In this document: in pieces, positions 1-64,000 of the stretch | Layout of the letters: every line of letters starts with the position of its first letter | How positions within the stretch are numbered: position 1 is the first letter of the stretch | NCBI RefSeq assembly: GCF_025195125.1 | Contig: NZ_JAMGSL010000006.1 | Coordinates: forward strand, 107,815-171,814 | Direction of reading: 5' to 3' | From: Streptomyces sp. Je 1-79 | Lineage (GTDB): Bacteria > Actinomycetota > Actinomycetes > Streptomycetales > Streptomycetaceae | Length of the DNA: 64,000 nucleotides | Made by a program: the position numbers and the translations under genes | Notes under the pieces: generated by a model | The model's input: only the letters and a program-made list of their open reading frames with translations | Told to the model about the DNA's origin: nothing | Databases searched by the model: none

Positions 1-429
1 CAGACGGACGCCCCACAGTTCGTCGAGGAGCCCGCCGCGCCCGACGAGCGCCAGGAAGGCGGTGCCGACCATGACGGTCGGCATCACGAACGGCACGGTC
101 ACGACCGCGCGCAGCAGCCCCTTGCCGGGGAACTCGAAGCGCGCGAAGACGTAGGCGCCGGGCAGGGCGATCAGCAGGGTCAGCGCGGTGGAGGCGAGCG
201 CCTGCCACAGCGTGAACCAGAGGACGTCGAGGATCTCCGGCCGGGTCAGCGTCTCGCCGAGGCGGCCGAACCGCCACACCCCGTCGGGCCGCAGCCCGCG
301 TTCGACGATCGAGGCGACGGGCCAGGCGAAGAAGAGCGCGAAGAAGGCGAGGGGCACGACCATCAGGCCGAGCCGCACCACGCTTCCCCGCACGTCTCCG
401 CGGCGGCGTCCGGGATCCGCGCTCCGCAC
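1..429 (-). CDS. thiP: Thiamine ABC transporter permease, 3' part beyond the left edge
   Basis: Partial gene; about 143 N-terminal codons are present. A GTG at 427-429 opens a reading frame with a hydrophobic segment beginning LGLMVVPLAFFALFF, then a second hydrophobic stretch (FTLWQALASTALTLLIALPG). This is the layout of binding-protein-dependent ABC permeases. It lies 32 nt after the stop of the substrate-binding lipoprotein gene and under the same TPP riboswitch, so the substrate is inferred to be thiamine or a derivative. An upstream in-frame GTG at 484-486 would overlap thiB and is less likely, because GTG-429 has a GAAGG-type ribosome site just before it. Family call is good; the start is moderately sure. 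Confidence 0.8.
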   Translation of the reverse strand, partial: MRSADPGRRRGDVRGSVVRLGLMVVPLAFFALFFAWPVASIVERGLRPDGVWRFGRLGETLTRPEILDVLWFTLWQALASTALTLLIALPGAYVFARFEFPGKGLLRAVVTVPFVMPTVMVGTAFLALVGRGGLLDELWGVRL

Positions 430-461
430 GCCGCCTTCACCGCCGTCGCGGCTTTCGCGCT

Positions 462-1556
462 CTACTTCAGGACGGTCGAGGACCACGACTGGATCCACTG
501 CTCACGCTTCTCGGCGATCTTCTCGGGGGCCATGGTCTGCGGCTTGTCGATCACCACGCCGTGCTTGGTGAACAGCTCGGGCAGCTGGGCGCCCTCGGTC
601 ACCGGGTTGACGAACATCTGCAGCGGCATGTCGTCCTGGAACTTCTTGGAGATCAGGAAGTCGATCAGCGCCTTGCCGCCCTCGGGGTTCTTCGCCCCGT
701 CGAGCAGTCCGGCGAACTCGATCTGCCGGAAGCAGGTGCCGGTGGAGACGCCGGTGGGGGCCTCCTTCGGCTGCGGCTCGGCGTAGAGGACCTCGACCGG
801 CGGGCTGGAGGCGTACGAGACGACCAGCGGGCGGTCGCCCTTGGCCTGCTTACCGCCGGCGGACCCGGAGAACTCCTGGTTGTAGGCGAGCTCCCAGCTG
901 TCGACGGTCTTGACGCCGTTGGCCTTGAGCTTCTTCCAGTAGTCCTGCCAGCCCTCGTCGCCGTACTGCGCGGCCGTGCCGAGGAGGAAACCGAGGCCCG
1001 GGGAGGACTTCTCGGGGTTCTCGACGACGAGCAGGTTCTTGTACTCCGGCTTGGCCAGGTCGTCGAAGGTCTGCGGGGGCGCGAGCTTCTTGTCGGCGAA
1101 GTACTTCTTGTCGTAGTTGACGCAGATGTCGCCGGTGTCGACCGGGGTGACCCGGTGCTCCTTGTCGACCTTCGTCTCGGGCAGGACGAGGTCCAGGCCC
1201 TTCGCCTCGTACGGGACGAAGATCCCGTTGTCGAGGGCGCGGGAGAGCAGGGTGTTGTCGACGCCGAAGAAGACGTCGCCCTGCGGGGAGCCCTTGGTCA
1301 GGATCTCCTTGTTGACGGCGACGCCGGCGTCACCGCTCTTGAGGACCTTGACGGTGAAGCCGGTCTGCTTGGTGAACTCCGCCAGCACCTCCTTGGAGGC
1401 GTTGAAGGAGTCGTGGCTCACGAGGGTCACGGTCTTCGGCGCGCGCTCGTCGTTCTTGCCCGCCGCGTCTCTGATGTCGTCGGTGCCGCAGGCGGCGAGG
1501 GTGGTGACGCCCAGCGCTGCGGCGATCGCCGCAGCGGCCATCTTCTTGGTGCTCAC
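462..1556 (-). CDS. thiB: Thiamine-binding lipoprotein of an ABC transporter (ThiB/TbpA type)
   Basis: 364 residues. The N-terminus (VSTKKMAAAAIAAALG, then TTLAACG) is a lipoprotein signal peptide with lipobox LAAC, so the mature protein should be anchored outside the membrane by its Cys. The body follows the type 2 periplasmic-binding fold of thiamine-binding proteins (TVTLVSHDSF near the mature N-terminus; DTGDICVNYD; later SPGLGFLLG). The GTG start at 1556 is chosen over an upstream in-frame Met because AGGAGG lies about 9 nt before it and the signal peptide then starts correctly. It is the first gene of the riboswitch-controlled operon and is followed by the permease gene. Confidence 0.9.
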   Translation of the reverse strand: MSTKKMAAAAIAAALGVTTLAACGTDDIRDAAGKNDERAPKTVTLVSHDSFNASKEVLAEFTKQTGFTVKVLKSGDAGVAVNKEILTKGSPQGDVFFGVDNTLLSRALDNGIFVPYEAKGLDLVLPETKVDKEHRVTPVDTGDICVNYDKKYFADKKLAPPQTFDDLAKPEYKNLLVVENPEKSSPGLGFLLGTAAQYGDEGWQDYWKKLKANGVKTVDSWELAYNQEFSGSAGGKQAKGDRPLVVSYASSPPVEVLYAEPQPKEAPTGVSTGTCFRQIEFAGLLDGAKNPEGGKALIDFLISKKFQDDMPLQMFVNPVTEGAQLPELFTKHGVVIDKPQTMAPEKIAEKREQWIQSWSSTVLK

Positions 1557-1593
1557 TGAAAATTCCTCCTGGGTGTGACCAGGAAGAGACGCG

Positions 1594-1621
1594 GCCCTGC
1601 CCACCGGAGGGTGGGCAGGGC
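1594..1621 (-). promoter_or_regulatory. Perfect 12-bp hairpin between riboswitch and thiB
   Basis: The arms GCCCTGCCCACC (1594-1605) and its exact reverse complement (1610-1621) flank a 4-nt loop. In the minus-strand transcript the hairpin lies after the TPP aptamer and about 25 nt before the thiB ribosome-binding site, where an expression platform is expected. No U-run follows it, so it is either a Rho-dependent or atypical terminator or part of a translation-control switch. Confidence 0.6.
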
Positions 1622-1643
1622 GCAACAGCTCGAGTTGCGACCG

Positions 1644-1730
1644 AACTTCCTACCCAGAATGACCTGGGCAAGGTTCAGAGGGTCTGCGGTCCGATGACCG
1701 CACTCTCAGCGCTGTGGCGCTCCCCTGTCG
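1644..1730 (-). promoter_or_regulatory. TPP riboswitch (THI element)
   Basis: The minus strand carries the conserved blocks of the thiamine pyrophosphate aptamer in order: GGGGAGCGCC, then GCTGAGAGTGCGG, then CCGCAGACCCTCTGAACC, and finally the 3' strand GGTCATTCTGGGTAGGAAG. CTGAGA and the ACCCTCTGAACCTG-like box are the diagnostic THI motifs. It stands 88 nt upstream of thiB and explains thiamine repression of the transporter operon. Edges are approximate. Confidence 0.95.
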
Positions 1731-1765
1731 GAATATGGAGATGTGTTCGAGCACAGACTACAAGG

Positions 1766-2872
1766 TCAGCGCTCCGAGGCCGCCAGCTGTCCACAGGCGC
1801 CGTCGATCTCCTGACCGCGGGTGTCACGGACGGTGACCGGGACCCCGTGGGCGGCGATGGCCTCGACGAAGGCCTTCTCGTCCTCCGGCCGCGACGCGGT
1901 CCACTTCGAGCCGGGCGTCGGGTTCAGCGGAATCAGGTTGACGTGCACCCGCTTCCCCTTGAGCAGTCGCCCGAGGAGGTCTCCGCGCCAGGCCTGGTCG
2001 TTGATGTCGCGGATCAGGGCGTACTCGATGGAGATCCGGCGGCCGGACTTCTCGGCGTACTCCCATGCCGCGTCGAGGACCTCGCGGACCTTCCAGCGGG
2101 TGTTGACGGGCACGAGGGTGTCGCGCAGCTCGTCGTCGGGGGCGTGCAGCGAGACGGCGAGGCGGCACTTGAAGCCCTCGTCGGCGAAGCGCAGCATCGC
2201 GGGCACCAGGCCGACGGTGGAGACGGTGATGCCGCGCTGCGACAGCCCGAGCCCGTCCGGCTCGGGGTCGGTCAGCCGCCGGACGGCGCCCACGACCCGC
2301 TTGTAGTTGGCCAGCGGCTCGCCCATGCCCATGAAGACGATGTTGGACAGCCGCGCCGGCCCTCCGGGCACCTCACCGTCGCGCAGGGCTCGCATCCCGT
2401 CGACGATCTGGTGCACGATCTCGGCGGTCGACAGGTTCCGGTCGAGCCCGGCCTGTCCGGTGGCGCAGAACGGGCAGTTCATCCCGCACCCGGCCTGGGA
2501 GGAGATGCACATGGTGACCCGGTCCGGGTAGCGCATGAGCACGGACTCGACGAGCGTGCCGTCGTGCAGCTTCCACAGGGTCTTACGGGTGGTGTCGTCG
2601 TCGCACGAGATGTGCCGGACCACGGACATCAGGTCGGGCAGCAGCTCCCCCTGCAGCTTCTCGCGCGAGGAGGCGGGGATGTCGGTCCACTCGGCGGGGT
2701 CGTGGGCGTACCGCGCGAAGTAGTGCGTGGACAGCTGCTTGGCGCGGAACGGCTTCTCGCCGATCGCGGCGACGGCCTCCTTGCGCTCGGCGGGCGTGAG
2801 GTCGGCCAGGTGCCGCGGCGGCTTCTTGGCTCCGCGGGGGGCGACGAAAGTGAGTTCTCCGGGCTTGGGCAT
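1766..2872 (-). CDS. rlmN: Dual-specificity 23S rRNA/tRNA adenine-C2 methyltransferase RlmN
   Basis: 368 residues, the usual length. It is a radical SAM enzyme: the cluster motif CGMNCPFC (C-x3-C-x2-C) lies around residue 125. The preceding [16 protein letters not shown] block and the ISIEYALI and [15 protein letters not shown] segments are typical of RlmN/Cfr. RlmN methylates A2503 of 23S rRNA and A37 of some tRNAs. The penultimate segment [15 protein letters not shown] holds the catalytic Cys that forms the covalent RNA intermediate. This is the housekeeping RlmN rather than the resistance enzyme Cfr, judging by its chromosomal core neighbourhood. It is monocistronic or nearly so. Confidence 0.93.
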
Positions 2873-2999
2873 GGTGGTACCAGTGTCGCAGACGCTCGTG
2901 AGTGACCCGGGGCCTCGCGCGACCGGGCGGTGACCGGCGTGGCCGTCGGGGGGCCGCGGCGGCCTCCGACGGCCCGGAGCCCGCCCCGTACCCCTGCCG

Positions 3000-3662
3000 T
3001 CAGGCGAACCGTGCGGGGCGCCGGGAGGAACGCGGCCTGACCACGATGCCGACGGCCAGGGCCCAGTAGACGACGAGGGCGGCGGTCAGGGCGGTGTTGC
3101 CCCAGCCGACGGCGCTGTAGAAGTCGGCGGCGTCCGTCCCGAAGAAGAGCGAGGGCACGAAGGCGACGTTGACGATCGCGACGGCGTAGGCGAAGCGTCC
3201 GGTCCAGCGGGGCAGGACACCGCTGCGCAGGATCGCGTATCCGGCGGCCGTCAGGAGGATCGCCGTCAGGAGTCTCGCGACCGATCCGTGCAGCAGCATG
3301 TTCGCGTGGGCCAGCGTGCCGTCGACGGTGGGGTCCAGGGTCCCTTCGGGGTGTTCGAGCACGGTCCCCGCCTCGATCGACGTGGCGACCAGGGTGACGA
3401 TGACGTAGGCAAGCCCGGAGCCGAACACCAGGCTCGCCGGCCACTCGTACCCGGCGCCCGCGGTGCGGATCAGATGGCGCAGCCCCGTCAGGAAGACCAG
3501 CAGGGCTCCACACGTGAGGATGTTCAGCAGGATCCTGGCGAGCACGTTCGAAGCCGGCGGCGCTCCGGAGTACACGAAGTAGAGCGGAACGCCGACCGCG
3601 GCGAACAAGCCGGCGGCGATGCCGCAGACGCTCATCAGCCGTCGTATCACGATCTCATCCAC
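3000..3662 (-). CDS. Small multi-pass membrane protein (DUF4386-like)
   Basis: 220 residues with about six hydrophobic segments, for example [17 protein letters not shown] near the N-terminus, [32 protein letters not shown] and [17 protein letters not shown] at the end, closed by an Arg-rich tail. It resembles the DUF4386 family of integral membrane proteins; function unknown. The GTG start at 3662 overlaps the end of the upstream TetR gene by 8 nt and is preceded by GGAAGGAAG, so the two genes are translationally coupled and the protein is probably a target of that regulator. Family assignment is tentative. Confidence 0.6.
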
Positions 3663-4428
3663 GTGGTTCTTCCTTCCGTCGTACGGGAGTGGACTCCACT
3701 CGGGCCTCGATGCCGTCGAGCAGGTAGCGCATCCCGTGGCGGACGATCGGCGTGACGTCGCCGTCCTCCGCCTCGTCGAGACCTTCCTCGCCCGCGAGCG
3801 AGCACAGGGTGGGAAAGCGCGCCGGGTCCAGGCGCCGGGCCAGGACCTCGCCGTAGGCGGCGGCACCCGCCGGATCGAGCTCCGTGGCCACCCGCGCCAG
3901 ATCGCGCACCGCGCTGGAGACGAAGGTGGCGATCGGAATCAGCTCTCCACGGTCGAGACCGCCGCGGTGGAGCGGGCTGAGGAGCGCCTCGAACCAGGCG
4001 AGCTCGTTCGGCCCGACCGGTGCGCTCGACGTGGGCGCCCGCAGCATCCACGGGTGGCCGAGATAGAGACCCCACAGCGCCTCCACCCACGCCTCGACCT
4101 CGGCGCGCCACGTCGTGGGCGAGGAGGGCGGCGCGGGCGGGCGGCCCGTGGCGGTGTCGACCATGGCCGCGACGAGCTGGTCCTTGCTCGGAACGTGCCG
4201 GTAGAGCGCCATCGCGCTGCACCCCAGCTCGGAACCGACCCGCTGCATGGAGAGCGCGTCCAGCCCCTCGGCGTCGGCGAGAGCGACCGCGGTGTCCACG
4301 ATCAGCCTGACGCCGAGCCGGGGCCGGGGCTCTGCGACGCGCTCGGGATCGGTGCGCCACAGCAGGTCCGCGACCGCGCCGAGGTCGGTCGAGTTGCCGG
4401 GGCGGGCGGAACGATCGGCGCGGGACAT
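3655..4428 (-). CDS. TetR-family transcriptional regulator
   Basis: 257 residues. The DNA-binding domain occupies roughly residues 35-85, with the typical helix-turn-helix pattern (LSMQRVGSELGCSAMALYRH followed by VPSKDQLV). The larger C-terminal part (WRAEVEAWVEALWGLY onward) is the ligand-binding/dimer domain of the TetR_C class. It begins an operon with the membrane-protein gene at 3000-3662. A palindromic element lies about 20 nt upstream of its start, so autoregulation is likely. The MFS efflux gene lies just upstream on the same strand and is a plausible second target. The ligand cannot be inferred. Confidence 0.85.
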   Translation of the reverse strand: MSRADRSARPGNSTDLGAVADLLWRTDPERVAEPRPRLGVRLIVDTAVALADAEGLDALSMQRVGSELGCSAMALYRHVPSKDQLVAAMVDTATGRPPAPPSSPTTWRAEVEAWVEALWGLYLGHPWMLRAPTSSAPVGPNELAWFEALLSPLHRGGLDRGELIPIATFVSSAVRDLARVATELDPAGAAAYGEVLARRLDPARFPTLCSLAGEEGLDEAEDGDVTPIVRHGMRYLLDGIEARVESTPVRRKEEPRG

Positions 4429-4448
4429 GGCCCTCTCCCCTTCAGTAG

Positions 4449-4481
4449 GTTTACGCGATAAACGTAGCGTACGTCATAAAC
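4449..4481. promoter_or_regulatory. Candidate TetR operator
   Basis: GTTTACGCGATAAAC (4449-4463) is an inverted repeat of GTTTA around a 5-nt centre. A second TAAAC half-site ends at 4481, and GTACG/CGTAC steps lie between. It is AT-rich against a very GC-rich background and sits at the expected distance upstream of the tetR start. Binding is inferred only from position and symmetry. Confidence 0.5.
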
Positions 4482-4528
4482 AAGCGCCAGGCCGTGCGGC
4501 ACCGCCACGCACCCCTGGACGACCCCCG

Positions 4529-6145
4529 TCAGGGCCGGGGCGAGCCCGGTTGGGTGGAGGGGATGCGTGAGGTGAAGAACAGCGCGACGAGCGAGGAGAG
4601 GGCGAGGATCGCCAGGGCCGCCCGCAGGCCGTCCAGGCGGGCGGCGGCGTTCGCGTCCAGCGCGGCCTGGGTCACGTCCGGTGAGGTGCCCGCCTCGTCG
4701 AGGGCCGTTCTGAGCTGGGTGTCCGAGAGGAACGGCACGCCACTCTGAAGTTCGACCGCGGCCCGGTTCTTCACGTCGGCCGGGATCGCCGGGCTCTGCT
4801 CGACGCTCGCCAGGAAGGACGACGTGAGCGCGCCGATCAGGAGCGACCCGGCCAGCGCCGTACCGATCGACGCTCCGAGGTTGGTGACGGCGTTCTGCAC
4901 ACCGCCGACCTCGGCGCTCCTGCTGTCGGGGACGGCGGACACCGTCACCGAACCGAGCTGCGAGGCCAGCGCACCCATGCCGAGACCGATCAGCAGGAGC
5001 GGAACGGTGACGATCTCCGCACCGGCATCGGCGTCGAGCGCCGCCATCAGAGCGACCGCGCCCGCGAGCAGCGCGAGCACCCCGAGCCGTACGACTCGCC
5101 GGGGCGAGACGTCCGGGAGGAACCGGGGGATCAGGATCGCCGCCGCCAGCAGTGTCAGGGACAGCGGCAGAATGCGCGCCCCGGTCATGAGCGCGGACAG
5201 CCCCAGGGCGATGGACAGATAGAGCGGGACGACGAAGAACACGCCCATCTGAACGAGGTACTGGAAGAAGAACATCGTCAGACCACCGGTGAGCTGCCTG
5301 TTCCGCAGCATGGCCGGGTCGAGGAGCGGCTCCCTGCCGCGGGCCGCGAGCCGGGCCTCCCAGCGGAGGAAGAGCCACACCAGGAACAGACCCGCGAGGA
5401 CCAGCCACACGACCAGCGAGACGCCCAGCCACGAGGGGGCGTCGGGCTTCGGCCGGAACCAGCCCCACTCGCCCGAGCGCAGCACACCGTAGACGAAGAT
5501 CCCCAGCCCGAGCGCGGACAGCGCGGCGCCCAGGAGGTCGATCCGGGAGCGCTCCTCGCTCTCGGCGTCGGCGATGCGACGGGCGAACACCAGGATGGCG
5601 AGCACCACCAGAACCTCACCGGCGAAGACCCAGCGCCAGGAGAAGTACGTCGTGGCGACACCACCGATGAGCGGCCCCAGGGCGATGGCCACCGCCCCGG
5701 CCGCCGCCACGATCCCATAGGCCGCGGGGCGGCGCTCCGTGGCGAAGTTGCCCGCCACCAGAGCCACGATCGCGGGCATGATCAGCGCGGCCCCGATCCC
5801 CTCCAGGAACGACCAGCCCAACATCAGCACGGGAAGGTTCGGCGCCAGCGCCGTGGTCAGGGAACCGCAGCCGTAGACACCGCAGCCGATCATGAACGCG
5901 CGCTTACGGCCGATCAGCGCCCCGACCTTGCCCCCGGGGATCATGAACATCGCCATCACGAGCGTGTACGCCGTGATCGCGCCCTGGATCCCGGTGACCG
6001 TCGTCCCCACGTCCTCGGCCACGGTCGCGATCGAGACGTTCATGACGGAGCTGTCGAGCGCCATCAGGAACTGACCGGCCGCGAGCGTCAGCAGAACGAG
6101 ACGCGCCCCCGCCGGACCTTCCGGACTGCCTCCCCTGGGTGCCAT
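4529..6145 (-). CDS. MFS drug/proton antiporter, DHA2 (14-TM) family
   Basis: 538 residues with about 14 predicted membrane segments. Segment 1 contains the DHA2 hallmark LDSSVMNVSIATV, followed by GKVGALIGRKRAFM (motif A) in the loop after segment 2; segment 5 reads AAAGAVAIALGPLIGG (motif C, GP at its core), a signature of antiporters. An EmrB/QacA-like exporter of lipophilic compounds is the likely function. The start at 6145 (MAPRGG) is chosen because the preceding 30 codons lack hydrophobic or conserved sequence. It is followed by the TetR gene on the same strand, and the pair looks like a self-regulated efflux locus inserted between core genes. Confidence 0.85.
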   Translation of the reverse strand: MAPRGGSPEGPAGARLVLLTLAAGQFLMALDSSVMNVSIATVAEDVGTTVTGIQGAITAYTLVMAMFMIPGGKVGALIGRKRAFMIGCGVYGCGSLTTALAPNLPVLMLGWSFLEGIGAALIMPAIVALVAGNFATERRPAAYGIVAAAGAVAIALGPLIGGVATTYFSWRWVFAGEVLVVLAILVFARRIADAESEERSRIDLLGAALSALGLGIFVYGVLRSGEWGWFRPKPDAPSWLGVSLVVWLVLAGLFLVWLFLRWEARLAARGREPLLDPAMLRNRQLTGGLTMFFFQYLVQMGVFFVVPLYLSIALGLSALMTGARILPLSLTLLAAAILIPRFLPDVSPRRVVRLGVLALLAGAVALMAALDADAGAEIVTVPLLLIGLGMGALASQLGSVTVSAVPDSRSAEVGGVQNAVTNLGASIGTALAGSLLIGALTSSFLASVEQSPAIPADVKNRAAVELQSGVPFLSDTQLRTALDEAGTSPDVTQAALDANAAARLDGLRAALAILALSSLVALFFTSRIPSTQPGSPRP

Positions 6146-6238
6146 GGCCGCATCGTGCCAACGACGGCGGCCGGCGAACCGCGACCCACCGCGGGCGTCC
6201 CCCGCATGGCGGCACGAGATGGCACGGGAAAACACACA

Positions 6239-6270
6239 GGGCCCGCCGTCCCCGGAAGGACGACGGGCCC
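6239..6270 (-). terminator. Rho-independent terminator after cdsA
   Basis: Arms of 13 bp (GGGCCCGCCGTCC and GGACGACGGGCCC, one G-U pair) enclose a 6-nt loop. On the minus strand the stem is followed by a T-rich run (tgtgtgtttt). It separates the cdsA operon from the MFS gene. Confidence 0.8.
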
Positions 6271-6289
6271 CGCGTGACGAACGCTCCCG

Positions 6290-7375
6290 TCAGGTCGTAC
6301 CGACGAACAGCACCAGCAGCAGCCACACCACCGGCGCCGTCGGCAACAGGGAGTCAAGACGGTCCATGATGCCGCCGTGGCCCGGCAGCAGGGTGCCCAT
6401 GTCCTTGATGCCGAGATCGCGCTTGATCATCGACTCGCCGAGGTCACCGAGCGTCGCGCTCGCCGCCACCGCCAGGCCGAGCAGCAGGCCCTGCCACCAC
6501 GCGCCGCCGTCGATCAGGAACTCCATGCACAGCGCGCCCGCCGCCATCGCGAACGTCACCGCACCGACCAGCCCTTCGCGGGTCTTGCCGGGGCTGATCC
6601 GCGGAGCCAGCTTGTGCTTGCCGAAACGCCAGCCGATCGCGTACGCGCCGGTGTCGCTGACGACCGTGAGCAGCAGGAACGTGAGCACCCGCTCCGCGCC
6701 GTCGTCGGCCGTGAGCATCAGCGCCACGAACGTCGCCAGGAACGGCACGTAGAACGCCGCGAAGACACCCGCCGTGACATCCTTCAGATAGCCCTCGGGC
6801 CGCTCCGTCATACGCCACACCAGCACCGCGAGCGCCGTCAGGGCCATGGCGACCCAGGCGCCCTCCGCGCCGCGGACATAGCCGGCCACGACCATCGCCG
6901 CACCGCCGACCGCCAGCGGGACGAGCGGGGCCCTGATGTCCTTGCGTTCCTGGAGGCGGGAGGTGAGCTCCCACAGACCGACCACGACGGCGACCGCTAT
7001 GACACCGACGAACGCGGCCTTCCAGATGAACAGGGAGGCGACGATGACGGCGCCCAGACCGACACCGACCCCTATGGCCGCACCCAGATCGCGCCCCGCG
7101 CTCTTCTTCTGCGGGGCGGCGGGCTGGGACGGGCTGGACATGGGCTCCTGCGGGTGCTCGTTCGGCGTCTCGTCACGGAACAGGGGACCGCTCGGCTGAG
7201 CGGCCCCCCGGTCGTGGTCGTCCTGGTGGTCGCCGGCGGGGACGTCGGGCACGATGGGCATGGGCCGAGTCTGCGCCGCCTGCAGCCCATCGTATGCGGG
7301 ACCCGCCGGGGCAGGCCCCTGGTCGGGCCCCCAGTAGCCGGAACCGGCCGGGGCCCCCCAGGAAGAGTCGTTCAT
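6290..7375 (-). CDS. cdsA: Phosphatidate cytidylyltransferase (CDP-diglyceride synthase)
   Basis: 361 residues. About 100 N-terminal residues are Pro/Gly-rich and cytoplasmic; they are followed by about eight membrane segments. The CdsA signature is near the C-terminus: GDLGESMIKRDLGIKDMG followed by PGHGGIMDRLDS. It makes CDP-diacylglycerol from phosphatidate and CTP, the entry point to phospholipids. The ATG overlaps the frr stop by one base (TGATG), so translation is coupled. The long disordered N-terminus is usual in actinomycetes. A strong terminator follows. Confidence 0.95.
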   Translation of the reverse strand: MNDSSWGAPAGSGYWGPDQGPAPAGPAYDGLQAAQTRPMPIVPDVPAGDHQDDHDRGAAQPSGPLFRDETPNEHPQEPMSSPSQPAAPQKKSAGRDLGAAIGVGVGLGAVIVASLFIWKAAFVGVIAVAVVVGLWELTSRLQERKDIRAPLVPLAVGGAAMVVAGYVRGAEGAWVAMALTALAVLVWRMTERPEGYLKDVTAGVFAAFYVPFLATFVALMLTADDGAERVLTFLLLTVVSDTGAYAIGWRFGKHKLAPRISPGKTREGLVGAVTFAMAAGALCMEFLIDGGAWWQGLLLGLAVAASATLGDLGESMIKRDLGIKDMGTLLPGHGGIMDRLDSLLPTAPVVWLLLVLFVGTT

Positions 7376-7935
7376 CAGACCTCGAGCAGCTCGGCTTCCT
7401 TGTGCTTGAGCAGCTCGTCCACCTGCGCGACGTACTTCGCGGTGGTGTCGTCGAGCTCCTTCTCGCCGCGGCGGCCCTCGTCCTCGCCGACCTCGCCGTC
7501 CTTGACCAGCTTGTCGATGGTCTCCTTGGCCTTGCGGCGGACGGAACGGATGGAGATCTTGGAGTCCTCGGCCTTGCCCTTGGCGACCTTGATGTACTCC
7601 CGGCGGCGCTCCTCGGTCAGCTCGGGGAACACCACACGGATGATGTTGCCGTCGTTGCTGGGGTTGACGCCCAGGTCCGAGTCACGGATCGCCTGCTCGA
7701 TGTTGCGCAGCGCGCTCTTGTCGAACGGGGTCACGACCGCCATGCGCGGCTCGGGAACCGAGAACGACGCCAGCTGATTGATCGGCGTGATCGCACCGTA
7801 GTAGTCGGCCACGATCTTGTTGAACATCGCCGGGTGCGCACGGCCGGTGCGGATCGCGGCGAAGTCCTCCTTGGCGACCACGACGGCCTTCTCCATCTTC
7901 TCCTCGGCCTCGAGGAGGGTCTCTTCGATCACCAC
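7375..7935 (-). CDS. frr: Ribosome recycling factor
   Basis: 186 residues, full family length. The sequence follows the RRF pattern throughout: [20 protein letters not shown] near the N-terminus, [21 protein letters not shown] in the hinge region, and a C-terminal helix ending in a [20 protein letters not shown]-type helix. Together with EF-G it splits the post-termination ribosome. It lies between pyrH (98 nt upstream) and cdsA (1-nt overlap), the conserved bacterial order rpsB-tsf-pyrH-frr. Confidence 0.97.
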
Positions 7936-8033
7936 TTGCTCCTGCGTGTCGTCGCGTCTTGTCCTGCACGGTGTACGACCGGCAGGGCTCTGTCCGTCCC
8001 CTCGCGGGGAGGTACCCGGTTTCGAGCCGAGGC

Positions 8034-8798
8034 TCAGGCCCGGGTGCCCTGGTCGTTCACGAGAGTGCCGATCTTCTCACCCTTCACCGCGCGCGCGATA
8101 TTGCCCTCGGCGAGCAGTTCGAAGACGAGGATCGGCAGCTTGTTGTCACGGCACAGGGTGATGGCGGTGGCGTCGGCGACCTTGAGGTCGCGGGAGATGA
8201 CCTCTCCGTACTCCAGCGCGTCGTACTTCACCGCGTCCGGGTTCTTCTTCGGGTCGGAGTCGTAGACCCCGTCGACGCCGTTCTTGCCCATGAGCAGGGC
8301 CTCGGCGTCGATCTCCAGGGCACGCTGGGCGGCCGTGGTGTCGGTGGAGAAGTACGGCATGCCCATACCGGCGCCGAAGATGACCACGCGGCCCTTCTCC
8401 AGGTGCCGCACGGCGCGCAGCGGGATGTACGGCTCCGCGACCTGGCCCATGGTGATGGCGGTCTGGACGCGGGAGTCGATGCCCTCCTTCTCCAGGAAGT
8501 CCTGGAGGGCGAGGCAGTTCATGACGGTGCCGAGCATGCCCATGTAGTCGGAGCGGGCCCGGTCCATGCCGCGCACCTGCAGCTCGGCTCCGCGGAAGAA
8601 GTTGCCGCCGCCGATCACGATCGCGATCTCCGCCCCGTCGCGGACGACTGCGGCGATCTCGCGTGCGATCTTGTGCACGACGTCGGGGTCGACGCCGAGG
8701 CCGCCGCCTCCGGCGAATGCCTCGCCGGACAGCTTCAGCATGAAGCGGCCGGCCTTTTTGCCGTGGGTGTCGTCGCCCTGTACGGCGCTCTGGTTCAT
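8034..8798 (-). CDS. pyrH: UMP kinase
   Basis: 254 residues. This is an amino-acid-kinase-fold UMP kinase: [12 protein letters not shown] near the N-terminus (ATP phosphate loop), [12 protein letters not shown] (UMP site), [13 protein letters not shown], and [15 protein letters not shown] near the end. It phosphorylates UMP to UDP and is usually regulated by GTP and UTP. The start MNQSAVQ at 8798 has GGAG eight nt upstream; an upstream Met would add only six residues. It lies between tsf and frr, separated from tsf by a large hairpin. Confidence 0.95.
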
Positions 8799-8820
8799 GG
8801 AGATCTCCTCGTGCACATAC

Positions 8821-8879
8821 GACGAAGGCCATTGCCGGTGGGTCCTTGCGGTTTCCCGTACGGCAATGGCCTCCTCGTC
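8821..8879 (-). terminator. Long hairpin between tsf and pyrH
   Basis: AGGCCATTGCCG (8826-8837) pairs exactly with CGGCAATGGCCT (8861-8872), and the outer GACGA/TCGTC extends the stem with a small bulge. The 23-nt loop and absence of a T-run suggest partial termination or an mRNA-processing site rather than a simple terminator. Confidence 0.55.
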
Positions 8880-8956
8880 AGAACTGCGGTCGTCCTACGC
8901 GAGCGCGGACGACTGCTTCAGACCCTACCCGGGCCCGGTGTCCGTTGCGTACGGAC

Positions 8957-9793
8957 TCAGATGCCGACCTTGATGCGCGTGAAGCGCTTCAGGGTGACAC
9001 CGGCCTCGTCCAGGATCTGCTGGACGGACTTCTTGTTGTCCAGCGCGTACGGCTGGCCGAGCAGCGTGGCGTCCTTGAAGAAGCCGTTGACGCGACCCTC
9101 GACGATCTTCGGGAGCGCGGCCTCGGGCTTGCCCTCGGCGCGGGTGGTCTCCTCGGCGACGCGACGCTCGGTCTCGACGACCTCGGCCGGAACGTCCTCA
9201 CGGGTGAGGTACTTCGGCGCGAAGGCGGCGATGTGCTGCGCGACACCCTTGGCGATCTCGGCGTTCTCCTTGTCGAGCTCGACAAGGACACCGATCTGCG
9301 GGGGCAGGTCGGGCATGGTGCGGTGCATGTAGGCCGAGACGAAGCCGTCGGCGTACCGCGCGAAGCGGTCGAGGACGATCTTCTCGCCGAGGTTGGCGTT
9401 GGCCTCGTCGACGTACGCCTGGACCGTCTTGCCGGGCTCGATCTCGGAGGCGAGCAGCGCCTCGAGGTCGGCCGGGGCGGTGGCGGCGACGTGGGCGGCG
9501 AGCGCGTTGGCGGCGGCCTGGAACTTGTCGCCCTTGGCGACGAAGTCCGTCTCGCACTTCAGCTCGACGAGGACACCGGAGGTGTTGTCGTCGGCGATGA
9601 CGGAGACGACGGCGCCGTTCTCGGCAGAGCGGCCCTCGCGCTTGGCGACGCCCTTCTGGCCCTTGATGCGCAGGGCCTCGACGGCCTTGTCGACGTTGCC
9701 GTCGGCCTCGTCCAGAGCCTTCTTGCAGTCCATCATGCCGGCGCCGGTGAGCTCACGGAGCTTCTTGACGTCAGCGGCGGTGTAGTTCGCCAT
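8957..9793 (-). CDS. tsf: Elongation factor Ts
   Basis: 278 residues, the actinobacterial length. The N-terminal UBA-like domain reads [20 protein letters not shown], with [14 protein letters not shown] following. The EF-Tu-contacting motif appears as [12 protein letters not shown] around residue 80. It is the nucleotide-exchange factor that regenerates EF-Tu-GTP. It lies downstream of rpsB; a perfect hairpin in the intergenic gap may set the S2 to EF-Ts ratio. Confidence 0.97.
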
Positions 9794-9835
9794 GAGTCTG
9801 AGTTTCTCTCTCGAAGTCTGAAAGATCTACGGGTG

Positions 9836-9866
9836 GACGGCGGGGGCAACGCGTGCCCCCGCCGTC
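9836..9866 (-). terminator. Perfect 13-bp hairpin between rpsB and tsf
   Basis: GACGGCGGGGGCA and TGCCCCCGCCGTC pair without mismatch around a 5-nt loop. It starts 51 nt after the rpsB stop. The downstream sequence has only short T runs, so it probably attenuates transcription or protects the rpsB 3' end. Confidence 0.65.
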
Positions 9867-9916
9867 GACATCCGATACAACCAACCGGACCTGACCTGTG
9901 AAGGTCGGGCCGTGGG

Positions 9917-10846
9917 TCAGGCCTGCTCGGCCTCGGCGGCCGGAGCCTCGGCGGCCGGAGCCTCGACGACCTCGGCGGCGACGGCGTCGGCAGCCTCGGT
10001 GGCGGCCTCGGCGTCGGCGACCGGCTCGGTCTCGGCAGAGGTCTGGACCTCGGCCTCGTCAGCCTTCTTCTCGCCCTCGAGGAGGTCGCGCTCCCACTCG
10101 GCGAGCGGCTCGCCCGCGGCCTTCTCGCCCGGCTTCGAGTCACCGGTCGCAGCGCCGGAGCGGGCGATGAGGCCCTCGGCGACGGCGTCGGCGATCACGC
10201 GGGTGAGCAGGGTGACGGAGCGGATCGCGTCGTCGTTGCCCGGGATCTTGTAGTCGACCTCGTCGGGGTCGCAGTTGGTGTCGAGGATCGCGACGACCGG
10301 GATGTGGAGCTTGCGCGCCTCACCGACGGCGATGTGCTCCTTCTTGGTGTCGACGATCCAGACGGCGCTGGGCACCTTCTGCATCTCGCGGATACCACCG
10401 AGGGTCTTCTCCAGCTTGGCCTTCTCGCGGGAGAGGACCAGGAGCTCCTTCTTGGTGAGACCCGAGGCGGCGACGTCCTCGAAGTCGATCTGCTCGAGCT
10501 CCTTGAGGCGCTGCAGACGCTTGTAGACGGTGGAGAAGTTGGTGAGCATGCCACCGAGCCAACGCTGGTTGACGTACGGCATGCCGACACGCGTCGCCTG
10601 CTCGGCGATGGCCTCCTGGGCCTGCTTCTTCGTACCGACGAACATGATGGAGCCGCCGTGGGCGACGGTCTCCTTGACGAACTCGTAGGCGCGGTCGATG
10701 TACGACAGCGACTGGAGCAGGTCGATGATGTAGATGCCGTTGCGCTCCGTGAAGATGAAGCGCTTCATCTTCGGGTTCCAACGACGGGTCTGGTGACCGA
10801 AGTGGACGCCGCTCTCCAGCAGCTCCCGCATCGTGACGACGGCCAT
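9917..10846 (-). CDS. rpsB: 30S ribosomal protein S2
   Basis: 309 residues. The S2 core starts [20 protein letters not shown] and includes [16 protein letters not shown] and [15 protein letters not shown]. The last 80 residues or so are an acidic Ala/Glu-rich tail (repeated [13 protein letters not shown]) typical of Streptomyces S2 and absent from shorter homologues. The ATG at 10846 has AAGGAGA upstream; the frame stays open further upstream, but that part has no S2 similarity. It heads the rpsB-tsf-pyrH-frr-cdsA cluster. Its promoter must lie in the 255-nt gap to the divergent M23 gene; I cannot point to clear boxes. Confidence 0.97.
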
Positions 10847-11101
10847 GGCCGTATCTCCTTGTGTTTCTCGGTTATGTCCTGACACCCCGACGCGCCGTGC
10901 CGCAAGGGACCGAAAGGCGCTGCCACGGCCGGTGAAGGCTGTGTGGCGGGGCGTGCGAAGTCGACCCGGTGACCCGGATCGCCATAGGAAGTGTACGGGA
11001 CCCGGGGCGTGCCGGGTGACGGCGCTGTCCACAACCGGCCGGTATTCCACAGATACCGACCATGATCGTCGCGAAACGGACGCCTGCGGGACGGTATCCC
11101 C

Positions 11102-11572
11102 ATGCACCTCACGACACACCTGCTGATCGTCCTCACGCTGATGTGGCCCCTCGGCCCACCACGCCCGGAGATCATCCGCGGCTGGGAACCCCCGGCCGGC
11201 CCCTACGCCGCCGGCCACCGCGGACTCGACCTGGCGGCCCCCGCGGGCACCCCGGTCCGCGCGGCCGCCTCCGGCGTGGTCACCTTCGCCGGCCGGGTGG
11301 CCGGCCGCGGCGTCCTCACGATCACCCTGCCCGGCACCGGACAGCCACCCCTGCGCACCACCTACGAACCGGTGAACCCCCAGGTCACAGCTGGCACCAC
11401 CGTCACCCGCGGCGACCCCGTGGCCACCCTCGCGCCCCCACCGGCCGATGACCCCCACTGCCCGCGGGCCTGCCTGCACTGGGGACTCCTACGAGGCGAC
11501 ACCTACCTGAACCCCCTGCTCCTCCTGCGCCAGGGACCGTCACGCCTCCTACCGGTAACGGGCGTGCCCTGA
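11102..11572 (+). CDS. Secreted M23 (LytM)-like peptidase domain protein, probably atypical
   Basis: 156 residues with a short N-terminal hydrophobic signal-like segment ([13 protein letters not shown]), then an M23 fold. The first zinc motif is present as HRGLD (H-x3-D) at about residue 39. The second motif, normally H-x-H, reads CLHWGLL near residue 124, so the first His is Cys. In M23 enzymes that His acts in catalysis while the second binds zinc. The protein may therefore have altered activity or be a cell-wall-binding relative. It is divergent from rpsB and convergent with the TetR gene. Two Cys (PHCPRAC) could form a disulfide outside the cell. Confidence 0.8.
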
Positions 11573-11575
11573 TCC

Positions 11576-11625
11576 GGGGGCGGGGAGGGGGTGGGAGGGG
11601 GTGGGGGGAGGGGGCGGGGGCGGGG
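11576..11625. other. G-run tract with G-quadruplex potential
   Basis: The plus strand has at least eight runs of three or more G separated by one or two bases (for example GGGGAGGGGGTGGGAGGGGG). It fills the gap between the convergent M23 and TetR genes. Such a tract could fold as a G-quadruplex in DNA or RNA and may help end transcription from the left. Confidence 0.6.
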
Positions 11626-11635
11626 TCACCTGCGT

Positions 11636-12217
11636 TCAGCCGGAGACGCCTCGGAGGGCCATCGCGACCGCGGCCTCGGCGATGGAGTCCGGGTCCTCGG
11701 CGGCTCCCAGCTCGATGCGCCGTACCGCCGCGTCCACGACGCCCTGGAGGAGCATCGCGCCGAGGCGGGGCTGGGCCTGGCCCAGGTCGGCGAGGGCCTC
11801 GACGATCATGGCGACGAGACCGCCGTGGGCGGCGCGGATCTTCTCGCGGGCGCCGTCGTCGAGCTCGCTCGCGGAGATCGCGACGACCGCGCGGTGGCGC
11901 CGGTCCCCCACGAGCTCCAGCTGCGTGCGGACGTAGGCCTCGACCTTGCCCTCGGCCGTGCCGGCCCGTGCCATCGCCGTCTCGACCTCGGCGGCCCAGA
12001 CGGGGAAGTCGACGGCGCACAGCTCCTCGACCACGGCCGCGCGGGAGCGGAAGTACTCGTACACCGAGGAGCGGGCAAGGCCCGTGCGCTCGGCGAGGGC
12101 GGGGAAGGTCAGCGCCTCCGTACCGCCCTCGGACAGCAGGGATCGCGCGGCGTCCAGCAGGGCGCCGCGCTGCATCGTCCGGTGCTCGGCCACGGAGGCC
12201 GCTCGAATCCTGGGCAC
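11636..12217 (-). CDS. TetR-family transcriptional regulator
   Basis: 193 residues. The N-terminal DNA-binding domain (residues about 10-60) has the TetR helix-turn-helix: LTFPALAERTGLARSSVYEY followed by FRSRAAVVEEL. The C-terminal helical domain is Ala-rich and unassignable to a ligand class. The GTG start at 12217 (VPRIRAASVAEHRTM) is taken because upstream sequence is the whiG 3' region. It lies 29 nt after whiG on the same strand and may share its transcript, although sporulation genes need not be its targets. Confidence 0.85.
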   Translation of the reverse strand: MPRIRAASVAEHRTMQRGALLDAARSLLSEGGTEALTFPALAERTGLARSSVYEYFRSRAAVVEELCAVDFPVWAAEVETAMARAGTAEGKVEAYVRTQLELVGDRRHRAVVAISASELDDGAREKIRAAHGGLVAMIVEALADLGQAQPRLGAMLLQGVVDAAVRRIELGAAEDPDSIAEAAVAMALRGVSG

Positions 12218-12246
12218 GGCTCCACCATACGACCGGCCGCGGTGCG

Positions 12247-13083
12247 TCAGCGCCCTACATCGGCGAGCTTGGCTCGGAGCTGGAGGACGGACTTGGTGTG
12301 GATCTGGCTGACGCGGCTCTCGGTGACACCGAGGACCTGGCCGATCTCGGCGAGGGTGAGGCCCTCGTAGTAGTAGAGCGTGACGACGGTCTTCTCCCGC
12401 TCGGGGAGGGTGTTGATGGCGCGGGCGAGCAGCCTGCGCAGCTCTCGGTCCTCGGCGACCTCGACCGGGTTGTCGGCGGCGGTGTCCTCCAGCGTGTCCA
12501 TGAGCGACAGCCGGTCGCCGCCCTCGCCGCCGACGTGCAGCAGTTCCTCGAGCGCGACGACGTTCGCCAGGGACAACTGGCTGAAAACGGCGTGCAGTTC
12601 CTCGAGGGTGATGTCCATTTCGGCCGCGACCTCGCCCTCGCTCGGGGTGCGGCGGAGCTTGGCCTCGAGGGTGGCGTAGGCGCGCTCGACGTTGCGCGCC
12701 TTCTGCCGTACGGAGCGGGGGATCCAGTCCAGGGCGCGGAGTTCGTCGATCATCGCGCCGCGGATGCGGGTGATCGCGTAGGTCTCGAACTTGATCGAGC
12801 GTTCGACGTCGAACTTCTCGATGGCGTCGATCAGCCCGAAGACTCCGGAGGAGACGAAGTCGGCCTGTTCCACGTTGGAGGGCAGCCCCACGCTGACGCG
12901 GCCGGCGACGTACTTGACCAGCGGCGAGTAGTGCAGGATCAGCTGTTCCCGCAGCCGCTCGTCGCCCGTGTCCTTGTACGACCGCCACAGCTCGTCGAGC
13001 GATGTCGGTGCGGGTGGACGCACGGTGCCCCGGGCTGCTGGGGGCACCGCAGCGCGGTCAGACCCGGAGGTGTGCTGGGGCAT
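12247..13083 (-). CDS. whiG: Sporulation RNA polymerase sigma factor WhiG
   Basis: 278 residues. It belongs to the FliA/WhiG class of sigma-70 proteins: region 2 reads [18 protein letters not shown] followed by [17 protein letters not shown]; region 3 begins [14 protein letters not shown]; region 4 reads [20 protein letters not shown]. In Streptomyces WhiG starts sporulation of aerial hyphae and is controlled by the anti-sigma factor RsiG with c-di-GMP, a known fact of the family rather than seen here. It lies between dprA and a TetR gene. The 239-nt upstream gap has no gene I accept. Confidence 0.96.
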
Positions 13084-13322
13084 GCGTTGCCTTGAGCCGT
13101 TCTGCTGGCGGGTTTGTCGGTCTGGGTGTCCGGCTGGGAATCCTGGTGAGCGTAGCGTGACTGGACCGTCGCGGTGTGCGAACCTCTGCGGATCGCGCCG
13201 CTGCGGGTGGACGTCCTCGGCCAGGCTTTCGAACCCGGGCCACGGCGCGTTTCGGCCTCTGGGGTGCGGCCGGGAGAACTGGCTGGTTCATCACCATCAC
13301 CTTTTCACCCGAATGCTCCAGG

Positions 13323-14489
13323 TCAAGTACCGCCTCGCCGCGCGTTCGCCCCTTCCGTGGCGCTGTTCGTCAACTGCCAGTCATCTCCTTGCCGTTCGAC
13401 GAACCCCAGGGAGTGCAGTTCGTACAGTCGGGCGAGGGTGTCGTCGGTGGTGGAGCCGGCCCGGTCGGCGATGGCTGTCAGGGGGGTGGGGTGGCCGGCG
13501 GGAAGCGCTTCGAGGACGCGGGCGGTGTCCGGGCCGAGGAGGTCTCTGGGCAGGACGGGTCCGCGGCGGGCGGGGGCGAGTTGGCCCATGTCGCCGACGA
13601 GCTCGATCACCTCGGCGGCGTCGGTGACGAGGGTGGCCTCGCCGCGCAGGAGTTCGTGGACGCCGGCGGAGAGGCCGCTGGTGACGGGGCCGGGGACGCC
13701 CATGGTGTGGCGGCCGAGCCGTGCGGCGCCGCGGGCGGTGACGAGGGAGCCGCTGCGGTACTCGGCCTCGACGACGACGGTGCCGCGGGTGAGGGCGGCG
13801 ATGACGCGGTTGCGGAGGATGAATCTGCTGGGGGTGGGGTGGCTGCCGGGCGGTAACTCGCCGATGACGAGCCCTTGTTCGGCGATGCGTCCGATGAGTC
13901 CGGCGTGGCCGCGGGGGTAGGGGATGTCGACGCCGCAGGCGAGGACGGCGACGGTGGCGCCTTGGGCGGCGAGGGCTCCTCGGTGGGCGGCGCCGTCGAT
14001 GCCGAAGGCTGCGCCGGAGACGACGACCCAGCCCTGTTCGGCGAGCCCGGTGGCGAGGGTGGTGGCCATGTGGGCGCCGTAGGGGGTGCAGGCGCGGGCG
14101 CCGACGACGGCGACTGAGCGGAGTGCCCAGGTCCGGAGGTCGGCGGGGCCGCGGACCCAGAGCCCGAGGGGGCGGGCGTCGCCGAGGTCGTCGAGTTGCC
14201 GGGGCCATTCGGGGTCGCCGGGGATGACCAGGCGGCCGCCGTGCCGGTGGGCGGCGTCGAGGTCGCGCCGTGGTTCCACGGTGGCGGCCCGTCGCCGCCA
14301 TCCGGCGACCCGTTTCTCCCCGGTGCCGGGGAAGGGGCTCGTCTCCGGCCTTGCGGCGGGGTCGGTTCTGAGGTGTCGGAGGAATCCGGTGGCTCCGTAC
14401 TGCCGGAGCCAGCGGCCCGCGTGGGTGTCGCCGGGTTCGACGATGCGGGTGAGGGCGGCGCGGGCGAGGCGTTCGTCGTCCGGGGTCAT
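13323..14489 (-). CDS. dprA: DNA-processing protein DprA (Smf)
   Basis: 388 residues. The Rossmann-like core holds the DprA patterns SVAVVGARACTPYG, VVVSGAAFGIDGAAHRGAL, PSRFILRNRVIAALT and VEAEYRSGSLVTA, then MGVPGPVTSGLSAG. A C-terminal winged-helix-like segment follows (LTAIADRAGSTTDDTLARL). DprA loads RecA on incoming single-stranded DNA in competent bacteria; natural competence is not established in Streptomyces, so its role here is open. The ATG overlaps the comM stop by 4 nt (ATGA). Confidence 0.94.
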   Translation of the reverse strand: MTPDDERLARAALTRIVEPGDTHAGRWLRQYGATGFLRHLRTDPAARPETSPFPGTGEKRVAGWRRRAATVEPRRDLDAAHRHGGRLVIPGDPEWPRQLDDLGDARPLGLWVRGPADLRTWALRSVAVVGARACTPYGAHMATTLATGLAEQGWVVVSGAAFGIDGAAHRGALAAQGATVAVLACGVDIPYPRGHAGLIGRIAEQGLVIGELPPGSHPTPSRFILRNRVIAALTRGTVVVEAEYRSGSLVTARGAARLGRHTMGVPGPVTSGLSAGVHELLRGEATLVTDAAEVIELVGDMGQLAPARRGPVLPRDLLGPDTARVLEALPAGHPTPLTAIADRAGSTTDDTLARLYELHSLGFVERQGDDWQLTNSATEGANARRGGT

Positions 14490-16099
14490 GCGCGGTCCCC
14501 CGCTCCCACCGGTACGCCGCGGGCGATGCCGGTACGCAGTTCGAGGGCGAGGTCGACGTCCTGGGCGTCGGGCCGGTCGTGTCCGGCGAGGTCGGCGACG
14601 GTCCATGCGACGCGGAGGACGCGGTCGAGGCCGCGGGCGGTGAGCAGTCCGCGTTCGATGTCGCGTTCGGCGGCGGCGAGTGCTCCGGGGCCGACGAGGA
14701 AGCGGGTGCGCAGTTCGTGGCCGGGGACTTCGCTGTTGACGGTCCAGGGGGTGCCGGCGAGTCGGGTGGCGGCGCGGGCGCGTGCCTCGCGGACGCGGTC
14801 GGCGACGGTGGCGCTGGATTCGCCGCGTCCGCCCTGGCCGAGCAGGTCGGAGCGGGTGACGGGTTCGGCTGCGACGCGGAGGTCGATGCGGTCGAGGAGC
14901 GGGCCGGAGAGCCGTGCCTGGTAGCGGCGGATGAGGGAGGCGGGGCATTCGCAGCCTGCGCCGTGGAGGGTGTGGCGTCCGCAGGGGCAGGGGTTGGCGG
15001 CGAGGGCGAGGAGGAAGCGGGCGGGGAGTCGGACGACTCCGGCGGCGCGGGCGACGACGACGTGTCCGGATTCGAGGGGCTGGCGGAGGGCGTCGAGTGC
15101 TTTTCCGGAGAACTCGGGTGCTTCGTCGAGGAAGAGGACTCCTCGGTGGGCGAGGGAGACGGCGCCGGGGCGTGGGAGTCCGTTGCCGCCGCCGACGAGG
15201 GACTGCATGGTCGCGGAGTGGTGGGGCGCGCAGTAGGGGGCGCGGCGGACCAGGGGTTCGCCGGGCGGGAGGATGCCGGCGACGGAGTGGACGGCGGTGA
15301 CTTCGAGTGACTCCTGGCGGGTGAGTGGGGGGAGGATGCCCGGGAGTCGTTCGGCGAGCATGGTTTTTCCGGCTCCGGGAGGTCCGGAGAGCAGCAGGTG
15401 GTGGCTTCCGGCGGCGGCGACTTCGAGGGCGCGGCGGGCCCCGTGCTGTCCGGCGACGTCGGCGAGGTCGGGTCCGTCGGCGGGGTCGGCGGCGAGGCCG
15501 GTGCCGACGCCCGCGCCGGGGACGAGGAGTCCGGCGAGCATGGCGTCGGGGCGGCCTGCCTCGGCGGGTTCCTCTTCGGGGACGGGTTCGTCGGAGAGTA
15601 CGGCGATGAGCTGGCGCAGGCTGCGGACGCCGAGGACGGAGACTCCGGGGACGAGGGCGGCTTCGCCGGCTGTCTGTTCGGGGACGACGACCTGCCGGTA
15701 GCCGGCTTCGGCGGCGGCGAGGACGGCGGGCAGGACGCCGCGGACGGGCCGGACGCGGCCGTCGAGTCCGAGTTCGCCGATGAGGACGAGGTCGGCGATG
15801 CCCCGGGGGTCGATCCGCTCGGCGGCGCCGAGCACGGCGGCGGCGACGGCGAGGTCGAAGCCGGAGCCTCCTTTGGGTACGGAGGCGGGGCTGAGGCCGA
15901 CGGTGAGTTTCTTCTGGGGCCATTCGGCGTCGGAGTTGACGATGGCGGCCCTGACGCGGTCGCGGCTTTCGGTGAGGCTCTTGTCGGGGAGTCCGACGAG
16001 GGTGAAGGCGGCGACTCCGGCTTCGAGGTCGGCCTGGACCTCGACGACGACGCCTTCGACGCCGACGAGGGCGACGGAGCAGGTGCGGGCGAATCCCAT
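14486..16099 (-). CDS. comM: YifB/ComM family Mg-chelatase-like AAA+ ATPase
   Basis: 537 residues. The N-terminal Lon-like/ChlI domain starts [16 protein letters not shown] and contains VGLPDKSLTESRDRVRAAI. The AAA+ module has Walker A GPPGAGKT at about residue 225 and Walker B GVLFLDEAPEF, and the C-terminal Mg_chelatase_C domain includes NPCPCG and LSGPLLDRIDL. ComM is a helicase that extends heteroduplexes during transformation in competent species. Overlaps: 1 nt with yraN upstream and 4 nt with dprA downstream, so these genes are one translation-coupled set. Confidence 0.93.
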   Translation of the reverse strand: MGFARTCSVALVGVEGVVVEVQADLEAGVAAFTLVGLPDKSLTESRDRVRAAIVNSDAEWPQKKLTVGLSPASVPKGGSGFDLAVAAAVLGAAERIDPRGIADLVLIGELGLDGRVRPVRGVLPAVLAAAEAGYRQVVVPEQTAGEAALVPGVSVLGVRSLRQLIAVLSDEPVPEEEPAEAGRPDAMLAGLLVPGAGVGTGLAADPADGPDLADVAGQHGARRALEVAAAGSHHLLLSGPPGAGKTMLAERLPGILPPLTRQESLEVTAVHSVAGILPPGEPLVRRAPYCAPHHSATMQSLVGGGNGLPRPGAVSLAHRGVLFLDEAPEFSGKALDALRQPLESGHVVVARAAGVVRLPARFLLALAANPCPCGRHTLHGAGCECPASLIRRYQARLSGPLLDRIDLRVAAEPVTRSDLLGQGGRGESSATVADRVREARARAATRLAGTPWTVNSEVPGHELRTRFLVGPGALAAAERDIERGLLTARGLDRVLRVAWTVADLAGHDRPDAQDVDLALELRTGIARGVPVGAGDRA

Positions 16100-16554
16100 C
16101 AGGCCACCCCCTGGGCGTGGGTGACGACGGGGGCGCCGCGGCGGGGCAGGACGACTCCGACGAGGTCGATGCGGACGCCTCCGTGGGGTGGCGGTCCGCC
16201 GTGGCGGTCGAGCCAGCAGGCGGCGAGGCGTTTGAGCCGGTCGGCCTTGGCGGGGGTGACGGCGGCCATGGGGTGTTCGTAGGCGCCGTCGCGTCGGGTC
16301 TTCACCTCGCAGACGACGACGGTGTCCCCGTCGCGGGCGACGATGTCGATCTCTCCGGTCCGTCCGCAGCGCCAGTTCCTGGCGAGGATGTTCATCCCGG
16401 CTTCGGTGAGCCGGCGGACGGCCAGCTGTTCTCCGTACCGCCCGAGGGCGTTCTTCGCGTTCGACGTGCCTGCGGTCGCGGGGCGTGTGCTCGGCGTGTG
16501 CGCAGTGCTCGGCGTGTGCGCAGTGGTTGGCGTGTGCGCGTTCGATGCGTTCAT
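16099..16554 (-). CDS. YraN/UPF0102 family endonuclease-like protein
   Basis: 151 residues. The first 40 are a low-complexity region built from THTPST-like repeats; the rest is the UPF0102 fold, a restriction-endonuclease-like domain with [33 protein letters not shown] (E-x-D and E-V-K catalytic pattern), as in Holliday-junction-resolvase relatives. The start at 16554 (MNASNAH) has GGAGGT 9 nt upstream. The genomic linkage with comM and dprA suggests a DNA-processing role, which is an inference. The repeats encoded by an 18-bp tandem array may vary in number between strains. Confidence 0.85.
16491..16544. repeat. Three-copy 18-bp tandem repeat inside yraN
   Basis: Three consecutive 18-bp units start at 16491, 16509 and 16527 (TCGGCGTGTGCGCAGTGC with 1 change in the second and several in the third). 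The unit length is a multiple of three, so copy changes keep the frame. Confidence 0.85.
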
Positions 16555-16676
16555 TCGGTACCACCTCCGGCACCGACTGTGACGCTTCGCCACGTTCCGT
16601 GTGCGGGCCGGTGGACAACTCCGCGCCTGTGGAGAACTCCGTCATCCGTTCGGGTGGTTCGCGCCGAGCTGCGGCG

Positions 16677-16985
16677 TCAGCTGCCGGGGAGCTCCAGGTC
16701 GCTCTTGTTGAGCTCCTCGATGTTCACGTCCTTGAACGTGAGGACCCGGACCTGCTTGACGAACCTGGCCGGCCGGTACATGTCCCAGACCCAGGCGTCC
16801 GCCATGGACACCTCGAAGAACACCTCGCCCTGGACCGAGTGCACCTGCATCTCGTAGTCGTTGGTGAGGTAGAAACGACGCTCGGTCTCGATCACGTATT
16901 TGAACAGCCCGACGACATCGCGGTACTCCCGGTAGAGCTTCAGCTCCATCTCGGTCTCGTACTTCTCGAGGTCCTCGGCGCTCAT
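16677..16985 (-). CDS. DUF2469 family conserved actinobacterial protein
   Basis: 102 residues, nearly all conserved in actinomycetes: it begins MSAEDLEKYETEMELKLYRE, continues YVIETERRFYLTNDYEM and ends in LEELNKSDLELPGS-like residues (IEELNKSDLELPGS). It is soluble and rich in Glu, Tyr and Val, with no known catalytic motif. It lies between yraN and the Nudix gene, a stable linkage in the phylum. Function unknown; a role in protein export or nucleic-acid handling would be guesswork based on neighbours. Confidence 0.85.
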   Translation of the reverse strand: MSAEDLEKYETEMELKLYREYRDVVGLFKYVIETERRFYLTNDYEMQVHSVQGEVFFEVSMADAWVWDMYRPARFVKQVRVLTFKDVNIEELNKSDLELPGS

Positions 16986-17040
16986 GGCATGTTCCCCTTC
17001 AGCCGTGCGTCCACCTATTGTGCGCCAGCCGCTCGCACCG

Positions 17041-17589
17041 CTAAGCGATTTCCGTGGCGAGTACCACCGGTGAACTCGGCGGTCCCTCGTCGAGCAGCGT
17101 GTGCAGCAGCTCGGCGAGTCTGGTCGGGTACACCGTCTCACGGGCCGCCGACAGTTCGGCGGAGGTCCACCACCTCAGCCCCGCGACACTGCGTTCCTCG
17201 AGCTCGGTGAGGCCGCTCGGCGCCGTGGCGGTCTGCGTGGTTCGCGCCAGGTAGTACCACTCGTCCTGGTCCCAGCGCCGCCCGTCGAACGGGAAGGAGC
17301 AGGTCCGCCGCCAGAGGACGGGTCCGAGTTCCACGTCGGTGATCCCGGTCTCCTCGGCCAGCTCGCGCAGCGCCGCCTCCTCGCGGGTCTCGTCGCCCTC
17401 CAGGCCGCCGCCGGGGGTGAACCACCAGGTCTGGGCCGGGTCGTCGGGCTCGTAGCCGTGCAGGAGAAGGATGCGGTCGTCGGGGTCGAGCAGCACGACC
17501 CGCGCCACCCGCCGCAGTTCCCGTGCAGCGACCCCCTCGGCCTCCCCCGGACCCTGAGCCGCACCCGTCATATCCGCCGTACCCGTCAC
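17041..17589 (-). CDS. Nudix hydrolase
   Basis: 182 residues. The Nudix box is complete: GGGLEGDETREEAALRELAE followed by ETGI fits G-x5-E-x7-R-E-U-x-E-E-x-G-U. Upstream, ARVVLLDPDDRILLLHGYEP is the usual first strand, and WWFTPGGG leads into the box. It should cleave a nucleoside diphosphate derivative; the substrate cannot be told. The GTG start at 17589 overlaps the sipZ stop by 4 nt (GTGA), so it is co-translated with the signal peptidase operon. Fifteen residues later there is an alternative Met. Confidence 0.88.
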   Translation of the reverse strand: MTGTADMTGAAQGPGEAEGVAARELRRVARVVLLDPDDRILLLHGYEPDDPAQTWWFTPGGGLEGDETREEAALRELAEETGITDVELGPVLWRRTCSFPFDGRRWDQDEWYYLARTTQTATAPSGLTELEERSVAGLRWWTSAELSAARETVYPTRLAELLHTLLDEGPPSSPVVLATEIA

Positions 17590-18371
17590 GCGTCCACCGT
17601 CTCCCTGCCCGGCGGCCGGCCTCCCGGTCCGCCTCCGGAGCTGCCTGCCGGCCGGTCTCCCGACCGTCGGCCGACGAGCCGCGCCACCGGTCCGTACGCG
17701 GCTCCGCCAAGGATCAGTACACACCCGCCGACGATCGCGTAGAAGAGCGGCTCCACGGGTCCGCGGCCGGAGATCCCGCCGGGCAGGGCCGCGAAGCCCG
17801 TCGGCCGCTCCACGAGCTCGGCGTCGGGCCAGGCGACGGCGTCGACCCGGGCGGTGACGGCCGAGTTCGGCACGGAGCCCTGGCCGGCCTCTTCGAGGTG
17901 GCTGCGGGAGTCCAAAGAGTTGTGGCGCTCATCGCCGAGGAGGAAGAGCTTGCCCTCCGGGACGGTCACGGAGAACTTCTCCCCGGAGGCCGGGGCGCCG
18001 GCCAGGGTGTACGGCTCCTCGATCGGCTTGCCGTCGATGGTGAGCCGTCCGTCCTTGTCGCAGCAGGCGACGGTGTCGCCGCCGACGCCGACGACCCGCT
18101 TGACCATGGGCATGTCGCCCCACAGCGGGTCGTTGAAGATCACGATGTCACCGCGCCGGACCTCGTCGCCGTCGATCCGCTGGGCGAGGACCTTGGACCC
18201 GACGGCCAGGGCAGGCGTCATCGAGTCGCTGGGCACGGTGTACGGCTGGTAGGCCACGGCTCCCCAGGCGAAGCCGCCCAGGAAGAGCACACAGCCGACG
18301 GCCACGACCAGCCCCGACAGGACACTGCCGAGGCGGCCGCGGCCGCCTTCCGTACGTATGGTTCCGCTCAT
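17586..18371 (-). CDS. sipZ: Type I signal peptidase (SipZ-like)
   Basis: 261 residues. One N-terminal membrane segment (LSGLVVAVGCVLFLGGFAWG) precedes the catalytic Ser in PSDSMTPAL. The general-base Lys is in KRVVGVGGDTV and box E is GDERHNSLDSR. A second C-terminal hydrophobic segment (LFYAIVGGCVLILGGAAYG) gives a two-TM topology with a basic tail. The start at 18371 has GGGGAG 7 nt upstream; a GTG 48 nt further up is possible. It is the last of four paralogues and overlaps the Nudix gene. Confidence 0.92.
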   Translation of the reverse strand: MSGTIRTEGGRGRLGSVLSGLVVAVGCVLFLGGFAWGAVAYQPYTVPSDSMTPALAVGSKVLAQRIDGDEVRRGDIVIFNDPLWGDMPMVKRVVGVGGDTVACCDKDGRLTIDGKPIEEPYTLAGAPASGEKFSVTVPEGKLFLLGDERHNSLDSRSHLEEAGQGSVPNSAVTARVDAVAWPDAELVERPTGFAALPGGISGRGPVEPLFYAIVGGCVLILGGAAYGPVARLVGRRSGDRPAGSSGGGPGGRPPGRETVDA

Positions 18372-18434
18372 CCCAGCGCTCCCCACCTCGAAGGTCGGTT
18401 CGACGATCTGGGACGGCACCCTACCCGCGCGTCA

Positions 18435-19379
18435 CTACTCGGCGGTATGCCGAGATGTGAGCCTCTTCCTGCGCCAGAGAACCAGGGGCAGCGCGCCGGC
18501 CAGTCCGGCCGCGCCCGGGGCCACGGCCAGCGCCTGGCTCAGGCCCGGCTGGTCGAAGGTCTCCGGCACGGGCAGCGTGGACCAGCGGGTGACCGGCCAG
18601 GCGACGAAGACCGCGCGGCCCACGACCTGATCGTTCGGCACGGTGCCGCCGCCCGCGAGGTTCTGGTGGTAGCGGGAGTCCAGCGAGTTCTGCCGGTTGT
18701 CACCCATGACCCAGATGCTGCCGTCGGGGATCGTGATCGGCCCGAAGGGCTTGTCACCGCAGGGCGAGGAGCCGGGGGCGATGTACGAGGTCTCGTCCAG
18801 CGCCTTGCCGTTGAGGACGACCTTGCCGCCCTCCTTGCAGGAGACCGTGTCGCCGCCCACCGCGATGACGCGCTTGATCAGGTCCTTCTCCTCGGCCGAG
18901 GGCATCAGGCCGATGAAGGACAGGAACTCCTGGAGCACGTTCGGGTCCGGGGTGGGCTCGCCCTCCAGCCAGCCGCCCGGGTCGTGGAAGACGACGACCT
19001 CGCCGCGCTCCGGCTCGGAGCCGAACCACGGGGTCAGCTTGTCCACCAGCACCCGGTCGCCCCGCTGCAGCGTGTTCATCATCGAGTCCGAGGGGATCGA
19101 GAACGCCTGCACCAGGAAGGTCTTGATCAGCAGCGCGAGCAGCAGGGCGATACCGATCAGCAGCGGCAGTTCCTTCCAGAAGGAACGCGGCTTCTTCGGA
19201 GCGCCGTCGGCCTCCCCGTTCTCGCCGTCCCGACCGTCTCGGCCGGCGCCGTCCGCGGGGTCGGCGTCCGGCCCGTCGCCGGAGTCATCCCTCATGGCCA
19301 CCGACGACTCGGCGGGCCGCTCGGGCCTCTCCTCGGGCTCGTCGTGTCCGGATCGTGCGCCGACGGCCACATCCCCCAC
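18435..19379 (-). CDS. sipY: Type I signal peptidase (SipY-like)
   Basis: 314 residues. An acidic N-terminal tail of about 65 residues precedes a membrane segment (ELPLLIGIALLLALLIKTF). Catalytic motifs: Ser in PSDSMMNTL, Lys in KRVIAVGGDTV, and GDNRQNSLDSR. A second hydrophobic stretch near the end (ALAVAPGAAGLAGALPLVL) may also span the membrane. The GTG at 19379 has GAGGAG 6 nt upstream; GTG-19385 would be too close to it. The first 95 nt overlap the end of sipX in another frame, unusual even for this dense operon. Confidence 0.9.
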   Translation of the reverse strand: MGDVAVGARSGHDEPEERPERPAESSVAMRDDSGDGPDADPADGAGRDGRDGENGEADGAPKKPRSFWKELPLLIGIALLLALLIKTFLVQAFSIPSDSMMNTLQRGDRVLVDKLTPWFGSEPERGEVVVFHDPGGWLEGEPTPDPNVLQEFLSFIGLMPSAEEKDLIKRVIAVGGDTVSCKEGGKVVLNGKALDETSYIAPGSSPCGDKPFGPITIPDGSIWVMGDNRQNSLDSRYHQNLAGGGTVPNDQVVGRAVFVAWPVTRWSTLPVPETFDQPGLSQALAVAPGAAGLAGALPLVLWRRKRLTSRHTAE

Positions 19380-20343
19380 ATCCACTCCTCAGTCCGTGCA
19401 CATGCCCGCCCCAGAACAGGGACAGGCCCACCACTCCCATAACGAGCGGGAGTTCCGCAGGGGTCGGGAGCCAGGGCAATCCGTTCAGATTCCGCGAAGA
19501 CACACTATGCGACGCGCCGCCCGCGGACACAGATCCCGAACGACCGTCCGGTACGGCCGCAAACGTGTCCGGCTCCTCCAGGCGTCGCCAGTGGCTGACC
19601 GGCCAGACGATGCCGACCGCCCGGCCGACGACGTCGTCCACGGAGATCGTTCCCTGGTCCTTCTCCTCGAGGTGGAAGCGGGAGTCGGCGGAGTCCGAGC
19701 GGTGGTCGCCCAGTACGAAGATCCGGCCCTGAGGCACCGTCACCTTGAACTTGATCTTCGAGGGTTCGTTCCCGGGGTGCAGGTACGGCTCGTCCAGCGG
19801 TACGCCGTTGACCGTGATCCGCCCGTCCTTGTCGCAGCAGGCGACGGTGTCGCCGCCGACCGCCACGACACGCTTGATGAGGTCCTGTTCGTCGGCCGAG
19901 GGCAGCAGCCCGATGAAGGTCAGGGCCTGTTTGACCTGCTTGAGGCCGATCGGGTCGTCGGCCGGCGGCGCGGCGTCCTGGAGCCAGTTGCCGGGATCCT
20001 TGAAGACGACGACGTCGCCGCGCTGGGGCGTGGAGCCGAACCAGGGCGTGAGTTTGTCGACCACGACCCGGTCGTCGATCCGGATCGTCTGCTCCATCGA
20101 GCCGGACGGGATGACGAACGCCTGGACCAGGAAGGTCTTCAGGACGAGCGCGATCAGTACGGCGACTCCGACGAGGAGCGGGATCTCCTTGACCGCCGAG
20201 CGCTGCCGTCGGCGCTTGACCTTGCGGGCGAGCTTGCGGCGCTCAGCCCGGCCGGGCATCGGACGGGCGCCGTCCGTGGGGCGTGTGCCGGTGGGGAGCC
20301 GCGTGTCGCCGCCGTGCGCGGACGCCCTGCCCCGGTTACCCAT
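19285..20343 (-). CDS. sipX: Type I signal peptidase (SipX-like)
   Basis: 352 residues, long for the family. A strongly basic region (RRKLARKVKRRRQR) lies before the membrane segment (IPLLVGVAVLIALVLKTF). Catalytic Ser is in PSGSMEQTI, Lys in KRVVAVGGDTV, box E is GDHRSDSADSR. A C-terminal hydrophobic segment (LPLVMGVVGLSLFWGG) is followed by about 45 Arg/Cys-rich residues that overlap sipY, so the true tail is unusual. The ATG at 20343 overlaps the sipW stop by 8 nt. Confidence 0.9.
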   Translation of the reverse strand: MGNRGRASAHGGDTRLPTGTRPTDGARPMPGRAERRKLARKVKRRRQRSAVKEIPLLVGVAVLIALVLKTFLVQAFVIPSGSMEQTIRIDDRVVVDKLTPWFGSTPQRGDVVVFKDPGNWLQDAAPPADDPIGLKQVKQALTFIGLLPSADEQDLIKRVVAVGGDTVACCDKDGRITVNGVPLDEPYLHPGNEPSKIKFKVTVPQGRIFVLGDHRSDSADSRFHLEEKDQGTISVDDVVGRAVGIVWPVSHWRRLEEPDTFAAVPDGRSGSVSAGGASHSVSSRNLNGLPWLPTPAELPLVMGVVGLSLFWGGHVHGLRSGCGGCGRRRTIRTRRARGEARAARRVVGGHEG

Positions 20344-21208
20344 GGCCACCCGCCGCGGGTGCGGGTACGGCGTCGAAGGCACCGGTCTCCGGCACCGTGG
20401 CCCAGCGGGCGAAGGGCCAGCCGATCCAGTCCGCGCGGCCGATCACCTGCTCGACGGGCACCATGCCGCCGCCCGGCTGCCCCAGGTGGTCGCGGGAATC
20501 GCTCGACTGACTTCTGTGGTCGCCCATGACGAACAGGGTGCCCTGCGGTACGACGATGTCGAAGGGCGCCTTCGAGGGTGCGTCACCCAGCTGGACGTAC
20601 CACTCCTCGACGGGCACGCCGTTGACGGTGAGTCGGCCGTTCCCGTCGCAGCAGACGACGCGGTCGCCGCCGACGCCCACGACCCGTTTCACGAAGTCGG
20701 TCTCGGCGGGCTCGGCGAGGCCGAGGGCCGCGGCGGCGCCGCGCAGCACTCCGGTGACCGGGTTCTCCTCGGGGGCTTCCTGGAGGAAGGAGCCGGTGCC
20801 GTCGAAGACGACGACGTCGCCACGGCGCGGCTGTTCGCCGAAGCGGTACGCCAGCTTGTTCACCAGGATCCGGTCCCCGACCTGGAGCGTCGGCTCCATC
20901 GAGCGGCTGGGGATCAGGAACGGCTGCAGGACGAAGTGGCTGGGGAGCATCAGGAAGACGACGCAGACGGCGCCGAAGATCCCCGTGCGCCGCCAGGACC
21001 ACCCGGCCCGCCCGCTGGACGCCGCCGGGCGTCCGGTGGACTCCGCGGGTCTCCCGGTGGACTCCGCGAGTCTCCCGGTGGACTCCGCGAGTCTCTCGGT
21101 GACGGCCGGCTCCGTGGTCCGCTCGGACCCGGAAAGACGCGCGGAGCGCGACCGCTCCTCCGTCGTGGAGGAGCGGTCGCGCTCCGTGTGCTGTGCTTCG
21201 GTGTCCAT
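20336..21208 (-). CDS. sipW: Type I signal peptidase (SipW-like)
   Basis: 290 residues. The cytoplasmic N-terminus of about 70 residues contains four copies of a 7-residue unit (LAESTGR type). The membrane segment is IFGAVCVVFLMLPSHFV; catalytic Ser is in PSRSMEPTL, Lys in KRVVGVGGDRV and box E is GDHRSQSSDSR. It is the first gene of the four-peptidase cluster, 71 nt after rplS. Codons 9-22 also encode a 19-bp perfect hairpin. There is no strong ribosome site before the ATG, so the start is moderately sure. Confidence 0.9.
   Translation of the reverse strand: MDTEAQHTERDRSSTTEERSRSARLSGSERTTEPAVTERLAESTGRLAESTGRPAESTGRPAASSGRAGWSWRRTGIFGAVCVVFLMLPSHFVLQPFLIPSRSMEPTLQVGDRILVNKLAYRFGEQPRRGDVVVFDGTGSFLQEAPEENPVTGVLRGAAAALGLAEPAETDFVKRVVGVGGDRVVCCDGNGRLTVNGVPVEEWYVQLGDAPSKAPFDIVVPQGTLFVMGDHRSQSSDSRDHLGQPGGGMVPVEQVIGRADWIGWPFARWATVPETGAFDAVPAPAAGGHG
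21013..21096. repeat. Four-copy 21-bp tandem repeat inside sipW
   Basis: Units start at 21013, 21034, 21055 and 21076. The last three are nearly identical (CGGTGGACTCCGCGAGTCTCC with 1-2 changes) and the first is diverged. They encode the heptad-length repeats LAESTGR/PAESTGR in the cytoplasmic tail and preserve frame. Confidence 0.88.
21143..21185 (-). promoter_or_regulatory. 19-bp perfect hairpin in the 5' coding region of sipW
   Basis: GGAGCGCGACCGCTCCTCC (21143-21161) pairs perfectly with 21167-21185 around a 5-nt loop GTCGT. In the transcript it lies about 25-65 nt after the sipW start codon. A stem this long within coding DNA is unlikely by chance and could act in attenuation or RNA cleavage between rplS and the sip genes. 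Confidence 0.7.
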
Positions 21209-21279
21209 CGGGGGCAGAGCCTATCCGGCCGCCCTGTGCGTCAGTGCTCCGAAGCCCCGCGCGATCGGTGAGCCGGAGC

Positions 21280-21630
21280 TCACCTGTCGCGCTTCTCCTT
21301 GATCTTGGCAGCCTTGCCGCGCAGCTCACGCAGGTAGTAGAGCTTGGCGCGACGGACGTCACCGCGGCTGACGAGCTCGATCTTCTCGAAGATCGGGCTG
21401 TTGACCGGGAAGGTGCGCTCGACACCGACGGAGAACGAGACCTTGCGGACCGTGAAGGTCTCGCTGACGCCCGAGCCCTGGCGGCGGATGACGACACCCT
21501 TGAACTGCTGGATACGCGAGCGATTGCCTTCGATGACGCGCACGTGGACGTTCACGGTGTCACCGGGGCGGAAGGTGGGGAGGTCGGAGCGGAGCGAAGC
21601 CGCGTTGACCGAGTCGAGCAGGGAGGCCAT
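21280..21630 (-). CDS. rplS: 50S ribosomal protein L19
   Basis: 116 residues, standard length. It starts [20 protein letters not shown] and carries the L19 pattern [20 protein letters not shown], with [20 protein letters not shown] and [15 protein letters not shown] near the C-terminus. The start at 21630 is standard; an upstream Met would add nine residues without similarity. It follows trmD by 129 nt and precedes sipW, the usual bacterial trmD-rplS-lepB order. Confidence 0.98.
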
Positions 21631-21759
21631 GGTGGTCTCTTTCCTCGCTGATGCCACAGGTCATCAGCGGAACGTTCGAAGCAGAGGATGAAGCGCCGTG
21701 GCACCGGGCGGGCGTCGTCCCCCTGTGGCAGGGGCGCTCGTCGGACACACAGCAGCGGC

Positions 21760-22581
21760 CTATTCTTCCACGGCGTCCGGCCTGCGCCAAAATCGGCCGC
21801 CGGGCTCGGGGGCCCAGCCGAGGATGGAGAGGGTCTCGCGGTCCTTCTTGTCGAAGGCGGAGGGGTCGCAGCGCTCGATCAGGTCCGGCCGGTTCGCCGC
21901 CGTACGCCGGAAGGCCTCGTCGCGGCGCCAGCGTGCGATCTTCCCGTGGTGCCCGCTGAGGAGTACGTCGGGGATGGCGCGGCCCCGCCACTCGGGGGGC
22001 TTGGTGTAGACGGGCCCTTCGAGGAGGTTCTCCATGGCCCCGGGCGCGAAGGAGTCGTCGCGGTGGGACTCGGCGTTGCCGAGGACGCCCGGCAGCAGTC
22101 GCGCCACGGCCTCGGTGACGACCAGGACGGCGGCCTCGCCGCCGGCCAGGACGTAGTCGCCGATGGAGACCTCGTAGACCGGCATCCGGGTCGCGTACTC
22201 GTCCATGACGCGCCGGTCGATGCCTTCGTAGCGGGCCGGCGTGAAGATCAGCCAGGGTCGCTCGGAGAGCTCGACGGCGAGCTCCTGGGTGAAGGGGCGC
22301 CCGCTGGGCGTGGGGACGACCAGCGCGGGTCCGTGCGCGCCGGCCTCGAAGCCGTCGGCGAGGGTCTGGTCGAGGGCGTCGCCCCAGGGCTCGGTCTTCA
22401 TGACCATGCCGGGGCCGCCGCCGTAGGGGGTGTCGTCGACCGTGTTGTGCCGGTCGTAGGTCCACTCCCGCAGGTCGTGGACGTGGACGTCGAGCTGTCC
22501 ACGCGCGCGTGCCTTGCCGACCAGGGAGACGTTCAGCGGCTCCAGGTACTCGGGGAAGATCGTGACGACGTCGAGCCTCAT
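21760..22581 (-). CDS. trmD: tRNA (guanine-N1-)-methyltransferase TrmD
   Basis: 273 residues. The SPOUT knot motifs are visible: [64 protein letters not shown]-terminal domain ([19 protein letters not shown]) binds tRNA. It makes m1G37 in tRNAs and so prevents frameshifting. The ATG overlaps the rimM stop by 4 nt. Confidence 0.97.
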
Positions 22582-23147
22582 GCGTCTGAGCCCTCGTCCT
22601 CGTCCCCGGCCGCGTCCCGCGAGGAGGCGATCTCGGCGCGGTCGTCGATCAGCCCGGGCGGCGGGGTGATGACGGCGCGCTGCTCCTCCAGGTCGATCTC
22701 GGTGACGATCTCCTCGACGAACGGGATCATCAGCTCGGTGCCGTCGGGGCGCTCGACGATGAAGAGGTCCTGGGACGGCAGGTGCGAGATCTCGGTGATC
22801 CGGCCGATCTCGGTGCCGTCGGCGAGTACGACGTCCAGGTCCATGAGCTGGTGGTCGTAGTACTCGTCCTCCTCCGCCGGCATCTCGTCGGGGTCGACGT
22901 CGGCGATGAGGAGGGTGTTGCGCAGGGCCTCGGCCCCGTTGCGGTCGCGTACGCCCTCGAAGCGGAGCAGCAGGCGACCGCTGTGCACACGGCCGGTCTC
23001 GATGGTCAGGGGGCCTGTGGAGGCCGGATCGGTCAGCAGGACCGCTCCGGGGCTGAGCCTCAGTTCGGGCTCGTCCGTCCGTACCTCGACGGTGACCTCG
23101 CCCTTGATGCCGTGGGCGCGGCCGACCCGCGCGACTACCAGCTGCAC
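22578..23147 (-). CDS. rimM: 16S rRNA-processing protein RimM
   Basis: 189 residues. The N-terminal barrel begins [20 protein letters not shown]; the PRC-barrel half includes [20 protein letters not shown] and [19 protein letters not shown]. RimM assists maturation of the 30S head and binds S19. A GTG start at 23147 is chosen, with GGAGAG about 9 nt upstream; the family conserved N-terminus begins right there. The acidic C-terminal tail of about 20 residues is common in actinomycetes. Confidence 0.95.
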
Positions 23148-23232
23148 GTCTTCATTCTCTCCTGATCCGACGACGACGGGCCGGGGCGGACCCGAAGGCC
23201 CTCCCCGGCCCGTGCCGGTGTGTCCAACTTGC

Positions 23233-23472
23233 TCAGCGGACCTGGTCCACGTCGACGAGGTCGACGCGGATGCCACGGCCGCCGATGGCGCCCACGACGG
23301 TACGCAGCGCACGCGCGGTGCGGCCGTTGCGGCCGATCACCTTGCCGAGGTCGTCGGGGTGGACCCGGACCTCAAGCACGCGGCCACGGCGCAGGTTGCG
23401 CGAGGCGACCTGCACATCGTCAGGGTTGTCGACGATGCCCTTCACGAGGTGCTCGAGAGCCTCCTCGAGCAT
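23233..23472 (-). CDS. KH-domain RNA-binding protein (KhpA-like)
   Basis: 79 residues: a single KH domain with the [18 protein letters not shown] loop (G-x-x-G motif GRNG). In other bacteria KhpA pairs with KhpB and binds many RNAs, affecting cell division; that is family knowledge. It sits between rpsP (2-nt gap) and rimM, the fixed actinobacterial order, so it shares the ribosome-protein transcript. Confidence 0.92.
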
Positions 23473-23474
23473 GC

Positions 23475-23915
23475 TCAGGCCTCGGTCGACTCGGTGGACG
23501 CGGCCTCGGCCTCGTCCGCCTTCTTGTCGGCCTTCTTCGCCTTCGGGGTGATGGCCTCACCCTTGGCGTCGTCACCCTCGAGGGTCTTGGCGAACGCGTC
23601 GAAGGAGGCGCGCTTGTCCTCCTTCGTCGCCGGCTGCAGCAGCGGCGCGGGGGCCGGCAGGCCCTTGTGCTTCTGCCAGTCGCCGGTGAGCTTCAGGATG
23701 GCGAGGACGGGCTCGGTCGGCTGGGCGCCGACGGACAGCCAGTACTGAGCGCGGTCCGAGTCGACCTCGATCTTCGACGGGTTGTACGTCGGGTGGTACA
23801 GACCGATCTCCTCGATCGCACGACCGTCCCGGCGGGTGCGGGAGTCGGCGACGACGATGCGGTAGTGCGGCTGGCGAATCTTGCCGAGGCGCTTGAGCTT
23901 GATCTTGACTGCCAC
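23475..23915 (-). CDS. rpsP: 30S ribosomal protein S16
   Basis: 146 residues; the first 85 or so are the S16 core ([20 protein letters not shown] then [18 protein letters not shown]), and the rest is a Lys/Ala/Glu-rich extension usual in Streptomyces. The GTG at 23915 gives the canonical MAVKIKLKR start. It heads the rpsP-KH-rimM-trmD cluster; the promoter should lie in the 155 nt upstream, where I can name no clear boxes. Confidence 0.96.
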
Positions 23916-24070
23916 TGGAGTGGTGTCTCCTGGTCTTGACGTGGTTGGGCACATGAGATGCCACGTGGGGTTGCGGTACTCGGGTGCCCGATGGACGCGT
24001 CAGCCGGAGGAGAGAGGGGTCCTGTGCGACTGTCGAGTACAGCTAGCCATTGTGCCACACGCCCGTGGCG

Positions 24071-24094
24071 CCCCGGACCCGGCAGGGTCCGGGG
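24071..24094 (-). terminator. Hairpin directly after the SprT-like gene
   Basis: CCCCGGACCC and GGGTCCGGGG pair around a GGCA/TGCC loop, starting immediately after the TGA at 24095. No strong T-run follows. It is a likely terminator that isolates rpsP transcription. Confidence 0.6.
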
Positions 24095-24688
24095 TCAGCC
24101 GGCCGCTCCCACCGATTCCGGGATGCGGAAGGGCTTGCCGCAGCCGCCGCAGACGATGGGGGCCTGGGCGAGCACCGACGGGACGACGCGGACGTTGCGG
24201 CCGCAGTCGCAGACGGCCTTCACGCGCACGCCGCCGCCGGAGGAGCCGTGGCGGGCGGCGGGGCCGCGGAAGGAGCGCTTGGTGTCCGCGGCCGTCGCGA
24301 CGGTATGGGCCTTCAGGGCGCGCTGGAGTCGCTCGATCGTGGGCCTGTACCGGCGCTTCGCCTCGGGGTTGAGCGTGACCAGGGAGAAGCCGCTGCTGGC
24401 GTGCGGCTCCTCGGGGTGGTCCAGGCCCATCTCCTCGGCGATCGCCAGGAATCTGCGGTTGTGGTAGCGGCCGGCGCGTGAGGTGTCGCGGACACCTCGG
24501 GCGGCGGCGATGCCGTGGACTGCCTCGTGGAGCAGTCGTTCGAAGGAGAGTTCGGCGCCACAGGCGGACGACGACTCTCCGATCAGGGACTCGGGCGCGG
24601 CAAGATCCGGCAGTTCGGGGTGGTGCCGCTGAATGTCGGCCCACGCCTGTGCCAGCTCTGCGGCGAGAACAGGTGGTGTCGTGCTCAC
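24095..24688 (-). CDS. SprT-like putative metalloprotein with zinc ribbon
   Basis: 197 residues. The central LHEAVHGIAAARG segment has an HExxH motif (HEAVH), with GRYHNRRFLAIAEEMGL following, as in SprT/Spartan-type proteins. The C-terminus carries a four-Cys zinc ribbon (CDCGRNVRV, then CGGCGKPFRIPES). This suggests a DNA- or protein-bound metalloprotease fold, as in proteases of DNA-protein crosslinks; activity is not proven. The GTG at 24688 is used; the frame stays open far upstream but changes in composition. It is divergent from the methyltransferase gene. Confidence 0.72.
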   Translation of the reverse strand: MSTTPPVLAAELAQAWADIQRHHPELPDLAAPESLIGESSSACGAELSFERLLHEAVHGIAAARGVRDTSRAGRYHNRRFLAIAEEMGLDHPEEPHASSGFSLVTLNPEAKRRYRPTIERLQRALKAHTVATAADTKRSFRGPAARHGSSGGGVRVKAVCDCGRNVRVVPSVLAQAPIVCGGCGKPFRIPESVGAAG

Positions 24689-25069
24689 GTCGCGTACAAC
24701 GAGCCGACGCGCCCCCGGGTTCCATTCCGGGGCATCCCAAATATTTTGCACGTACCCGTCAGTTGCCGTTGATGTGTCCGGACGAGGGTCAGTGCGCCGA
24801 TCTGGGGAGAAGTCGCACAGCTCGCGGCAAGGTGGTGCGTAGCGGCGCATACGCCCCGGCGCGTAGAGGTGGTGTACGCGCCCCGGGGGTCGATGCAGGG
24901 ACAGTACCGGCTGCCGGGTCCCGTCGGCGCATCGGGCCCTCCCCGGAGGGGAAGTGGTCCGGTGCGAGCACTGGACGCGGGCACGGATCGGCAGTTCCCT
25001 GACATACGGGGGGATGCGGGCACCTGTTCCACGGGGGCTGTCGACCAGGCACTGATTGGGGCGCTTTCC
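24689..25069. other. 381-nt divergent intergenic region
   Basis: It must hold promoters for the SprT-like gene (minus) and the methyltransferase gene (plus). An AT-rich island AAATATTTTGCA lies at 24739-24750, exceptional in this GC context and a possible minus-strand -10 area. I see no clear -35/-10 pair, no repeat and no RNA motif. Confidence 0.5.
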
Positions 25070-25831
25070 ATGACACCTACGCTCGTCCCGCACCACCCCG
25101 CGCGCGACTGGGCCGAGATCCAGGAGCGCATGCTCGTTCCGCTCTACGAGGCGGTGTACGACCGTCTTGAGGTGGGCCCGGGTTCCCGGGTCCTCGGGCT
25201 CGGCTGCGGGTCCGGCCTCGCGCTCCTGATGGCGGCTTCGCGGGGCGCGCGGGTCACCGGCGTGGACCGGGACCACGCGCGCGTGGAGCTGGCCCGGGAG
25301 CGTGTGCCGGAGGGTGCGGGGCACGTGGTCGTCGAGGGCGGCCCGGAGGATGTGACGGCGGGCGCGGGGGTCGCGCACCGCCCTCCGTACGACGTGATCA
25401 CGGCCTTCCACGCGTCGACGGGACTCGGCCGGGACCTGGCGGCTGTCACCCGTCTGGCGCAACCGGGCGCGGCGGTCGTCCTGGCGGGCTGGGGGCCGCC
25501 CGAGCGGTGCGCGACGGCGTCGGTGCTGAAGGTCGCGGCGCGGCTGGCGGGATGGCGGCCGGCCTTCCGTGACGACCTGGAGGACGTGGTGGCCAGGGCC
25601 GGTCTGAAGCCGGACGGCTCGGGGCGGGTGTCCTGCCCGTTCGGGTACGCGGATCCGGACAGCGCGGTACGGGGGCTCGTCTCGACGGGCGACTTCGACG
25701 CGGCGATCCGCGCGACGGACCCGGACCAGGTGGAGAAGGAGATCACGGAGGCGCTGCAGCCGTACGTCCGCCATGACGGCACGGTCTGGATGCCGAACGT
25801 CTTCCGCTACCTGGTCGCCCGCGTGCCGTAG
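25070..25831 (+). CDS. Class I SAM-dependent methyltransferase
   Basis: 253 residues. Motif I is RVLGLGCGSGLALL around residue 42, followed by VTGVDRDHARVELARERVP (motif II acid). A DVITAFHASTGLGRDL block and AVVLAGWGPPERC match small-molecule methyltransferases of the UbiE/Coq5 type. A Pro-rich C-terminal part includes VWMPNVFRYLVARVP. Substrate unknown. The ATG at 25070 is preceded by TTGGGGCG, a weak ribosome site. It is convergent with ftsH across a very long terminator stem. Confidence 0.82.
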   Translation: MTPTLVPHHPARDWAEIQERMLVPLYEAVYDRLEVGPGSRVLGLGCGSGLALLMAASRGARVTGVDRDHARVELARERVPEGAGHVVVEGGPEDVTAGAGVAHRPPYDVITAFHASTGLGRDLAAVTRLAQPGAAVVLAGWGPPERCATASVLKVAARLAGWRPAFRDDLEDVVARAGLKPDGSGRVSCPFGYADPDSAVRGLVSTGDFDAAIRATDPDQVEKEITEALQPYVRHDGTVWMPNVFRYLVARVP

Positions 25832-25835
25832 CAGC

Positions 25836-25887
25836 CACCGGTCCGGGGCCCGGGGGGCGAGCCGGACCCCCGGGCCCGGGACCGGTG
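25836..25887. terminator. 21-bp bidirectional terminator stem
   Basis: The arms 25836-25856 (starting CACCGGTCCGGGG) and 25867-25887 pair with one mismatch around a 10-nt loop. It starts 5 nt after the methyltransferase stop and lies between convergent genes. A degenerate second copy of the right arm follows at 25885-25912 (AACCCCCAAGCCCGGGACCG), so the element looks partly duplicated. Confidence 0.75.
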
Positions 25888-25965
25888 AGCCGAACCCCCA
25901 AGCCCGGGACCGAGAGCCGGGCCCGAGGGCTCCGGCACGGGTCCCCGGATCCCGCGCGCGTGGCG

Positions 25966-27891
25966 TCATGTCTCCTTCGCGAGGCGGGTGATGCCGGCGG
26001 CGCGGTAGGCCGCGTCCTCCTCCAGGGTCTCGTCGGCGAGGAGGGCGGTGGCCAGGGCGTCCAGCTTGTCGCGGTTCTCGCGGAGCTGGCGGACCGCGCT
26101 CTCGTAGCACTCGTCGACGATCCGGCGCATCTCCTCGGCGACCGTGTCGAGGGTCGCGGGGGCCGCCGAGAGGCCGTACGCCTGCTGGGCGTCGCCGGGG
26201 ATGGCGGTGAGGCGGCCGACGCGTTCGCTCATGCCCCAGCGGCCGGCCATGCCGCGGGCGATGGTGGTGACCTGCTCCAGGTCGCTCTCGGAGCCCGTGG
26301 TGACGACGCCGAAGACGACCTGTTCGGCGGCCATCCCACCGAGCGCGCCGATGATCCGGCCGCGCAGGTACTCCTCGGTGTACGCGTACTTGTCGGCGTC
26401 CGGGGTGGAGAGCGTGACGCCGAGGGCCCGGCCGCGGGGCACGATCGTGATCTTGCGGACCGGGTCGGCGCCCGGCTGGAGCATGCCGAGGAGGGCGTGG
26501 CCGCTCTCGTGGTAGGCCGTGCGGCGGCGCTCCTCCTCGGGCATGACCAGGGGTCGCTCCGCGCCGAGCTGGACCTTCTCCAGGGCGTCGGAGAGGTCGG
26601 ACCGGGTGACGGCCTTCTGTTGTCGCTTGACGGCGAGGAGGGCGGCCTCGTTGGCGAGGTTGGCCAGCTCGGCGCCGGTCATTCCGGGGGTGGTGCGGGC
26701 GACCTGGACCAGGTCGACGTCCTGGGCGAGGGGGATGTCCCGGGTGTGGATCCTGAGGATGGCCTCGCGGCCGCCTCGGTCGGGCGGGTTCACGTGCACG
26801 ATCCGGTCGAAGCGGCCGGGGCGGGTCAGCGCGGGGTCGAGGACGTCGGCCCGGTTGGTGGCGGCGAGGACGATGACGCCCTCGGAACCGGTGAAGCCGT
26901 CCATCTCGGTCAGGATCTGGTTGAGCGTCTGCTCGCGCTCGTCGTGGCCGCCCATGCCCGAGCCGCCGCCGCGGGCCCGGCCGATGGTGTCGATCTCGTC
27001 GATGAAGATGATCGCGGGGGCCACCTTGCGGGCCTCGGCGAAGAGTTCCCGTACGCGTGAGGCGCCGACGCCGACGATCATCTCGATGAACTCGGAGGCC
27101 GAGGCGGAGAAGAACGGCACCCCCGCCTCGCCGGCGACCGCCCGCGCGAGGAGGGTCTTGCCGGTGCCGGGCGGTCCGGCGAGCAGGACGCCGCGCGGCA
27201 TCCTGGCGCCCATCTCGCGGTAGGCGGTCGGGTTCTTCAGGAAGTCGACGACGTCGTTGAGTTCGCCCTCGACCTCGTCGATGCCGGCGACGTCCTGGAA
27301 GGTGGTGCGCCGGGTGCCGGGTTCGAGCTCGACGGGTTTGGGCGGGGCCTTGCGGCCGAGCATGCCGCCCGCGCCGCCCATCCCGGAGCTCATCCGGCGG
27401 GAGATGAAGATCCACAGCGCGACGAGCAGCAGCATCGGCGCCAGGGAGATCAGCAGGTTGGCGAGGAAGCTGCGCTCCTGGACGACGGGTTCGGCGGTGA
27501 CCGTGACGCCCTTCGAGGTCAGTTCGTCCCAGAGGTTGTCGTCGGCGAACGCGGGCCGCTGGGTGACGAACTTGGTGTAGTCGCCCTTGTCGCCGTTGGG
27601 CAGGGGCTGTTTGTTCTTCAGCTCGCCCTGGATGGCGTCGCCCTTGGAGTAGATCTTGGTGACGTTGCCCGCGGTCACCTGTTTGCTGAACTCGGTGTAC
27701 GAGATCGTCGGCTCGTCGCCCCGGTTGAAGAACGACAGCACGAGGTTGGCGAGGAGAAAGACGACCAGGGCGGCGAGGATGAGGCCTCCCCAGCCGCCGG
27801 GCATCTTCCTCTTCGGTGGCTGGGGTGGCGGTGCCCCTTCCGAGCGCCAGGGCTGGTCGGTCCGGTCGCGCGGGGGTACGGAGTTGGGCAC
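25966..27891 (-). CDS. ftsH: ATP-dependent zinc metalloprotease FtsH
   Basis: 641 residues. Two N-terminal membrane segments ([20 protein letters not shown] and [20 protein letters not shown]) flank an extracytoplasmic domain. The AAA+ module has Walker A GPPGTGKT, Walker B IIFIDEID and the second region of homology ([18 protein letters not shown]). The zinc site is HESGH (HExxH), with the third ligand Asp expected in a later segment. It degrades misassembled membrane proteins. Streptomyces usually has another ftsH near the folate genes, so this is probably a paralogue. A Pro-rich N-terminal tail precedes TM1. Confidence 0.93.
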
Positions 27892-27981
27892 GCTGCTCTC
27901 CTCACACCGACGTCGGGCCGGGCCCTCAGTATCGAAAGCACGGGCAGTTCCGGCATGTCAGGCAGGGTGAAGGAGTGAAAA

Positions 27982-28016
27982 GGGGCCCGGGGCGGTTTCG
28001 CACCGCCCCGGGCCCC
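27982..28016 (-). terminator. Terminator after ffh
   Basis: A perfect 15-bp stem (GGGGCCCGGGGCGGT/ACCGCCCCGGGCCCC) with a 5-nt loop. On the minus strand it is followed by TTTTCAC. It starts 22 nt after the ffh stop. Confidence 0.85.
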
Positions 28017-28037
28017 TTCACGTACGACGTGCGGGTG

Positions 28038-29591
28038 TCAGCCCATGAACTTCTTGAACTCGTCCGGCAGCTCGAAGTCGCCCTGGCCCTGGCCGGCCGC
28101 CGGGAGGCCGAACGCGCCGCCCTGCGTGGCCTGCTCGCGGCGGGCCGCGGCGGCCTCCTCCTCGGCCTTGCGCTTCATCGGGTTACCGCTCTTGCGCTTG
28201 CCCTTGGCCTGCTTGATCTGCTTCTTCTGCCGGCCCGGGCCGCCGCCCATGCCCGGCATCCCTGGCATGCCCGGCATGCCGCCGCCCTGGGCCATGCGGG
28301 ACATCATCTTGCGGGCCTCGAAGAACCGCTCGACGAGCCCCTTGACCGCGCTGACCTCGACGCCGGAACCCTTGGCGATACGGGCGCGGCGCGAGCCGTT
28401 GATGATCGTCGGGTCGTGGCGCTCGCCCGGGGTCATCGACTTGATGATCGCGGCCGTGCGGTCGACGTCCCGCTCGTCGATGTTGTTGATCTGCTCCTTC
28501 ATCTGCGCCATGCCCGGCAGCATGCCGAGCAGCTTGGAGATGGAGCCCATCTTGCGGACCTGTTCCATCTGGGCGAGGAAGTCGTCGAGCGTGAACTCCT
28601 GGCCCTTCTTGGACGCCAGCTTGGAGGCCATCTTGGCGGCCTCTTCCTGGCTGAAGGTCTGCTCGGCCTTCTCGATCAGGGAGAGCATGTCGCCCATGCC
28701 GAGGATGCGGGACGCCATGCGGTCCGGGTGGAACGCGTCGAACTCGTCCAGCTTCTCGCCGTTGGAGGCGAACATGATCTGGCGGCCGGTGACGTGCGCG
28801 ATGGAGAGCGCGGCACCGCCTCGGGCGTCGCCGTCGAGCTTGGAGAGCACGACGCCGTCGAAGCCGACGCCGTCGCGGAAGGCCTCGGCGGTGTTGACCG
28901 CGTCCTGACCGATCATGGCGTCGACGACGAAGAGGACCTCGTCGGGGCTGACGGCGTCGCGGATGTCCGCGGCCTGCTGCATCAGCTCCTGGTCGATGCC
29001 GAGGCGGCCGGCGGTGTCGACGATGACGACGTCGTACATCTTGGTCCGCGCGTACTCGATCGAGTCCTTCGCGACCTGGACCGGGTCACCGACGCCGTTG
29101 CCCGGCTGCGGGCCGTAGAACGCCACGCCCGCGCGCTCGGCGACCACGCCGAGCTGGGTGACGGCGTTGGGGCGCTGGAGGTCGCAGGCGACGAGCAGCG
29201 GGGAGTGGCCCTGGCCCTTGAGCCAGAGACCGAGCTTTCCGGCGAGGGTGGTCTTACCGGCACCCTGGAGACCGGCGAGCATGATCACGGTGGGCGCGGT
29301 CTTGGCGAACCGCAGGCGCCGGGTCTCGCCGCCGAGGATGCCGATGAGCTCCTCGTTGACGATCTTGATGACCTGCTGGGCGGGGTTCAGCGCCTGGGAG
29401 ACCTCGGCGCCGGCGGCCCGCTCCTTGACCTGCTTGATGAACGCCCGGACGACGGGCAGGGCGACGTCCGCCTCGAGGAGGGCGATACGGATCTCGCGCG
29501 CGGTGGCGTCGATGTCCGCCTCGGACAGGCGGCCCTTGCCCCGGAGGTTCTTGAATGTCGCTGCAAGGCGGTCGGAGAGGGTATCGAACAC
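28038..29591 (-). CDS. ffh: Signal recognition particle protein Ffh (SRP54)
   Basis: 517 residues. The NG GTPase part has G1 GLQGAGKTTLAGKLG, G3 DTAGR and G4 SKLDGDARGG. The M domain is Met-rich at the end (GGMPGMPGMPGMGGGPG), followed by a basic Lys-rich stretch (RQKKQIKQAKGKRKSG), and contains the signal-peptide-binding helices; the SRSGS-type RNA-binding loop is in the NGSRRARIAKGSG block. It pairs with FtsY (36820-38046) to deliver secretory and membrane proteins. It lies after glnD on the same strand but behind a terminator. Confidence 0.97.
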   Translation of the reverse strand: MFDTLSDRLAATFKNLRGKGRLSEADIDATAREIRIALLEADVALPVVRAFIKQVKERAAGAEVSQALNPAQQVIKIVNEELIGILGGETRRLRFAKTAPTVIMLAGLQGAGKTTLAGKLGLWLKGQGHSPLLVACDLQRPNAVTQLGVVAERAGVAFYGPQPGNGVGDPVQVAKDSIEYARTKMYDVVIVDTAGRLGIDQELMQQAADIRDAVSPDEVLFVVDAMIGQDAVNTAEAFRDGVGFDGVVLSKLDGDARGGAALSIAHVTGRQIMFASNGEKLDEFDAFHPDRMASRILGMGDMLSLIEKAEQTFSQEEAAKMASKLASKKGQEFTLDDFLAQMEQVRKMGSISKLLGMLPGMAQMKEQINNIDERDVDRTAAIIKSMTPGERHDPTIINGSRRARIAKGSGVEVSAVKGLVERFFEARKMMSRMAQGGGMPGMPGMPGMGGGPGRQKKQIKQAKGKRKSGNPMKRKAEEEAAAARREQATQGGAFGLPAAGQGQGDFELPDEFKKFMG

Positions 29592-29660
29592 GGCGGTCGC
29601 GGATCCTCGGTGTCGGGGGCAGGCGGACGGATTGCCCTCAAGGGTATCTGCCTCGTCGAA

Positions 29661-29699
29661 GTACGTGCCCCCGCCCGTCGAAACGGGCGGGGCGCGTAC
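29661..29699 (-). terminator. Terminator after glnD
   Basis: Near-perfect arms (left GTACGTGCCCCCGCCCG, right CGGGCGGGGCGCGTAC) with loop TCGAAA begin directly after the glnD stop. It ends the amtB-glnK-glnD operon. Confidence 0.75.
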
Positions 29700-29700
29700 G

Positions 29701-32157
29701 TCACCGGAGCGCTCCCTCCAGGGCCTTCGCCAGGTCGGCGGCCTCCTCGTCGGGGAGGAGGGAGCCGTCGGGCCGGGTCACGTACAGCGTGTCCACCGCG
29801 TTCGCGCCCAGGGTCGAGACATGGGCGCTCCTGACCCGGACGTCGGCGCCCTCCAGCGCCCGGCCGATGCGGTGCAGCAGGCCGGGGGCGTCCTGGGCGC
29901 GGACCTCGATGACGGTGGCGAGACGGGAGTCGGCGGCGGCGACGGTGACGCGGGGTGGCGGGGCGGTGATGCCGCGTCGCCGCGGGTAGGCGGCGTCGCG
30001 TTCGGCGAGGCGGGCGGGGATGTCGAGGCTGCCGTCCAGGGCGCGTACGAGGTCGGCGCGGAGCCGGGCGGCCTGGGGCAGGGAGCCGTATTCGGCGGCG
30101 ACGCGCCAGTTCAGGACGAGGACGGCCGCGGCGCCGTCGCCGAGGGCGGTGGGGAGCTCGACGGCGCGCAGGTCCGCGGCCCGTACGGTCAGGCGGTGCA
30201 GGGCGAGGACGCCGGCGGCGGCGGGCAGGACGCCGGGCTGGTCGGGCAGGGCGATGAGAAGTTCGACACCGACGGGTTCCGGTTCACCGTCCTCGGGGGC
30301 GGCTTCCGGCTGCGTGTGCAGGGTGAGGACGGGCTCTCCTGTCCGCAGCGCCTCGATGGCGAGGCGTTCCTGTTCCGCGCTGGGGGCGGTCGGCTCGGGT
30401 TCTGCCACGGGCTCCCCGGCGAGGACGGCTCCGGCCCGTTTGACGAGGTCGGCGACGAGGGAGGCGCGCCAGGTGGACCAGGCGGCGGGGCCGGTGGCGA
30501 GCGCGTCGGCTTCGGTGAGGGCGTGCAGGAGTTCCAGGGCGCCGACGGTGCCGACGGCCGTGGCGACGGCCTCGACGGTCGCGGGGTCGTCCAGGTCGCG
30601 CCGGGTCGCGGTCTCGACGAGCAGCAGGTGGTGGCGGACGACGGTGGCGATGACGGCCACGTCGGCGCGGTCGAAGCCGATGCGGGTGGCGACGTCGCGG
30701 GCGATGGTCTCGCCGGCCACGGAGTGGTCGCCGGGCCAGCCCTTGCCGATGTCGTGGAGGAGCGCGGCGACGAGCAGGAGGTCGGGCCGGCCGACGCGGC
30801 GGGTCAGCGAGGCGGCGCGGACGGCGGTCTCGACGAGGTGGCGGTCGACGGTCCAGGTGTGGACGGGGTTGCGCTGCGGCCGGCAGCGGACGCGCTCCCA
30901 GTCGGGCAGGAGCCGGGTGACGAGGCCTTCGGCCTCCAGGGCCTCCCAGACGGGCACGGTGGACTCCCCCGCGCCGAGCAGGGTGACGAGCTCCTCGCGC
31001 GCCTCGGCGGGCCACGGCACCGGCAGCGGTCTGGCGGCGGCCGCGAGGCGGCGTACGGCGTGCAGGGAGAGCGGGAGCCCGGACTGGGCGGCCGCGGCGG
31101 CGGCGCGCAGCGGCAGCACGGGGTCGCGTTCGGGTTTGGCGCTGAGGGCGAGGACGACCTCACCGTCCATCTCGACGACGCCTTCGGCGAGCGGGGTGCG
31201 TTCGACGGGGGGCCTCGCGCCGCCCGGGCGGCCGCCGAAGAGGCCGCGGAGGCGGGGGCGGCCGGCGCGGGCCTTCAGGACGCGGTTGACCTCGCGCCAG
31301 GTGACGTCGGTGGCGTACGAGATGATCCGGGCCGCTTCGTAGACCTCGCGGAGCAGGGTGTCGGCGTCGAGGAGGCCCAGCTCGTCGGCGACGGCGTCCT
31401 GTTCCTGGAGGGCGAGCCGGTCGGTGGCGCGTCCGGTGGCGAGGTGCAGGGCGTCGCGGGCGTCGAGGAGGCGGCGGCGGGCGTCGTCGAGGCCTTCCCG
31501 GGGGGCGTCGGCGAGCCAGGAGGCGGCGACGGCGCGCAGTACCTGGGCGTCGCGGAGCCCTCCCCTGGCCTCCTTCAGGTCGGGTTCGAGGAGGAACTGC
31601 AGCTCCCCCATCCGCTCGGCGCGCTCGCGGCAGAGCGCGTCCAGCTCCGGGAGCCGCTTGGGCGCCTGGTTGCGCCAGTCGGCGAGGACGGCGCTGCGCA
31701 GTGCGGAGACGAGTCCGAGGTCGCCGGCGACGGGCCGGGCGTCGAGGAGGCCGAGCTGGACCTTGAGGTCGTCACCGGCGGTCTTGCGGGCCTCGGCGGG
31801 GGTGCGTACGGAGTGGTCCAGGGCGAGGCCCAGGTCCCAGACCGGGTACCAGATCCGGTCGGCGAGGGTGGCGACGGTGGAGGCGTCGGCGGTGCCGTCG
31901 TGCAGCAGCAGCAGGTCGAGGTCGCTGCGGGGGGAGAGTTCGCCGCGTCCGTATCCGCCGACGGCGACGAGCGCCACCCCTCGTGGCGGCGTCGCGGCGG
32001 TGAACAGTCCGGTCAGCCAGTCGTCGGTGAGCCGGGCCAGGGCGGCACGGCGCGGCGGCCCGGACTGCTCCTTCTCGGTGAGAAGGCGCAGCCGGGCCGC
32101 CGCGTAGCCGCTGGGTCCCGAGTCTTCCGCTCGTGCACTCGTGTCGACGCTCGTCAC
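29701..32157 (-). CDS. glnD: Bifunctional PII nucleotidyltransferase/deadenylylating enzyme GlnD
   Basis: 818 residues. The nucleotidyltransferase motif VGGYGRGELSPRSDLDLLLL lies near residue 70; the HD hydrolase motif LLHDIGKGWPGDHS is in the middle; two ACT domains follow (LIALPDQPGVLPAAAGVLAL and VRAQDAPGLLHRIGRALEG). In enterobacteria it uridylylates PII, but in Streptomyces GlnD adenylylates GlnK, a family fact. It is the third gene after amtB and glnK, 27 nt from glnK, so nitrogen sensor and modifier are co-expressed. Confidence 0.95.
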   Translation of the reverse strand: MTSVDTSARAEDSGPSGYAAARLRLLTEKEQSGPPRRAALARLTDDWLTGLFTAATPPRGVALVAVGGYGRGELSPRSDLDLLLLHDGTADASTVATLADRIWYPVWDLGLALDHSVRTPAEARKTAGDDLKVQLGLLDARPVAGDLGLVSALRSAVLADWRNQAPKRLPELDALCRERAERMGELQFLLEPDLKEARGGLRDAQVLRAVAASWLADAPREGLDDARRRLLDARDALHLATGRATDRLALQEQDAVADELGLLDADTLLREVYEAARIISYATDVTWREVNRVLKARAGRPRLRGLFGGRPGGARPPVERTPLAEGVVEMDGEVVLALSAKPERDPVLPLRAAAAAAQSGLPLSLHAVRRLAAAARPLPVPWPAEAREELVTLLGAGESTVPVWEALEAEGLVTRLLPDWERVRCRPQRNPVHTWTVDRHLVETAVRAASLTRRVGRPDLLLVAALLHDIGKGWPGDHSVAGETIARDVATRIGFDRADVAVIATVVRHHLLLVETATRRDLDDPATVEAVATAVGTVGALELLHALTEADALATGPAAWSTWRASLVADLVKRAGAVLAGEPVAEPEPTAPSAEQERLAIEALRTGEPVLTLHTQPEAAPEDGEPEPVGVELLIALPDQPGVLPAAAGVLALHRLTVRAADLRAVELPTALGDGAAAVLVLNWRVAAEYGSLPQAARLRADLVRALDGSLDIPARLAERDAAYPRRRGITAPPPRVTVAAADSRLATVIEVRAQDAPGLLHRIGRALEGADVRVRSAHVSTLGANAVDTLYVTRPDGSLLPDEEAADLAKALEGALR

Positions 32158-32184
32158 CCAGCAGCTCCTTAACGTGCTCCGTGC

Positions 32185-35710
<3,526 letters not shown>

Positions 35711-36111
35711 GTCGAGACTCTGTTGCGCGAACCCCTATCAGAATGCCGTGTCTTACGGCTCCCGTCCGGAGCTTCCACTCCTTCGAACAGGAAACCGGGT
35801 TGCCTCCGGCATACCCACGCGCGCAAGGAATTCCAGGTTCGAGCACCGAAAGTAATCCTACGATCACCCATCCGGGGAGGCGGATTCAAGAAACGCCACC
35901 ATTCGCCACCCCTTCGAATGAACTCGCCTGCCACTGAACACGATTCACTTGACATGCGACGAACCCAGGGTCGGCGGACTGTTGCGCCAGGAGGCGCGCG
36001 CCAACGGTTCGCACCACCCTCGCCCGCGACGGCACACCATCCGTGGCGACGGAGCGTGACAGTGGAGCTCCGGGTCGTAACCACCGGCGCGCTCGACCCG
36101 TTGGAGGGGGC
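35711..36111. other. 401-nt divergent intergenic region
   Basis: It separates nsdA (minus) from the Prim-Pol-like gene (plus). TTGACA occurs on the plus strand at 35949-35954 without a matching -10. On the minus strand TTGAAT is followed after 17 nt by TGATCG and then TAGGAT, a possible promoter for nsdA. The region is less GC-rich than its surroundings, as expected for promoters; no gene or repeat seen. Confidence 0.45.
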
Positions 36112-36765
36112 ATGGGCTTCACGATCGGCGGCATTCGTGAGATGCGGACCGGCTCGCGCCGCCGCGTACGCACCACTGAGTGCACTGCGGTGGCCGAGTA
36201 CACCGGGCTGTGGGGCTGGGACGTGGTTCCCGGCGCACGGGCCGTCTCCGGCCGGTGCTCCTGCGGCAACGCGTCCTGTACGGCTCCGGGGGCGCATCCG
36301 CTCTCGTTCGCCGAGCCCGTTCCGGCGGGGGCGGGCCTCGACGACGCGACGAAGGCGTGGTCCGAGTACCCGGGCGCGGCGCTGCTGCTGCCCGTGGGGC
36401 GGTCCTTCGACGTGATCGAGGTCGCCGAGGCGGCGGGGCGGCGGGCGCTGGTGCGCCTGGAGCGCATGGGTCTGCCGCTGGGGCCGGTGGGCGCGACGCC
36501 GACGGGACGGGCGTGGTTCTTCGTGGCGCCGGGGGCGGCGGCGGAGCTGCCGCAGCTGCTGTACCGGATGGGCTGGGACGACGCGGACCTGGACCTCCGG
36601 GGTCTCGGTCCCGGCGCCCATGTGACGGCGCCCCCGTCGGACCTGGCGGGTCTGGGCCCGGTCCGCTGGCTGCGGCCCCCGACGCTGGACACCGCGGGCG
36701 CGCCGCCGCAGGCGAGGCTGCTGCTGGGCACGCTGGCGTACATCTGCCACCGCACTCACTTCTGA
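36112..36765 (+). CDS. Prim-Pol (DNA primase/polymerase) N-domain-like protein, probably non-catalytic
   Basis: 217 residues. It resembles the N-terminal Prim-Pol domain of phage and plasmid primases: a hydrophobic GWDVVPGARAVSGRC start, a Cys/His cluster (CSCGNASCTAPGAH), and a TPTGRAWFFVAPG strand where active enzymes have a T-x-S-G-G-x-H signature. The metal-binding D-x-D is replaced by FDVIEVAE, and the His by Trp. There is no helicase or other domain. Common in Streptomyces beside nsdA. Start at 36112 has GGAGGGGGC upstream. Function unknown. Confidence 0.75.
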   Translation: MGFTIGGIREMRTGSRRRVRTTECTAVAEYTGLWGWDVVPGARAVSGRCSCGNASCTAPGAHPLSFAEPVPAGAGLDDATKAWSEYPGAALLLPVGRSFDVIEVAEAAGRRALVRLERMGLPLGPVGATPTGRAWFFVAPGAAAELPQLLYRMGWDDADLDLRGLGPGAHVTAPPSDLAGLGPVRWLRPPTLDTAGAPPQARLLLGTLAYICHRTHF

Positions 36766-36770
36766 CACGC

Positions 36771-36802
36771 GGAGGGCCCCGCCGGTACCGGCGGGGCCCT
36801 CC
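36771..36802. terminator. Bidirectional terminator between Prim-Pol-like gene and ftsY
   Basis: A 32-nt perfect palindrome (GGAGGGCCCCGCCGG, centre TA, then its complement) lies between two convergent genes, 5 nt after the Prim-Pol stop and 17 nt before the ftsY stop. Confidence 0.8.
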
Positions 36803-36819
36803 GATGTCGTGCGCGGGTC

Positions 36820-38046
36820 TCAGTCCCCGATCAGGGCGTCGACGAAGGCGCCCGGCTCGAACGGCGCCAGGTCGTCCGGCCCCTCGCCGAGGCCGATCAG
36901 CTTGACCGGGACGCCCAGCTCGCGCTGGACGGCGACGACGATGCCGCCCTTGGCCGTGCCGTCGAGCTTGGTGAGCACGATGCCCGTGATGTCGACGACC
37001 TCGGCGAAGACGCGCGCCTGGACCAGCCCGTTCTGGCCGGTCGTGGCGTCGAGGACCAGCAGGACCTCGTCGAGCGGGCCGTGCTTCTCGACGACCCGCT
37101 TGACCTTGCCGAGCTCGTCCATGAGGCCGGTCTTGGTGTGCAGGCGGCCGGCGGTGTCGATGAGGACGACGTCGGCGCCCTCCGCGATGCCCTCCTTGAC
37201 GGCGTCGAAGGCGATCGACGCCGGGTCGCCGCCCTCGGGGCCGCGGACGGTCCGCGCGCCGACCCGCTCGCCCCAGGTCTGGAGCTGGTCCGCGGCGGCG
37301 GCGCGGAAGGTGTCGGCGGCGCCGAGGACGACCGAGCGGCCGTCGGCGACCAGGACGCGGGCGAGCTTGCCCGTGGTCGTGGTCTTTCCGGTGCCGTTGA
37401 CGCCGACGACCATGACGACGCCCGGGGTGCCCGGGGCGCTCTCGGTCTTCACGGCGCGGTCGAAGTCGGGGCCGAGGAGGGTGATGAGCTCCTCGCGCAG
37501 CAGGCCGCGCAGCTCCTCCGGGGTGCGCGTGCCGAGGACGCGGACGCGCTCGCGCAGCCGCTCGACCAGCTCCTGGGTCGGGGCGACGCCGACGTCGGCG
37601 GTGAGCAGGGTCTCCTCGATCTCCTCCCAGGTGTCCTCGTCGAGGTTGTCACGCGACAGCAGCGTGAGGAGGCCCTTGCCGAGGGAGTTCTGCGAGCGGG
37701 CGAGGCGGGCACGGAGCCGTACGAGACGGCCCGCGGTCGGCTCCGGCACCTCGATGGCGGGCGCGGGCGCCTCGGCGACCACCGGGTCCTCGACGGCGGC
37801 CGGGGTCTCGACGGCCTCCTCCGCGGTCGGGAGGTCGACCTCCTCGATGGCGCGGCGTGGTTCTTCCCGCGGTGTCTCCGCCTCTTCGCCGACGTGCGGC
37901 TCGGCGGGCGGAGCGGTGATGGTCGGCGTGGTGGGCGGCGCCTCGGGCGGCGGCAGCTGCTTCTTCTTGCGGCCGCTGATCACGAGCCCGCTGGTCACGG
38001 CGACGGCGACGACCAGGGCGATGACTACAGCAAGAATGAGTTCCAT
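36820..38046 (-). CDS. ftsY: Signal recognition particle receptor FtsY
   Basis: 408 residues. An N-terminal membrane anchor (LILAVVIALVVAVAVTSGLV) and an acidic Pro/Glu-rich linker precede the NG GTPase: G1 GVNGTGKTTTTGKLA, G3 DTAGR, G4 TKLDGTAKGG. It docks the SRP-ribosome complex to the Sec translocon. An ATG at 38046 is the likely start, giving the anchor at the very N-terminus. In many bacteria FtsY lacks this anchor; it is usual in Streptomyces. Confidence 0.96.
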   Translation of the reverse strand: MELILAVVIALVVAVAVTSGLVISGRKKKQLPPPEAPPTTPTITAPPAEPHVGEEAETPREEPRRAIEEVDLPTAEEAVETPAAVEDPVVAEAPAPAIEVPEPTAGRLVRLRARLARSQNSLGKGLLTLLSRDNLDEDTWEEIEETLLTADVGVAPTQELVERLRERVRVLGTRTPEELRGLLREELITLLGPDFDRAVKTESAPGTPGVVMVVGVNGTGKTTTTGKLARVLVADGRSVVLGAADTFRAAAADQLQTWGERVGARTVRGPEGGDPASIAFDAVKEGIAEGADVVLIDTAGRLHTKTGLMDELGKVKRVVEKHGPLDEVLLVLDATTGQNGLVQARVFAEVVDITGIVLTKLDGTAKGGIVVAVQRELGVPVKLIGLGEGPDDLAPFEPGAFVDALIGD

Positions 38047-38131
38047 AACGCGTCCAGTATCGGCCACGACGGGACCGGAGGAGGAGCACGTACGCTGTGC
38101 GGGTCCCCCACACCCCGCACGGAGTACCCCC

Positions 38132-39616
38132 ATGCCCCCTGCCGCCGAATCCGCCCCGGAGACCGAAGGCGCGTCGGCCGCGACAGCCGCGGAATCCGAG
38201 GGCGCGGTCGAGACGCGAGGTCTCGAACCCGTCCCCGACGCGGAGCGCACCGGCCATGTCCGCGAGCTCTTCCCGACCTGGGTCGCCGCCAACATCAGTG
38301 TGCTGTTGCTCACGATGGGCGCGGGCCTGATCGTCTTCAACGGCCTGAACTTCTGGCAGGTGCTCGTCGTCGCGACGGCGGCGCCGGTCCTCTCGTACGG
38401 GATCGTCGGGCTGATCTCGATCGCCGGGAAGCGGGGCGGCTCCCCCGGGATGGCCCTGTCGCGGGCCGTCTTCGGTCAGCGCGGCAATCTCTTCCCCGGT
38501 TCGCTGATCTGGGTGGCCCGCTGGGGCTGGGAGACCATCAACGCGGTGACCGGCGCCTACGCCGTCCTGACCGTGCTCGATCTGCTCTTCGGCATCGGGT
38601 CGAACACCGCGCTGATCGTCGTCACCCTGCTGCTCTTCGTCGCCTGCACCTTCCTCGTGTCCGGGCTCGGCATCAACGCCCTGCGGGTGTGCAGCAAGTG
38701 GTCGACCTATCTCTTCGGCGCCTTCTCGGTGCTCGTGCTCGTCTATCTGGTCGCGAACACCGAGTGGTCCGCGGTCTTCGACAAGCCGGCCGGTTCGACG
38801 GCGATGATGGTCGCGGGGATCGGCACGATCGCGGCGGGCGGCATCAGCTGGGTCCCCTCCGGTCCGGACTTCACCCGCTATCTGCCGCGTACGGCCTCCT
38901 CGAAGGCGATGGTCGGCTCGACGGTCGGGGGCGCCGGGATCGTCGTGCTGCCGATGGTCCTGATGGGCGCGGTCATGGCGGTGGCCACCCCGGGCCTCGC
39001 CTCGGCACAGGACCCGGTGTCGTTCATCGGTGAGCTGCTGCCGGCCTGGATCGCCGTGCCGTACCTGCTGATCGCGCTGATCGGGATGCTGCTGATCAAC
39101 TCGATGTCGATGTACTCGGCCGGGTTCACCGCGCAGACGCTCGGCATCAAGGTCTCGCGCGCCGCGGCGGTGAGCGTGAACGCCGTGATCAGCCTGGTCT
39201 TCGGCTTCCTGCTCATGGTGGTGGCGACCAGCTTCATCGGCTCGTTCATCTCGTTCCTGACGCTGCTCGCGGTGGCGTTCTCGGCCTGGATCGGCGTCTT
39301 CGGCGTCGACATGCTGCGCCGGCGGTCGTACGACGGCCGGGCTCTGATGGACACCACCCGAACGAGCGCGTACTGGTACCGGGGCGGTTTCGCCTGGCAG
39401 GCCATGACGGCGTGGGCGGTGGCGCTCGTGGCGGGGCTGCTGTTCACCAGGGTCGACTGGTTCTCCGGTCCGCTCGCCTCGTCCTGGATCGGCGAGAACG
39501 GGCTCGGCTGGGCGGCGACGATCGTGGTCGCGGGCGTGCTGTACGCCGTGCTGCCGCGCTCGTCCGGGCGGGCTCCGGCGGAGTCCGCCGAGGTGCGCGA
39601 GACCGTTTCCATCTGA
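38132..39616 (+). CDS. NCS1-family nucleobase permease (cytosine/purine type)
   Basis: 494 residues with about 12 membrane segments. NCS1 landmarks: ISVLLLTMGAGLIVFNGLN (first TM), GGSPGMALSRAVFGQRGN after TM2, and GISWVPSGPDFTRYLPRTAS (TM6 region). It resembles cytosine permease CodB and its relatives; substrate could be a base, vitamin or hydantoin. The cytoplasmic N-terminal 35 residues are acidic. No metabolic gene for bases lies near, so substrate stays open. Followed by a luciferase-like gene 59 nt later, perhaps co-transcribed. Confidence 0.87.
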   Translation: MPPAAESAPETEGASAATAAESEGAVETRGLEPVPDAERTGHVRELFPTWVAANISVLLLTMGAGLIVFNGLNFWQVLVVATAAPVLSYGIVGLISIAGKRGGSPGMALSRAVFGQRGNLFPGSLIWVARWGWETINAVTGAYAVLTVLDLLFGIGSNTALIVVTLLLFVACTFLVSGLGINALRVCSKWSTYLFGAFSVLVLVYLVANTEWSAVFDKPAGSTAMMVAGIGTIAAGGISWVPSGPDFTRYLPRTASSKAMVGSTVGGAGIVVLPMVLMGAVMAVATPGLASAQDPVSFIGELLPAWIAVPYLLIALIGMLLINSMSMYSAGFTAQTLGIKVSRAAAVSVNAVISLVFGFLLMVVATSFIGSFISFLTLLAVAFSAWIGVFGVDMLRRRSYDGRALMDTTRTSAYWYRGGFAWQAMTAWAVALVAGLLFTRVDWFSGPLASSWIGENGLGWAATIVVAGVLYAVLPRSSGRAPAESAEVRETVSI

Positions 39617-39675
39617 CGCTGCGTCAGCTAACGTCCCCCTTCGCCGGTATCCCACTCGCGGAGGGGGACTTCGCC

Positions 39676-40653
39676 ATGCCCTTCACAGTCGTACGGTTCA
39701 ACCTCGTCGATCCGAACGCCACCCCCGAGTCCCTCTCGGAGCGCTATCGCGCCGCCCTCGCCATGGCCGCCTACGCCGACGAGCACGGCGTCGACACCGT
39801 CCAGACCGAGGAGCACCACGGCGCCGCCAACAACTGGCTGCCCTCTCCGTTCGCCTTCGCGGGCGCGGTGTTCGGCGCCACGGAGAGGATCGCGGTCACG
39901 GTCTCCGCGATCATCGGCCCGCTGCACGACCCGCTGCGGCTCGCGGAGGAGATCGCCGTTCTCGACCTGCTGAGCGGGGGCCGTCTGGCGACGGTCGCGG
40001 GCATCGGCTACCGGCCGGAGGAGTACGAGGAGCGCGGCGTCGACTGGGGCCGCCGCGGCAAGCTCCAGGACCTGCTTCTGGAGACCCTGCTGCAGGCGTG
40101 GTCCGGCGAGCCCTTCACGTATCAGGGCCGTACGGTACGGGTCACCCCGCGGCCGCTGAGCCGGCCGCACCCGCTGCTGCTCGTGGGCGGGTCCTCGAAG
40201 GCGGCGGCGCGGCGTGCGGCCCGGCTCGGGCTGCCGCTCTTCCCGAGCGCGCATCTGCCGGAGCTGGAGGCGTACTACCGGGAGCGGTGCGAGGAGTACG
40301 GCACGGAGGGCTGGACGATGATGCCGGCCGAGCGGACCCCGCTGCTGCACGTCTCGGAGGACCCGGACCGGTCCTGGGAGCTGTACGGGGAGCACTTCCT
40401 GCACGAGGCGCGCACCTACGCCTCCTGGCAGTCCAAGGACATCCGCTCGGCGGTGCGCTCGACGGCGACGACGGTGGCCGAGCTACGCGCCGAGGAGGTC
40501 TACCGGATCGTCACTCCGGACGCGTGCGTGGCCCTGGGGCGGGAGCTGGAGAGTCTGGTGCTGCACCCGCTCTGCGGCGGGATGCCGGTCGAGGAGGCGT
40601 GGCGGAGCCTGCGGCTGCTCGGGGAGACGGTGCTGCCCCGGCTCAGGGCATAG
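39676..40653 (+). CDS. LLM-class flavin-dependent oxidoreductase
   Basis: 325 residues. A bacterial-luciferase-like TIM barrel: MPFTVVRFNLVDPNATPESL, TVQTEEHHGAANNWLPSPF, AVTVSAIIGPLHDPLRLAEE and VAGIGYRPEEYEERGVDW are typical of F420/FMN luciferase-like monooxygenases. The start at 39676 has GAGGGGG upstream. Substrate unknown. It follows the NCS1 permease on the same strand and is convergent with glcP. Confidence 0.87.
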   Translation: MPFTVVRFNLVDPNATPESLSERYRAALAMAAYADEHGVDTVQTEEHHGAANNWLPSPFAFAGAVFGATERIAVTVSAIIGPLHDPLRLAEEIAVLDLLSGGRLATVAGIGYRPEEYEERGVDWGRRGKLQDLLLETLLQAWSGEPFTYQGRTVRVTPRPLSRPHPLLLVGGSSKAAARRAARLGLPLFPSAHLPELEAYYRERCEEYGTEGWTMMPAERTPLLHVSEDPDRSWELYGEHFLHEARTYASWQSKDIRSAVRSTATTVAELRAEEVYRIVTPDACVALGRELESLVLHPLCGGMPVEEAWRSLRLLGETVLPRLRA

Positions 40654-40701
40654 GACCCTGGGCCGGGGCAGTTCCGGGTTCGAGGAGAGGGGCAGCGGGG
40701 T

Positions 40702-42135
40702 TTAGCCCATCTCCTCCAACGCCTTGCCCTTGGTCTCCTTCACGTACCTGAGCACGAAGGGGATGGAGAGCACGGCGAAGACCGTGTAGATGATGTACGT
40801 GCCGGAGAGGTTCCAGTCCGCCAGGGACGGGAAGCTGGCGGTGATGGCCCAGTTGGCGATCCACTGCGCGGAGGCGGCGACGCCGAGGGCGGCGGCGCGG
40901 ATCCTGTTGGGGAACATCTCGCCGAGGAAGACCCAGACCACCACGCCCCACGAGAGGGCGAAGAAGAGCACGAAGACGTGGGCGGCGACGAGCGCCACGA
41001 CGCCCTGGGTCTCGGGCAGCTTGCCGTCGACGAGGTCGGCGGAGAAGGCCCAGGCCTCGACGGCGAGGGCGATCGCCATGCCGACGGAGCCGACGAGGGC
41101 GAGGGGCTTGCGGCCCACCCGGTCGACCAGGACCATCGCGATCACGGTGCCGATGATGTTGATGATCGACGTGGTGAACGAGTAGAAGAACGAGCTCGAC
41201 GGGTCGATGCCGACCGACTGCCAGAGCGTCGAGGAGTAGTAGAACGCGACGTTGATGCCGACGAGCTGCTGGAAGACCGAGAGCCCGATACCGACCCAGA
41301 CGATCGGGAGCAGCTTGAAGCGGCTGCCGATGACGAGCAGGTCCCTGAAGGTGGACTTGTGCTCGCGGCGCATGGCCTGCTCGATCTCGGCGACGCGGTG
41401 GTCCAGGTTCACCCCGTGGCCCTCGACCTCGGAGAGGACCTCCTTGGCCTTGTCGATCTTGCCGACGGAGATGAGGAAGCGCGGGGACTCCGGGATGGCG
41501 AAGGAGAGCAGGCCGTAGAGCATGGCGGGGACGACCATGACGCCGAGCATCCACTGCCAGGCCTCGAGGCCGCCGATCTCACCGCGCTGGTCTCCGTCGG
41601 CGATCTGCAGGATGCCGTAGTTGACGAGCTGGGAGATGGCGATGCCGATGACGATCGCGGCCTGCTGGAAGGAGCCGAGCCGGCCGCGGTAGGCGGCGGG
41701 GGCGACCTCTGCGATGTACGCCGGGCCGATCACCGAGGCCATGCCGATGGCGAAGCCGCCGACGATCCGCCAGAAGGCGAGGTCCCACAGGGCGAAGGGG
41801 AGGGCCGATCCGACGGCGCTGATGGTGAACAGCACGGCGGCGATCTGCATGCAGCGGATGCGGCCGATCTTGTCGGCCATGCGGCCGGCGGTCGCGGCGC
41901 CGATGGCGCAGCCGATCAGGGCGATGGCGATGACTTGGGCCAGCGTGCCGGACCCGATGTCGTAGCGGTCCCGGATGGCCTCGACGGCGCCGTTGATGAC
42001 GGAGCTGTCGTATCCGAAGAGGAAGCCTCCCATCGCGGCTGACGCCGTGATGAAGATGACGTGGCCGAGGTGGTCCGGGTGGGCGGCACGGCCTTCGGAC
42101 GGCGGTGGCGTGGGCGCCTGCGCGGGGCTGGTCAC
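40702..42135 (-). CDS. glcP: Glucose permease GlcP, MFS sugar porter family
   Basis: 477 residues with 12 membrane segments. Sugar-porter signatures: GFLFGYDSSVINGAVEAI (TM1), ADKIGRIRCMQIAAVLF (motif A), PESPRFLISVGK after TM6, QQLVGINVAFYYS (QLSGIN-like TM7), and VDRVGRKPLALVGS. It closely fits GlcP, the main glucose/proton symporter of Streptomyces, located beside smc there. The GTG at 42135 has AGGAG 6 nt upstream. Palindromic elements at its promoter suggest repression or induction by a sugar-responsive factor. Confidence 0.9.
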   Translation of the reverse strand: MTSPAQAPTPPPSEGRAAHPDHLGHVIFITASAAMGGFLFGYDSSVINGAVEAIRDRYDIGSGTLAQVIAIALIGCAIGAATAGRMADKIGRIRCMQIAAVLFTISAVGSALPFALWDLAFWRIVGGFAIGMASVIGPAYIAEVAPAAYRGRLGSFQQAAIVIGIAISQLVNYGILQIADGDQRGEIGGLEAWQWMLGVMVVPAMLYGLLSFAIPESPRFLISVGKIDKAKEVLSEVEGHGVNLDHRVAEIEQAMRREHKSTFRDLLVIGSRFKLLPIVWVGIGLSVFQQLVGINVAFYYSSTLWQSVGIDPSSSFFYSFTTSIINIIGTVIAMVLVDRVGRKPLALVGSVGMAIALAVEAWAFSADLVDGKLPETQGVVALVAAHVFVLFFALSWGVVVWVFLGEMFPNRIRAAALGVAASAQWIANWAITASFPSLADWNLSGTYIIYTVFAVLSIPFVLRYVKETKGKALEEMG

Positions 42136-42232
42136 ATGGACTCCTGGGGGCTCCGGCAGCATCGCCGGGGCGTGGGGGGCGAGCCCTTCCAGTGGCGCAC
42201 AACATCACGCCGCCCACCACGTGAAGGTAAAA

Positions 42233-42330
42233 GCAACGTTGCAGAGACTATGCCTTCAAGTTTCGAAGTCAAGAGGGGATGTCGTATGACTTGAAACTGG
42301 CTTAGAGGCCTGAATCGTTCAAGACTTGAA
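42233..42330. promoter_or_regulatory. Operator cluster upstream of glcP
   Basis: The perfect palindrome GCAACGTTGC (42233-42242) has the central-CG form usual for LacI-type operators. Further away stand TTCAAGACTTGAA (42318-42330, a perfect 13-nt palindrome), CTTCAAGTTTCGAAG (42254-42268) and GACTTGAAAC (42288-42297), sharing a TTCAAG half-site. The regulators are unknown. Confidence 0.6.
42245..42272 (-). promoter_or_regulatory. Candidate glcP promoter
   Basis: TTGACT (42272-42267) and TAGTCT (42250-42245) are spaced by 16 nt on the minus strand, close to the sigma-70 consensus. The GCAACGTTGC palindrome would cover the transcription start. The leader to the GTG would be about 105 nt. Confidence 0.55.
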
Positions 42331-42351
42331 GTTGATCACTGCGGCTGTCGG

Positions 42352-45300
42352 CTAGCGCAGGCGTTGGCTGATGACCTTGGATACCCCGTCGCCCTGCATG
42401 GAAACGCCGTACAGCGCGTCCGCGACCTCCATCGTCCGCTTCTGGTGCGTGATGACGATCAGCTGCGAGGACTCCTGGAGCTCCTGCATGATCCGGATCA
42501 GCCGCTGGAGGTTGGTGTCGTCCAGCGCCGCCTCCACCTCGTCCATCACGTAGAACGGGCTGGGCCTGGCCTTGAAGATGGAGACCAGCATCGCCACGGC
42601 GGTCAGCGAGCGCTCGCCGCCGGAGAGCAGCGAGAGCCGCTTGACCTTCTTGCCCGGCGGACGGGCCTCCACGTCGACGCCCGTGGTGAGCATGTTGTCG
42701 GGGTCGGTCAGGATCAGCCGCCCCTCGCCACCCGGGAAGAGCCGGGAGAAGACGCCCTCGAACTCGCGGGCGGTGTCCCGGTACGCCTCGCTGAACACCT
42801 GCTCCACCCGGATGTCCACCTCCTTCACGACCTGAAGGAGGTCGGCCCGGGTCTTCTTCAGGTCCTCCAGCTGCTCCGAAAGGAACTTGTGGCGTTCCTC
42901 CAGCGCCGCGAACTCCTCGAGTGCCAGCGGATTCACCTTGCCGAGCTGCTGGTACGCCCGCTCGGCGGCCCTGAGCCGTTTCTCCTGCTCCGAACGGACG
43001 AACGGGCGGGGCTGGTTGCGGGGATGCTCCGGGTCCTCGGGCAGCTCCTCGCCCTCGGCGGGCGGCGAAGGCGCTACGAGCTGGTGGGGTCCGTACTCGG
43101 AGACCAGGCCGGCCGGCTCGACGCCCAGCTCCTCCAGGGCCTTGGTCTCCAGCTGCTCGATCCGCATCCGCTTCTCGGCGCCGAGGACCTCGCCGCGGTG
43201 GACGGAGTCGGTGAGCTTGTCCAGCTCCGCCTTCAGGTCGCGGCCACGGGCGCGGGCGGCGGACAGGCCCTGCTCACGCGCGCCCTTGGCCGCCTCGGCG
43301 AGCGCGCGCTCCTGCTCGGCCCGGACCAGGGAGACCTCGACATGGGCCAGGAGCTGCCGTGCGCCGGCGGCGACGGCGCTGGCGACCTCGGCCTCGTTGC
43401 GCAGCCGGGCGCGCCGCTGTTCCGCACGCGCGCGTGCCTCGCGTTCGGCGCGGGCGCCCCGGTCCAGGGAGTCGGCGCGCCCGGCGAGGCCCTTGACCCG
43501 TTCCTCGTGCGTACGGAGCTGGAGCCGGGCCTCCATCTCGGTCTGGCGGGCGTTGGCGCCGTCGGCGGCGAGCCGGTCGCGGACGGAGGTGTCGGGCTCC
43601 TCCTCGCCCGGCGCCTCCTCGGCGACGAGCAGCCGTTCGGCGAGTTCCTCGGCCTCGTGGAGCGCCTTCTCCAGGGCCTCTTCGGCGCGGGCCGCGGCGG
43701 CCGCGGTCCGCTCGGCCTCGCCCGCGGCGCCCCTGGCCTGTCCTGCGAGCCGGCCGAGCTGCTGCGCGACCTGGGACTTCTCGCGGTCGGCGGCGCGGCG
43801 GCGTTCGGCCAGCTCCTCGACGAGCACGGCGGTGTCCCGCCGCGCCTCGGTCGCCGTCCGCTGGGCCTGGGCCAGCTCCTCGCAGCGCGTCTCCAGCCGC
43901 TCCAGCTCGGCGGCCGCCTCGTCGACGGAGGCCTGTACTTCGAGGAGGCTCGGCGCCCCGGCGGAGCCGCCGTGGGCGAAGTGCGCCCCGAGCAGGTCTC
44001 CCTCGGCGGTGACGGCGGTGAGCCCGGGGTGCGCGTGGACGAGCGCCTCGGCCTCGTCCAGCGAGCCGACCACCACGATCCCGTCGAGCAACCGTCGCAC
44101 CGCGCCCATGAGTTCTTCGGGGCCCCGGACGAGGTCGGCGGCGCGGGGGTGGCCGGCGGCGCCGGTCCCACGCCCGGTGTCCGCCGGCTCCTGGGCGCCG
44201 CTCATCAGCAGCGCCGCGCGGCCCGCGTCCTGCTTGCGCAGGAGGCGCAGGGCCTCGACCGCGGCGGTGGGGCCCGAGACGGCGACGGCGTCCGCCGCCG
44301 CGCCCAGGGCGGCCGCGAGCGCGACCTCGTGGCCGGGGGTGACGGTGAGCAGTTCGGCGGCGGGGCCCAGCAGACCGGTCAGGCTGTCGCGGGCGCCGAG
44401 CAGCGCTCCGGTCCCGTCCTTGCGGCGCAGCCCGAGGGAGAGCGCCTCGTGGCGGGCCCGGGTCGCGGCGCGGCGGCGGTCGGCGGCGGTGGCGGCCTCG
44501 CGGGCGGCCGTCAGGGCGGACTCCGCCTCGGCGAGGTCGCGGCGCGCGGTGTCGTACCGCTCCCCCAGCTCGCTGTCGTCCGCGTCGAGCCCGTCGACCT
44601 CGGCCTTGAGCTGCTCGTACTCCTCCTGGGCCGCGACGGCCCGCTCCTGGGCCTCGTCCCGGGCGGCGGCGAGCCGGTCGATCTCGGCCTGGGCGGACGC
44701 GGCGCGCGAGCGGGCGGCGTTGACCTGGCCGTGCAGCCGGGCGAGGCCCTCGCGCCGGTCGGCGATCGCGCGCGCCACGTCCTTGAGCCGGCGCTCCTCG
44801 GCCGCGAGTTCGCGCTCCAGGTCGGCGCGGTGGGCGACGGTGTCCTCCAGCGCCCGTTCGGCCGCCTCCCGGGCGGCCTCCAGTTCGGCCTCCTGTTCGC
44901 GGATGCGGGCGGCCTCGCGTTCCATGTCCTCCGGGTCGCGGCCCCTGCGCTCCTCCGGCGGCTGGGCGGTGGCGCTCTTCACGCGCGCGTCGGCGAGCGA
45001 GACGGTGCCCCTGACCCGCTCGGCGAGCTGGGAGAGTTCGTACCAGGTCTGCTGGGCGCGCTGGAGCCGCGGGGCGAGCCGGCGGACCTCGTCCTCGAGG
45101 TCCGCCTCCTTCGCGAGCGCCGCCCGCAGCTCGCTCTCGGCGCTGTCCTTGCGCTCCTTGAGCTCGGCCTCGTCGGCGACTTCGGCCTTCAGCGCCTCCT
45201 GGAGGCGTACGAGGTCGTCGGAGAGGAGCCGCAGCCGGGCGTCGCGCAGATCGGCCTGGATGACGGCGGCCCGGCGGGCGACCGCCGCCTGCCGGCCGAG

Positions 45301-45912
45301 CGGCTTGAGCTGGCGCCGCAGTTCGTCGGTCAGATCCTGCACGCGCGCGAGGTTGGCCTGCATCGCGTCGAGCTTCCGCAGCGCCTTCTCCTTGCGCTTG
45401 CGGTGCTTGAGGACGCCGGCGGCCTCCTCGATGAAGGCGCGGCGGCCCATCGGGTCGGCGTGCAGGACGGAGTCGAGCTGGCCCTGGCCCACGATGACGT
45501 GCATCTCGCGGCCGATGCCGGAGTCGGAGAGCAGGTCCTGGATGTCGAGCAGCCGGCAGGTGTCGCCGTTGATCTGGTACTCGCTGCTGCCGCCCCGGAA
45601 CATGATCCGGGTGATCGTGACCTCGGCGTAGTCGATGGGCAGCGCGCCGTCGGAGTTGTCGATGGTCAGCGAGACCTCGGCGCGGCCGAGCGGGGGCCGC
45701 CCGGTCGTGCCGGCGAAGATGACGTCCTCCATCTTGCCGCCGCGCAACGACTTGGCGCCCTGCTCGCCCATGACCCAGGACAGCGCGTCCACGACATTGG
45801 ACTTCCCGGATCCGTTCGGCCCGACGACACACGTGATTCCGGGTTCGAACCGCAGCGTGGTGGCGGATGCGAACGACTTGAAACCGCGGAGTGTCAGGGC
45901 CTTGAGATGCAC
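42352..45912 (-). CDS. smc: Chromosome segregation ATPase SMC
   Basis: 1186 residues. The N-terminal head has Walker A GPNGSGKSNVVDALSWV; two long coiled coils with Arg/Glu/Ala-rich heptads flank a hinge at about residues 500-660 (RLLDGIVVVGSLDEAEALV is in it); the C-terminal head has the signature LSLLSGGERSLTAVAML and Walker B FYVMDEVEAALDD. It condenses and organises the chromosome with ScpA/ScpB, which are not in this window. An ATG at 45912 is the family start (MHLKALTLRGFKSF). It ends 10 nt after the start of the glcP regulatory region. Confidence 0.96.
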   Translation of the reverse strand: MHLKALTLRGFKSFASATTLRFEPGITCVVGPNGSGKSNVVDALSWVMGEQGAKSLRGGKMEDVIFAGTTGRPPLGRAEVSLTIDNSDGALPIDYAEVTITRIMFRGGSSEYQINGDTCRLLDIQDLLSDSGIGREMHVIVGQGQLDSVLHADPMGRRAFIEEAAGVLKHRKRKEKALRKLDAMQANLARVQDLTDELRRQLKPLGRQAAVARRAAVIQADLRDARLRLLSDDLVRLQEALKAEVADEAELKERKDSAESELRAALAKEADLEDEVRRLAPRLQRAQQTWYELSQLAERVRGTVSLADARVKSATAQPPEERRGRDPEDMEREAARIREQEAELEAAREAAERALEDTVAHRADLERELAAEERRLKDVARAIADRREGLARLHGQVNAARSRAASAQAEIDRLAAARDEAQERAVAAQEEYEQLKAEVDGLDADDSELGERYDTARRDLAEAESALTAAREAATAADRRRAATRARHEALSLGLRRKDGTGALLGARDSLTGLLGPAAELLTVTPGHEVALAAALGAAADAVAVSGPTAAVEALRLLRKQDAGRAALLMSGAQEPADTGRGTGAAGHPRAADLVRGPEELMGAVRRLLDGIVVVGSLDEAEALVHAHPGLTAVTAEGDLLGAHFAHGGSAGAPSLLEVQASVDEAAAELERLETRCEELAQAQRTATEARRDTAVLVEELAERRRAADREKSQVAQQLGRLAGQARGAAGEAERTAAAAARAEEALEKALHEAEELAERLLVAEEAPGEEEPDTSVRDRLAADGANARQTEMEARLQLRTHEERVKGLAGRADSLDRGARAEREARARAEQRRARLRNEAEVASAVAAGARQLLAHVEVSLVRAEQERALAEAAKGAREQGLSAARARGRDLKAELDKLTDSVHRGEVLGAEKRMRIEQLETKALEELGVEPAGLVSEYGPHQLVAPSPPAEGEELPEDPEHPRNQPRPFVRSEQEKRLRAAERAYQQLGKVNPLALEEFAALEERHKFLSEQLEDLKKTRADLLQVVKEVDIRVEQVFSEAYRDTAREFEGVFSRLFPGGEGRLILTDPDNMLTTGVDVEARPPGKKVKRLSLLSGGERSLTAVAMLVSIFKARPSPFYVMDEVEAALDDTNLQRLIRIMQELQESSQLIVITHQKRTMEVADALYGVSMQGDGVSKVISQRLR

Positions 45913-46008
45913 GCCCCCGGACTCTACCTGGGGTTGCGCGTTTCACCCATGAAGGTGCAGGGCACACCCTCGGGTGAGGAGGGGTGTGACGTGGGGGGCT
46001 CAAGAAAG

Positions 46009-46030
46009 AAGGGACGCCGGAGCGTCCCTT
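46009..46030 (-). terminator. Terminator after the small coiled-coil gene
   Basis: AAGGGACGC and GCGTCCCTT pair around CGGA/TCCG; the minus strand continues with CTTCTTTCTTG. It separates the small gene from smc. A palindrome CTAGCTGAGCTAG lies just upstream at 46037-46049. Confidence 0.8.
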
Positions 46031-46107
46031 GCATGTCTAGCTGAGCTAGCGAGAGTGTTTCTCACCCTGCCCCGGCACGGGGCTGACCGTCGCGCGAGGG
46101 CGGCGGG

Positions 46108-46323
46108 TCAGGTGAGCGCAGGCTCCGCCTTGGGAACGTCGAGGTCGATGCTGTCGAGCAGCGACTCGCCATGATGTGCGGCGGCAGCGTTGAGCGCGTC
46201 GTTCTCGGACTGAATCCGTACAAGCTCGGACTCGAGGTCCTGGACGCGCTGCTGAAGCCGTCGCATCTCGGCGAGGAGTCGCGGGTCGGAGCCGCCGACG
46301 TAACCGAGAAGCGCCTTTGCCAT
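46108..46323 (-). CDS. Small conserved coiled-coil protein
   Basis: 71 residues: MAKALLGYVGGSDPRLLAEM, a coiled-coil helix (RRLQQRVQDLESELVRIQSE) and an acidic C-terminus. It has no membrane segment. The conserved GYVGG start and placement next to smc are typical in Streptomyces. Function unknown; the coiled coil suggests oligomerisation. The start at 46323 fits the family; a longer N-terminal reading adds 37 unsupported residues. Confidence 0.82.
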   Translation of the reverse strand: MAKALLGYVGGSDPRLLAEMRRLQQRVQDLESELVRIQSENDALNAAAAHHGESLLDSIDLDVPKAEPALT

Positions 46324-46718
46324 GATGGATGGTCCTCCACACTGAGTGACCGACCGAAGTGGTGTGGGTCGTGAGGGATTTCGCACCCGCGGTGCTCGGC
46401 AGTGCTTGATGTCGTGCCGGTTCTTTACTGCCAAACAGCTAAGGTGCGCGGGGATTCCAGCGTCTCACCAAAAAGTTTGACGGTCAACACGATCACGCCC
46501 CGTATCAAGGGGCATCCGGGGGGTCTGCGGCCGCACAACAGGCGACGGCGCCTCGCAACTCGGTGCCTCAGGGGCGTAGCGATCATCCTTCCGCGCGCAG
46601 CCTGCCATCGCAAGCCCTTCTCGGCAACCATCAGGCCATTTCCTCTTCGGCGGCCCGTCGCCGAACGTCCGCCCGAGGGCCGAGCGGGCCATCGGACGGA
46701 GCACAGCCGAGGTGATCG
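46324..46718. other. 395-nt intergenic region
   Basis: It lies between the small coiled-coil gene and acyP, both minus strand. It contains a TTGACGGTCAA palindrome (46477-46487), a candidate regulatory site; on the minus strand TTGACC is followed by GTCAAACTTTTTGG, but no -10 at the right distance is obvious. No gene is supported; the short frames here lack codon bias. Confidence 0.5.
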
Positions 46719-47000
46719 TCAGCGGATCGCGAAGCTGTCGTAGCCGCCGCGCGGGGTGGCCCAGATCTCAGTGACTCCGTCCACACGCCCGGGTGTGTCG
46801 CCGGAGCGCAGCCACTCCAGCAGACGGTGGCAATTCTCACTCGGCCCCTCGGCCACGACCTGCACCCGTCCGTCGTCGAGGTTGAGGGCGAAGCCGACGA
46901 GCCCGCCGATCTCCAGTGCGTTTGCCCTGGTGAACCAGCGGAAGCCCACTCCCTGTACTCGGCCGCGCACCCAGGCGGTGAGCCGTACGTCTTCGTTCAT
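46719..47000 (-). CDS. acyP: Acylphosphatase
   Basis: 93 residues. The signature is [20 protein letters not shown] with the catalytic Arg in GVGFR, and the second signature [20 protein letters not shown] with the catalytic Asn. It hydrolyses acyl phosphates. The start at 47000 is the family start. It stands 203 nt upstream of the divergent CAP gene. Confidence 0.94.
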
Positions 47001-47203
47001 GGCTGAACGCTAGCGGGCCAATTGTTGAAGGGGCACGTCACCCCCACGCCTCATGGCGTACAGTCCCGACCGAATGAGGCTCACCCGTTCGGGCGTCTCT
47101 GTTCGACGGGCCTTTCGCAGGTCCGCGGAAGCAAAGATCAGCAAAGACCGATCAGCGAAGATCCAGAGCACAGTCAGCACAGGACGTCAGGAAGGCAGAG
47201 CAG

Positions 47204-48130
47204 ATGGGACGCCATCGTCGCTCCGGCGCCGCGCCCGCCGCAGAAGATTACGCGGCCGGTACGGACCGCCGGCACCGGGGTATCCGCCGCAAGAAGCGGG
47301 GAGCGCCCGTGCGCACCGGACTGCTCGGTGCCTCCGCAGCCGTGGCGGTCGGCGCGGTCGTCGTCGCCTCGGGCCTGCTGCCCGGCGGTGACACGGACAT
47401 CGTCGGCAGTGCCGGCTCCGGCAAGGAGCAGAGCCAGTCCCGGCAGGCCCCGAAGCTGACGACGCAGGGCGGCTCGTCCGCGACGCCGTCGTCCACTCCC
47501 TCCCGCTCCGCCGCGGCGACGGGCACGGGCAAGAGCTCTCCTTCCGCGACGCCCTCGGTCAAGGCGAAGCCGACGAAGACGACCGCTTCCGCGAAGCCCT
47601 CGGTCAAGCCGAAGCCGACGAAGACGGCCGCCAAGCCGGCGCAGACGGCGACACCGGCGAAGACCGCCAAGCCGCAGCCGAAGCCGGCTCCGGCGACCAA
47701 GAAGCCCGCGGCCCCCACCACCCGGCCGCCGGCGGCGCCGACCCTGAGCCGCGCCGCCGCCGCCGAGGCGGAGGTCGTGCGGCTGGTCAACCAGGAGCGG
47801 GCGAAGGTGGGCTGCAGCGCGGTGCGCTCGGACGCCGCCCTCGCCGCGCTGGCGGGCGACTTCAGCGCGGACATGGCGGCCCGCGGCTTCTTCGACCACA
47901 CGGACCCGGACGGCGACACCCCCTGGGACCGCGCGGCCCAGGCGGGCGTGAACGGCATGGGCGGCGAGAACATCGCCCGCGGCCAGGCGGACGCGGCGGC
48001 GGTGATGGAGTCCTGGATGAACAGCGACGGCCACCGCGCGAACATCCTGAACTGCGACTACACGACGCTCGGCGTCGGCGTCCACTTCGCGGACGGCGGC
48101 CCGTGGTGGACGCAGGACTTCGGCTTCTGA
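47204..48130 (+). CDS. Secreted or anchored CAP-domain (SCP/PR1-like) protein
   Basis: 308 residues. A basic N-terminus is followed by a transmembrane/signal segment (GLLGASAAVAVGAVVVASGL), then a Ser/Thr/Pro/Lys-rich linker of about 110 residues with KPTKT repeats, and a C-terminal CAP domain of about 120 residues: VVRLVNQERAKVGCSAVRSD, FFDHTDPDGDTPWDRAAQAG, GENIARG, WMNSDGHRANILN and GGPWWTQDFGF. The CAP His and Glu positions are present. The linker should cross the cell wall. Function in bacteria is not established. AGGAAGGCAG precedes the ATG. Confidence 0.92.
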   Translation: MGRHRRSGAAPAAEDYAAGTDRRHRGIRRKKRGAPVRTGLLGASAAVAVGAVVVASGLLPGGDTDIVGSAGSGKEQSQSRQAPKLTTQGGSSATPSSTPSRSAAATGTGKSSPSATPSVKAKPTKTTASAKPSVKPKPTKTAAKPAQTATPAKTAKPQPKPAPATKKPAAPTTRPPAAPTLSRAAAAEAEVVRLVNQERAKVGCSAVRSDAALAALAGDFSADMAARGFFDHTDPDGDTPWDRAAQAGVNGMGGENIARGQADAAAVMESWMNSDGHRANILNCDYTTLGVGVHFADGGPWWTQDFGF

Positions 48131-48140
48131 CCCCTCCCCG

Positions 48141-48183
48141 CACCCCCGGGTCGCGCTCCCCTGGTGAGCGCGACCCGGGGGTG
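48141..48183 (+). terminator. 18-bp perfect terminator hairpin after the CAP gene
   Basis: The arms CACCCCCGGGTCGCGCTC and GAGCGCGACCCGGGGGTG pair fully around a 7-nt loop. It starts 11 nt after the CAP-gene stop and just before the HxlR gene. No T-run follows. Confidence 0.75.
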
Positions 48184-48210
48184 AGCGCTGTGGCGGAGTA
48201 CCGTGAGGGC

Positions 48211-48594
48211 ATGAGTGACGATCTCGCCTTCGACGTGTTCGCCCGGGCCTGTCAGTCGCGCGTCACGCTGGAGCATGTGACCGGGCGGTGGGGCAGTCTG
48301 ACCCTCGGCGCTCTCCACGACGGGACGTTCCGCTTCAACGAGCTGCGGCGACGGGTCGACGGCGTCAGCGAGAAGATGCTGTCGCAGACCCTGCACGCCC
48401 TGGAGCGCGACGGGCTCGTGCACCGGGAGGCGCAGCCGACCAATCCGCCGCGTGTGGACTACACACTCACCCCGCTGGGGCGCGAGATCGCGGAGCGGCT
48501 CGTCGGGCTCATCGAGCTGGTGGAGGGCCGGATGCCGCAGGTCATCACAGCGCGCGAGCGGTACGACGCGGCCCGCGAGGCCGTCACGCCGTAG
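48211..48594 (+). CDS. HxlR-family winged-helix regulator
   Basis: 127 residues. The winged-helix core reads [20 protein letters not shown] then [20 protein letters not shown] and [20 protein letters not shown], all typical of HxlR. Its Cys (ARACQSR) near the N-terminus is the position used for redox sensing in some members; whether this one senses redox is unknown. The start at 48211 follows the GAGGGC spacer; its 3' end overlaps the convergent mutM by 11 nt. Confidence 0.88.
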
Positions 48595-49444
48595 CGCGGG
48601 GCGGGCGCTGGCAGCGGGGGCAGAAGTAGCTCGACCGGTTCATCCACGGACGGCGGCGCATCGGTGTGCCGCAGCGGCGGCACGGTTGGCCCTCGCGTCC
48701 GTACGCGTCGAGCGACCGGTCGAAGTAGCCCGACTCGCCGTTCACGTTGACGTACAGGCTGTCGAAGCTGGTCCCGCCCGCGGCCAGGGCCGCGTTCATC
48801 ACGTCCCGTACATGGCCGAGGAGTTCGGCCGAGCGGGGGCGGGTGAGCGTGGCGGTCGGGCGCTCGTAGTGCAGCCTGGCGCGCCAGAGCGCCTCGTCCG
48901 CGTAGATGTTGCCGACCCCGCTGAGCAGCGTCTGGTCGAGCAGCGCGCGCTTGACCGTCGTACGGCGCAGGCGCAGCGCCGTCTGGAAGGCGAGGTCGTC
49001 GAACTCCGGGTCCAGCGGATCGCGGGCGATGTGCGCGATGACGTCGGGCAGCCCCTCGGGGGTGTTGTCGTGGAGCGAGAGCCCGCCGAAGGTGCGCTGG
49101 TCGACGAAGCGCAGCTCGGTGCCGAGCCCGTCCTCGAACCGGACGCGGATGCGCAGGTGCTTCTCGTCCGGGGCGTCCTCGGGCTGGACCAGCAGCTGCC
49201 CGCTCATGCCGAGGTGGCCGAGGACCGAGGCGTCGGAGTCCGCCAGCGGGATCCAGAGGTACTTGCCGCGGCGGCGCGCGATCCCGAACCGGTGGCCCTT
49301 GAGGCGGGCGGCGAAGTCCGTGCCGCCGGCCAGGTGCCTGCGTACGGCCCTCGGATGCAGGACCTCGACCTCGCCCACGGTCCGCCCGCCGACCCAGCGC
49401 TCAAGACCGCGCCGTACGACCTCGACCTCGGGCAACTCGGGCAC
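48584..49444 (-). CDS. mutM: Formamidopyrimidine-DNA glycosylase (Fpg/MutM)
   Basis: 286 residues. The catalytic start is [18 protein letters not shown] (Pro1, Glu2 after Met removal), a central [20 protein letters not shown] helix region binds DNA, and the C-terminal zinc finger is [12 protein letters not shown] with CPRCQRPP. It removes 8-oxoguanine and ring-opened purines. It is behind the rnc operon's terminator, so it may have its own promoter in the 178-nt gap. Confidence 0.97.
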
Positions 49445-49566
49445 GGACTCCTCCGGAAGGGATTGACGGGCGATGGCCGCAGCCTACCGCCGGGGGCTCC
49501 GTCGTCCCCGGGGCGGGTGCCGCACCGGCGTCCGTGCGCGGAACGGCGCGAGGTGCGGAAAGGGGT

Positions 49567-49598
49567 CCGCCCGCCCTCCGGAGTCGGAGGGCGGGCGG
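49567..49598 (-). terminator. Terminator after rnc
   Basis: A perfect 14-bp stem (CCGCCCGCCCTCCG/CGGAGGGCGGGCGG, loop GAGT/ACTC) begins 24 nt after the rnc stop and is followed on the minus strand by ACCCCTTTT. Confidence 0.8.
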
Positions 49599-49622
49599 GT
49601 GGTTCCTGCTCGAAAGGAGCGG

Positions 49623-50450
49623 TCAGTCCGACGGAAGCCCGGCGGGCGCCGGCGCCCCGCCGCTCTCCGGCTGCTCGTCGGCGCTGGCCGGGTGGGCGTC
49701 GCCCGCCTCGGCCGCGGCCTTCGCCGCCGCCGCGCGCTCGTCCGCCGCCGCGCGAATCGCGCGCCATGCGGACTCCGCCGCCTGCTGTTCCGCTTCCTTC
49801 TTGCTGCGGCCGGTGCCGGTGCCGTACGAGACACCACCGACGCGGGCGGCAGCAGTGAAGGTCTTCTCGTGGTCCGGACCCGTCTCCGTGACGAGGTACT
49901 CCGGGACACCCAGACCCTCGGCCGCGGTCAGCTCCTGGAGGCTGGTCTTCCAGTCCAGTCCTGCACCGAGGTTCGAGGACTTCTCGATCAGCGGATCGAA
50001 GAGCCGGTGCACCAGCTCCGAAGCCACGTCGAGGCCCTGGTCGAGATAGACCGCGCCGATCACCGCTTCAAGGGTGTCGGCGAGGATGGACGCCTTGTCC
50101 CGGCCGCCCGTGCCCTCTTCGCCCCGGCCGAGCCGGATGAAGGAGCCGAGTTCGAGGCCGCGACCGACCTCCGCCAGCGCACGCGAGTTGACCACCGCGG
50201 CCCGCAACTTGGCCAGCTGGCCTTCGGGCAGGTCGGGGTGGGTGCGGTACAGCGTGTCGGTGACCACCAGGCCGAGCACCGAGTCCCCGAGGAACTCGAG
50301 ACGCTCGTTGGTGGGCAGACCGCCGTTCTCGTACGCGTACGAGCGATGCGTCAGCGCACGCACCAGAAGGGCGGACTCGAGCTGATACCCGAGCCGCCCT
50401 TCCAGAAGCGTGTGGGACGAGGCATTGTCCGTCTTGTTGGACTCAGACAT
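49623..50450 (-). CDS. rnc: Ribonuclease III (AbsB)
   Basis: 275 residues. The RNase III signature is [20 protein letters not shown], and a second catalytic Asp/Glu pair is in [16 protein letters not shown]. The dsRNA-binding domain spans about residues 165-240 ([40 protein letters not shown]). The C-terminal tail is Ala-rich. In S. coelicolor this gene is absB, a global antibiotic regulator. It follows rpmF by 19 nt and shares its operon. Confidence 0.96.
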
Positions 50451-50469
50451 TGCGCCTCTCACCAGCCAC

Positions 50470-50643
50470 TCAGACCGAGAGGACCTGGCGCTTGTTGTAG
50501 GTGCCGCAGCTCGGGCACGCGATGTGCTGCTGCTTCGGCTCCTGGCAACGCTCACACGAAACCAGGGTGGGGACCGCAGCCTTCCACTGCGACCGGCGGT
50601 GGCGCGTGTTGCTGCGCGACATCTTCCGCTTCGGAACAGCCAC
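50470..50643 (-). CDS. rpmF: 50S ribosomal protein L32, zinc-binding form
   Basis: 57 residues: [20 protein letters not shown], then two CxxC pairs (CERC and CPSC) and [10 protein letters not shown] at the end. The four Cys form a zinc ribbon, so this is the C+ paralogue, as opposed to the zinc-free version made in zinc starvation. GTG start at 50643 follows AGGAGAAG. The gene lies between DUF177 (2-nt gap) and rnc. Confidence 0.96.
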
Positions 50644-50645
50644 GG

Positions 50646-51251
50646 CTACTTCTCCTGCTTCTCGTCGACGCCAGCTTCGGCGCCGCTCATGTTGTCCTTC
50701 TCATCGGTTCCCAGCGAACCGGCGAGTCCCTGCAGTGCCGCCCAACGCATGTCGACGGCATCGTGGTGGTGGTCCGGGTTCTCGTTCAGGTTGGTTCCGC
50801 ACTCGGAACACAGACCCGCACAGTCCTCCCGGCACACCGGCTGCATCGGCAGTGCGAGCACCACCGCATCACGCAGCACGGGTTCGAGGTCGAACATGCC
50901 GTCCTCGAGGGGGATCATGTCCTCGTCAGCCTCGGCTTCGTCGTCCGCGACCGCCTTGGAGCGGCCCCGGTCGTCGGAGTCGGGGTACGAGAACATCTCC
51001 TGGAAGTCCACGTCGAGCTCGAGCTCGACGGGCTCCAGACACCTTACGCACTCCCCCTCGGCCGATGCACGGGCGGTGCCTGTGACAAGCACCCCTTCCA
51101 TGACCGACTCGAGGCGGAGGTCGATTTCCACAGGCGCGCCTTCCGGCACACCGATGACCCCTTCGACACCGAAGTTCTTGGGGGCCTCGACCGAGCGGGA
51201 GATCCTCTGGAGGGCACCAGGACGCCGCCCCAGCTCGTGCGTGTCGAACAC
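50646..51251 (-). CDS. DUF177/YceD family protein
   Basis: 201 residues from the GTG at 51251. The family pattern is [20 protein letters not shown], then a second Cys group ([20 protein letters not shown]) near the C-terminus, giving a likely metal site. YceD-type proteins link to 23S rRNA accumulation and sit before rpmF in most bacteria. Homologues, as I remember them, continue upstream with an [19 protein letters not shown] segment that is present here, but the only available start for it is CTG at 51284. See the finding on this. Confidence 0.88.
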
Positions 51252-51435
51252 GAGGGGGTTGCGGTGGTCAAGGCGCGTGCTCAGGGCTCTTCCTGCTTTC
51301 GGTTCGTGAGGGGGCTGCCGTGTTCGAATCGAGAGACGAAGCGGGCAGCAGGGATCGCAGGCATACGCGCGACCGAAGAGCCAGGATACTGGACGCTTCG
51401 CTCAGGGCCCAATCCGGCCCTGTGGAGCCGGTCCG

Positions 51436-52518
51436 TCAGTGGCCCTGACCGTGGCCGTGGCCCTGCTCGTACTGCCGCAGCTGCTCCAGGTCGATCATGC
51501 TCGTGTCGAAGAAGCTGGTCTCGTCGAGCGCGGCGGCCTGCGGCTGGGGCTGGTGCTGCGGCTGCTGGTCGTAGGCGTACTGCTGCTCGTAGGAGGCGGC
51601 GTAGGCCGCTCCGGCGGAGCCGGTGCCTGCGACGGAGTAGGGGTCCGGCTGCTGCTGGTACGCGTAGGGGTCGGCCTGCTGGTAGGCGTAGGCGTCCTGG
51701 TGCTGGGGCTGCTGGTAGCCGTACGGATCGGGCTGCTGCGCCGGGATCTGCGGGGCCTGCTGGTGGGCGGGCTGCTGGGCCGGCTCCGGGTCGGCCAGCT
51801 CGGCGAGCCCGGCCAGGTAGTCCGCGTCGCTGGTGTGGACGGTGCCGCCGGCCGCGTCCTGGGCGGCCATGTGGGCGCCGAGGTCGTCCGTGGCGATCCG
51901 CCCGTGCAGCTTCTGCCGGCCGCGTCCGACGGCCTCCAGGGTCTTGGACAGGACGGCCTCGAAGGCGCCGAGCTTGGCGTCGACGTACTCGTCGGCCCGG
52001 TGGATGAGGGTCTGCGGGTCCGCGCTGTACTCGGGGGCGTCCTCGTCGGCGTAGCCCTGGGCGTCCAGACCGGGCCCGCGGCCGAGCAGCTTCTCGCGGC
52101 CGCGGTCGACGGAGCCGATGGTCTTGTTGAGCACGACCTCGAAGTTGGCGAGCTTGGAGTCCACGTAGTCGTCGGCCTCGGCGCGGATCTCCTCGGCCTC
52201 CCGGCGGGCCTCGGAGAGGATCCGGTCCGCCTCGTCCTGGGACTGGCGGGCGACCTGGGTGTCGGAGATCAGCGAGCCGCGCTCGGCGTGGGCGGCGGAG
52301 ATGATCCGCTCGGCCTCCTGGCGGGCCTGCTCGACCATCTGCGCGCGTCCGCCGATGAGCTCCTGGGCCTGGGCGAGGGAGCCGGGCAGGGCCTCCCGCA
52401 CCTCTTCGAGCATGGCGAGCAGCTCGGCGCGGTTGACCACGCAGGATGCCGACATGGGCATGGAGCGGGCGTTTGTGATCGAGGAAACGATCTCGTCGAG
52501 CTTCTTCTGCACGTCCAC
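51436..52518 (-). CDS. DivIVA/ATP-synthase-b-like coiled-coil protein
   Basis: 360 residues. The N-terminal 200 are helical and form two coiled-coil repeats (QARQEAERIISAAHAERGSL; ARREAEEIRAEADDYVDSKL, repeated later as RADEYVDAKLGAFEAVLSKT). The C-terminal 150 are disordered, rich in Gln, Pro, Tyr and Asp with YAYQQ-type repeats. This layout matches the cell-division initiation protein family between coaD and DUF177 in Streptomyces; polar growth or septum roles are plausible but unproven. A GTG at 52518 is used. Confidence 0.8.
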   Translation of the reverse strand: MDVQKKLDEIVSSITNARSMPMSASCVVNRAELLAMLEEVREALPGSLAQAQELIGGRAQMVEQARQEAERIISAAHAERGSLISDTQVARQSQDEADRILSEARREAEEIRAEADDYVDSKLANFEVVLNKTIGSVDRGREKLLGRGPGLDAQGYADEDAPEYSADPQTLIHRADEYVDAKLGAFEAVLSKTLEAVGRGRQKLHGRIATDDLGAHMAAQDAAGGTVHTSDADYLAGLAELADPEPAQQPAHQQAPQIPAQQPDPYGYQQPQHQDAYAYQQADPYAYQQQPDPYSVAGTGSAGAAYAASYEQQYAYDQQPQHQPQPQAAALDETSFFDTSMIDLEQLRQYEQGHGHGQGH

Positions 52519-52628
52519 CGGGTGCTCGCCACTCTCTACAGCTGGATGGAGACGGACGGGACGACTGTAAGGGCAGTCGTCCCCCGTACGACACCAGGTG
52601 ACGGACCGTCAGGGACGGTCGCTCGCGG

Positions 52629-53150
52629 TCACTGCTGGGTGCGCCGCTCGGCGAGGCGCTCGGTGAGCCGGCCGAGGACGGCCGGCGGGACCAGGTGGGA
52701 GACGTCGCCGCCCCAGGCGGCGACCTCCTTGACCAGGGAGGACGACAGGAAGCTGTACGTCGGGTTGGTGGGGACGAACAGGGTCTCGACGCCCGAGAGC
52801 CCGTTGTTCATCTGCGCCATCTGCAGCTCGTAGTCGAAGTCGCTGACCGCGCGCAGGCCCTTGACGATCGCGGGGATGTCGCGCTGCTTGCAGAAGTCGA
52901 CGAGGAGGCCGTGGAACGACTCGACCTCGACGTTCCCGAAGTCCGCCGTGACCTCGCGGATCAGTTCGATCCGCTCGTCGACGGTGAACAGTCCCTGCTT
53001 GGACTGGTTGATCATCACCGCGACGTGTACGACGTCGTACAGCTTGGAGGCGCGGGCGATGATGTCGAGATGTCCGTTGGTGATGGGGTCGAATGACCCC
53101 GGACAGACGGCGCGGCGCAACTTGGGTCCCTCGCTCTCCGGTCCGGTCAT
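52629..53150 (-). CDS. coaD: Phosphopantetheine adenylyltransferase
   Basis: 173 residues. The nucleotidyltransferase motif is [19 protein letters not shown], the second is [20 protein letters not shown] (SSxxxRE-type), and [19 protein letters not shown] lies between. It makes dephospho-CoA, a late CoA step. The ATG at 53150 overlaps the rsmD stop by 4 nt, the usual rsmD-coaD coupling. Confidence 0.97.
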
Positions 53151-53731
53151 CGTGCGTCTTCGCACGTAGAGGCGGCGCGACCGTACCAAAACGTTCCCTC
53201 GCCGTAGCGACGGGCCCGCAGTGGCTCGAAGCCGGCCGGCCAGCCGAACTCCCCGCCTCGGGTGCTGCGCTCCACGGTGACGAGGGCGTCGTCGGCGATC
53301 CAGCCCCCGGAGCGGAGTGTGAGGAGGATCTCCCGAAGATCGTCGTCCGAGACGGCGTAGGGCGGATCGAGGAAGACCAGGTCATAAGGGGCGGCGGGCG
53401 CCGGTCCCGTCACGATCTGTTCCGCTTTGCCGGTCCGGAGCTCGGCGCCGGGGAGGCCGAGCGTGCGGATGTTCTCGCGGACGGTCCGGGCGGCGCGGGT
53501 GTCGGCCTCGACGAGGAGGGCGTGGGAGGCGCCCCGGGAGAGCGCCTCCAGGCCCACGGCGCCCGAGCCCGCGTACAGATCGGCGACACGGGTCCCGTCG
53601 AGGGTGCCGAGGAGCGACTCCCAGGTGGAGAAGAGGCCCTCACGCGCCCGGTCGGAGGTCGGGCGGGTGCCGGTGCCTGGCGGCACGGCCAGTCGGCGTC
53701 CGCCGGCGGTTCCGGCGATCACGCGGGTCAT
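53147..53731 (-). CDS. rsmD: 16S rRNA (guanine966-N2)-methyltransferase RsmD
   Basis: 194 residues. SAM motif [19 protein letters not shown] and the N-methyltransferase motif LDPPY are visible, with [20 protein letters not shown] at the N-terminus. The start at 53731 (MTRVIAG) is the family start; an upstream Met adds 15 residues without similarity. Seventy-two nt after recG. Confidence 0.95.
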
Positions 53732-53803
53732 CTGAGGTCCTTGTCCTTGTGCTTCAGGGGGCTCCTGTGTCTCCACGATATGGCCGGTCGGCGGGGTGTG
53801 ACG

Positions 53804-56017
53804 TCACCCCTTCTCCAGGAACTCCTCCCGCTCCTTGTCCAGGAGCGCGTCCAGGGCGGTGCGCAGCTCGGGGTGGTCGTCGAGGTCGGGGTCGGCGAGG
53901 ACGACGGCGGTGGCCTCCTCGCGGGCGGCGGCGATGACCTCCTCGTCGTCGATGACGGTGAGCATCCGGAGCGAGGAGCGGACGCCGGACTGGGCCTGGC
54001 CGAGGACGTCGCCCTCGCGGCGCTGTTCGAGGTCGATACGGGAGAGTTCGAAGCCGTCCAGGGTGGAGGCGACGGCGCCGAGGCGCTGGCGCGCGGGGCT
54101 CGCCTCGGGCATCTCGGTGACGAGGAGGCAGAGGCCGGGGGCGGAGCCTCGGCCGACGCGGCCCCGGAGCTGGTGGAGCTGGGAGACGCCGAAGCGATCG
54201 GCATCCATGATCACCATGGCGGTGGCGTTGGGGACGTTGACGCCGACTTCGATGACGGTGGTGGCGACCAGGACGTCCGCCTCGCCGGCGGCGAAGCGGC
54301 GCATCACGGCGTCCTTGTCGTCGGGGTGCATGCGGCCGTGCAGGACCTCGACGCGGAGTCCGGCCAGGGGGCCCGAGCGGAGCTTCTCGGCGACCTCCAG
54401 GACGGCGAGCGGCGGCCGCTTCTCGGCCTCGTCCTCGGCGGACGCCTTCCGCTTCTGCTTCTCGTCCTCGTCGTCGCCGATGCGCGGGCAGACCACGTAC
54501 GCCTGGTGTCCGTTCTCCACCTCCTCGCGCACGCGCTCCCACGCGCGCGTGAGGAAGTGCGGTTTGTCGGCGGCCGGGACGACATGGCTGGCGATCGGCG
54601 AGCGTCCGGCGGGCAGCTGGTCCAGGACGGAGGTCTCCAGGTCGCCGAAGACGGTCATGGCGACCGTGCGCGGGATCGGCGTGGCGGTCATGACCAGCAG
54701 GTGGGGCGGTTGCCTGCCCTTGCCCCGCAGGGCGTCGCGCTGCTCGACGCCGAAGCGGTGCTGCTCGTCGACGACGACGAGGCCGAGGTCGTGGAACTGC
54801 ACCTTGTCCTCGATCAGCGCGTGCGTGCCGATGACGATCCCGGCCTCGCCGGTGACCAGGTCGAGCAGGGCCTGCCGCCGGCCGGCGGCGCCCATGGAGC
54901 CGGTGAGCAGGACGACCTTGGTGGCGTGCTCGGACCCGCCGAGCATGCCGCCCTCGGCGAGCTCGCCCATCATCTCGGTGATCGAACGGTGGTGCTGCTG
55001 GGCGAGGACCTCGGTGGGGGCGAGCATCGCGGCCTGCCCCCCGGCGTCGACGACGGCGAGCATGGCGCGCAGAGCCACCATCGTCTTCCCCGACCCCACT
55101 TCTCCCTGGAGGAGGCGGTGCATCGGGTGCTCGGTGGCGAGGTCGTCGAAGATCTCCTTGGAGACCTTCTTCTGGCCGTCGGTGAGGGTGAACGGCAGCT
55201 TGGCGTCGAAGGCGTCGAGGAGCCCGGCGGGGGTGGGCCTGCGGGCGACGGCGGGCAGCTGGGTGTCGGCGAACCGGCGGCGGGCGAGGGCGACCTGGAG
55301 GACGAAGGCCTCGTCCCACTTGAGCCGCTGCCGGGCGTCCTCGATGTCGGCCTTCGTACGGGGCCGGTGGACCTTCTGGAGGGCTTCGGGCAGGTCGGTG
55401 AGGCCGCGGTCCTCGCGCAGGGCGGGCGGCAGCGGGTCGGCGAGGCCGGCCCAGCCGGTGGCGGCCAGGGAGTCCAGGGCGATGGCGACGGACTGCTCGA
55501 TGGTCCAGGACTCCAGCTGCTTGCAGGCCGGGTAGATCGGCAGCAGTTCGTTCGCGAACGCCTTGACCGTCTCGTCGCTGCTCTCCGCGTCGAGGAGCTT
55601 GTACTCGGGGTGGGTGAGCTGGAGCTTGCGGTTGAAGACCCCGACCTTGCCGGCGAACATCCCGCGCCGGCCCGGCAGCAGCTCCTTCTGGTGGAAGTGG
55701 ACGGCCCGGCCGAAGAAGACGAGCTGCATCCGGCCGCTGCCGTCGGTGATGGTCACCTCAAGGCGCTGGCCCTTGCCCCGGCCGCCCTTGTTGAAGGTCA
55801 TCACGCGGGCGTCGGCGACCTGCGCGACCACGGTGACGTGCTCGTCGAGCGGCAGGTCGGCGAGGGCGGTGAGCTCGCCGCGCTCGGCGTACCGCCGTGG
55901 GTAGCGGTGGAGGAGATCCCCGACCGTACGCAGGTCGAGGTGGTCGGCCATCACCTTCGCGGTGGCGGCGCCGAGGAGGTTCTTGAGGGGTTCGTCGAGC
56001 ACTGGCACGCGTTCCAT
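53804..56017 (-). CDS. recG: ATP-dependent DNA helicase RecG
   Basis: 737 residues. The N-terminal wedge/OB domain includes LTALADLPLDEHVTVVAQVA; the helicase core has Walker A GEVGSGKT, DEQH box in VVVDEQHRFGVEQR, ATPIPRTVAMTVFG, and the motif VI block QLRGRVGRG. An acidic insertion rich in Lys/Glu (DDEDEKQKRKASAEDEAEKR) lies between the two RecA-like lobes. It remodels stalled replication forks. The ATG at 56017 is the family start (MERVPVLDEPLKN). Upstream lies the divergent Hsp90-like gene. Confidence 0.96.
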   Translation of the reverse strand: MERVPVLDEPLKNLLGAATAKVMADHLDLRTVGDLLHRYPRRYAERGELTALADLPLDEHVTVVAQVADARVMTFNKGGRGKGQRLEVTITDGSGRMQLVFFGRAVHFHQKELLPGRRGMFAGKVGVFNRKLQLTHPEYKLLDAESSDETVKAFANELLPIYPACKQLESWTIEQSVAIALDSLAATGWAGLADPLPPALREDRGLTDLPEALQKVHRPRTKADIEDARQRLKWDEAFVLQVALARRRFADTQLPAVARRPTPAGLLDAFDAKLPFTLTDGQKKVSKEIFDDLATEHPMHRLLQGEVGSGKTMVALRAMLAVVDAGGQAAMLAPTEVLAQQHHRSITEMMGELAEGGMLGGSEHATKVVLLTGSMGAAGRRQALLDLVTGEAGIVIGTHALIEDKVQFHDLGLVVVDEQHRFGVEQRDALRGKGRQPPHLLVMTATPIPRTVAMTVFGDLETSVLDQLPAGRSPIASHVVPAADKPHFLTRAWERVREEVENGHQAYVVCPRIGDDEDEKQKRKASAEDEAEKRPPLAVLEVAEKLRSGPLAGLRVEVLHGRMHPDDKDAVMRRFAAGEADVLVATTVIEVGVNVPNATAMVIMDADRFGVSQLHQLRGRVGRGSAPGLCLLVTEMPEASPARQRLGAVASTLDGFELSRIDLEQRREGDVLGQAQSGVRSSLRMLTVIDDEEVIAAAREEATAVVLADPDLDDHPELRTALDALLDKEREEFLEKG

Positions 56018-56064
56018 TGCACACCACGGCACCGACAACCGTCCCGCAGGCTGTGGATATCTCC

Positions 56065-56094
56065 TGGTCACGTCGGCGCCGCGCCCCCTAGGAT
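56065..56094 (+). promoter_or_regulatory. Candidate promoter of the Hsp90/TPR operon
   Basis: TGGTCA and TAGGAT with an 18-nt spacer lie about 92 nt upstream of the Hsp90-like start, in the 168-nt gap to recG. The -10 fits TAnnnT; the -35 is weak. Confidence 0.35.
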
Positions 56095-56185
56095 GACGCG
56101 TCTCCCCCCGTACCGCTCCGCGATCACCGCCTGCCGGGATCGCCCGACCCGCGCCGGCGCCTGTCCCCCCACCGGCGCAGCGACG

Positions 56186-57997
56186 ATGACTGCTGATCAG
56201 ACACCGCACACCTTCCAGGTCGATCTGCGCGGACTCGTGGATCTTCTCTCCCACCATCTCTATTCGAGCCCCCGGGTCTATCTGCGCGAGCTGCTGCAGA
56301 ACGCCGTGGACGCGATCACCGCTCGCCGTGCCGAGGAGCCGGAGGCCCCCGCGCGGGTCCGGCTGTACGCGGACGGCGACGGTCTGCGCGTCGAGGACAG
56401 CGGAATCGGGCTGACCGAGCGGGACGTGCACAGCCTGCTGGCCACGATCGGCCGCAGTTCGAAGCGGGCCGACGCCGCCGGCATCGCGAGCGCGCGGGCC
56501 GAGTTCCTGGGCCAGTTCGGCATCGGGCTGCTCGCCTGCTTCGTGGTCGCCGCCGAGATCCGGGTGGTCAGCCGCAGCGCGCGTACGCCCGCCGCGCCAC
56601 CGGTGGAGTGGACGGCCCGCGACGACGGTTCGTACACCGTCCGGACGCTCGCGGACGGCGCCCGTACGGAGCCGGGCACGACCGTGTACCTGACCGCCCG
56701 CCCGGGTTCCGGCGAGTGGCTGACCGAGGAGCGGGTGCTCGCGCTGGCCCGCGAGTACGGCTCCCTCCTCCCGTACGAAGTACGGGTCGGGGACAGGCGG
56801 GTCACCGATCTGCCCGCCCCCTGGGACCGGCCGTATCCGAGCCCGGCGGCCCGGCGGGTCGCGCTCGCGGGCCACTGCCGGGAGACGTTCGGCTTCACCC
56901 CGCTCGACTCGATCGACCTGGATCTTCCGCTGGCCGGGATCCGGGGCGTGGCGTACGTCCTTCCGTCGGCCGTCAGCCCCGCCCAGCGCGCCGGTCACCG
57001 GGTCCACCTCAAGGGCATGCTGCTCACCGAGCGGGCCGACGGGCTGCTGCCCGACTGGGCGTTCTTCGTGCGCTGCGTCCTCGACACGGACAGCCTGCGG
57101 CCGACCGCGTCGCGCGAGTCGCTGTACGAGGACGAGACGCTGGCCGGCGTACGGGACGCGCTGGGCGGGGCCGTGCGGGACTGGCTCGGCGAGCTGGCGG
57201 CGGGGGCTCCGGAGCGTCTGGAGGAGTTCCTGGCCGTGCACCACCTCGGGGTGAAGTCGCTGGCCCGGCACGACGGCGAGATGCTGCGGACGATGCTGCC
57301 GTGGCTGCCGTTCGAGACGACGGACGGCCGGCTCTCGCTGGAGGAGTTCGCCCGCCGTCACCCGGTCGTGCACTACACCCGTACCGTCGAGGAGTACCGG
57401 CAGGTCGCCGCGATCGCGACCGCGCAGGGCATCGGCGTCGTCAACGGCGGCTACACGTACGACACGGATCTGGTCGAACGCCTCCCCGAGGTCCGTCCCG
57501 GTACGGCCGTCGCGGAGCTCGACGCCGACACCGTGACCGCCCATCTCGACCCCGTGGACCCGGCGCAGGAGCTGGCGCTCTCGGCGTTCCTCTCGGTGGC
57601 GCGCGCCACGCTGGACCCTCTGGGCTGCGACGTGTCGCTGCGCTCCTTCCACCCGCTGACCGTGCCCGCGCTGCACCTGGACGACCGGGCGGCCCGTCAC
57701 GAACAGGCCCGGGCGGACGCCGAGGAGCGGGCGGACGACCTGTGGGCCGGCATCCTCGGCTCGCTGCGCGGGAGCGCGCCGCGGGCCCGGCTGGTCCTCA
57801 ACCACCTGAATCCGACGATCCGCCGGATCGGTTCGCTCGACGATCCGGAGCTCGCGGGGACGGCCGTCGAGGCGCTGTACGGGCAGGCCCTGCTGATGGC
57901 GCAGCGGCCGCTGCGTCCGGCGGACTCGGCGCTGCTCAACCGGGCGTTCACGGGGCTGCTCGCCTGGGCCACCCACCACGGGGAGAACACGGCATGA
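56186..57997 (+). CDS. Hsp90/HtpG-like GHKL ATPase
   Basis: 603 residues, near HtpG length. All Bergerat-fold motifs are present: LLQNAVDAITA (N box, about residue 37), EDSGIGLT (G1, about residue 72), FGIGLLACFVVA (G2, about residue 112) and GTTVYLTA (about 166). The middle domain keeps an FFVRCVLDTDSLRPTASRES loop that includes the catalytic Arg. The end (NHLNPTIRRIGSLDDPE and ALYGQALLMAQRPL) fits the HtpG dimer domain. There is no MEEVD tail. Weak ribosome site before the ATG. It is the first gene of an operon with the TPR protein (4-nt overlap). Confidence 0.9.
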   Translation: MTADQTPHTFQVDLRGLVDLLSHHLYSSPRVYLRELLQNAVDAITARRAEEPEAPARVRLYADGDGLRVEDSGIGLTERDVHSLLATIGRSSKRADAAGIASARAEFLGQFGIGLLACFVVAAEIRVVSRSARTPAAPPVEWTARDDGSYTVRTLADGARTEPGTTVYLTARPGSGEWLTEERVLALAREYGSLLPYEVRVGDRRVTDLPAPWDRPYPSPAARRVALAGHCRETFGFTPLDSIDLDLPLAGIRGVAYVLPSAVSPAQRAGHRVHLKGMLLTERADGLLPDWAFFVRCVLDTDSLRPTASRESLYEDETLAGVRDALGGAVRDWLGELAAGAPERLEEFLAVHHLGVKSLARHDGEMLRTMLPWLPFETTDGRLSLEEFARRHPVVHYTRTVEEYRQVAAIATAQGIGVVNGGYTYDTDLVERLPEVRPGTAVAELDADTVTAHLDPVDPAQELALSAFLSVARATLDPLGCDVSLRSFHPLTVPALHLDDRAARHEQARADAEERADDLWAGILGSLRGSAPRARLVLNHLNPTIRRIGSLDDPELAGTAVEALYGQALLMAQRPLRPADSALLNRAFTGLLAWATHHGENTA

Positions 57998-60819
57998 CCC
58001 TGACCTTCCAGGCCCTCCGCGAGGCGATGCGGGACAACGCCCAGCAGCCGGAGGGGCCGGCGCGCAACGCGCGCGCCGAGCAGCTTCTCGCCGAGGCGGA
58101 GCTGATCGGTGAACCGCCGGCCGTCATCGAGGCGCTGGGGCACCAGCTCCAGGCGTACAACTACAGCTCCGAGAAGGCGAAGATGTTCGTGCCCTTCTCG
58201 CGGCTGCTGCGGATGTGGGACGACGATCCGTCGGCCTTCGACGCGTACGAGACGCACTCACTGCACTGGGTGTTCAAGTGGGTCTCCAGCGGCATGCTCG
58301 ACCAGCCGCACATCCCGCTCGCCTCGATCGAGAAGTGGCTCGGCGAGATGGAGCACCGCTACCGGCTGGCGGGCCACTCGGAACGGGCCGTGCGGCAGGG
58401 TGAGTTCCGGGTGGCGCGGCACATCGGTGACCGGGAGAGGGCCGAGCGGGCGTACGCGGCCTGGCTGGCGGCCGAGCGGGACCGGATGGCCGACTGTCAC
58501 GCCTGCGAACTGCACGGGCAGGGTGCGTGGTCGGCGGAGCTCGGCGACGACGAGCAGGCTCTGCGGACCTGGGCTCCGGTCCTCGCGGGCGAGCACAGCT
58601 GCGCGCACGAGCCGCACGCGATCCTCGCCTCCTCGTTGCTGCCGCTGGTGCGGCTGGGCCGGGTGGACGAGGCCCGCGCGCACCATCTGCGCGGCTACCG
58701 GCTGGTGCGGCCGATGGAGAGCATGCGGGGCTCGGTGGCGCAGCACATCGAGTTCTGCGCGCTGACCGGGAACGAGGCGCGGGGTCTGGAGATCCTGGCG
58801 GAGCGTCCCGCGTACTTCACCGACGGCGGCGATCCGGACAGCCTGGCGGACTTCCTGGCCGTGACGGCGCTGCTCATGGACCGGATGGTGGCGCTCGGCC
58901 TCGGCGGACAGTCGGTGCCGGGGCCGGCGGGTTCGTCGTGGACCGCCGCCGAACTGGCCGGCCACGCGCGCGTGGAGGCGCTGGCGATCGCGCGACGCTT
59001 CGACGAGCGGAACGGCACGGGGCGGGTCGGCGAGCTCGTACGGGACCGGATGGACTCCCGGCCGCTCCTGGACCGGCTGCCGCTGGGGGTACGGGCGGCG
59101 GGCCCGGTGCCCGCGCGGGCGCGCGTGCCGGAGCCGGTGGCGGAGCCGCGCGACCTGCTCGCGGAGGCGCGCCTGCTGTCTGCGGCACGGAACCCGGCGG
59201 CGCGCGAGGCATGGGCGGCGGTGGGAGCCGCCGGCCTCGAACTGGACGCGCTGGCGCGGGCCGAGGTGGACGACCACCGGGCCATGGCGATGGAGGACGG
59301 TCCGGCGGAGTCGGTCCGGCTGTTCCATCGGGCCGCGGAGGGGTACGAGGCTGCCGGCGACCGGGGTGAGGCGGAGGCCGCCAGGGCCAGGGCGGCGTAC
59401 GCCCACGCGTCCGACGGGCGGCTTGCGGAGGCGACGAGTGCCGTCGAGGAGTCGGTCGCCCGCCTGCTCGCCCTCCACGCGGAGGGAGCGGCGACCCCCC
59501 GCCAGACGGCGGGCGGGCTGCTGAGCCGGGTCCGGGTGGGGCTGCTGCGGCTGCACGACGAGGAGGGCGGGGCCGCGGGGGACGGTGGACCGGGAGCCGG
59601 TGGACCGGCGCGCGGGGAGCCGGCGGACGGGGCCGACCCGGCCGACCGGCTCGCGCGGGCCGTGGACGAGCTGGTCGCCTTCGCCGTTCCGTACGGTGAC
59701 GATCCGGCGGTCGCCGACCGGGTCGCCGAGGCCGAGGCCACCCGGGGCGATCTGGCCGCGCACCGGGGGGACGCCGAGGAGGCGGCCCGTCGGTACGCGT
59801 ACGCCGCGGAGCTCTACCACCGGGCCGGGATGCCCTGGTACGCGGTGGAGCCGGAGGCGCGGCTCGCGCGGATCGCCCTGCACCAGGGCGACCTGGAGAC
59901 CGCCGAGCGGGCGGCCCGGGCCGCACTCGACCACGGCGTGGAGCACGCCGGGGCCGGCGGGCAGACCCGGCTCAGGCTCCGGCTCGCCGAAGTCCTCGGC
60001 GCGGCGGGGCGGTTCGACGAGGCCGCGGCGCACGCCCTGGAGGCGGCGCACTGGGCCGACGAGGCGGGCGAGAGCCAGGGCATCGGCGCGTACGCCCGGC
60101 ACCAGCTGGGCGGTTGGCTGCTGCGGGAGTCGCGGGTCGCGGAGGCGGCGGCGATCCTGGAGTCGGTGCTGCCGGACCTGTCCGTGGAGGAGCACGGGGA
60201 CGGGATGGTCGTCCAGACCCTGTGGTGGCTCGGCGACTGCCTCGCGGCGCTGGACGAGCCCCGGTCGGCGGCGGAGCAGTGGCTGCGGGCGGCGGAGCTC
60301 GCCATGGCGTGGCCCGAGCAGCACGACCACGCGATGCTCGCCAACCTGGCGGCGCAGGCGCTGCTCCGGGCGGAGCTGCGGCCGGAGGCCGCGGCGGCGT
60401 ACGAGCGTGCGGGCGAGCTGTGGAGCGCGCTGGGCGACACCGCGGCGTACGTGCGGACCCTGCGGGTCCGGGCGTGGATCGCGGGCGCGGACGGCGACGG
60501 CCGGGCGCTGATGGACGCGGCGGCGGAGGCCTGCGGCGCGGACCTGGCGGAGCGCGGGGAGACGTACGTCCAGGCGGCGGAGCTGCTCGGGGACACGGAC
60601 GCGGCGGTCGCCCTGTCGTACGCGACGCGGGCGGCCGCGGCGTTCACCGAGGCGGGACCCGACCTGCGGGACCGCCGGACGGCGGCGGAGCTGCTGACGG
60701 GCTGGCTCCACCTCCGGCTGGAGGACAGGACGGCGGCGGCCGCGGCGGCCCGCGCGGTGCTCGCGGAGCACGCCGACTCGGAGGAGGCGGCGGAGCTGCT
60801 CTCCCGCGCGACGGCCTGA
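57994..60819 (+). CDS. Large TPR protein co-translated with the Hsp90-like gene
   Basis: 941 residues with no membrane segment or signal. The first 310 residues carry a Cys/His-rich block (ADCHACELHGQGAW and GEHSCAHEPHAIL) among helical repeats. Tetratricopeptide-like pairs continue to the end (AYAAWLAAERDRMADCHACE; RYAYAAELYHRAGMPWYAVE; AYERAGELWSALGDTAAYVR). A Gly/Ala/Asp linker at about residues 525-550 breaks the array. No catalytic motif was found. The ATGA overlap with the Hsp90 gene means that the products are made in parallel, so a complex is likely. Function unknown. Confidence 0.87.
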   Translation: MTLTFQALREAMRDNAQQPEGPARNARAEQLLAEAELIGEPPAVIEALGHQLQAYNYSSEKAKMFVPFSRLLRMWDDDPSAFDAYETHSLHWVFKWVSSGMLDQPHIPLASIEKWLGEMEHRYRLAGHSERAVRQGEFRVARHIGDRERAERAYAAWLAAERDRMADCHACELHGQGAWSAELGDDEQALRTWAPVLAGEHSCAHEPHAILASSLLPLVRLGRVDEARAHHLRGYRLVRPMESMRGSVAQHIEFCALTGNEARGLEILAERPAYFTDGGDPDSLADFLAVTALLMDRMVALGLGGQSVPGPAGSSWTAAELAGHARVEALAIARRFDERNGTGRVGELVRDRMDSRPLLDRLPLGVRAAGPVPARARVPEPVAEPRDLLAEARLLSAARNPAAREAWAAVGAAGLELDALARAEVDDHRAMAMEDGPAESVRLFHRAAEGYEAAGDRGEAEAARARAAYAHASDGRLAEATSAVEESVARLLALHAEGAATPRQTAGGLLSRVRVGLLRLHDEEGGAAGDGGPGAGGPARGEPADGADPADRLARAVDELVAFAVPYGDDPAVADRVAEAEATRGDLAAHRGDAEEAARRYAYAAELYHRAGMPWYAVEPEARLARIALHQGDLETAERAARAALDHGVEHAGAGGQTRLRLRLAEVLGAAGRFDEAAAHALEAAHWADEAGESQGIGAYARHQLGGWLLRESRVAEAAAILESVLPDLSVEEHGDGMVVQTLWWLGDCLAALDEPRSAAEQWLRAAELAMAWPEQHDHAMLANLAAQALLRAELRPEAAAAYERAGELWSALGDTAAYVRTLRVRAWIAGADGDGRALMDAAAEACGADLAERGETYVQAAELLGDTDAAVALSYATRAAAAFTEAGPDLRDRRTAAELLTGWLHLRLEDRTAAAAAARAVLAEHADSEEAAELLSRATA

Positions 60820-60900
60820 GCCCAGGCCCGAGCACAGGCCCGAGCAAAAGCCTGCGCAACGGCCTGAGCCCAGGCCCGCGCGACGGCCTGAGCGCCCGTG

Positions 60901-60938
60901 GTGGGCGATCGTCCCGTTGGTCGGGGTCGATCGCCCAC
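60901..60938 (+). terminator. Hairpin after the TPR gene
   Basis: GTGGGCGATCG and CGATCGCCCAC pair perfectly over 11 bp, and inner CCCG/CGGG extends the stem around TTGGT. It lies 82 nt after the stop, behind the first repeat block. Confidence 0.65.
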
Positions 60939-60939
60939 G

Positions 60940-61128
60940 TCCCCGAGGCTGAGGCCCCGGCCGCCCCGAGGCTGAGGCCCCGGCACCCCCGAGCGTGAGG
61001 CCCGGCCGCCCCGGAGGCTGAGGCTCCGGCGCCCCCGAGCGTGAGGCTCCGGCCGCCCCCGAGGGTGCGGCGCCGCGCCCTCGGGGCCAAGAGCGTGAGG
61101 CCCGGCCGCCCCCGCGGGTGCGGCCCCG
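60940..61128. repeat. Degenerate minisatellite of 23-27-bp units
   Basis: About seven imperfect copies of a unit like CCCCGAGGCTGAGGCCCCGG run head to tail. Variants have GAGCGTGAGG in place of GAGGCTGAGG. The array ends right at the DAK-gene stop codon. Confidence 0.75.
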
Positions 61129-61129
61129 G

Positions 61130-62710
61130 CTACTCCACGCCGATGAGCAGCGCCGGTGCCCCCGCCCCCGCGTGGTACGTCGTCGTGTCCACCGCCAGGT
61201 ACGTCTCCCGGACGTGCCGTTCCAGGGAGTCCGCGAGCGTCGGCGGGGTCTCGTCGGAGACGATCAGGGTCACCAGCTCGCCCCCCGCCGAGAGCATCCG
61301 GTCCAGGACCGTGCGGGCCGTCTCCGTCAGGTCCTGGCCGATGACCGCGACGTCGCCCTCGATCAGGCCGAGGACGTCCCCGGCCTGGCAGACGCCCGCC
61401 GAGGTGAAGGACTGGTGCTCGGCGACGGCGAGTTCCGCGTACCGGGTCGCCCCCGCCGCGGCCGTCATCGCCACCACGTCCTCGTCGAAGCGCCGGTCCG
61501 GCTCGTGGACGGCCAGCGCCGCGATGCCCTGGACGGCCGCCCGGGTGGGGATCAGCGCGACCCGGATGCCCTCCGCGCGGGCCTGCTCGGCCGCCGCGCC
61601 CGCCGTGTGCCGCAGGCCGGTGTCGTTGGGCAGCAGCACGACCTCGACCGCGTGGGCCCGTCGGATCGCGTCGACGAGCTCGCCGCTGGCGGGCGGCTCG
61701 CCCGGCCCGGCCAGCACGGTCGTCGCGCCCGCCTCGGCGCACAGGCCCGCGAGCCCCTCTCCCGGTACGACCGCCACGACGGCGCGCTGCAGCCGTTCCC
61801 GCGTCTCCGAGACGCCCGCGAAGTGCGTGATGCGGATCCGGTACGGCCGCCCGGCCTCCACGCCCGCCTCCACCGCGGCGCCCGCGTCGTCGACATGGAC
61901 GTGCACGTTCCACAGCCCGTCCCCGCCGACGACGACGAGGGATTCGCCGAGCGCGTCCAGCCGGGCGCGCAGCCGTTCCACGGCCGCGTCCTGTGCCTCA
62001 AGGAGGTAGATCACCTCGAAGGCGGGTCCGCCCTCCGGGGCGCAGTCCGCCGACGAGGGCACGGGCACGGCCCGGTTCGGGGGGCGTACCTGCGCCTCGC
62101 CGGACACCACCTCCACCAGCGCCCCGAGGACCGCCACCAGACCCCGTCCGCCCGCGTCCACGACGCCGGCGCGTTCCAGGACGGCCAGCTGCCCGGGAGT
62201 CGCCTCCAGGGCCGTCCTGGCCCCTTCGTACGCCCCTCTGGCGACCGCCACCAGGCTTCCGCCGCCCCCGCAGGCGTCGGCCGCCGCGGTCGCCACGGTC
62301 AGGATCGTTCCCTCGACCGGGTGCGCCACGGCCTCGCGGGCCGCGCGGGCCGCCGCCGCCAGGGAGCGGGCGAGGTGATCGCCGTCACGCCCGTCGGCGA
62401 GCACGGACGCCATGCCGCGCAGCAGCTGCGAGAGGATCGTCCCCGAGTTGCCCCGGGCGCCGATCAAGGCCCCGTGCGCCATGGCGCGTACCGCGTCACC
62501 CGCGTCGGGGTCGTCCGCCGCGAAGAGCGCCTCGACCGCCTGGGCGGCGGACTCCACCGTCAGATAGAGATTGGTCCCGGTGTCCCCGTCGGCGATCGGA
62601 TAGACGTTGATCGCGTCGATCTCCTCGCGCTCCCGGCCGAGCGCCTCCAGCGCCCGTACGCACCAGGATCGGACCGCCGCTGCGTCGAGGGTCTGCGCGG
62701 TCTGCGGCAA
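61130..62710 (-). CDS. DAK1/DhaL-domain protein, FakA-like
   Basis: 526 residues. The N-terminal kinase-like domain has YPIADGDTGTNLYLTVESAA and GARGNSGTILSQLLRGMASV, the DhaL signature of nucleotide binding. The middle and C-terminal parts match the FakA-type fatty-acid-kinase arrangement. The fatty-acid-binding partner FakB (DegV) is not in the window. A TTG start at 62710 has AGGAGG 8 nt upstream. It lies between the Hsp90/TPR operon and rpmB, and from memory is next to recG and rpmB in relatives. Substrate is uncertain. Confidence 0.85.
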   Translation of the reverse strand: MPQTAQTLDAAAVRSWCVRALEALGREREEIDAINVYPIADGDTGTNLYLTVESAAQAVEALFAADDPDAGDAVRAMAHGALIGARGNSGTILSQLLRGMASVLADGRDGDHLARSLAAAARAAREAVAHPVEGTILTVATAAADACGGGGSLVAVARGAYEGARTALEATPGQLAVLERAGVVDAGGRGLVAVLGALVEVVSGEAQVRPPNRAVPVPSSADCAPEGGPAFEVIYLLEAQDAAVERLRARLDALGESLVVVGGDGLWNVHVHVDDAGAAVEAGVEAGRPYRIRITHFAGVSETRERLQRAVVAVVPGEGLAGLCAEAGATTVLAGPGEPPASGELVDAIRRAHAVEVVLLPNDTGLRHTAGAAAEQARAEGIRVALIPTRAAVQGIAALAVHEPDRRFDEDVVAMTAAAGATRYAELAVAEHQSFTSAGVCQAGDVLGLIEGDVAVIGQDLTETARTVLDRMLSAGGELVTLIVSDETPPTLADSLERHVRETYLAVDTTTYHAGAGAPALLIGVE

Positions 62711-62822
62711 CGGGTGATCCTCCTGCTAGGCGGCGTCTGCGGTGAGCTCACCGCAGGGTAGACCCGCTCGTGACCAGGGGCCGGGGCGGGGGCGGCGGTG
62801 TCCGTGGTAGTTTCGTTCTACG

Positions 62823-62846
62823 GGAGCAGCCGTTGTATGCTGCTCC
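62823..62846 (+). promoter_or_regulatory. Hairpin in the rpmB leader
   Basis: GGAGCAGC and GCTGCTCC pair perfectly around CGTTGTAT, about 100 nt before the rpmB start. It could be an operator or an RNA leader element; TATGCT inside it is a possible -10. Function unknown. Confidence 0.4.
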
Positions 62847-62948
62847 GGTTGCCCGGCGAGAGTCGGGCCATTCCCCCGGCAAGCCACTTCAGAACTCTGA
62901 TTCCGGTGCGCCGGTTTCACTGTAAATCTGAAGTCTTTGGAGTGACCC

Positions 62949-63134
62949 GTGGCTGCCAACTGCGACGTCTGCGGCAAGGGGCCGGGCTTCGGCAACAACA
63001 TTTCGCACTCGCACCGCCGTACGTCTCGTCGCTGGAACCCGAACATCCAGCGTGTGCGTGCCGTGGTCGGTCGGACGCCGAAGCGGCTCAACGTCTGCAC
63101 CTCGTGCATCAAGGCCGGCAAGGTCTCGCGCTAA
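62949..63134 (+). CDS. rpmB: 50S ribosomal protein L28, zinc-binding form
   Basis: 61 residues: [20 protein letters not shown], then [20 protein letters not shown] and [12 protein letters not shown]. Cys pairs CDVC and CTSC form a zinc ribbon, so it is the C+ paralogue, like the L32 in this window. GTG start, GGAG 6 nt upstream. Divergent from the DAK gene. A strong terminator follows. Confidence 0.97.
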
Positions 63135-63175
63135 CGCCGACGTTTCGTCGTAGCGCAGCCCCTGCGGTTGCCTTG

Positions 63176-63207
63176 AAAGGCCGGTTCACCTCGGTGAACC
63201 GGCCTTT
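63176..63207 (+). terminator. Rho-independent terminator after rpmB
   Basis: AAAGGCCGGTTCACC pairs with GGTGAACCGGCCTTT around a small loop and is followed by TTTT-rich sequence. It starts 42 nt after the rpmB stop. Confidence 0.9.
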
Positions 63208-63285
63208 TGCCATGCCCGAAAACCGGACCGGGACCGAGACCGGCACCGGCACCGGCCCCAGGACCGGAGCCGGTACCCGGCCCCG

Positions 63286-64000
63286 CTAGGCCCTGTCGTC
63301 GGCGCGGGTCCGCCAGCCGTGGTCCACCGGGCCGATTCCCGTGCCGAGCGCGAACCCTGCGGCGATCGCCCCGGTCACGTACGCCTTCGCCTCCCGTACC
63401 GCCTCCGGCACGCCCAGCCCCTTCGCGAGACCCGAGGCGACCGCCGAGGCGAGCGTGCAGCCCGTGCCGTGCGTGTGCCGGTTGTCGTGGCGCGGCGCGC
63501 GCAGCCAGTGCTCCTCGTCGCCGTCGGTCAGCAGGTCCACGGCGTCCCCGTCGAGATGACCGCCCTTGATGAGCGCCCAGCGCGGCCCGTACGACAGGAT
63601 CGCCGCGGCGGCCTCCCGGAGATCCGCCTCCGAGCCGACCCGAACGCCCGTGAGCTGCGTCACCTCGTCCAGGTTGGGCGTGGCGACCGTGGCGACCGGC
63701 AGCAGCTTCGTCCGTACGGAGTCCAGCGCCGAGGCCGCGAGCAGCGGGTCGCCGTGCTTGGAGACGCCGACCGGGTCCACGACGACGGGCGCGTCCGTCC
63801 CCGCGAGGAGCTCCGCGACCGTCTCCACCAGCGCGGCGGAGGCCAGCATGCCGGTCTTGACGGCCTGGACGCCGATGTCGTCGACGACGGCGCGGTACTG
63901 GGCCCGTACGGCCTCCTCGGGCAGCTCCCACGCCCCGTGGACGCCCCGCGAGTTCTGCGCGGTGACGGCCGTGATCACGCTCATGCCGTGGACGCCGAGG
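63286..64000 (-). CDS. thiD: Hydroxymethylpyrimidine/phosphomethylpyrimidine kinase ThiD, 5' end beyond the right edge
   Basis: About 238 codons are present; the N-terminal part with the GSDxGGGAG signature is cut off. Seen are [72 protein letters not shown], and [20 protein letters not shown] (anion hole near the catalytic Cys region). It makes HMP-PP for thiamine synthesis. The Met at 63984 (MSVITA) is internal and is not the start. Confidence 0.93.

Follow-up and report, generated by a model that had tools for sequence, protein, structure and literature searches.

In eukaryotes, TPR co-chaperones such as Sti1/Hop, FKBP51/52 and Cpr6 provide the analogy that we propose here for a bacterial TPR protein working with an Hsp90. 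On the bacterial side, NCBIfam holds an "HSP90 family protein" model (NF010683/PRK14083) that names no partner. The HTPG subfamily has been divided into groups A, B and C, with Actinobacteria in A and C, and Streptomyces coelicolor has two HTPG copies, of 638 and 615 aa, from different groups (Chen et al. 2006, PMC1525184, available portion of the text). The string "tpr" is absent from the text, and no partner genes are mentioned in that portion. The literature matches listed, from a search that left most subscription journals outside its scope, contained neither the Hsp90-TPR pair described below nor an established TPR partner of bacterial HtpG; in their available portions, PMC11687934 names no bacterial TPR partner and PMC3710099 does not describe the pair. 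PRK14083 itself appeared in one paper of the literature searched, on fish HSP genes.

Here, we analysed a 64,000-nt stretch of DNA from Streptomyces sp. Je 1-79, hereafter called the window, in which an Hsp90 gene is followed directly by one for a giant TPR protein. Across the actinobacteria that were examined, genes of this distinct class of bacterial Hsp90 almost always sit immediately upstream of such a TPR gene.

Organization of the locus and its Hsp90

The relevant features of the window are the following.

53804..56017, minus strand: flanking gene that we take to be recG, after the initial annotation; divergent, 168 nt upstream of the Hsp90 gene
56018..56185, no strand: intergenic region of 168 nt towards the divergent upstream gene, containing TAGGAT
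56186..57997, plus strand: gene of the Hsp90 family protein, 603 aa, NF010683/PRK14083 type, with N-terminal ATPase, middle and C-terminal domains
57994..60819, plus strand: gene of the TPR solenoid protein, 941 aa, beginning in a 4-nt overlap with the stop codon of Hsp90
57994..59073, plus strand: N-terminal module of the TPR protein, residues 1-360, the best-conserved part of the protein
58495..58686, plus strand: Cys/His block (codons of C168, C171, C203 and H231), a putative metal site
59143..60816, plus strand: C-terminal TPR superhelix, residues 384-941, which evolves faster
60901..60938, no strand: inverted repeat read from the sequence, with perfect 11-nt arms around a 16-nt loop; it lies between the TPR gene and dak, which converge
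61130..62710, minus strand: flanking gene, presumably of DAK type after the initial annotation; convergent, downstream of the TPR gene

The coordinates, the 4-nt overlap (ATGA), both protein lengths and the 168-nt upstream gap had been given by an earlier sequence-only reading of this DNA and are exact. The best named match at the locus is Streptomyces sp. JH14, with 87% identity. Upstream of the Hsp90 gene, TAGGAT at 56089-56094 is kept in at least 85% of 80 loci, and we take it to resemble a streptomycete -10 box. CIRCE and HAIR elements, searched with motif definitions from general knowledge, are each present in 0/80 upstream regions, where a single isolated HAIR half-site was seen; heat-shock control through either element was rejected on these counts. 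Beyond the TPR gene, the inverted repeat is terminator-like in its sequence. It sits between two tracts of GC-rich tandem repeats (periods 24 and 23/46, at 60803-60893 and 60941-61130) that lie between the end of the TPR gene and dak.

The Hsp90 is a member of NF010683, matching the model over residues 5-600 with 855.1 bits (cut-off 455). In contrast, it reaches 166.4 bits against the canonical HtpG model NF003555, below the threshold of 371, which rules out a plain HtpG identity. Hence, the protein belongs to the Hsp90 family but is no HtpG in the strict sense. With 603 aa, the protein fits the shorter S. coelicolor HTPG copy (615 aa), and it may belong to HTPG group C. In the window's genome, no gene exceeds the HtpG cut-off, and the paired Hsp90 is the only gene found to pass one of the two cut-offs, NF010683 or HtpG; 26/61 genomes searched do carry a gene above the HtpG cut-off.

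The ATP-site residues E35, N39, D71, G73, G75, G109, G112, G114 and T165 are invariant in 111/111 distinct pairs, bearing out the earlier statement that the Bergerat-fold motifs are complete, and R310 of the middle domain is equally invariant (111/111). We assume, from general knowledge and the alignment with HtpG, that the former are Bergerat ATP-site residues and that R310 is the catalytic arginine. A profile built from 22 relatives aligns with residues 4-607 of E. coli HtpG (2iop; E 3e-47). The predicted model, of moderate confidence (pLDDT 72), matches Hsp90, TRAP1 and HtpG structures across its whole length (best E 1.7e-24). Both the extent of the alignment, to HtpG residue 607, and the whole-length fold matches indicate that the C-terminal (dimerisation) domain is present. 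Judged from its sequence, the protein is a normal three-domain ATPase. No Hsp90 of the 111 distinct pairs ends in EEVD. This is evidence against the MEEVD route and supports the earlier view that, without such a tail, binding would have to occur in another mode.

Linkage, shared descent and exceptions

In the window's genome and 60 relatives (61 genomes), a TPR relative lies directly downstream, on the same strand, at 51/51 such Hsp90 loci (60-100% identity), a count that leaves out G028, where only a piece of Hsp90 was found at a contig end. The 58 TPR-module matches in these genomes comprise 51 beside Hsp90, 6 elsewhere and 1 at a contig start (G050:C126). Within the best 80 named loci, the TPR gene comes next in 80/80, recG precedes in 79/80 and dak follows in 69/80; all 12 missing flanks, including the single recG absence, are at contig ends. 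We also sampled 394 genomes evenly across the class. Hsp90 was found in 46 of them (53 loci), the TPR module in 49 (58 loci) and both in 45, with loci possibly undercounted since the best 3 Hsp90 and best 4 TPR candidates per genome were scored; throughout the surveys, split Hsp90/TPR matches (G010, G038, G039, G041, G042, G701, G762) are one locus each. The TPR gene adjoins Hsp90 at 52/53 loci of this class draw, in 7 families. Chance adjacency is ruled out by this count, flanking genes being different at the sites examined. Overall, the three surveys strongly support the operon and the functional partnership put forward from the sequence alone; the contrary outcome named at that stage was that the genes are usually apart in other genomes, and they are together across 7 families. 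The one exception in the class draw, G382, has an NF010683-type Hsp90 without a TPR neighbour and is a weak member with the lowest score of the 53 (470 bits, cut-off 455).

The spacing of the two genes was measured over 124 loci (L061-L098, L101-L180, L195, L196, L203-L206), a set in which some strains occur twice and which holds 120 distinct Hsp90 sequences and 111 distinct pairs with a long TPR frame. From it were dropped L099 (the split pair of G010), L100 (a divergent Hsp90), L197 (an Hsp90 of NF010683 type lacking a TPR match) and L198-L202 (where TPR matches lack an Hsp90). The intergenic gap ranges from -8 to 57 nt with a median of -4; it is exactly -4 nt at 64/124 loci and between -8 and 20 nt at 118/124. 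The -4 nt overlap recurs in 4/8 pairs examined from more distant families (L283, L284, L286, L289). At the recG site, the TPR frame is split in L068 (G013) and both frames are split in L099 (G010), which suggests frameshifts or decay. The divergent Hsp90 of L100 (8209-10791, G044) is predicted to have 860 aa, has no TPR match in its stretch and scores 278 bits against HtpG (cut-off 371) and 235 bits against the A2 profile.

The dak-recG distance is 10-419 nt in 31/44 genomes with measurable ends, other families included, and the two genes are separated by the Hsp90-TPR pair in 13/44; the rest of the 61 genomes had no match, matches on different contigs or a partial match (G037, G049, G058, G060). 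Since dak and recG are close in 31/44, the pair was most likely inserted between the two, facing the opposite way, in a single Streptomyces clade, and its presence at this site is most likely a derived insertion. The sequence-only reading, which had called the pair a lineage-specific insertion, therefore holds for the dak/recG site and fails for the pair itself, whose lineage specificity is rejected by its occurrence in 7 families of the class. Other copies of the pair lie at unrelated sites with variable flanks. In one clade, the gene immediately before Hsp90, on the same strand, is DUF4034-like and encodes about 330 aa (17/45 loci, e.g. L078:9668-10672). Of three members scanned against Pfam, one was just under threshold (20.5 vs 21.3 bits) and two had no match; close relatives are found away from the pair as well, including two in G031, and no paper on DUF4034 was found in the literature searched.

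The two proteins share their descent. Pairwise distances of Hsp90 and TPR protein correlate with a Mantel r of 0.96 over 111 distinct pairs (best of 1000 permutations, 0.234), and the nearest TPR relative is among the three nearest by Hsp90 in 89/111 cases. Five groups are monophyletic in both trees, even with two pairs present in several genomes. Two of them were defined by location, namely the 79 recG-site loci (moderate support, 0.78 and 0.70) and the 18 loci with a DUF4034 neighbour; the other three were hand-picked by host and similarity. The trees thus give no sign of partner swapping between the Hsp90 and TPR lineages. Because adjacent genes share descent anyway, the r of 0.96 speaks for absence of partner exchange rather than for contact.

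TPR genes also occur by themselves. In the class draw, 6/58 TPR loci have no neighbouring Hsp90, possibly an undercount with 4 candidates scored per genome, and four of the six belong to genomes in which the search found no Hsp90 of the paired type (G228, G771, G261, G703). The TPR module is therefore wider in distribution than the Hsp90. Three genomes of one related genus carry two TPR genes in tandem, with related N-terminal modules and no Hsp90 within the stretch (L198:4946-10155, L199:4376-9609, L200:5690-13727). In G786 (L281:6025-11379), the recG-site Hsp90 is gone and the TPR gene is intact, its start 306 nt from recG; the recG site of this genome, which keeps a second complete pair elsewhere, is a natural case of partner loss. 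Another arrangement is seen at L278:8532-10609, where the TPR N-terminal module (CxxC...C...H) is fused to a C-terminal YbjN domain (PF10722, 1.2e-16) and the fusion gene overlaps, by 4 nt, a preceding separate YbjN gene (2.5e-26), a second kind of partner; L279:8469-10519 has the same layout. The YbjN protein gave 0 matches at E<1 in a sequence search of solved structures.

The TPR protein and constraint on the two partners

Searches with the TPR protein returned 0 matches at E<0.1 in Pfam and NCBIfam and 0 matches in PADLOC; some of its relatives do match Pfam TPR_12, for example L283 (1.3e-12). AlphaFold, run with 23 relatives alongside in the alignment, predicts a long, almost entirely helical solenoid (pLDDT 91.3, pTM 0.86). 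TPR superhelices match mainly residues 402-926 of this model (LGN, Z 25.4, 319 residues, 5.5 A), so that the N-terminal module is barely probed by these comparisons. A profile search of solved structures also retrieved TPR proteins (E 4.3e-20). The TPR assignment made from the sequence alone is thus supported by predicted fold and profile search, though by no family match, and the product of 57994..60819 would be a TPR-repeat solenoid protein.

Conservation in this protein is greatest over its first 360 residues. Positions conserved at 90% or more number 42/160 in residues 1-160, 37/100 in 161-260 and 25/100 in 261-360, and beyond residue 360 they fall to 16/260 and 29/321. The Cys/His-rich N-terminal block noted earlier is real: C168, C171, C203 and H231, forming a C-x2-C...C...H motif, are invariant in 111/111 pairs. 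The motif is kept in 20/21 rows spanning other families and TPR genes without Hsp90, the one row without it being that of L285's second, degenerate copy. These residues are most naturally read as a C3H metal site, and they may well bind a metal.

Median dN/dS, from 800 sampled sequence pairs within the recG-site clade, is 0.141 for Hsp90 and, in the TPR protein, 0.257 for residues 1-360, 0.445 for 401-620 and 0.355 for 621-941; outside the N-terminal module, the medians span 0.355-0.448. These ratios indicate that purifying selection acts on both genes. As a matched control, we used eight genomes in which a paired Hsp90 occurs alongside a canonical HtpG, which makes species divergence equal (28 genome pairs, which derive from 8 genomes and are not independent). 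In the middle domain, dN/dS is 0.124 for the paired Hsp90 vs 0.299 for canonical HtpG, and in the C-terminal domain 0.092 vs 0.240, the paired protein being lower in 28/28 comparisons each time. In the N-terminal domain, the values are 0.195 vs 0.181, with the paired protein lower in 10/28. Hence, constraint on the paired Hsp90 exceeds that on HtpG by a factor of 2.4-2.6 in the middle and C-terminal domains, whereas the ATPase domain shows no such excess. A looser comparison (14 canonical and 16 paired sequences) agrees with the matched control. The middle and C-terminal domains of Hsp90 are the parts that hold clients and co-factors, and the extra constraint on them is the pattern expected from a fixed partner or client. 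Alternatively, the difference could reflect a fixed client, or an HtpG relaxed outside its ATPase domain.

Interpretation and comparison with known systems

We consider that Hsp90 and the TPR protein probably form a direct complex. With a narrower lead, we favour the reading in which the pair is a dedicated Hsp90 chaperone machine, the TPR protein serving as co-chaperone or client adaptor; that it plays this part rather than that of a client is somewhat better than an even bet. The TPR protein would be co-translated with Hsp90, as its partner. Its N-terminal alpha module, conserved and probably stabilised by a metal, may dock on the middle and C-terminal domains of Hsp90, and this docking would avoid the C-terminal peptide of the chaperone. 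The variable superhelix would then recruit one or a few specific clients and could couple them to the Hsp90 ATPase cycle.

The main rival holds that the TPR protein is itself the client, a long solenoid scaffold or signalling protein needing its own Hsp90 as a private foldase. The fixed gene order, Hsp90 then TPR with overlap, fits this well, the constraint on the Hsp90 middle and C-terminal domains is as expected for a single fixed client, and the faster evolution of the TPR protein points the same way. However, at the 6/58 TPR loci without an adjacent Hsp90, four of them in genomes without a paired-type Hsp90, relatives of the module manage alone, and the best-conserved part of the protein is one defined module. 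We regard the client reading as unlikely, though it deserves the most attention after the co-chaperone reading. Binding is expected under either reading; what separates them is whether folding of the TPR protein depends on Hsp90. Less likely again is that the two proteins serve one pathway without contact, for instance in stress or signalling, with the TPR protein as sensor and Hsp90 as general stabiliser. Linkage and co-inheritance alone are no proof of contact, and the third, DUF4034-like gene that precedes the pair in one clade (17/45 loci) would suit a pathway; the coupling by overlap and the domain-specific constraint on Hsp90 nevertheless fit physical contact better.

Defence systems are known to include Bergerat ATPases and TPR proteins, and an anti-phage or conflict system, made of an Hsp90-like ATPase and a TPR recognition protein, would agree with the faster evolution of the C-terminal half of the TPR protein and with the variable flanks of copies away from recG. 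We hold it to be quite improbable. The PADLOC matches cover only about 100-125 residues of the generic ATPase part (TmtA and type II REase models; best 3.6e-08) and leave the TPR protein without any, neither protein shows an effector domain, such as a nuclease or protease, in Pfam, and the recG-site copy is stable, with recG adjoining at 79/80 loci, and under purifying selection. A defence system as first choice was rejected on the PADLOC result. Lastly, the genes could be ordinary neighbours kept by descent and without functional link, the surroundings of the recG site being conserved too; however, the pair stays together at several unrelated sites and in 7 families while its other neighbours change, and the class draw brings this idea close to refutation.

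Coming back to the co-chaperone reading, its fullest form is that this is the first bacterial Hsp90 co-chaperone system, with a metal-knuckle TPR adaptor that is translated with an Hsp90 lineage of its own and docks on the middle and C-terminal domains. Within a wider family of chaperone-associated TPR modules, the adaptor would then represent a single branch; the modules of other branches would act by themselves or together with YbjN proteins, to which, in one genus, they are both fused and adjacent. We put this forward tentatively, as falling a little short of an even chance. The linkage points to a helper protein devoted to Hsp90 in some bacteria, a type described to date in eukaryotes. Since almost all members of one Hsp90 lineage have a partner gene next to them, the evolution of Hsp90 co-chaperones in bacteria can be tested directly and cheaply, and the pair also bears on how TPR proteins may bind Hsp90 without MEEVD and on the client of this lineage.

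Set against canonical HtpG (NF003555; E. coli 2iop), the paired Hsp90 aligns through all three domains and matches the fold over its whole length, yet it stays below the family cut-off and its middle and C-terminal domains are under a different constraint. As to the eukaryotic co-chaperones, yeast Sti1 TPR2AB is among the fold matches of the TPR model, at rank 46, a match that is generic for TPR superhelices. The TPR protein is larger than the eukaryotic TPR co-chaperones of Hsp90. Unlike in the eukaryotic systems, the paired Hsp90 carries no EEVD end and the TPR protein has a Cys/His N-terminal module of its own. If the co-chaperone reading is true, a bacterial TPR-Hsp90 partnership would have arisen independently of the eukaryotic MEEVD system.
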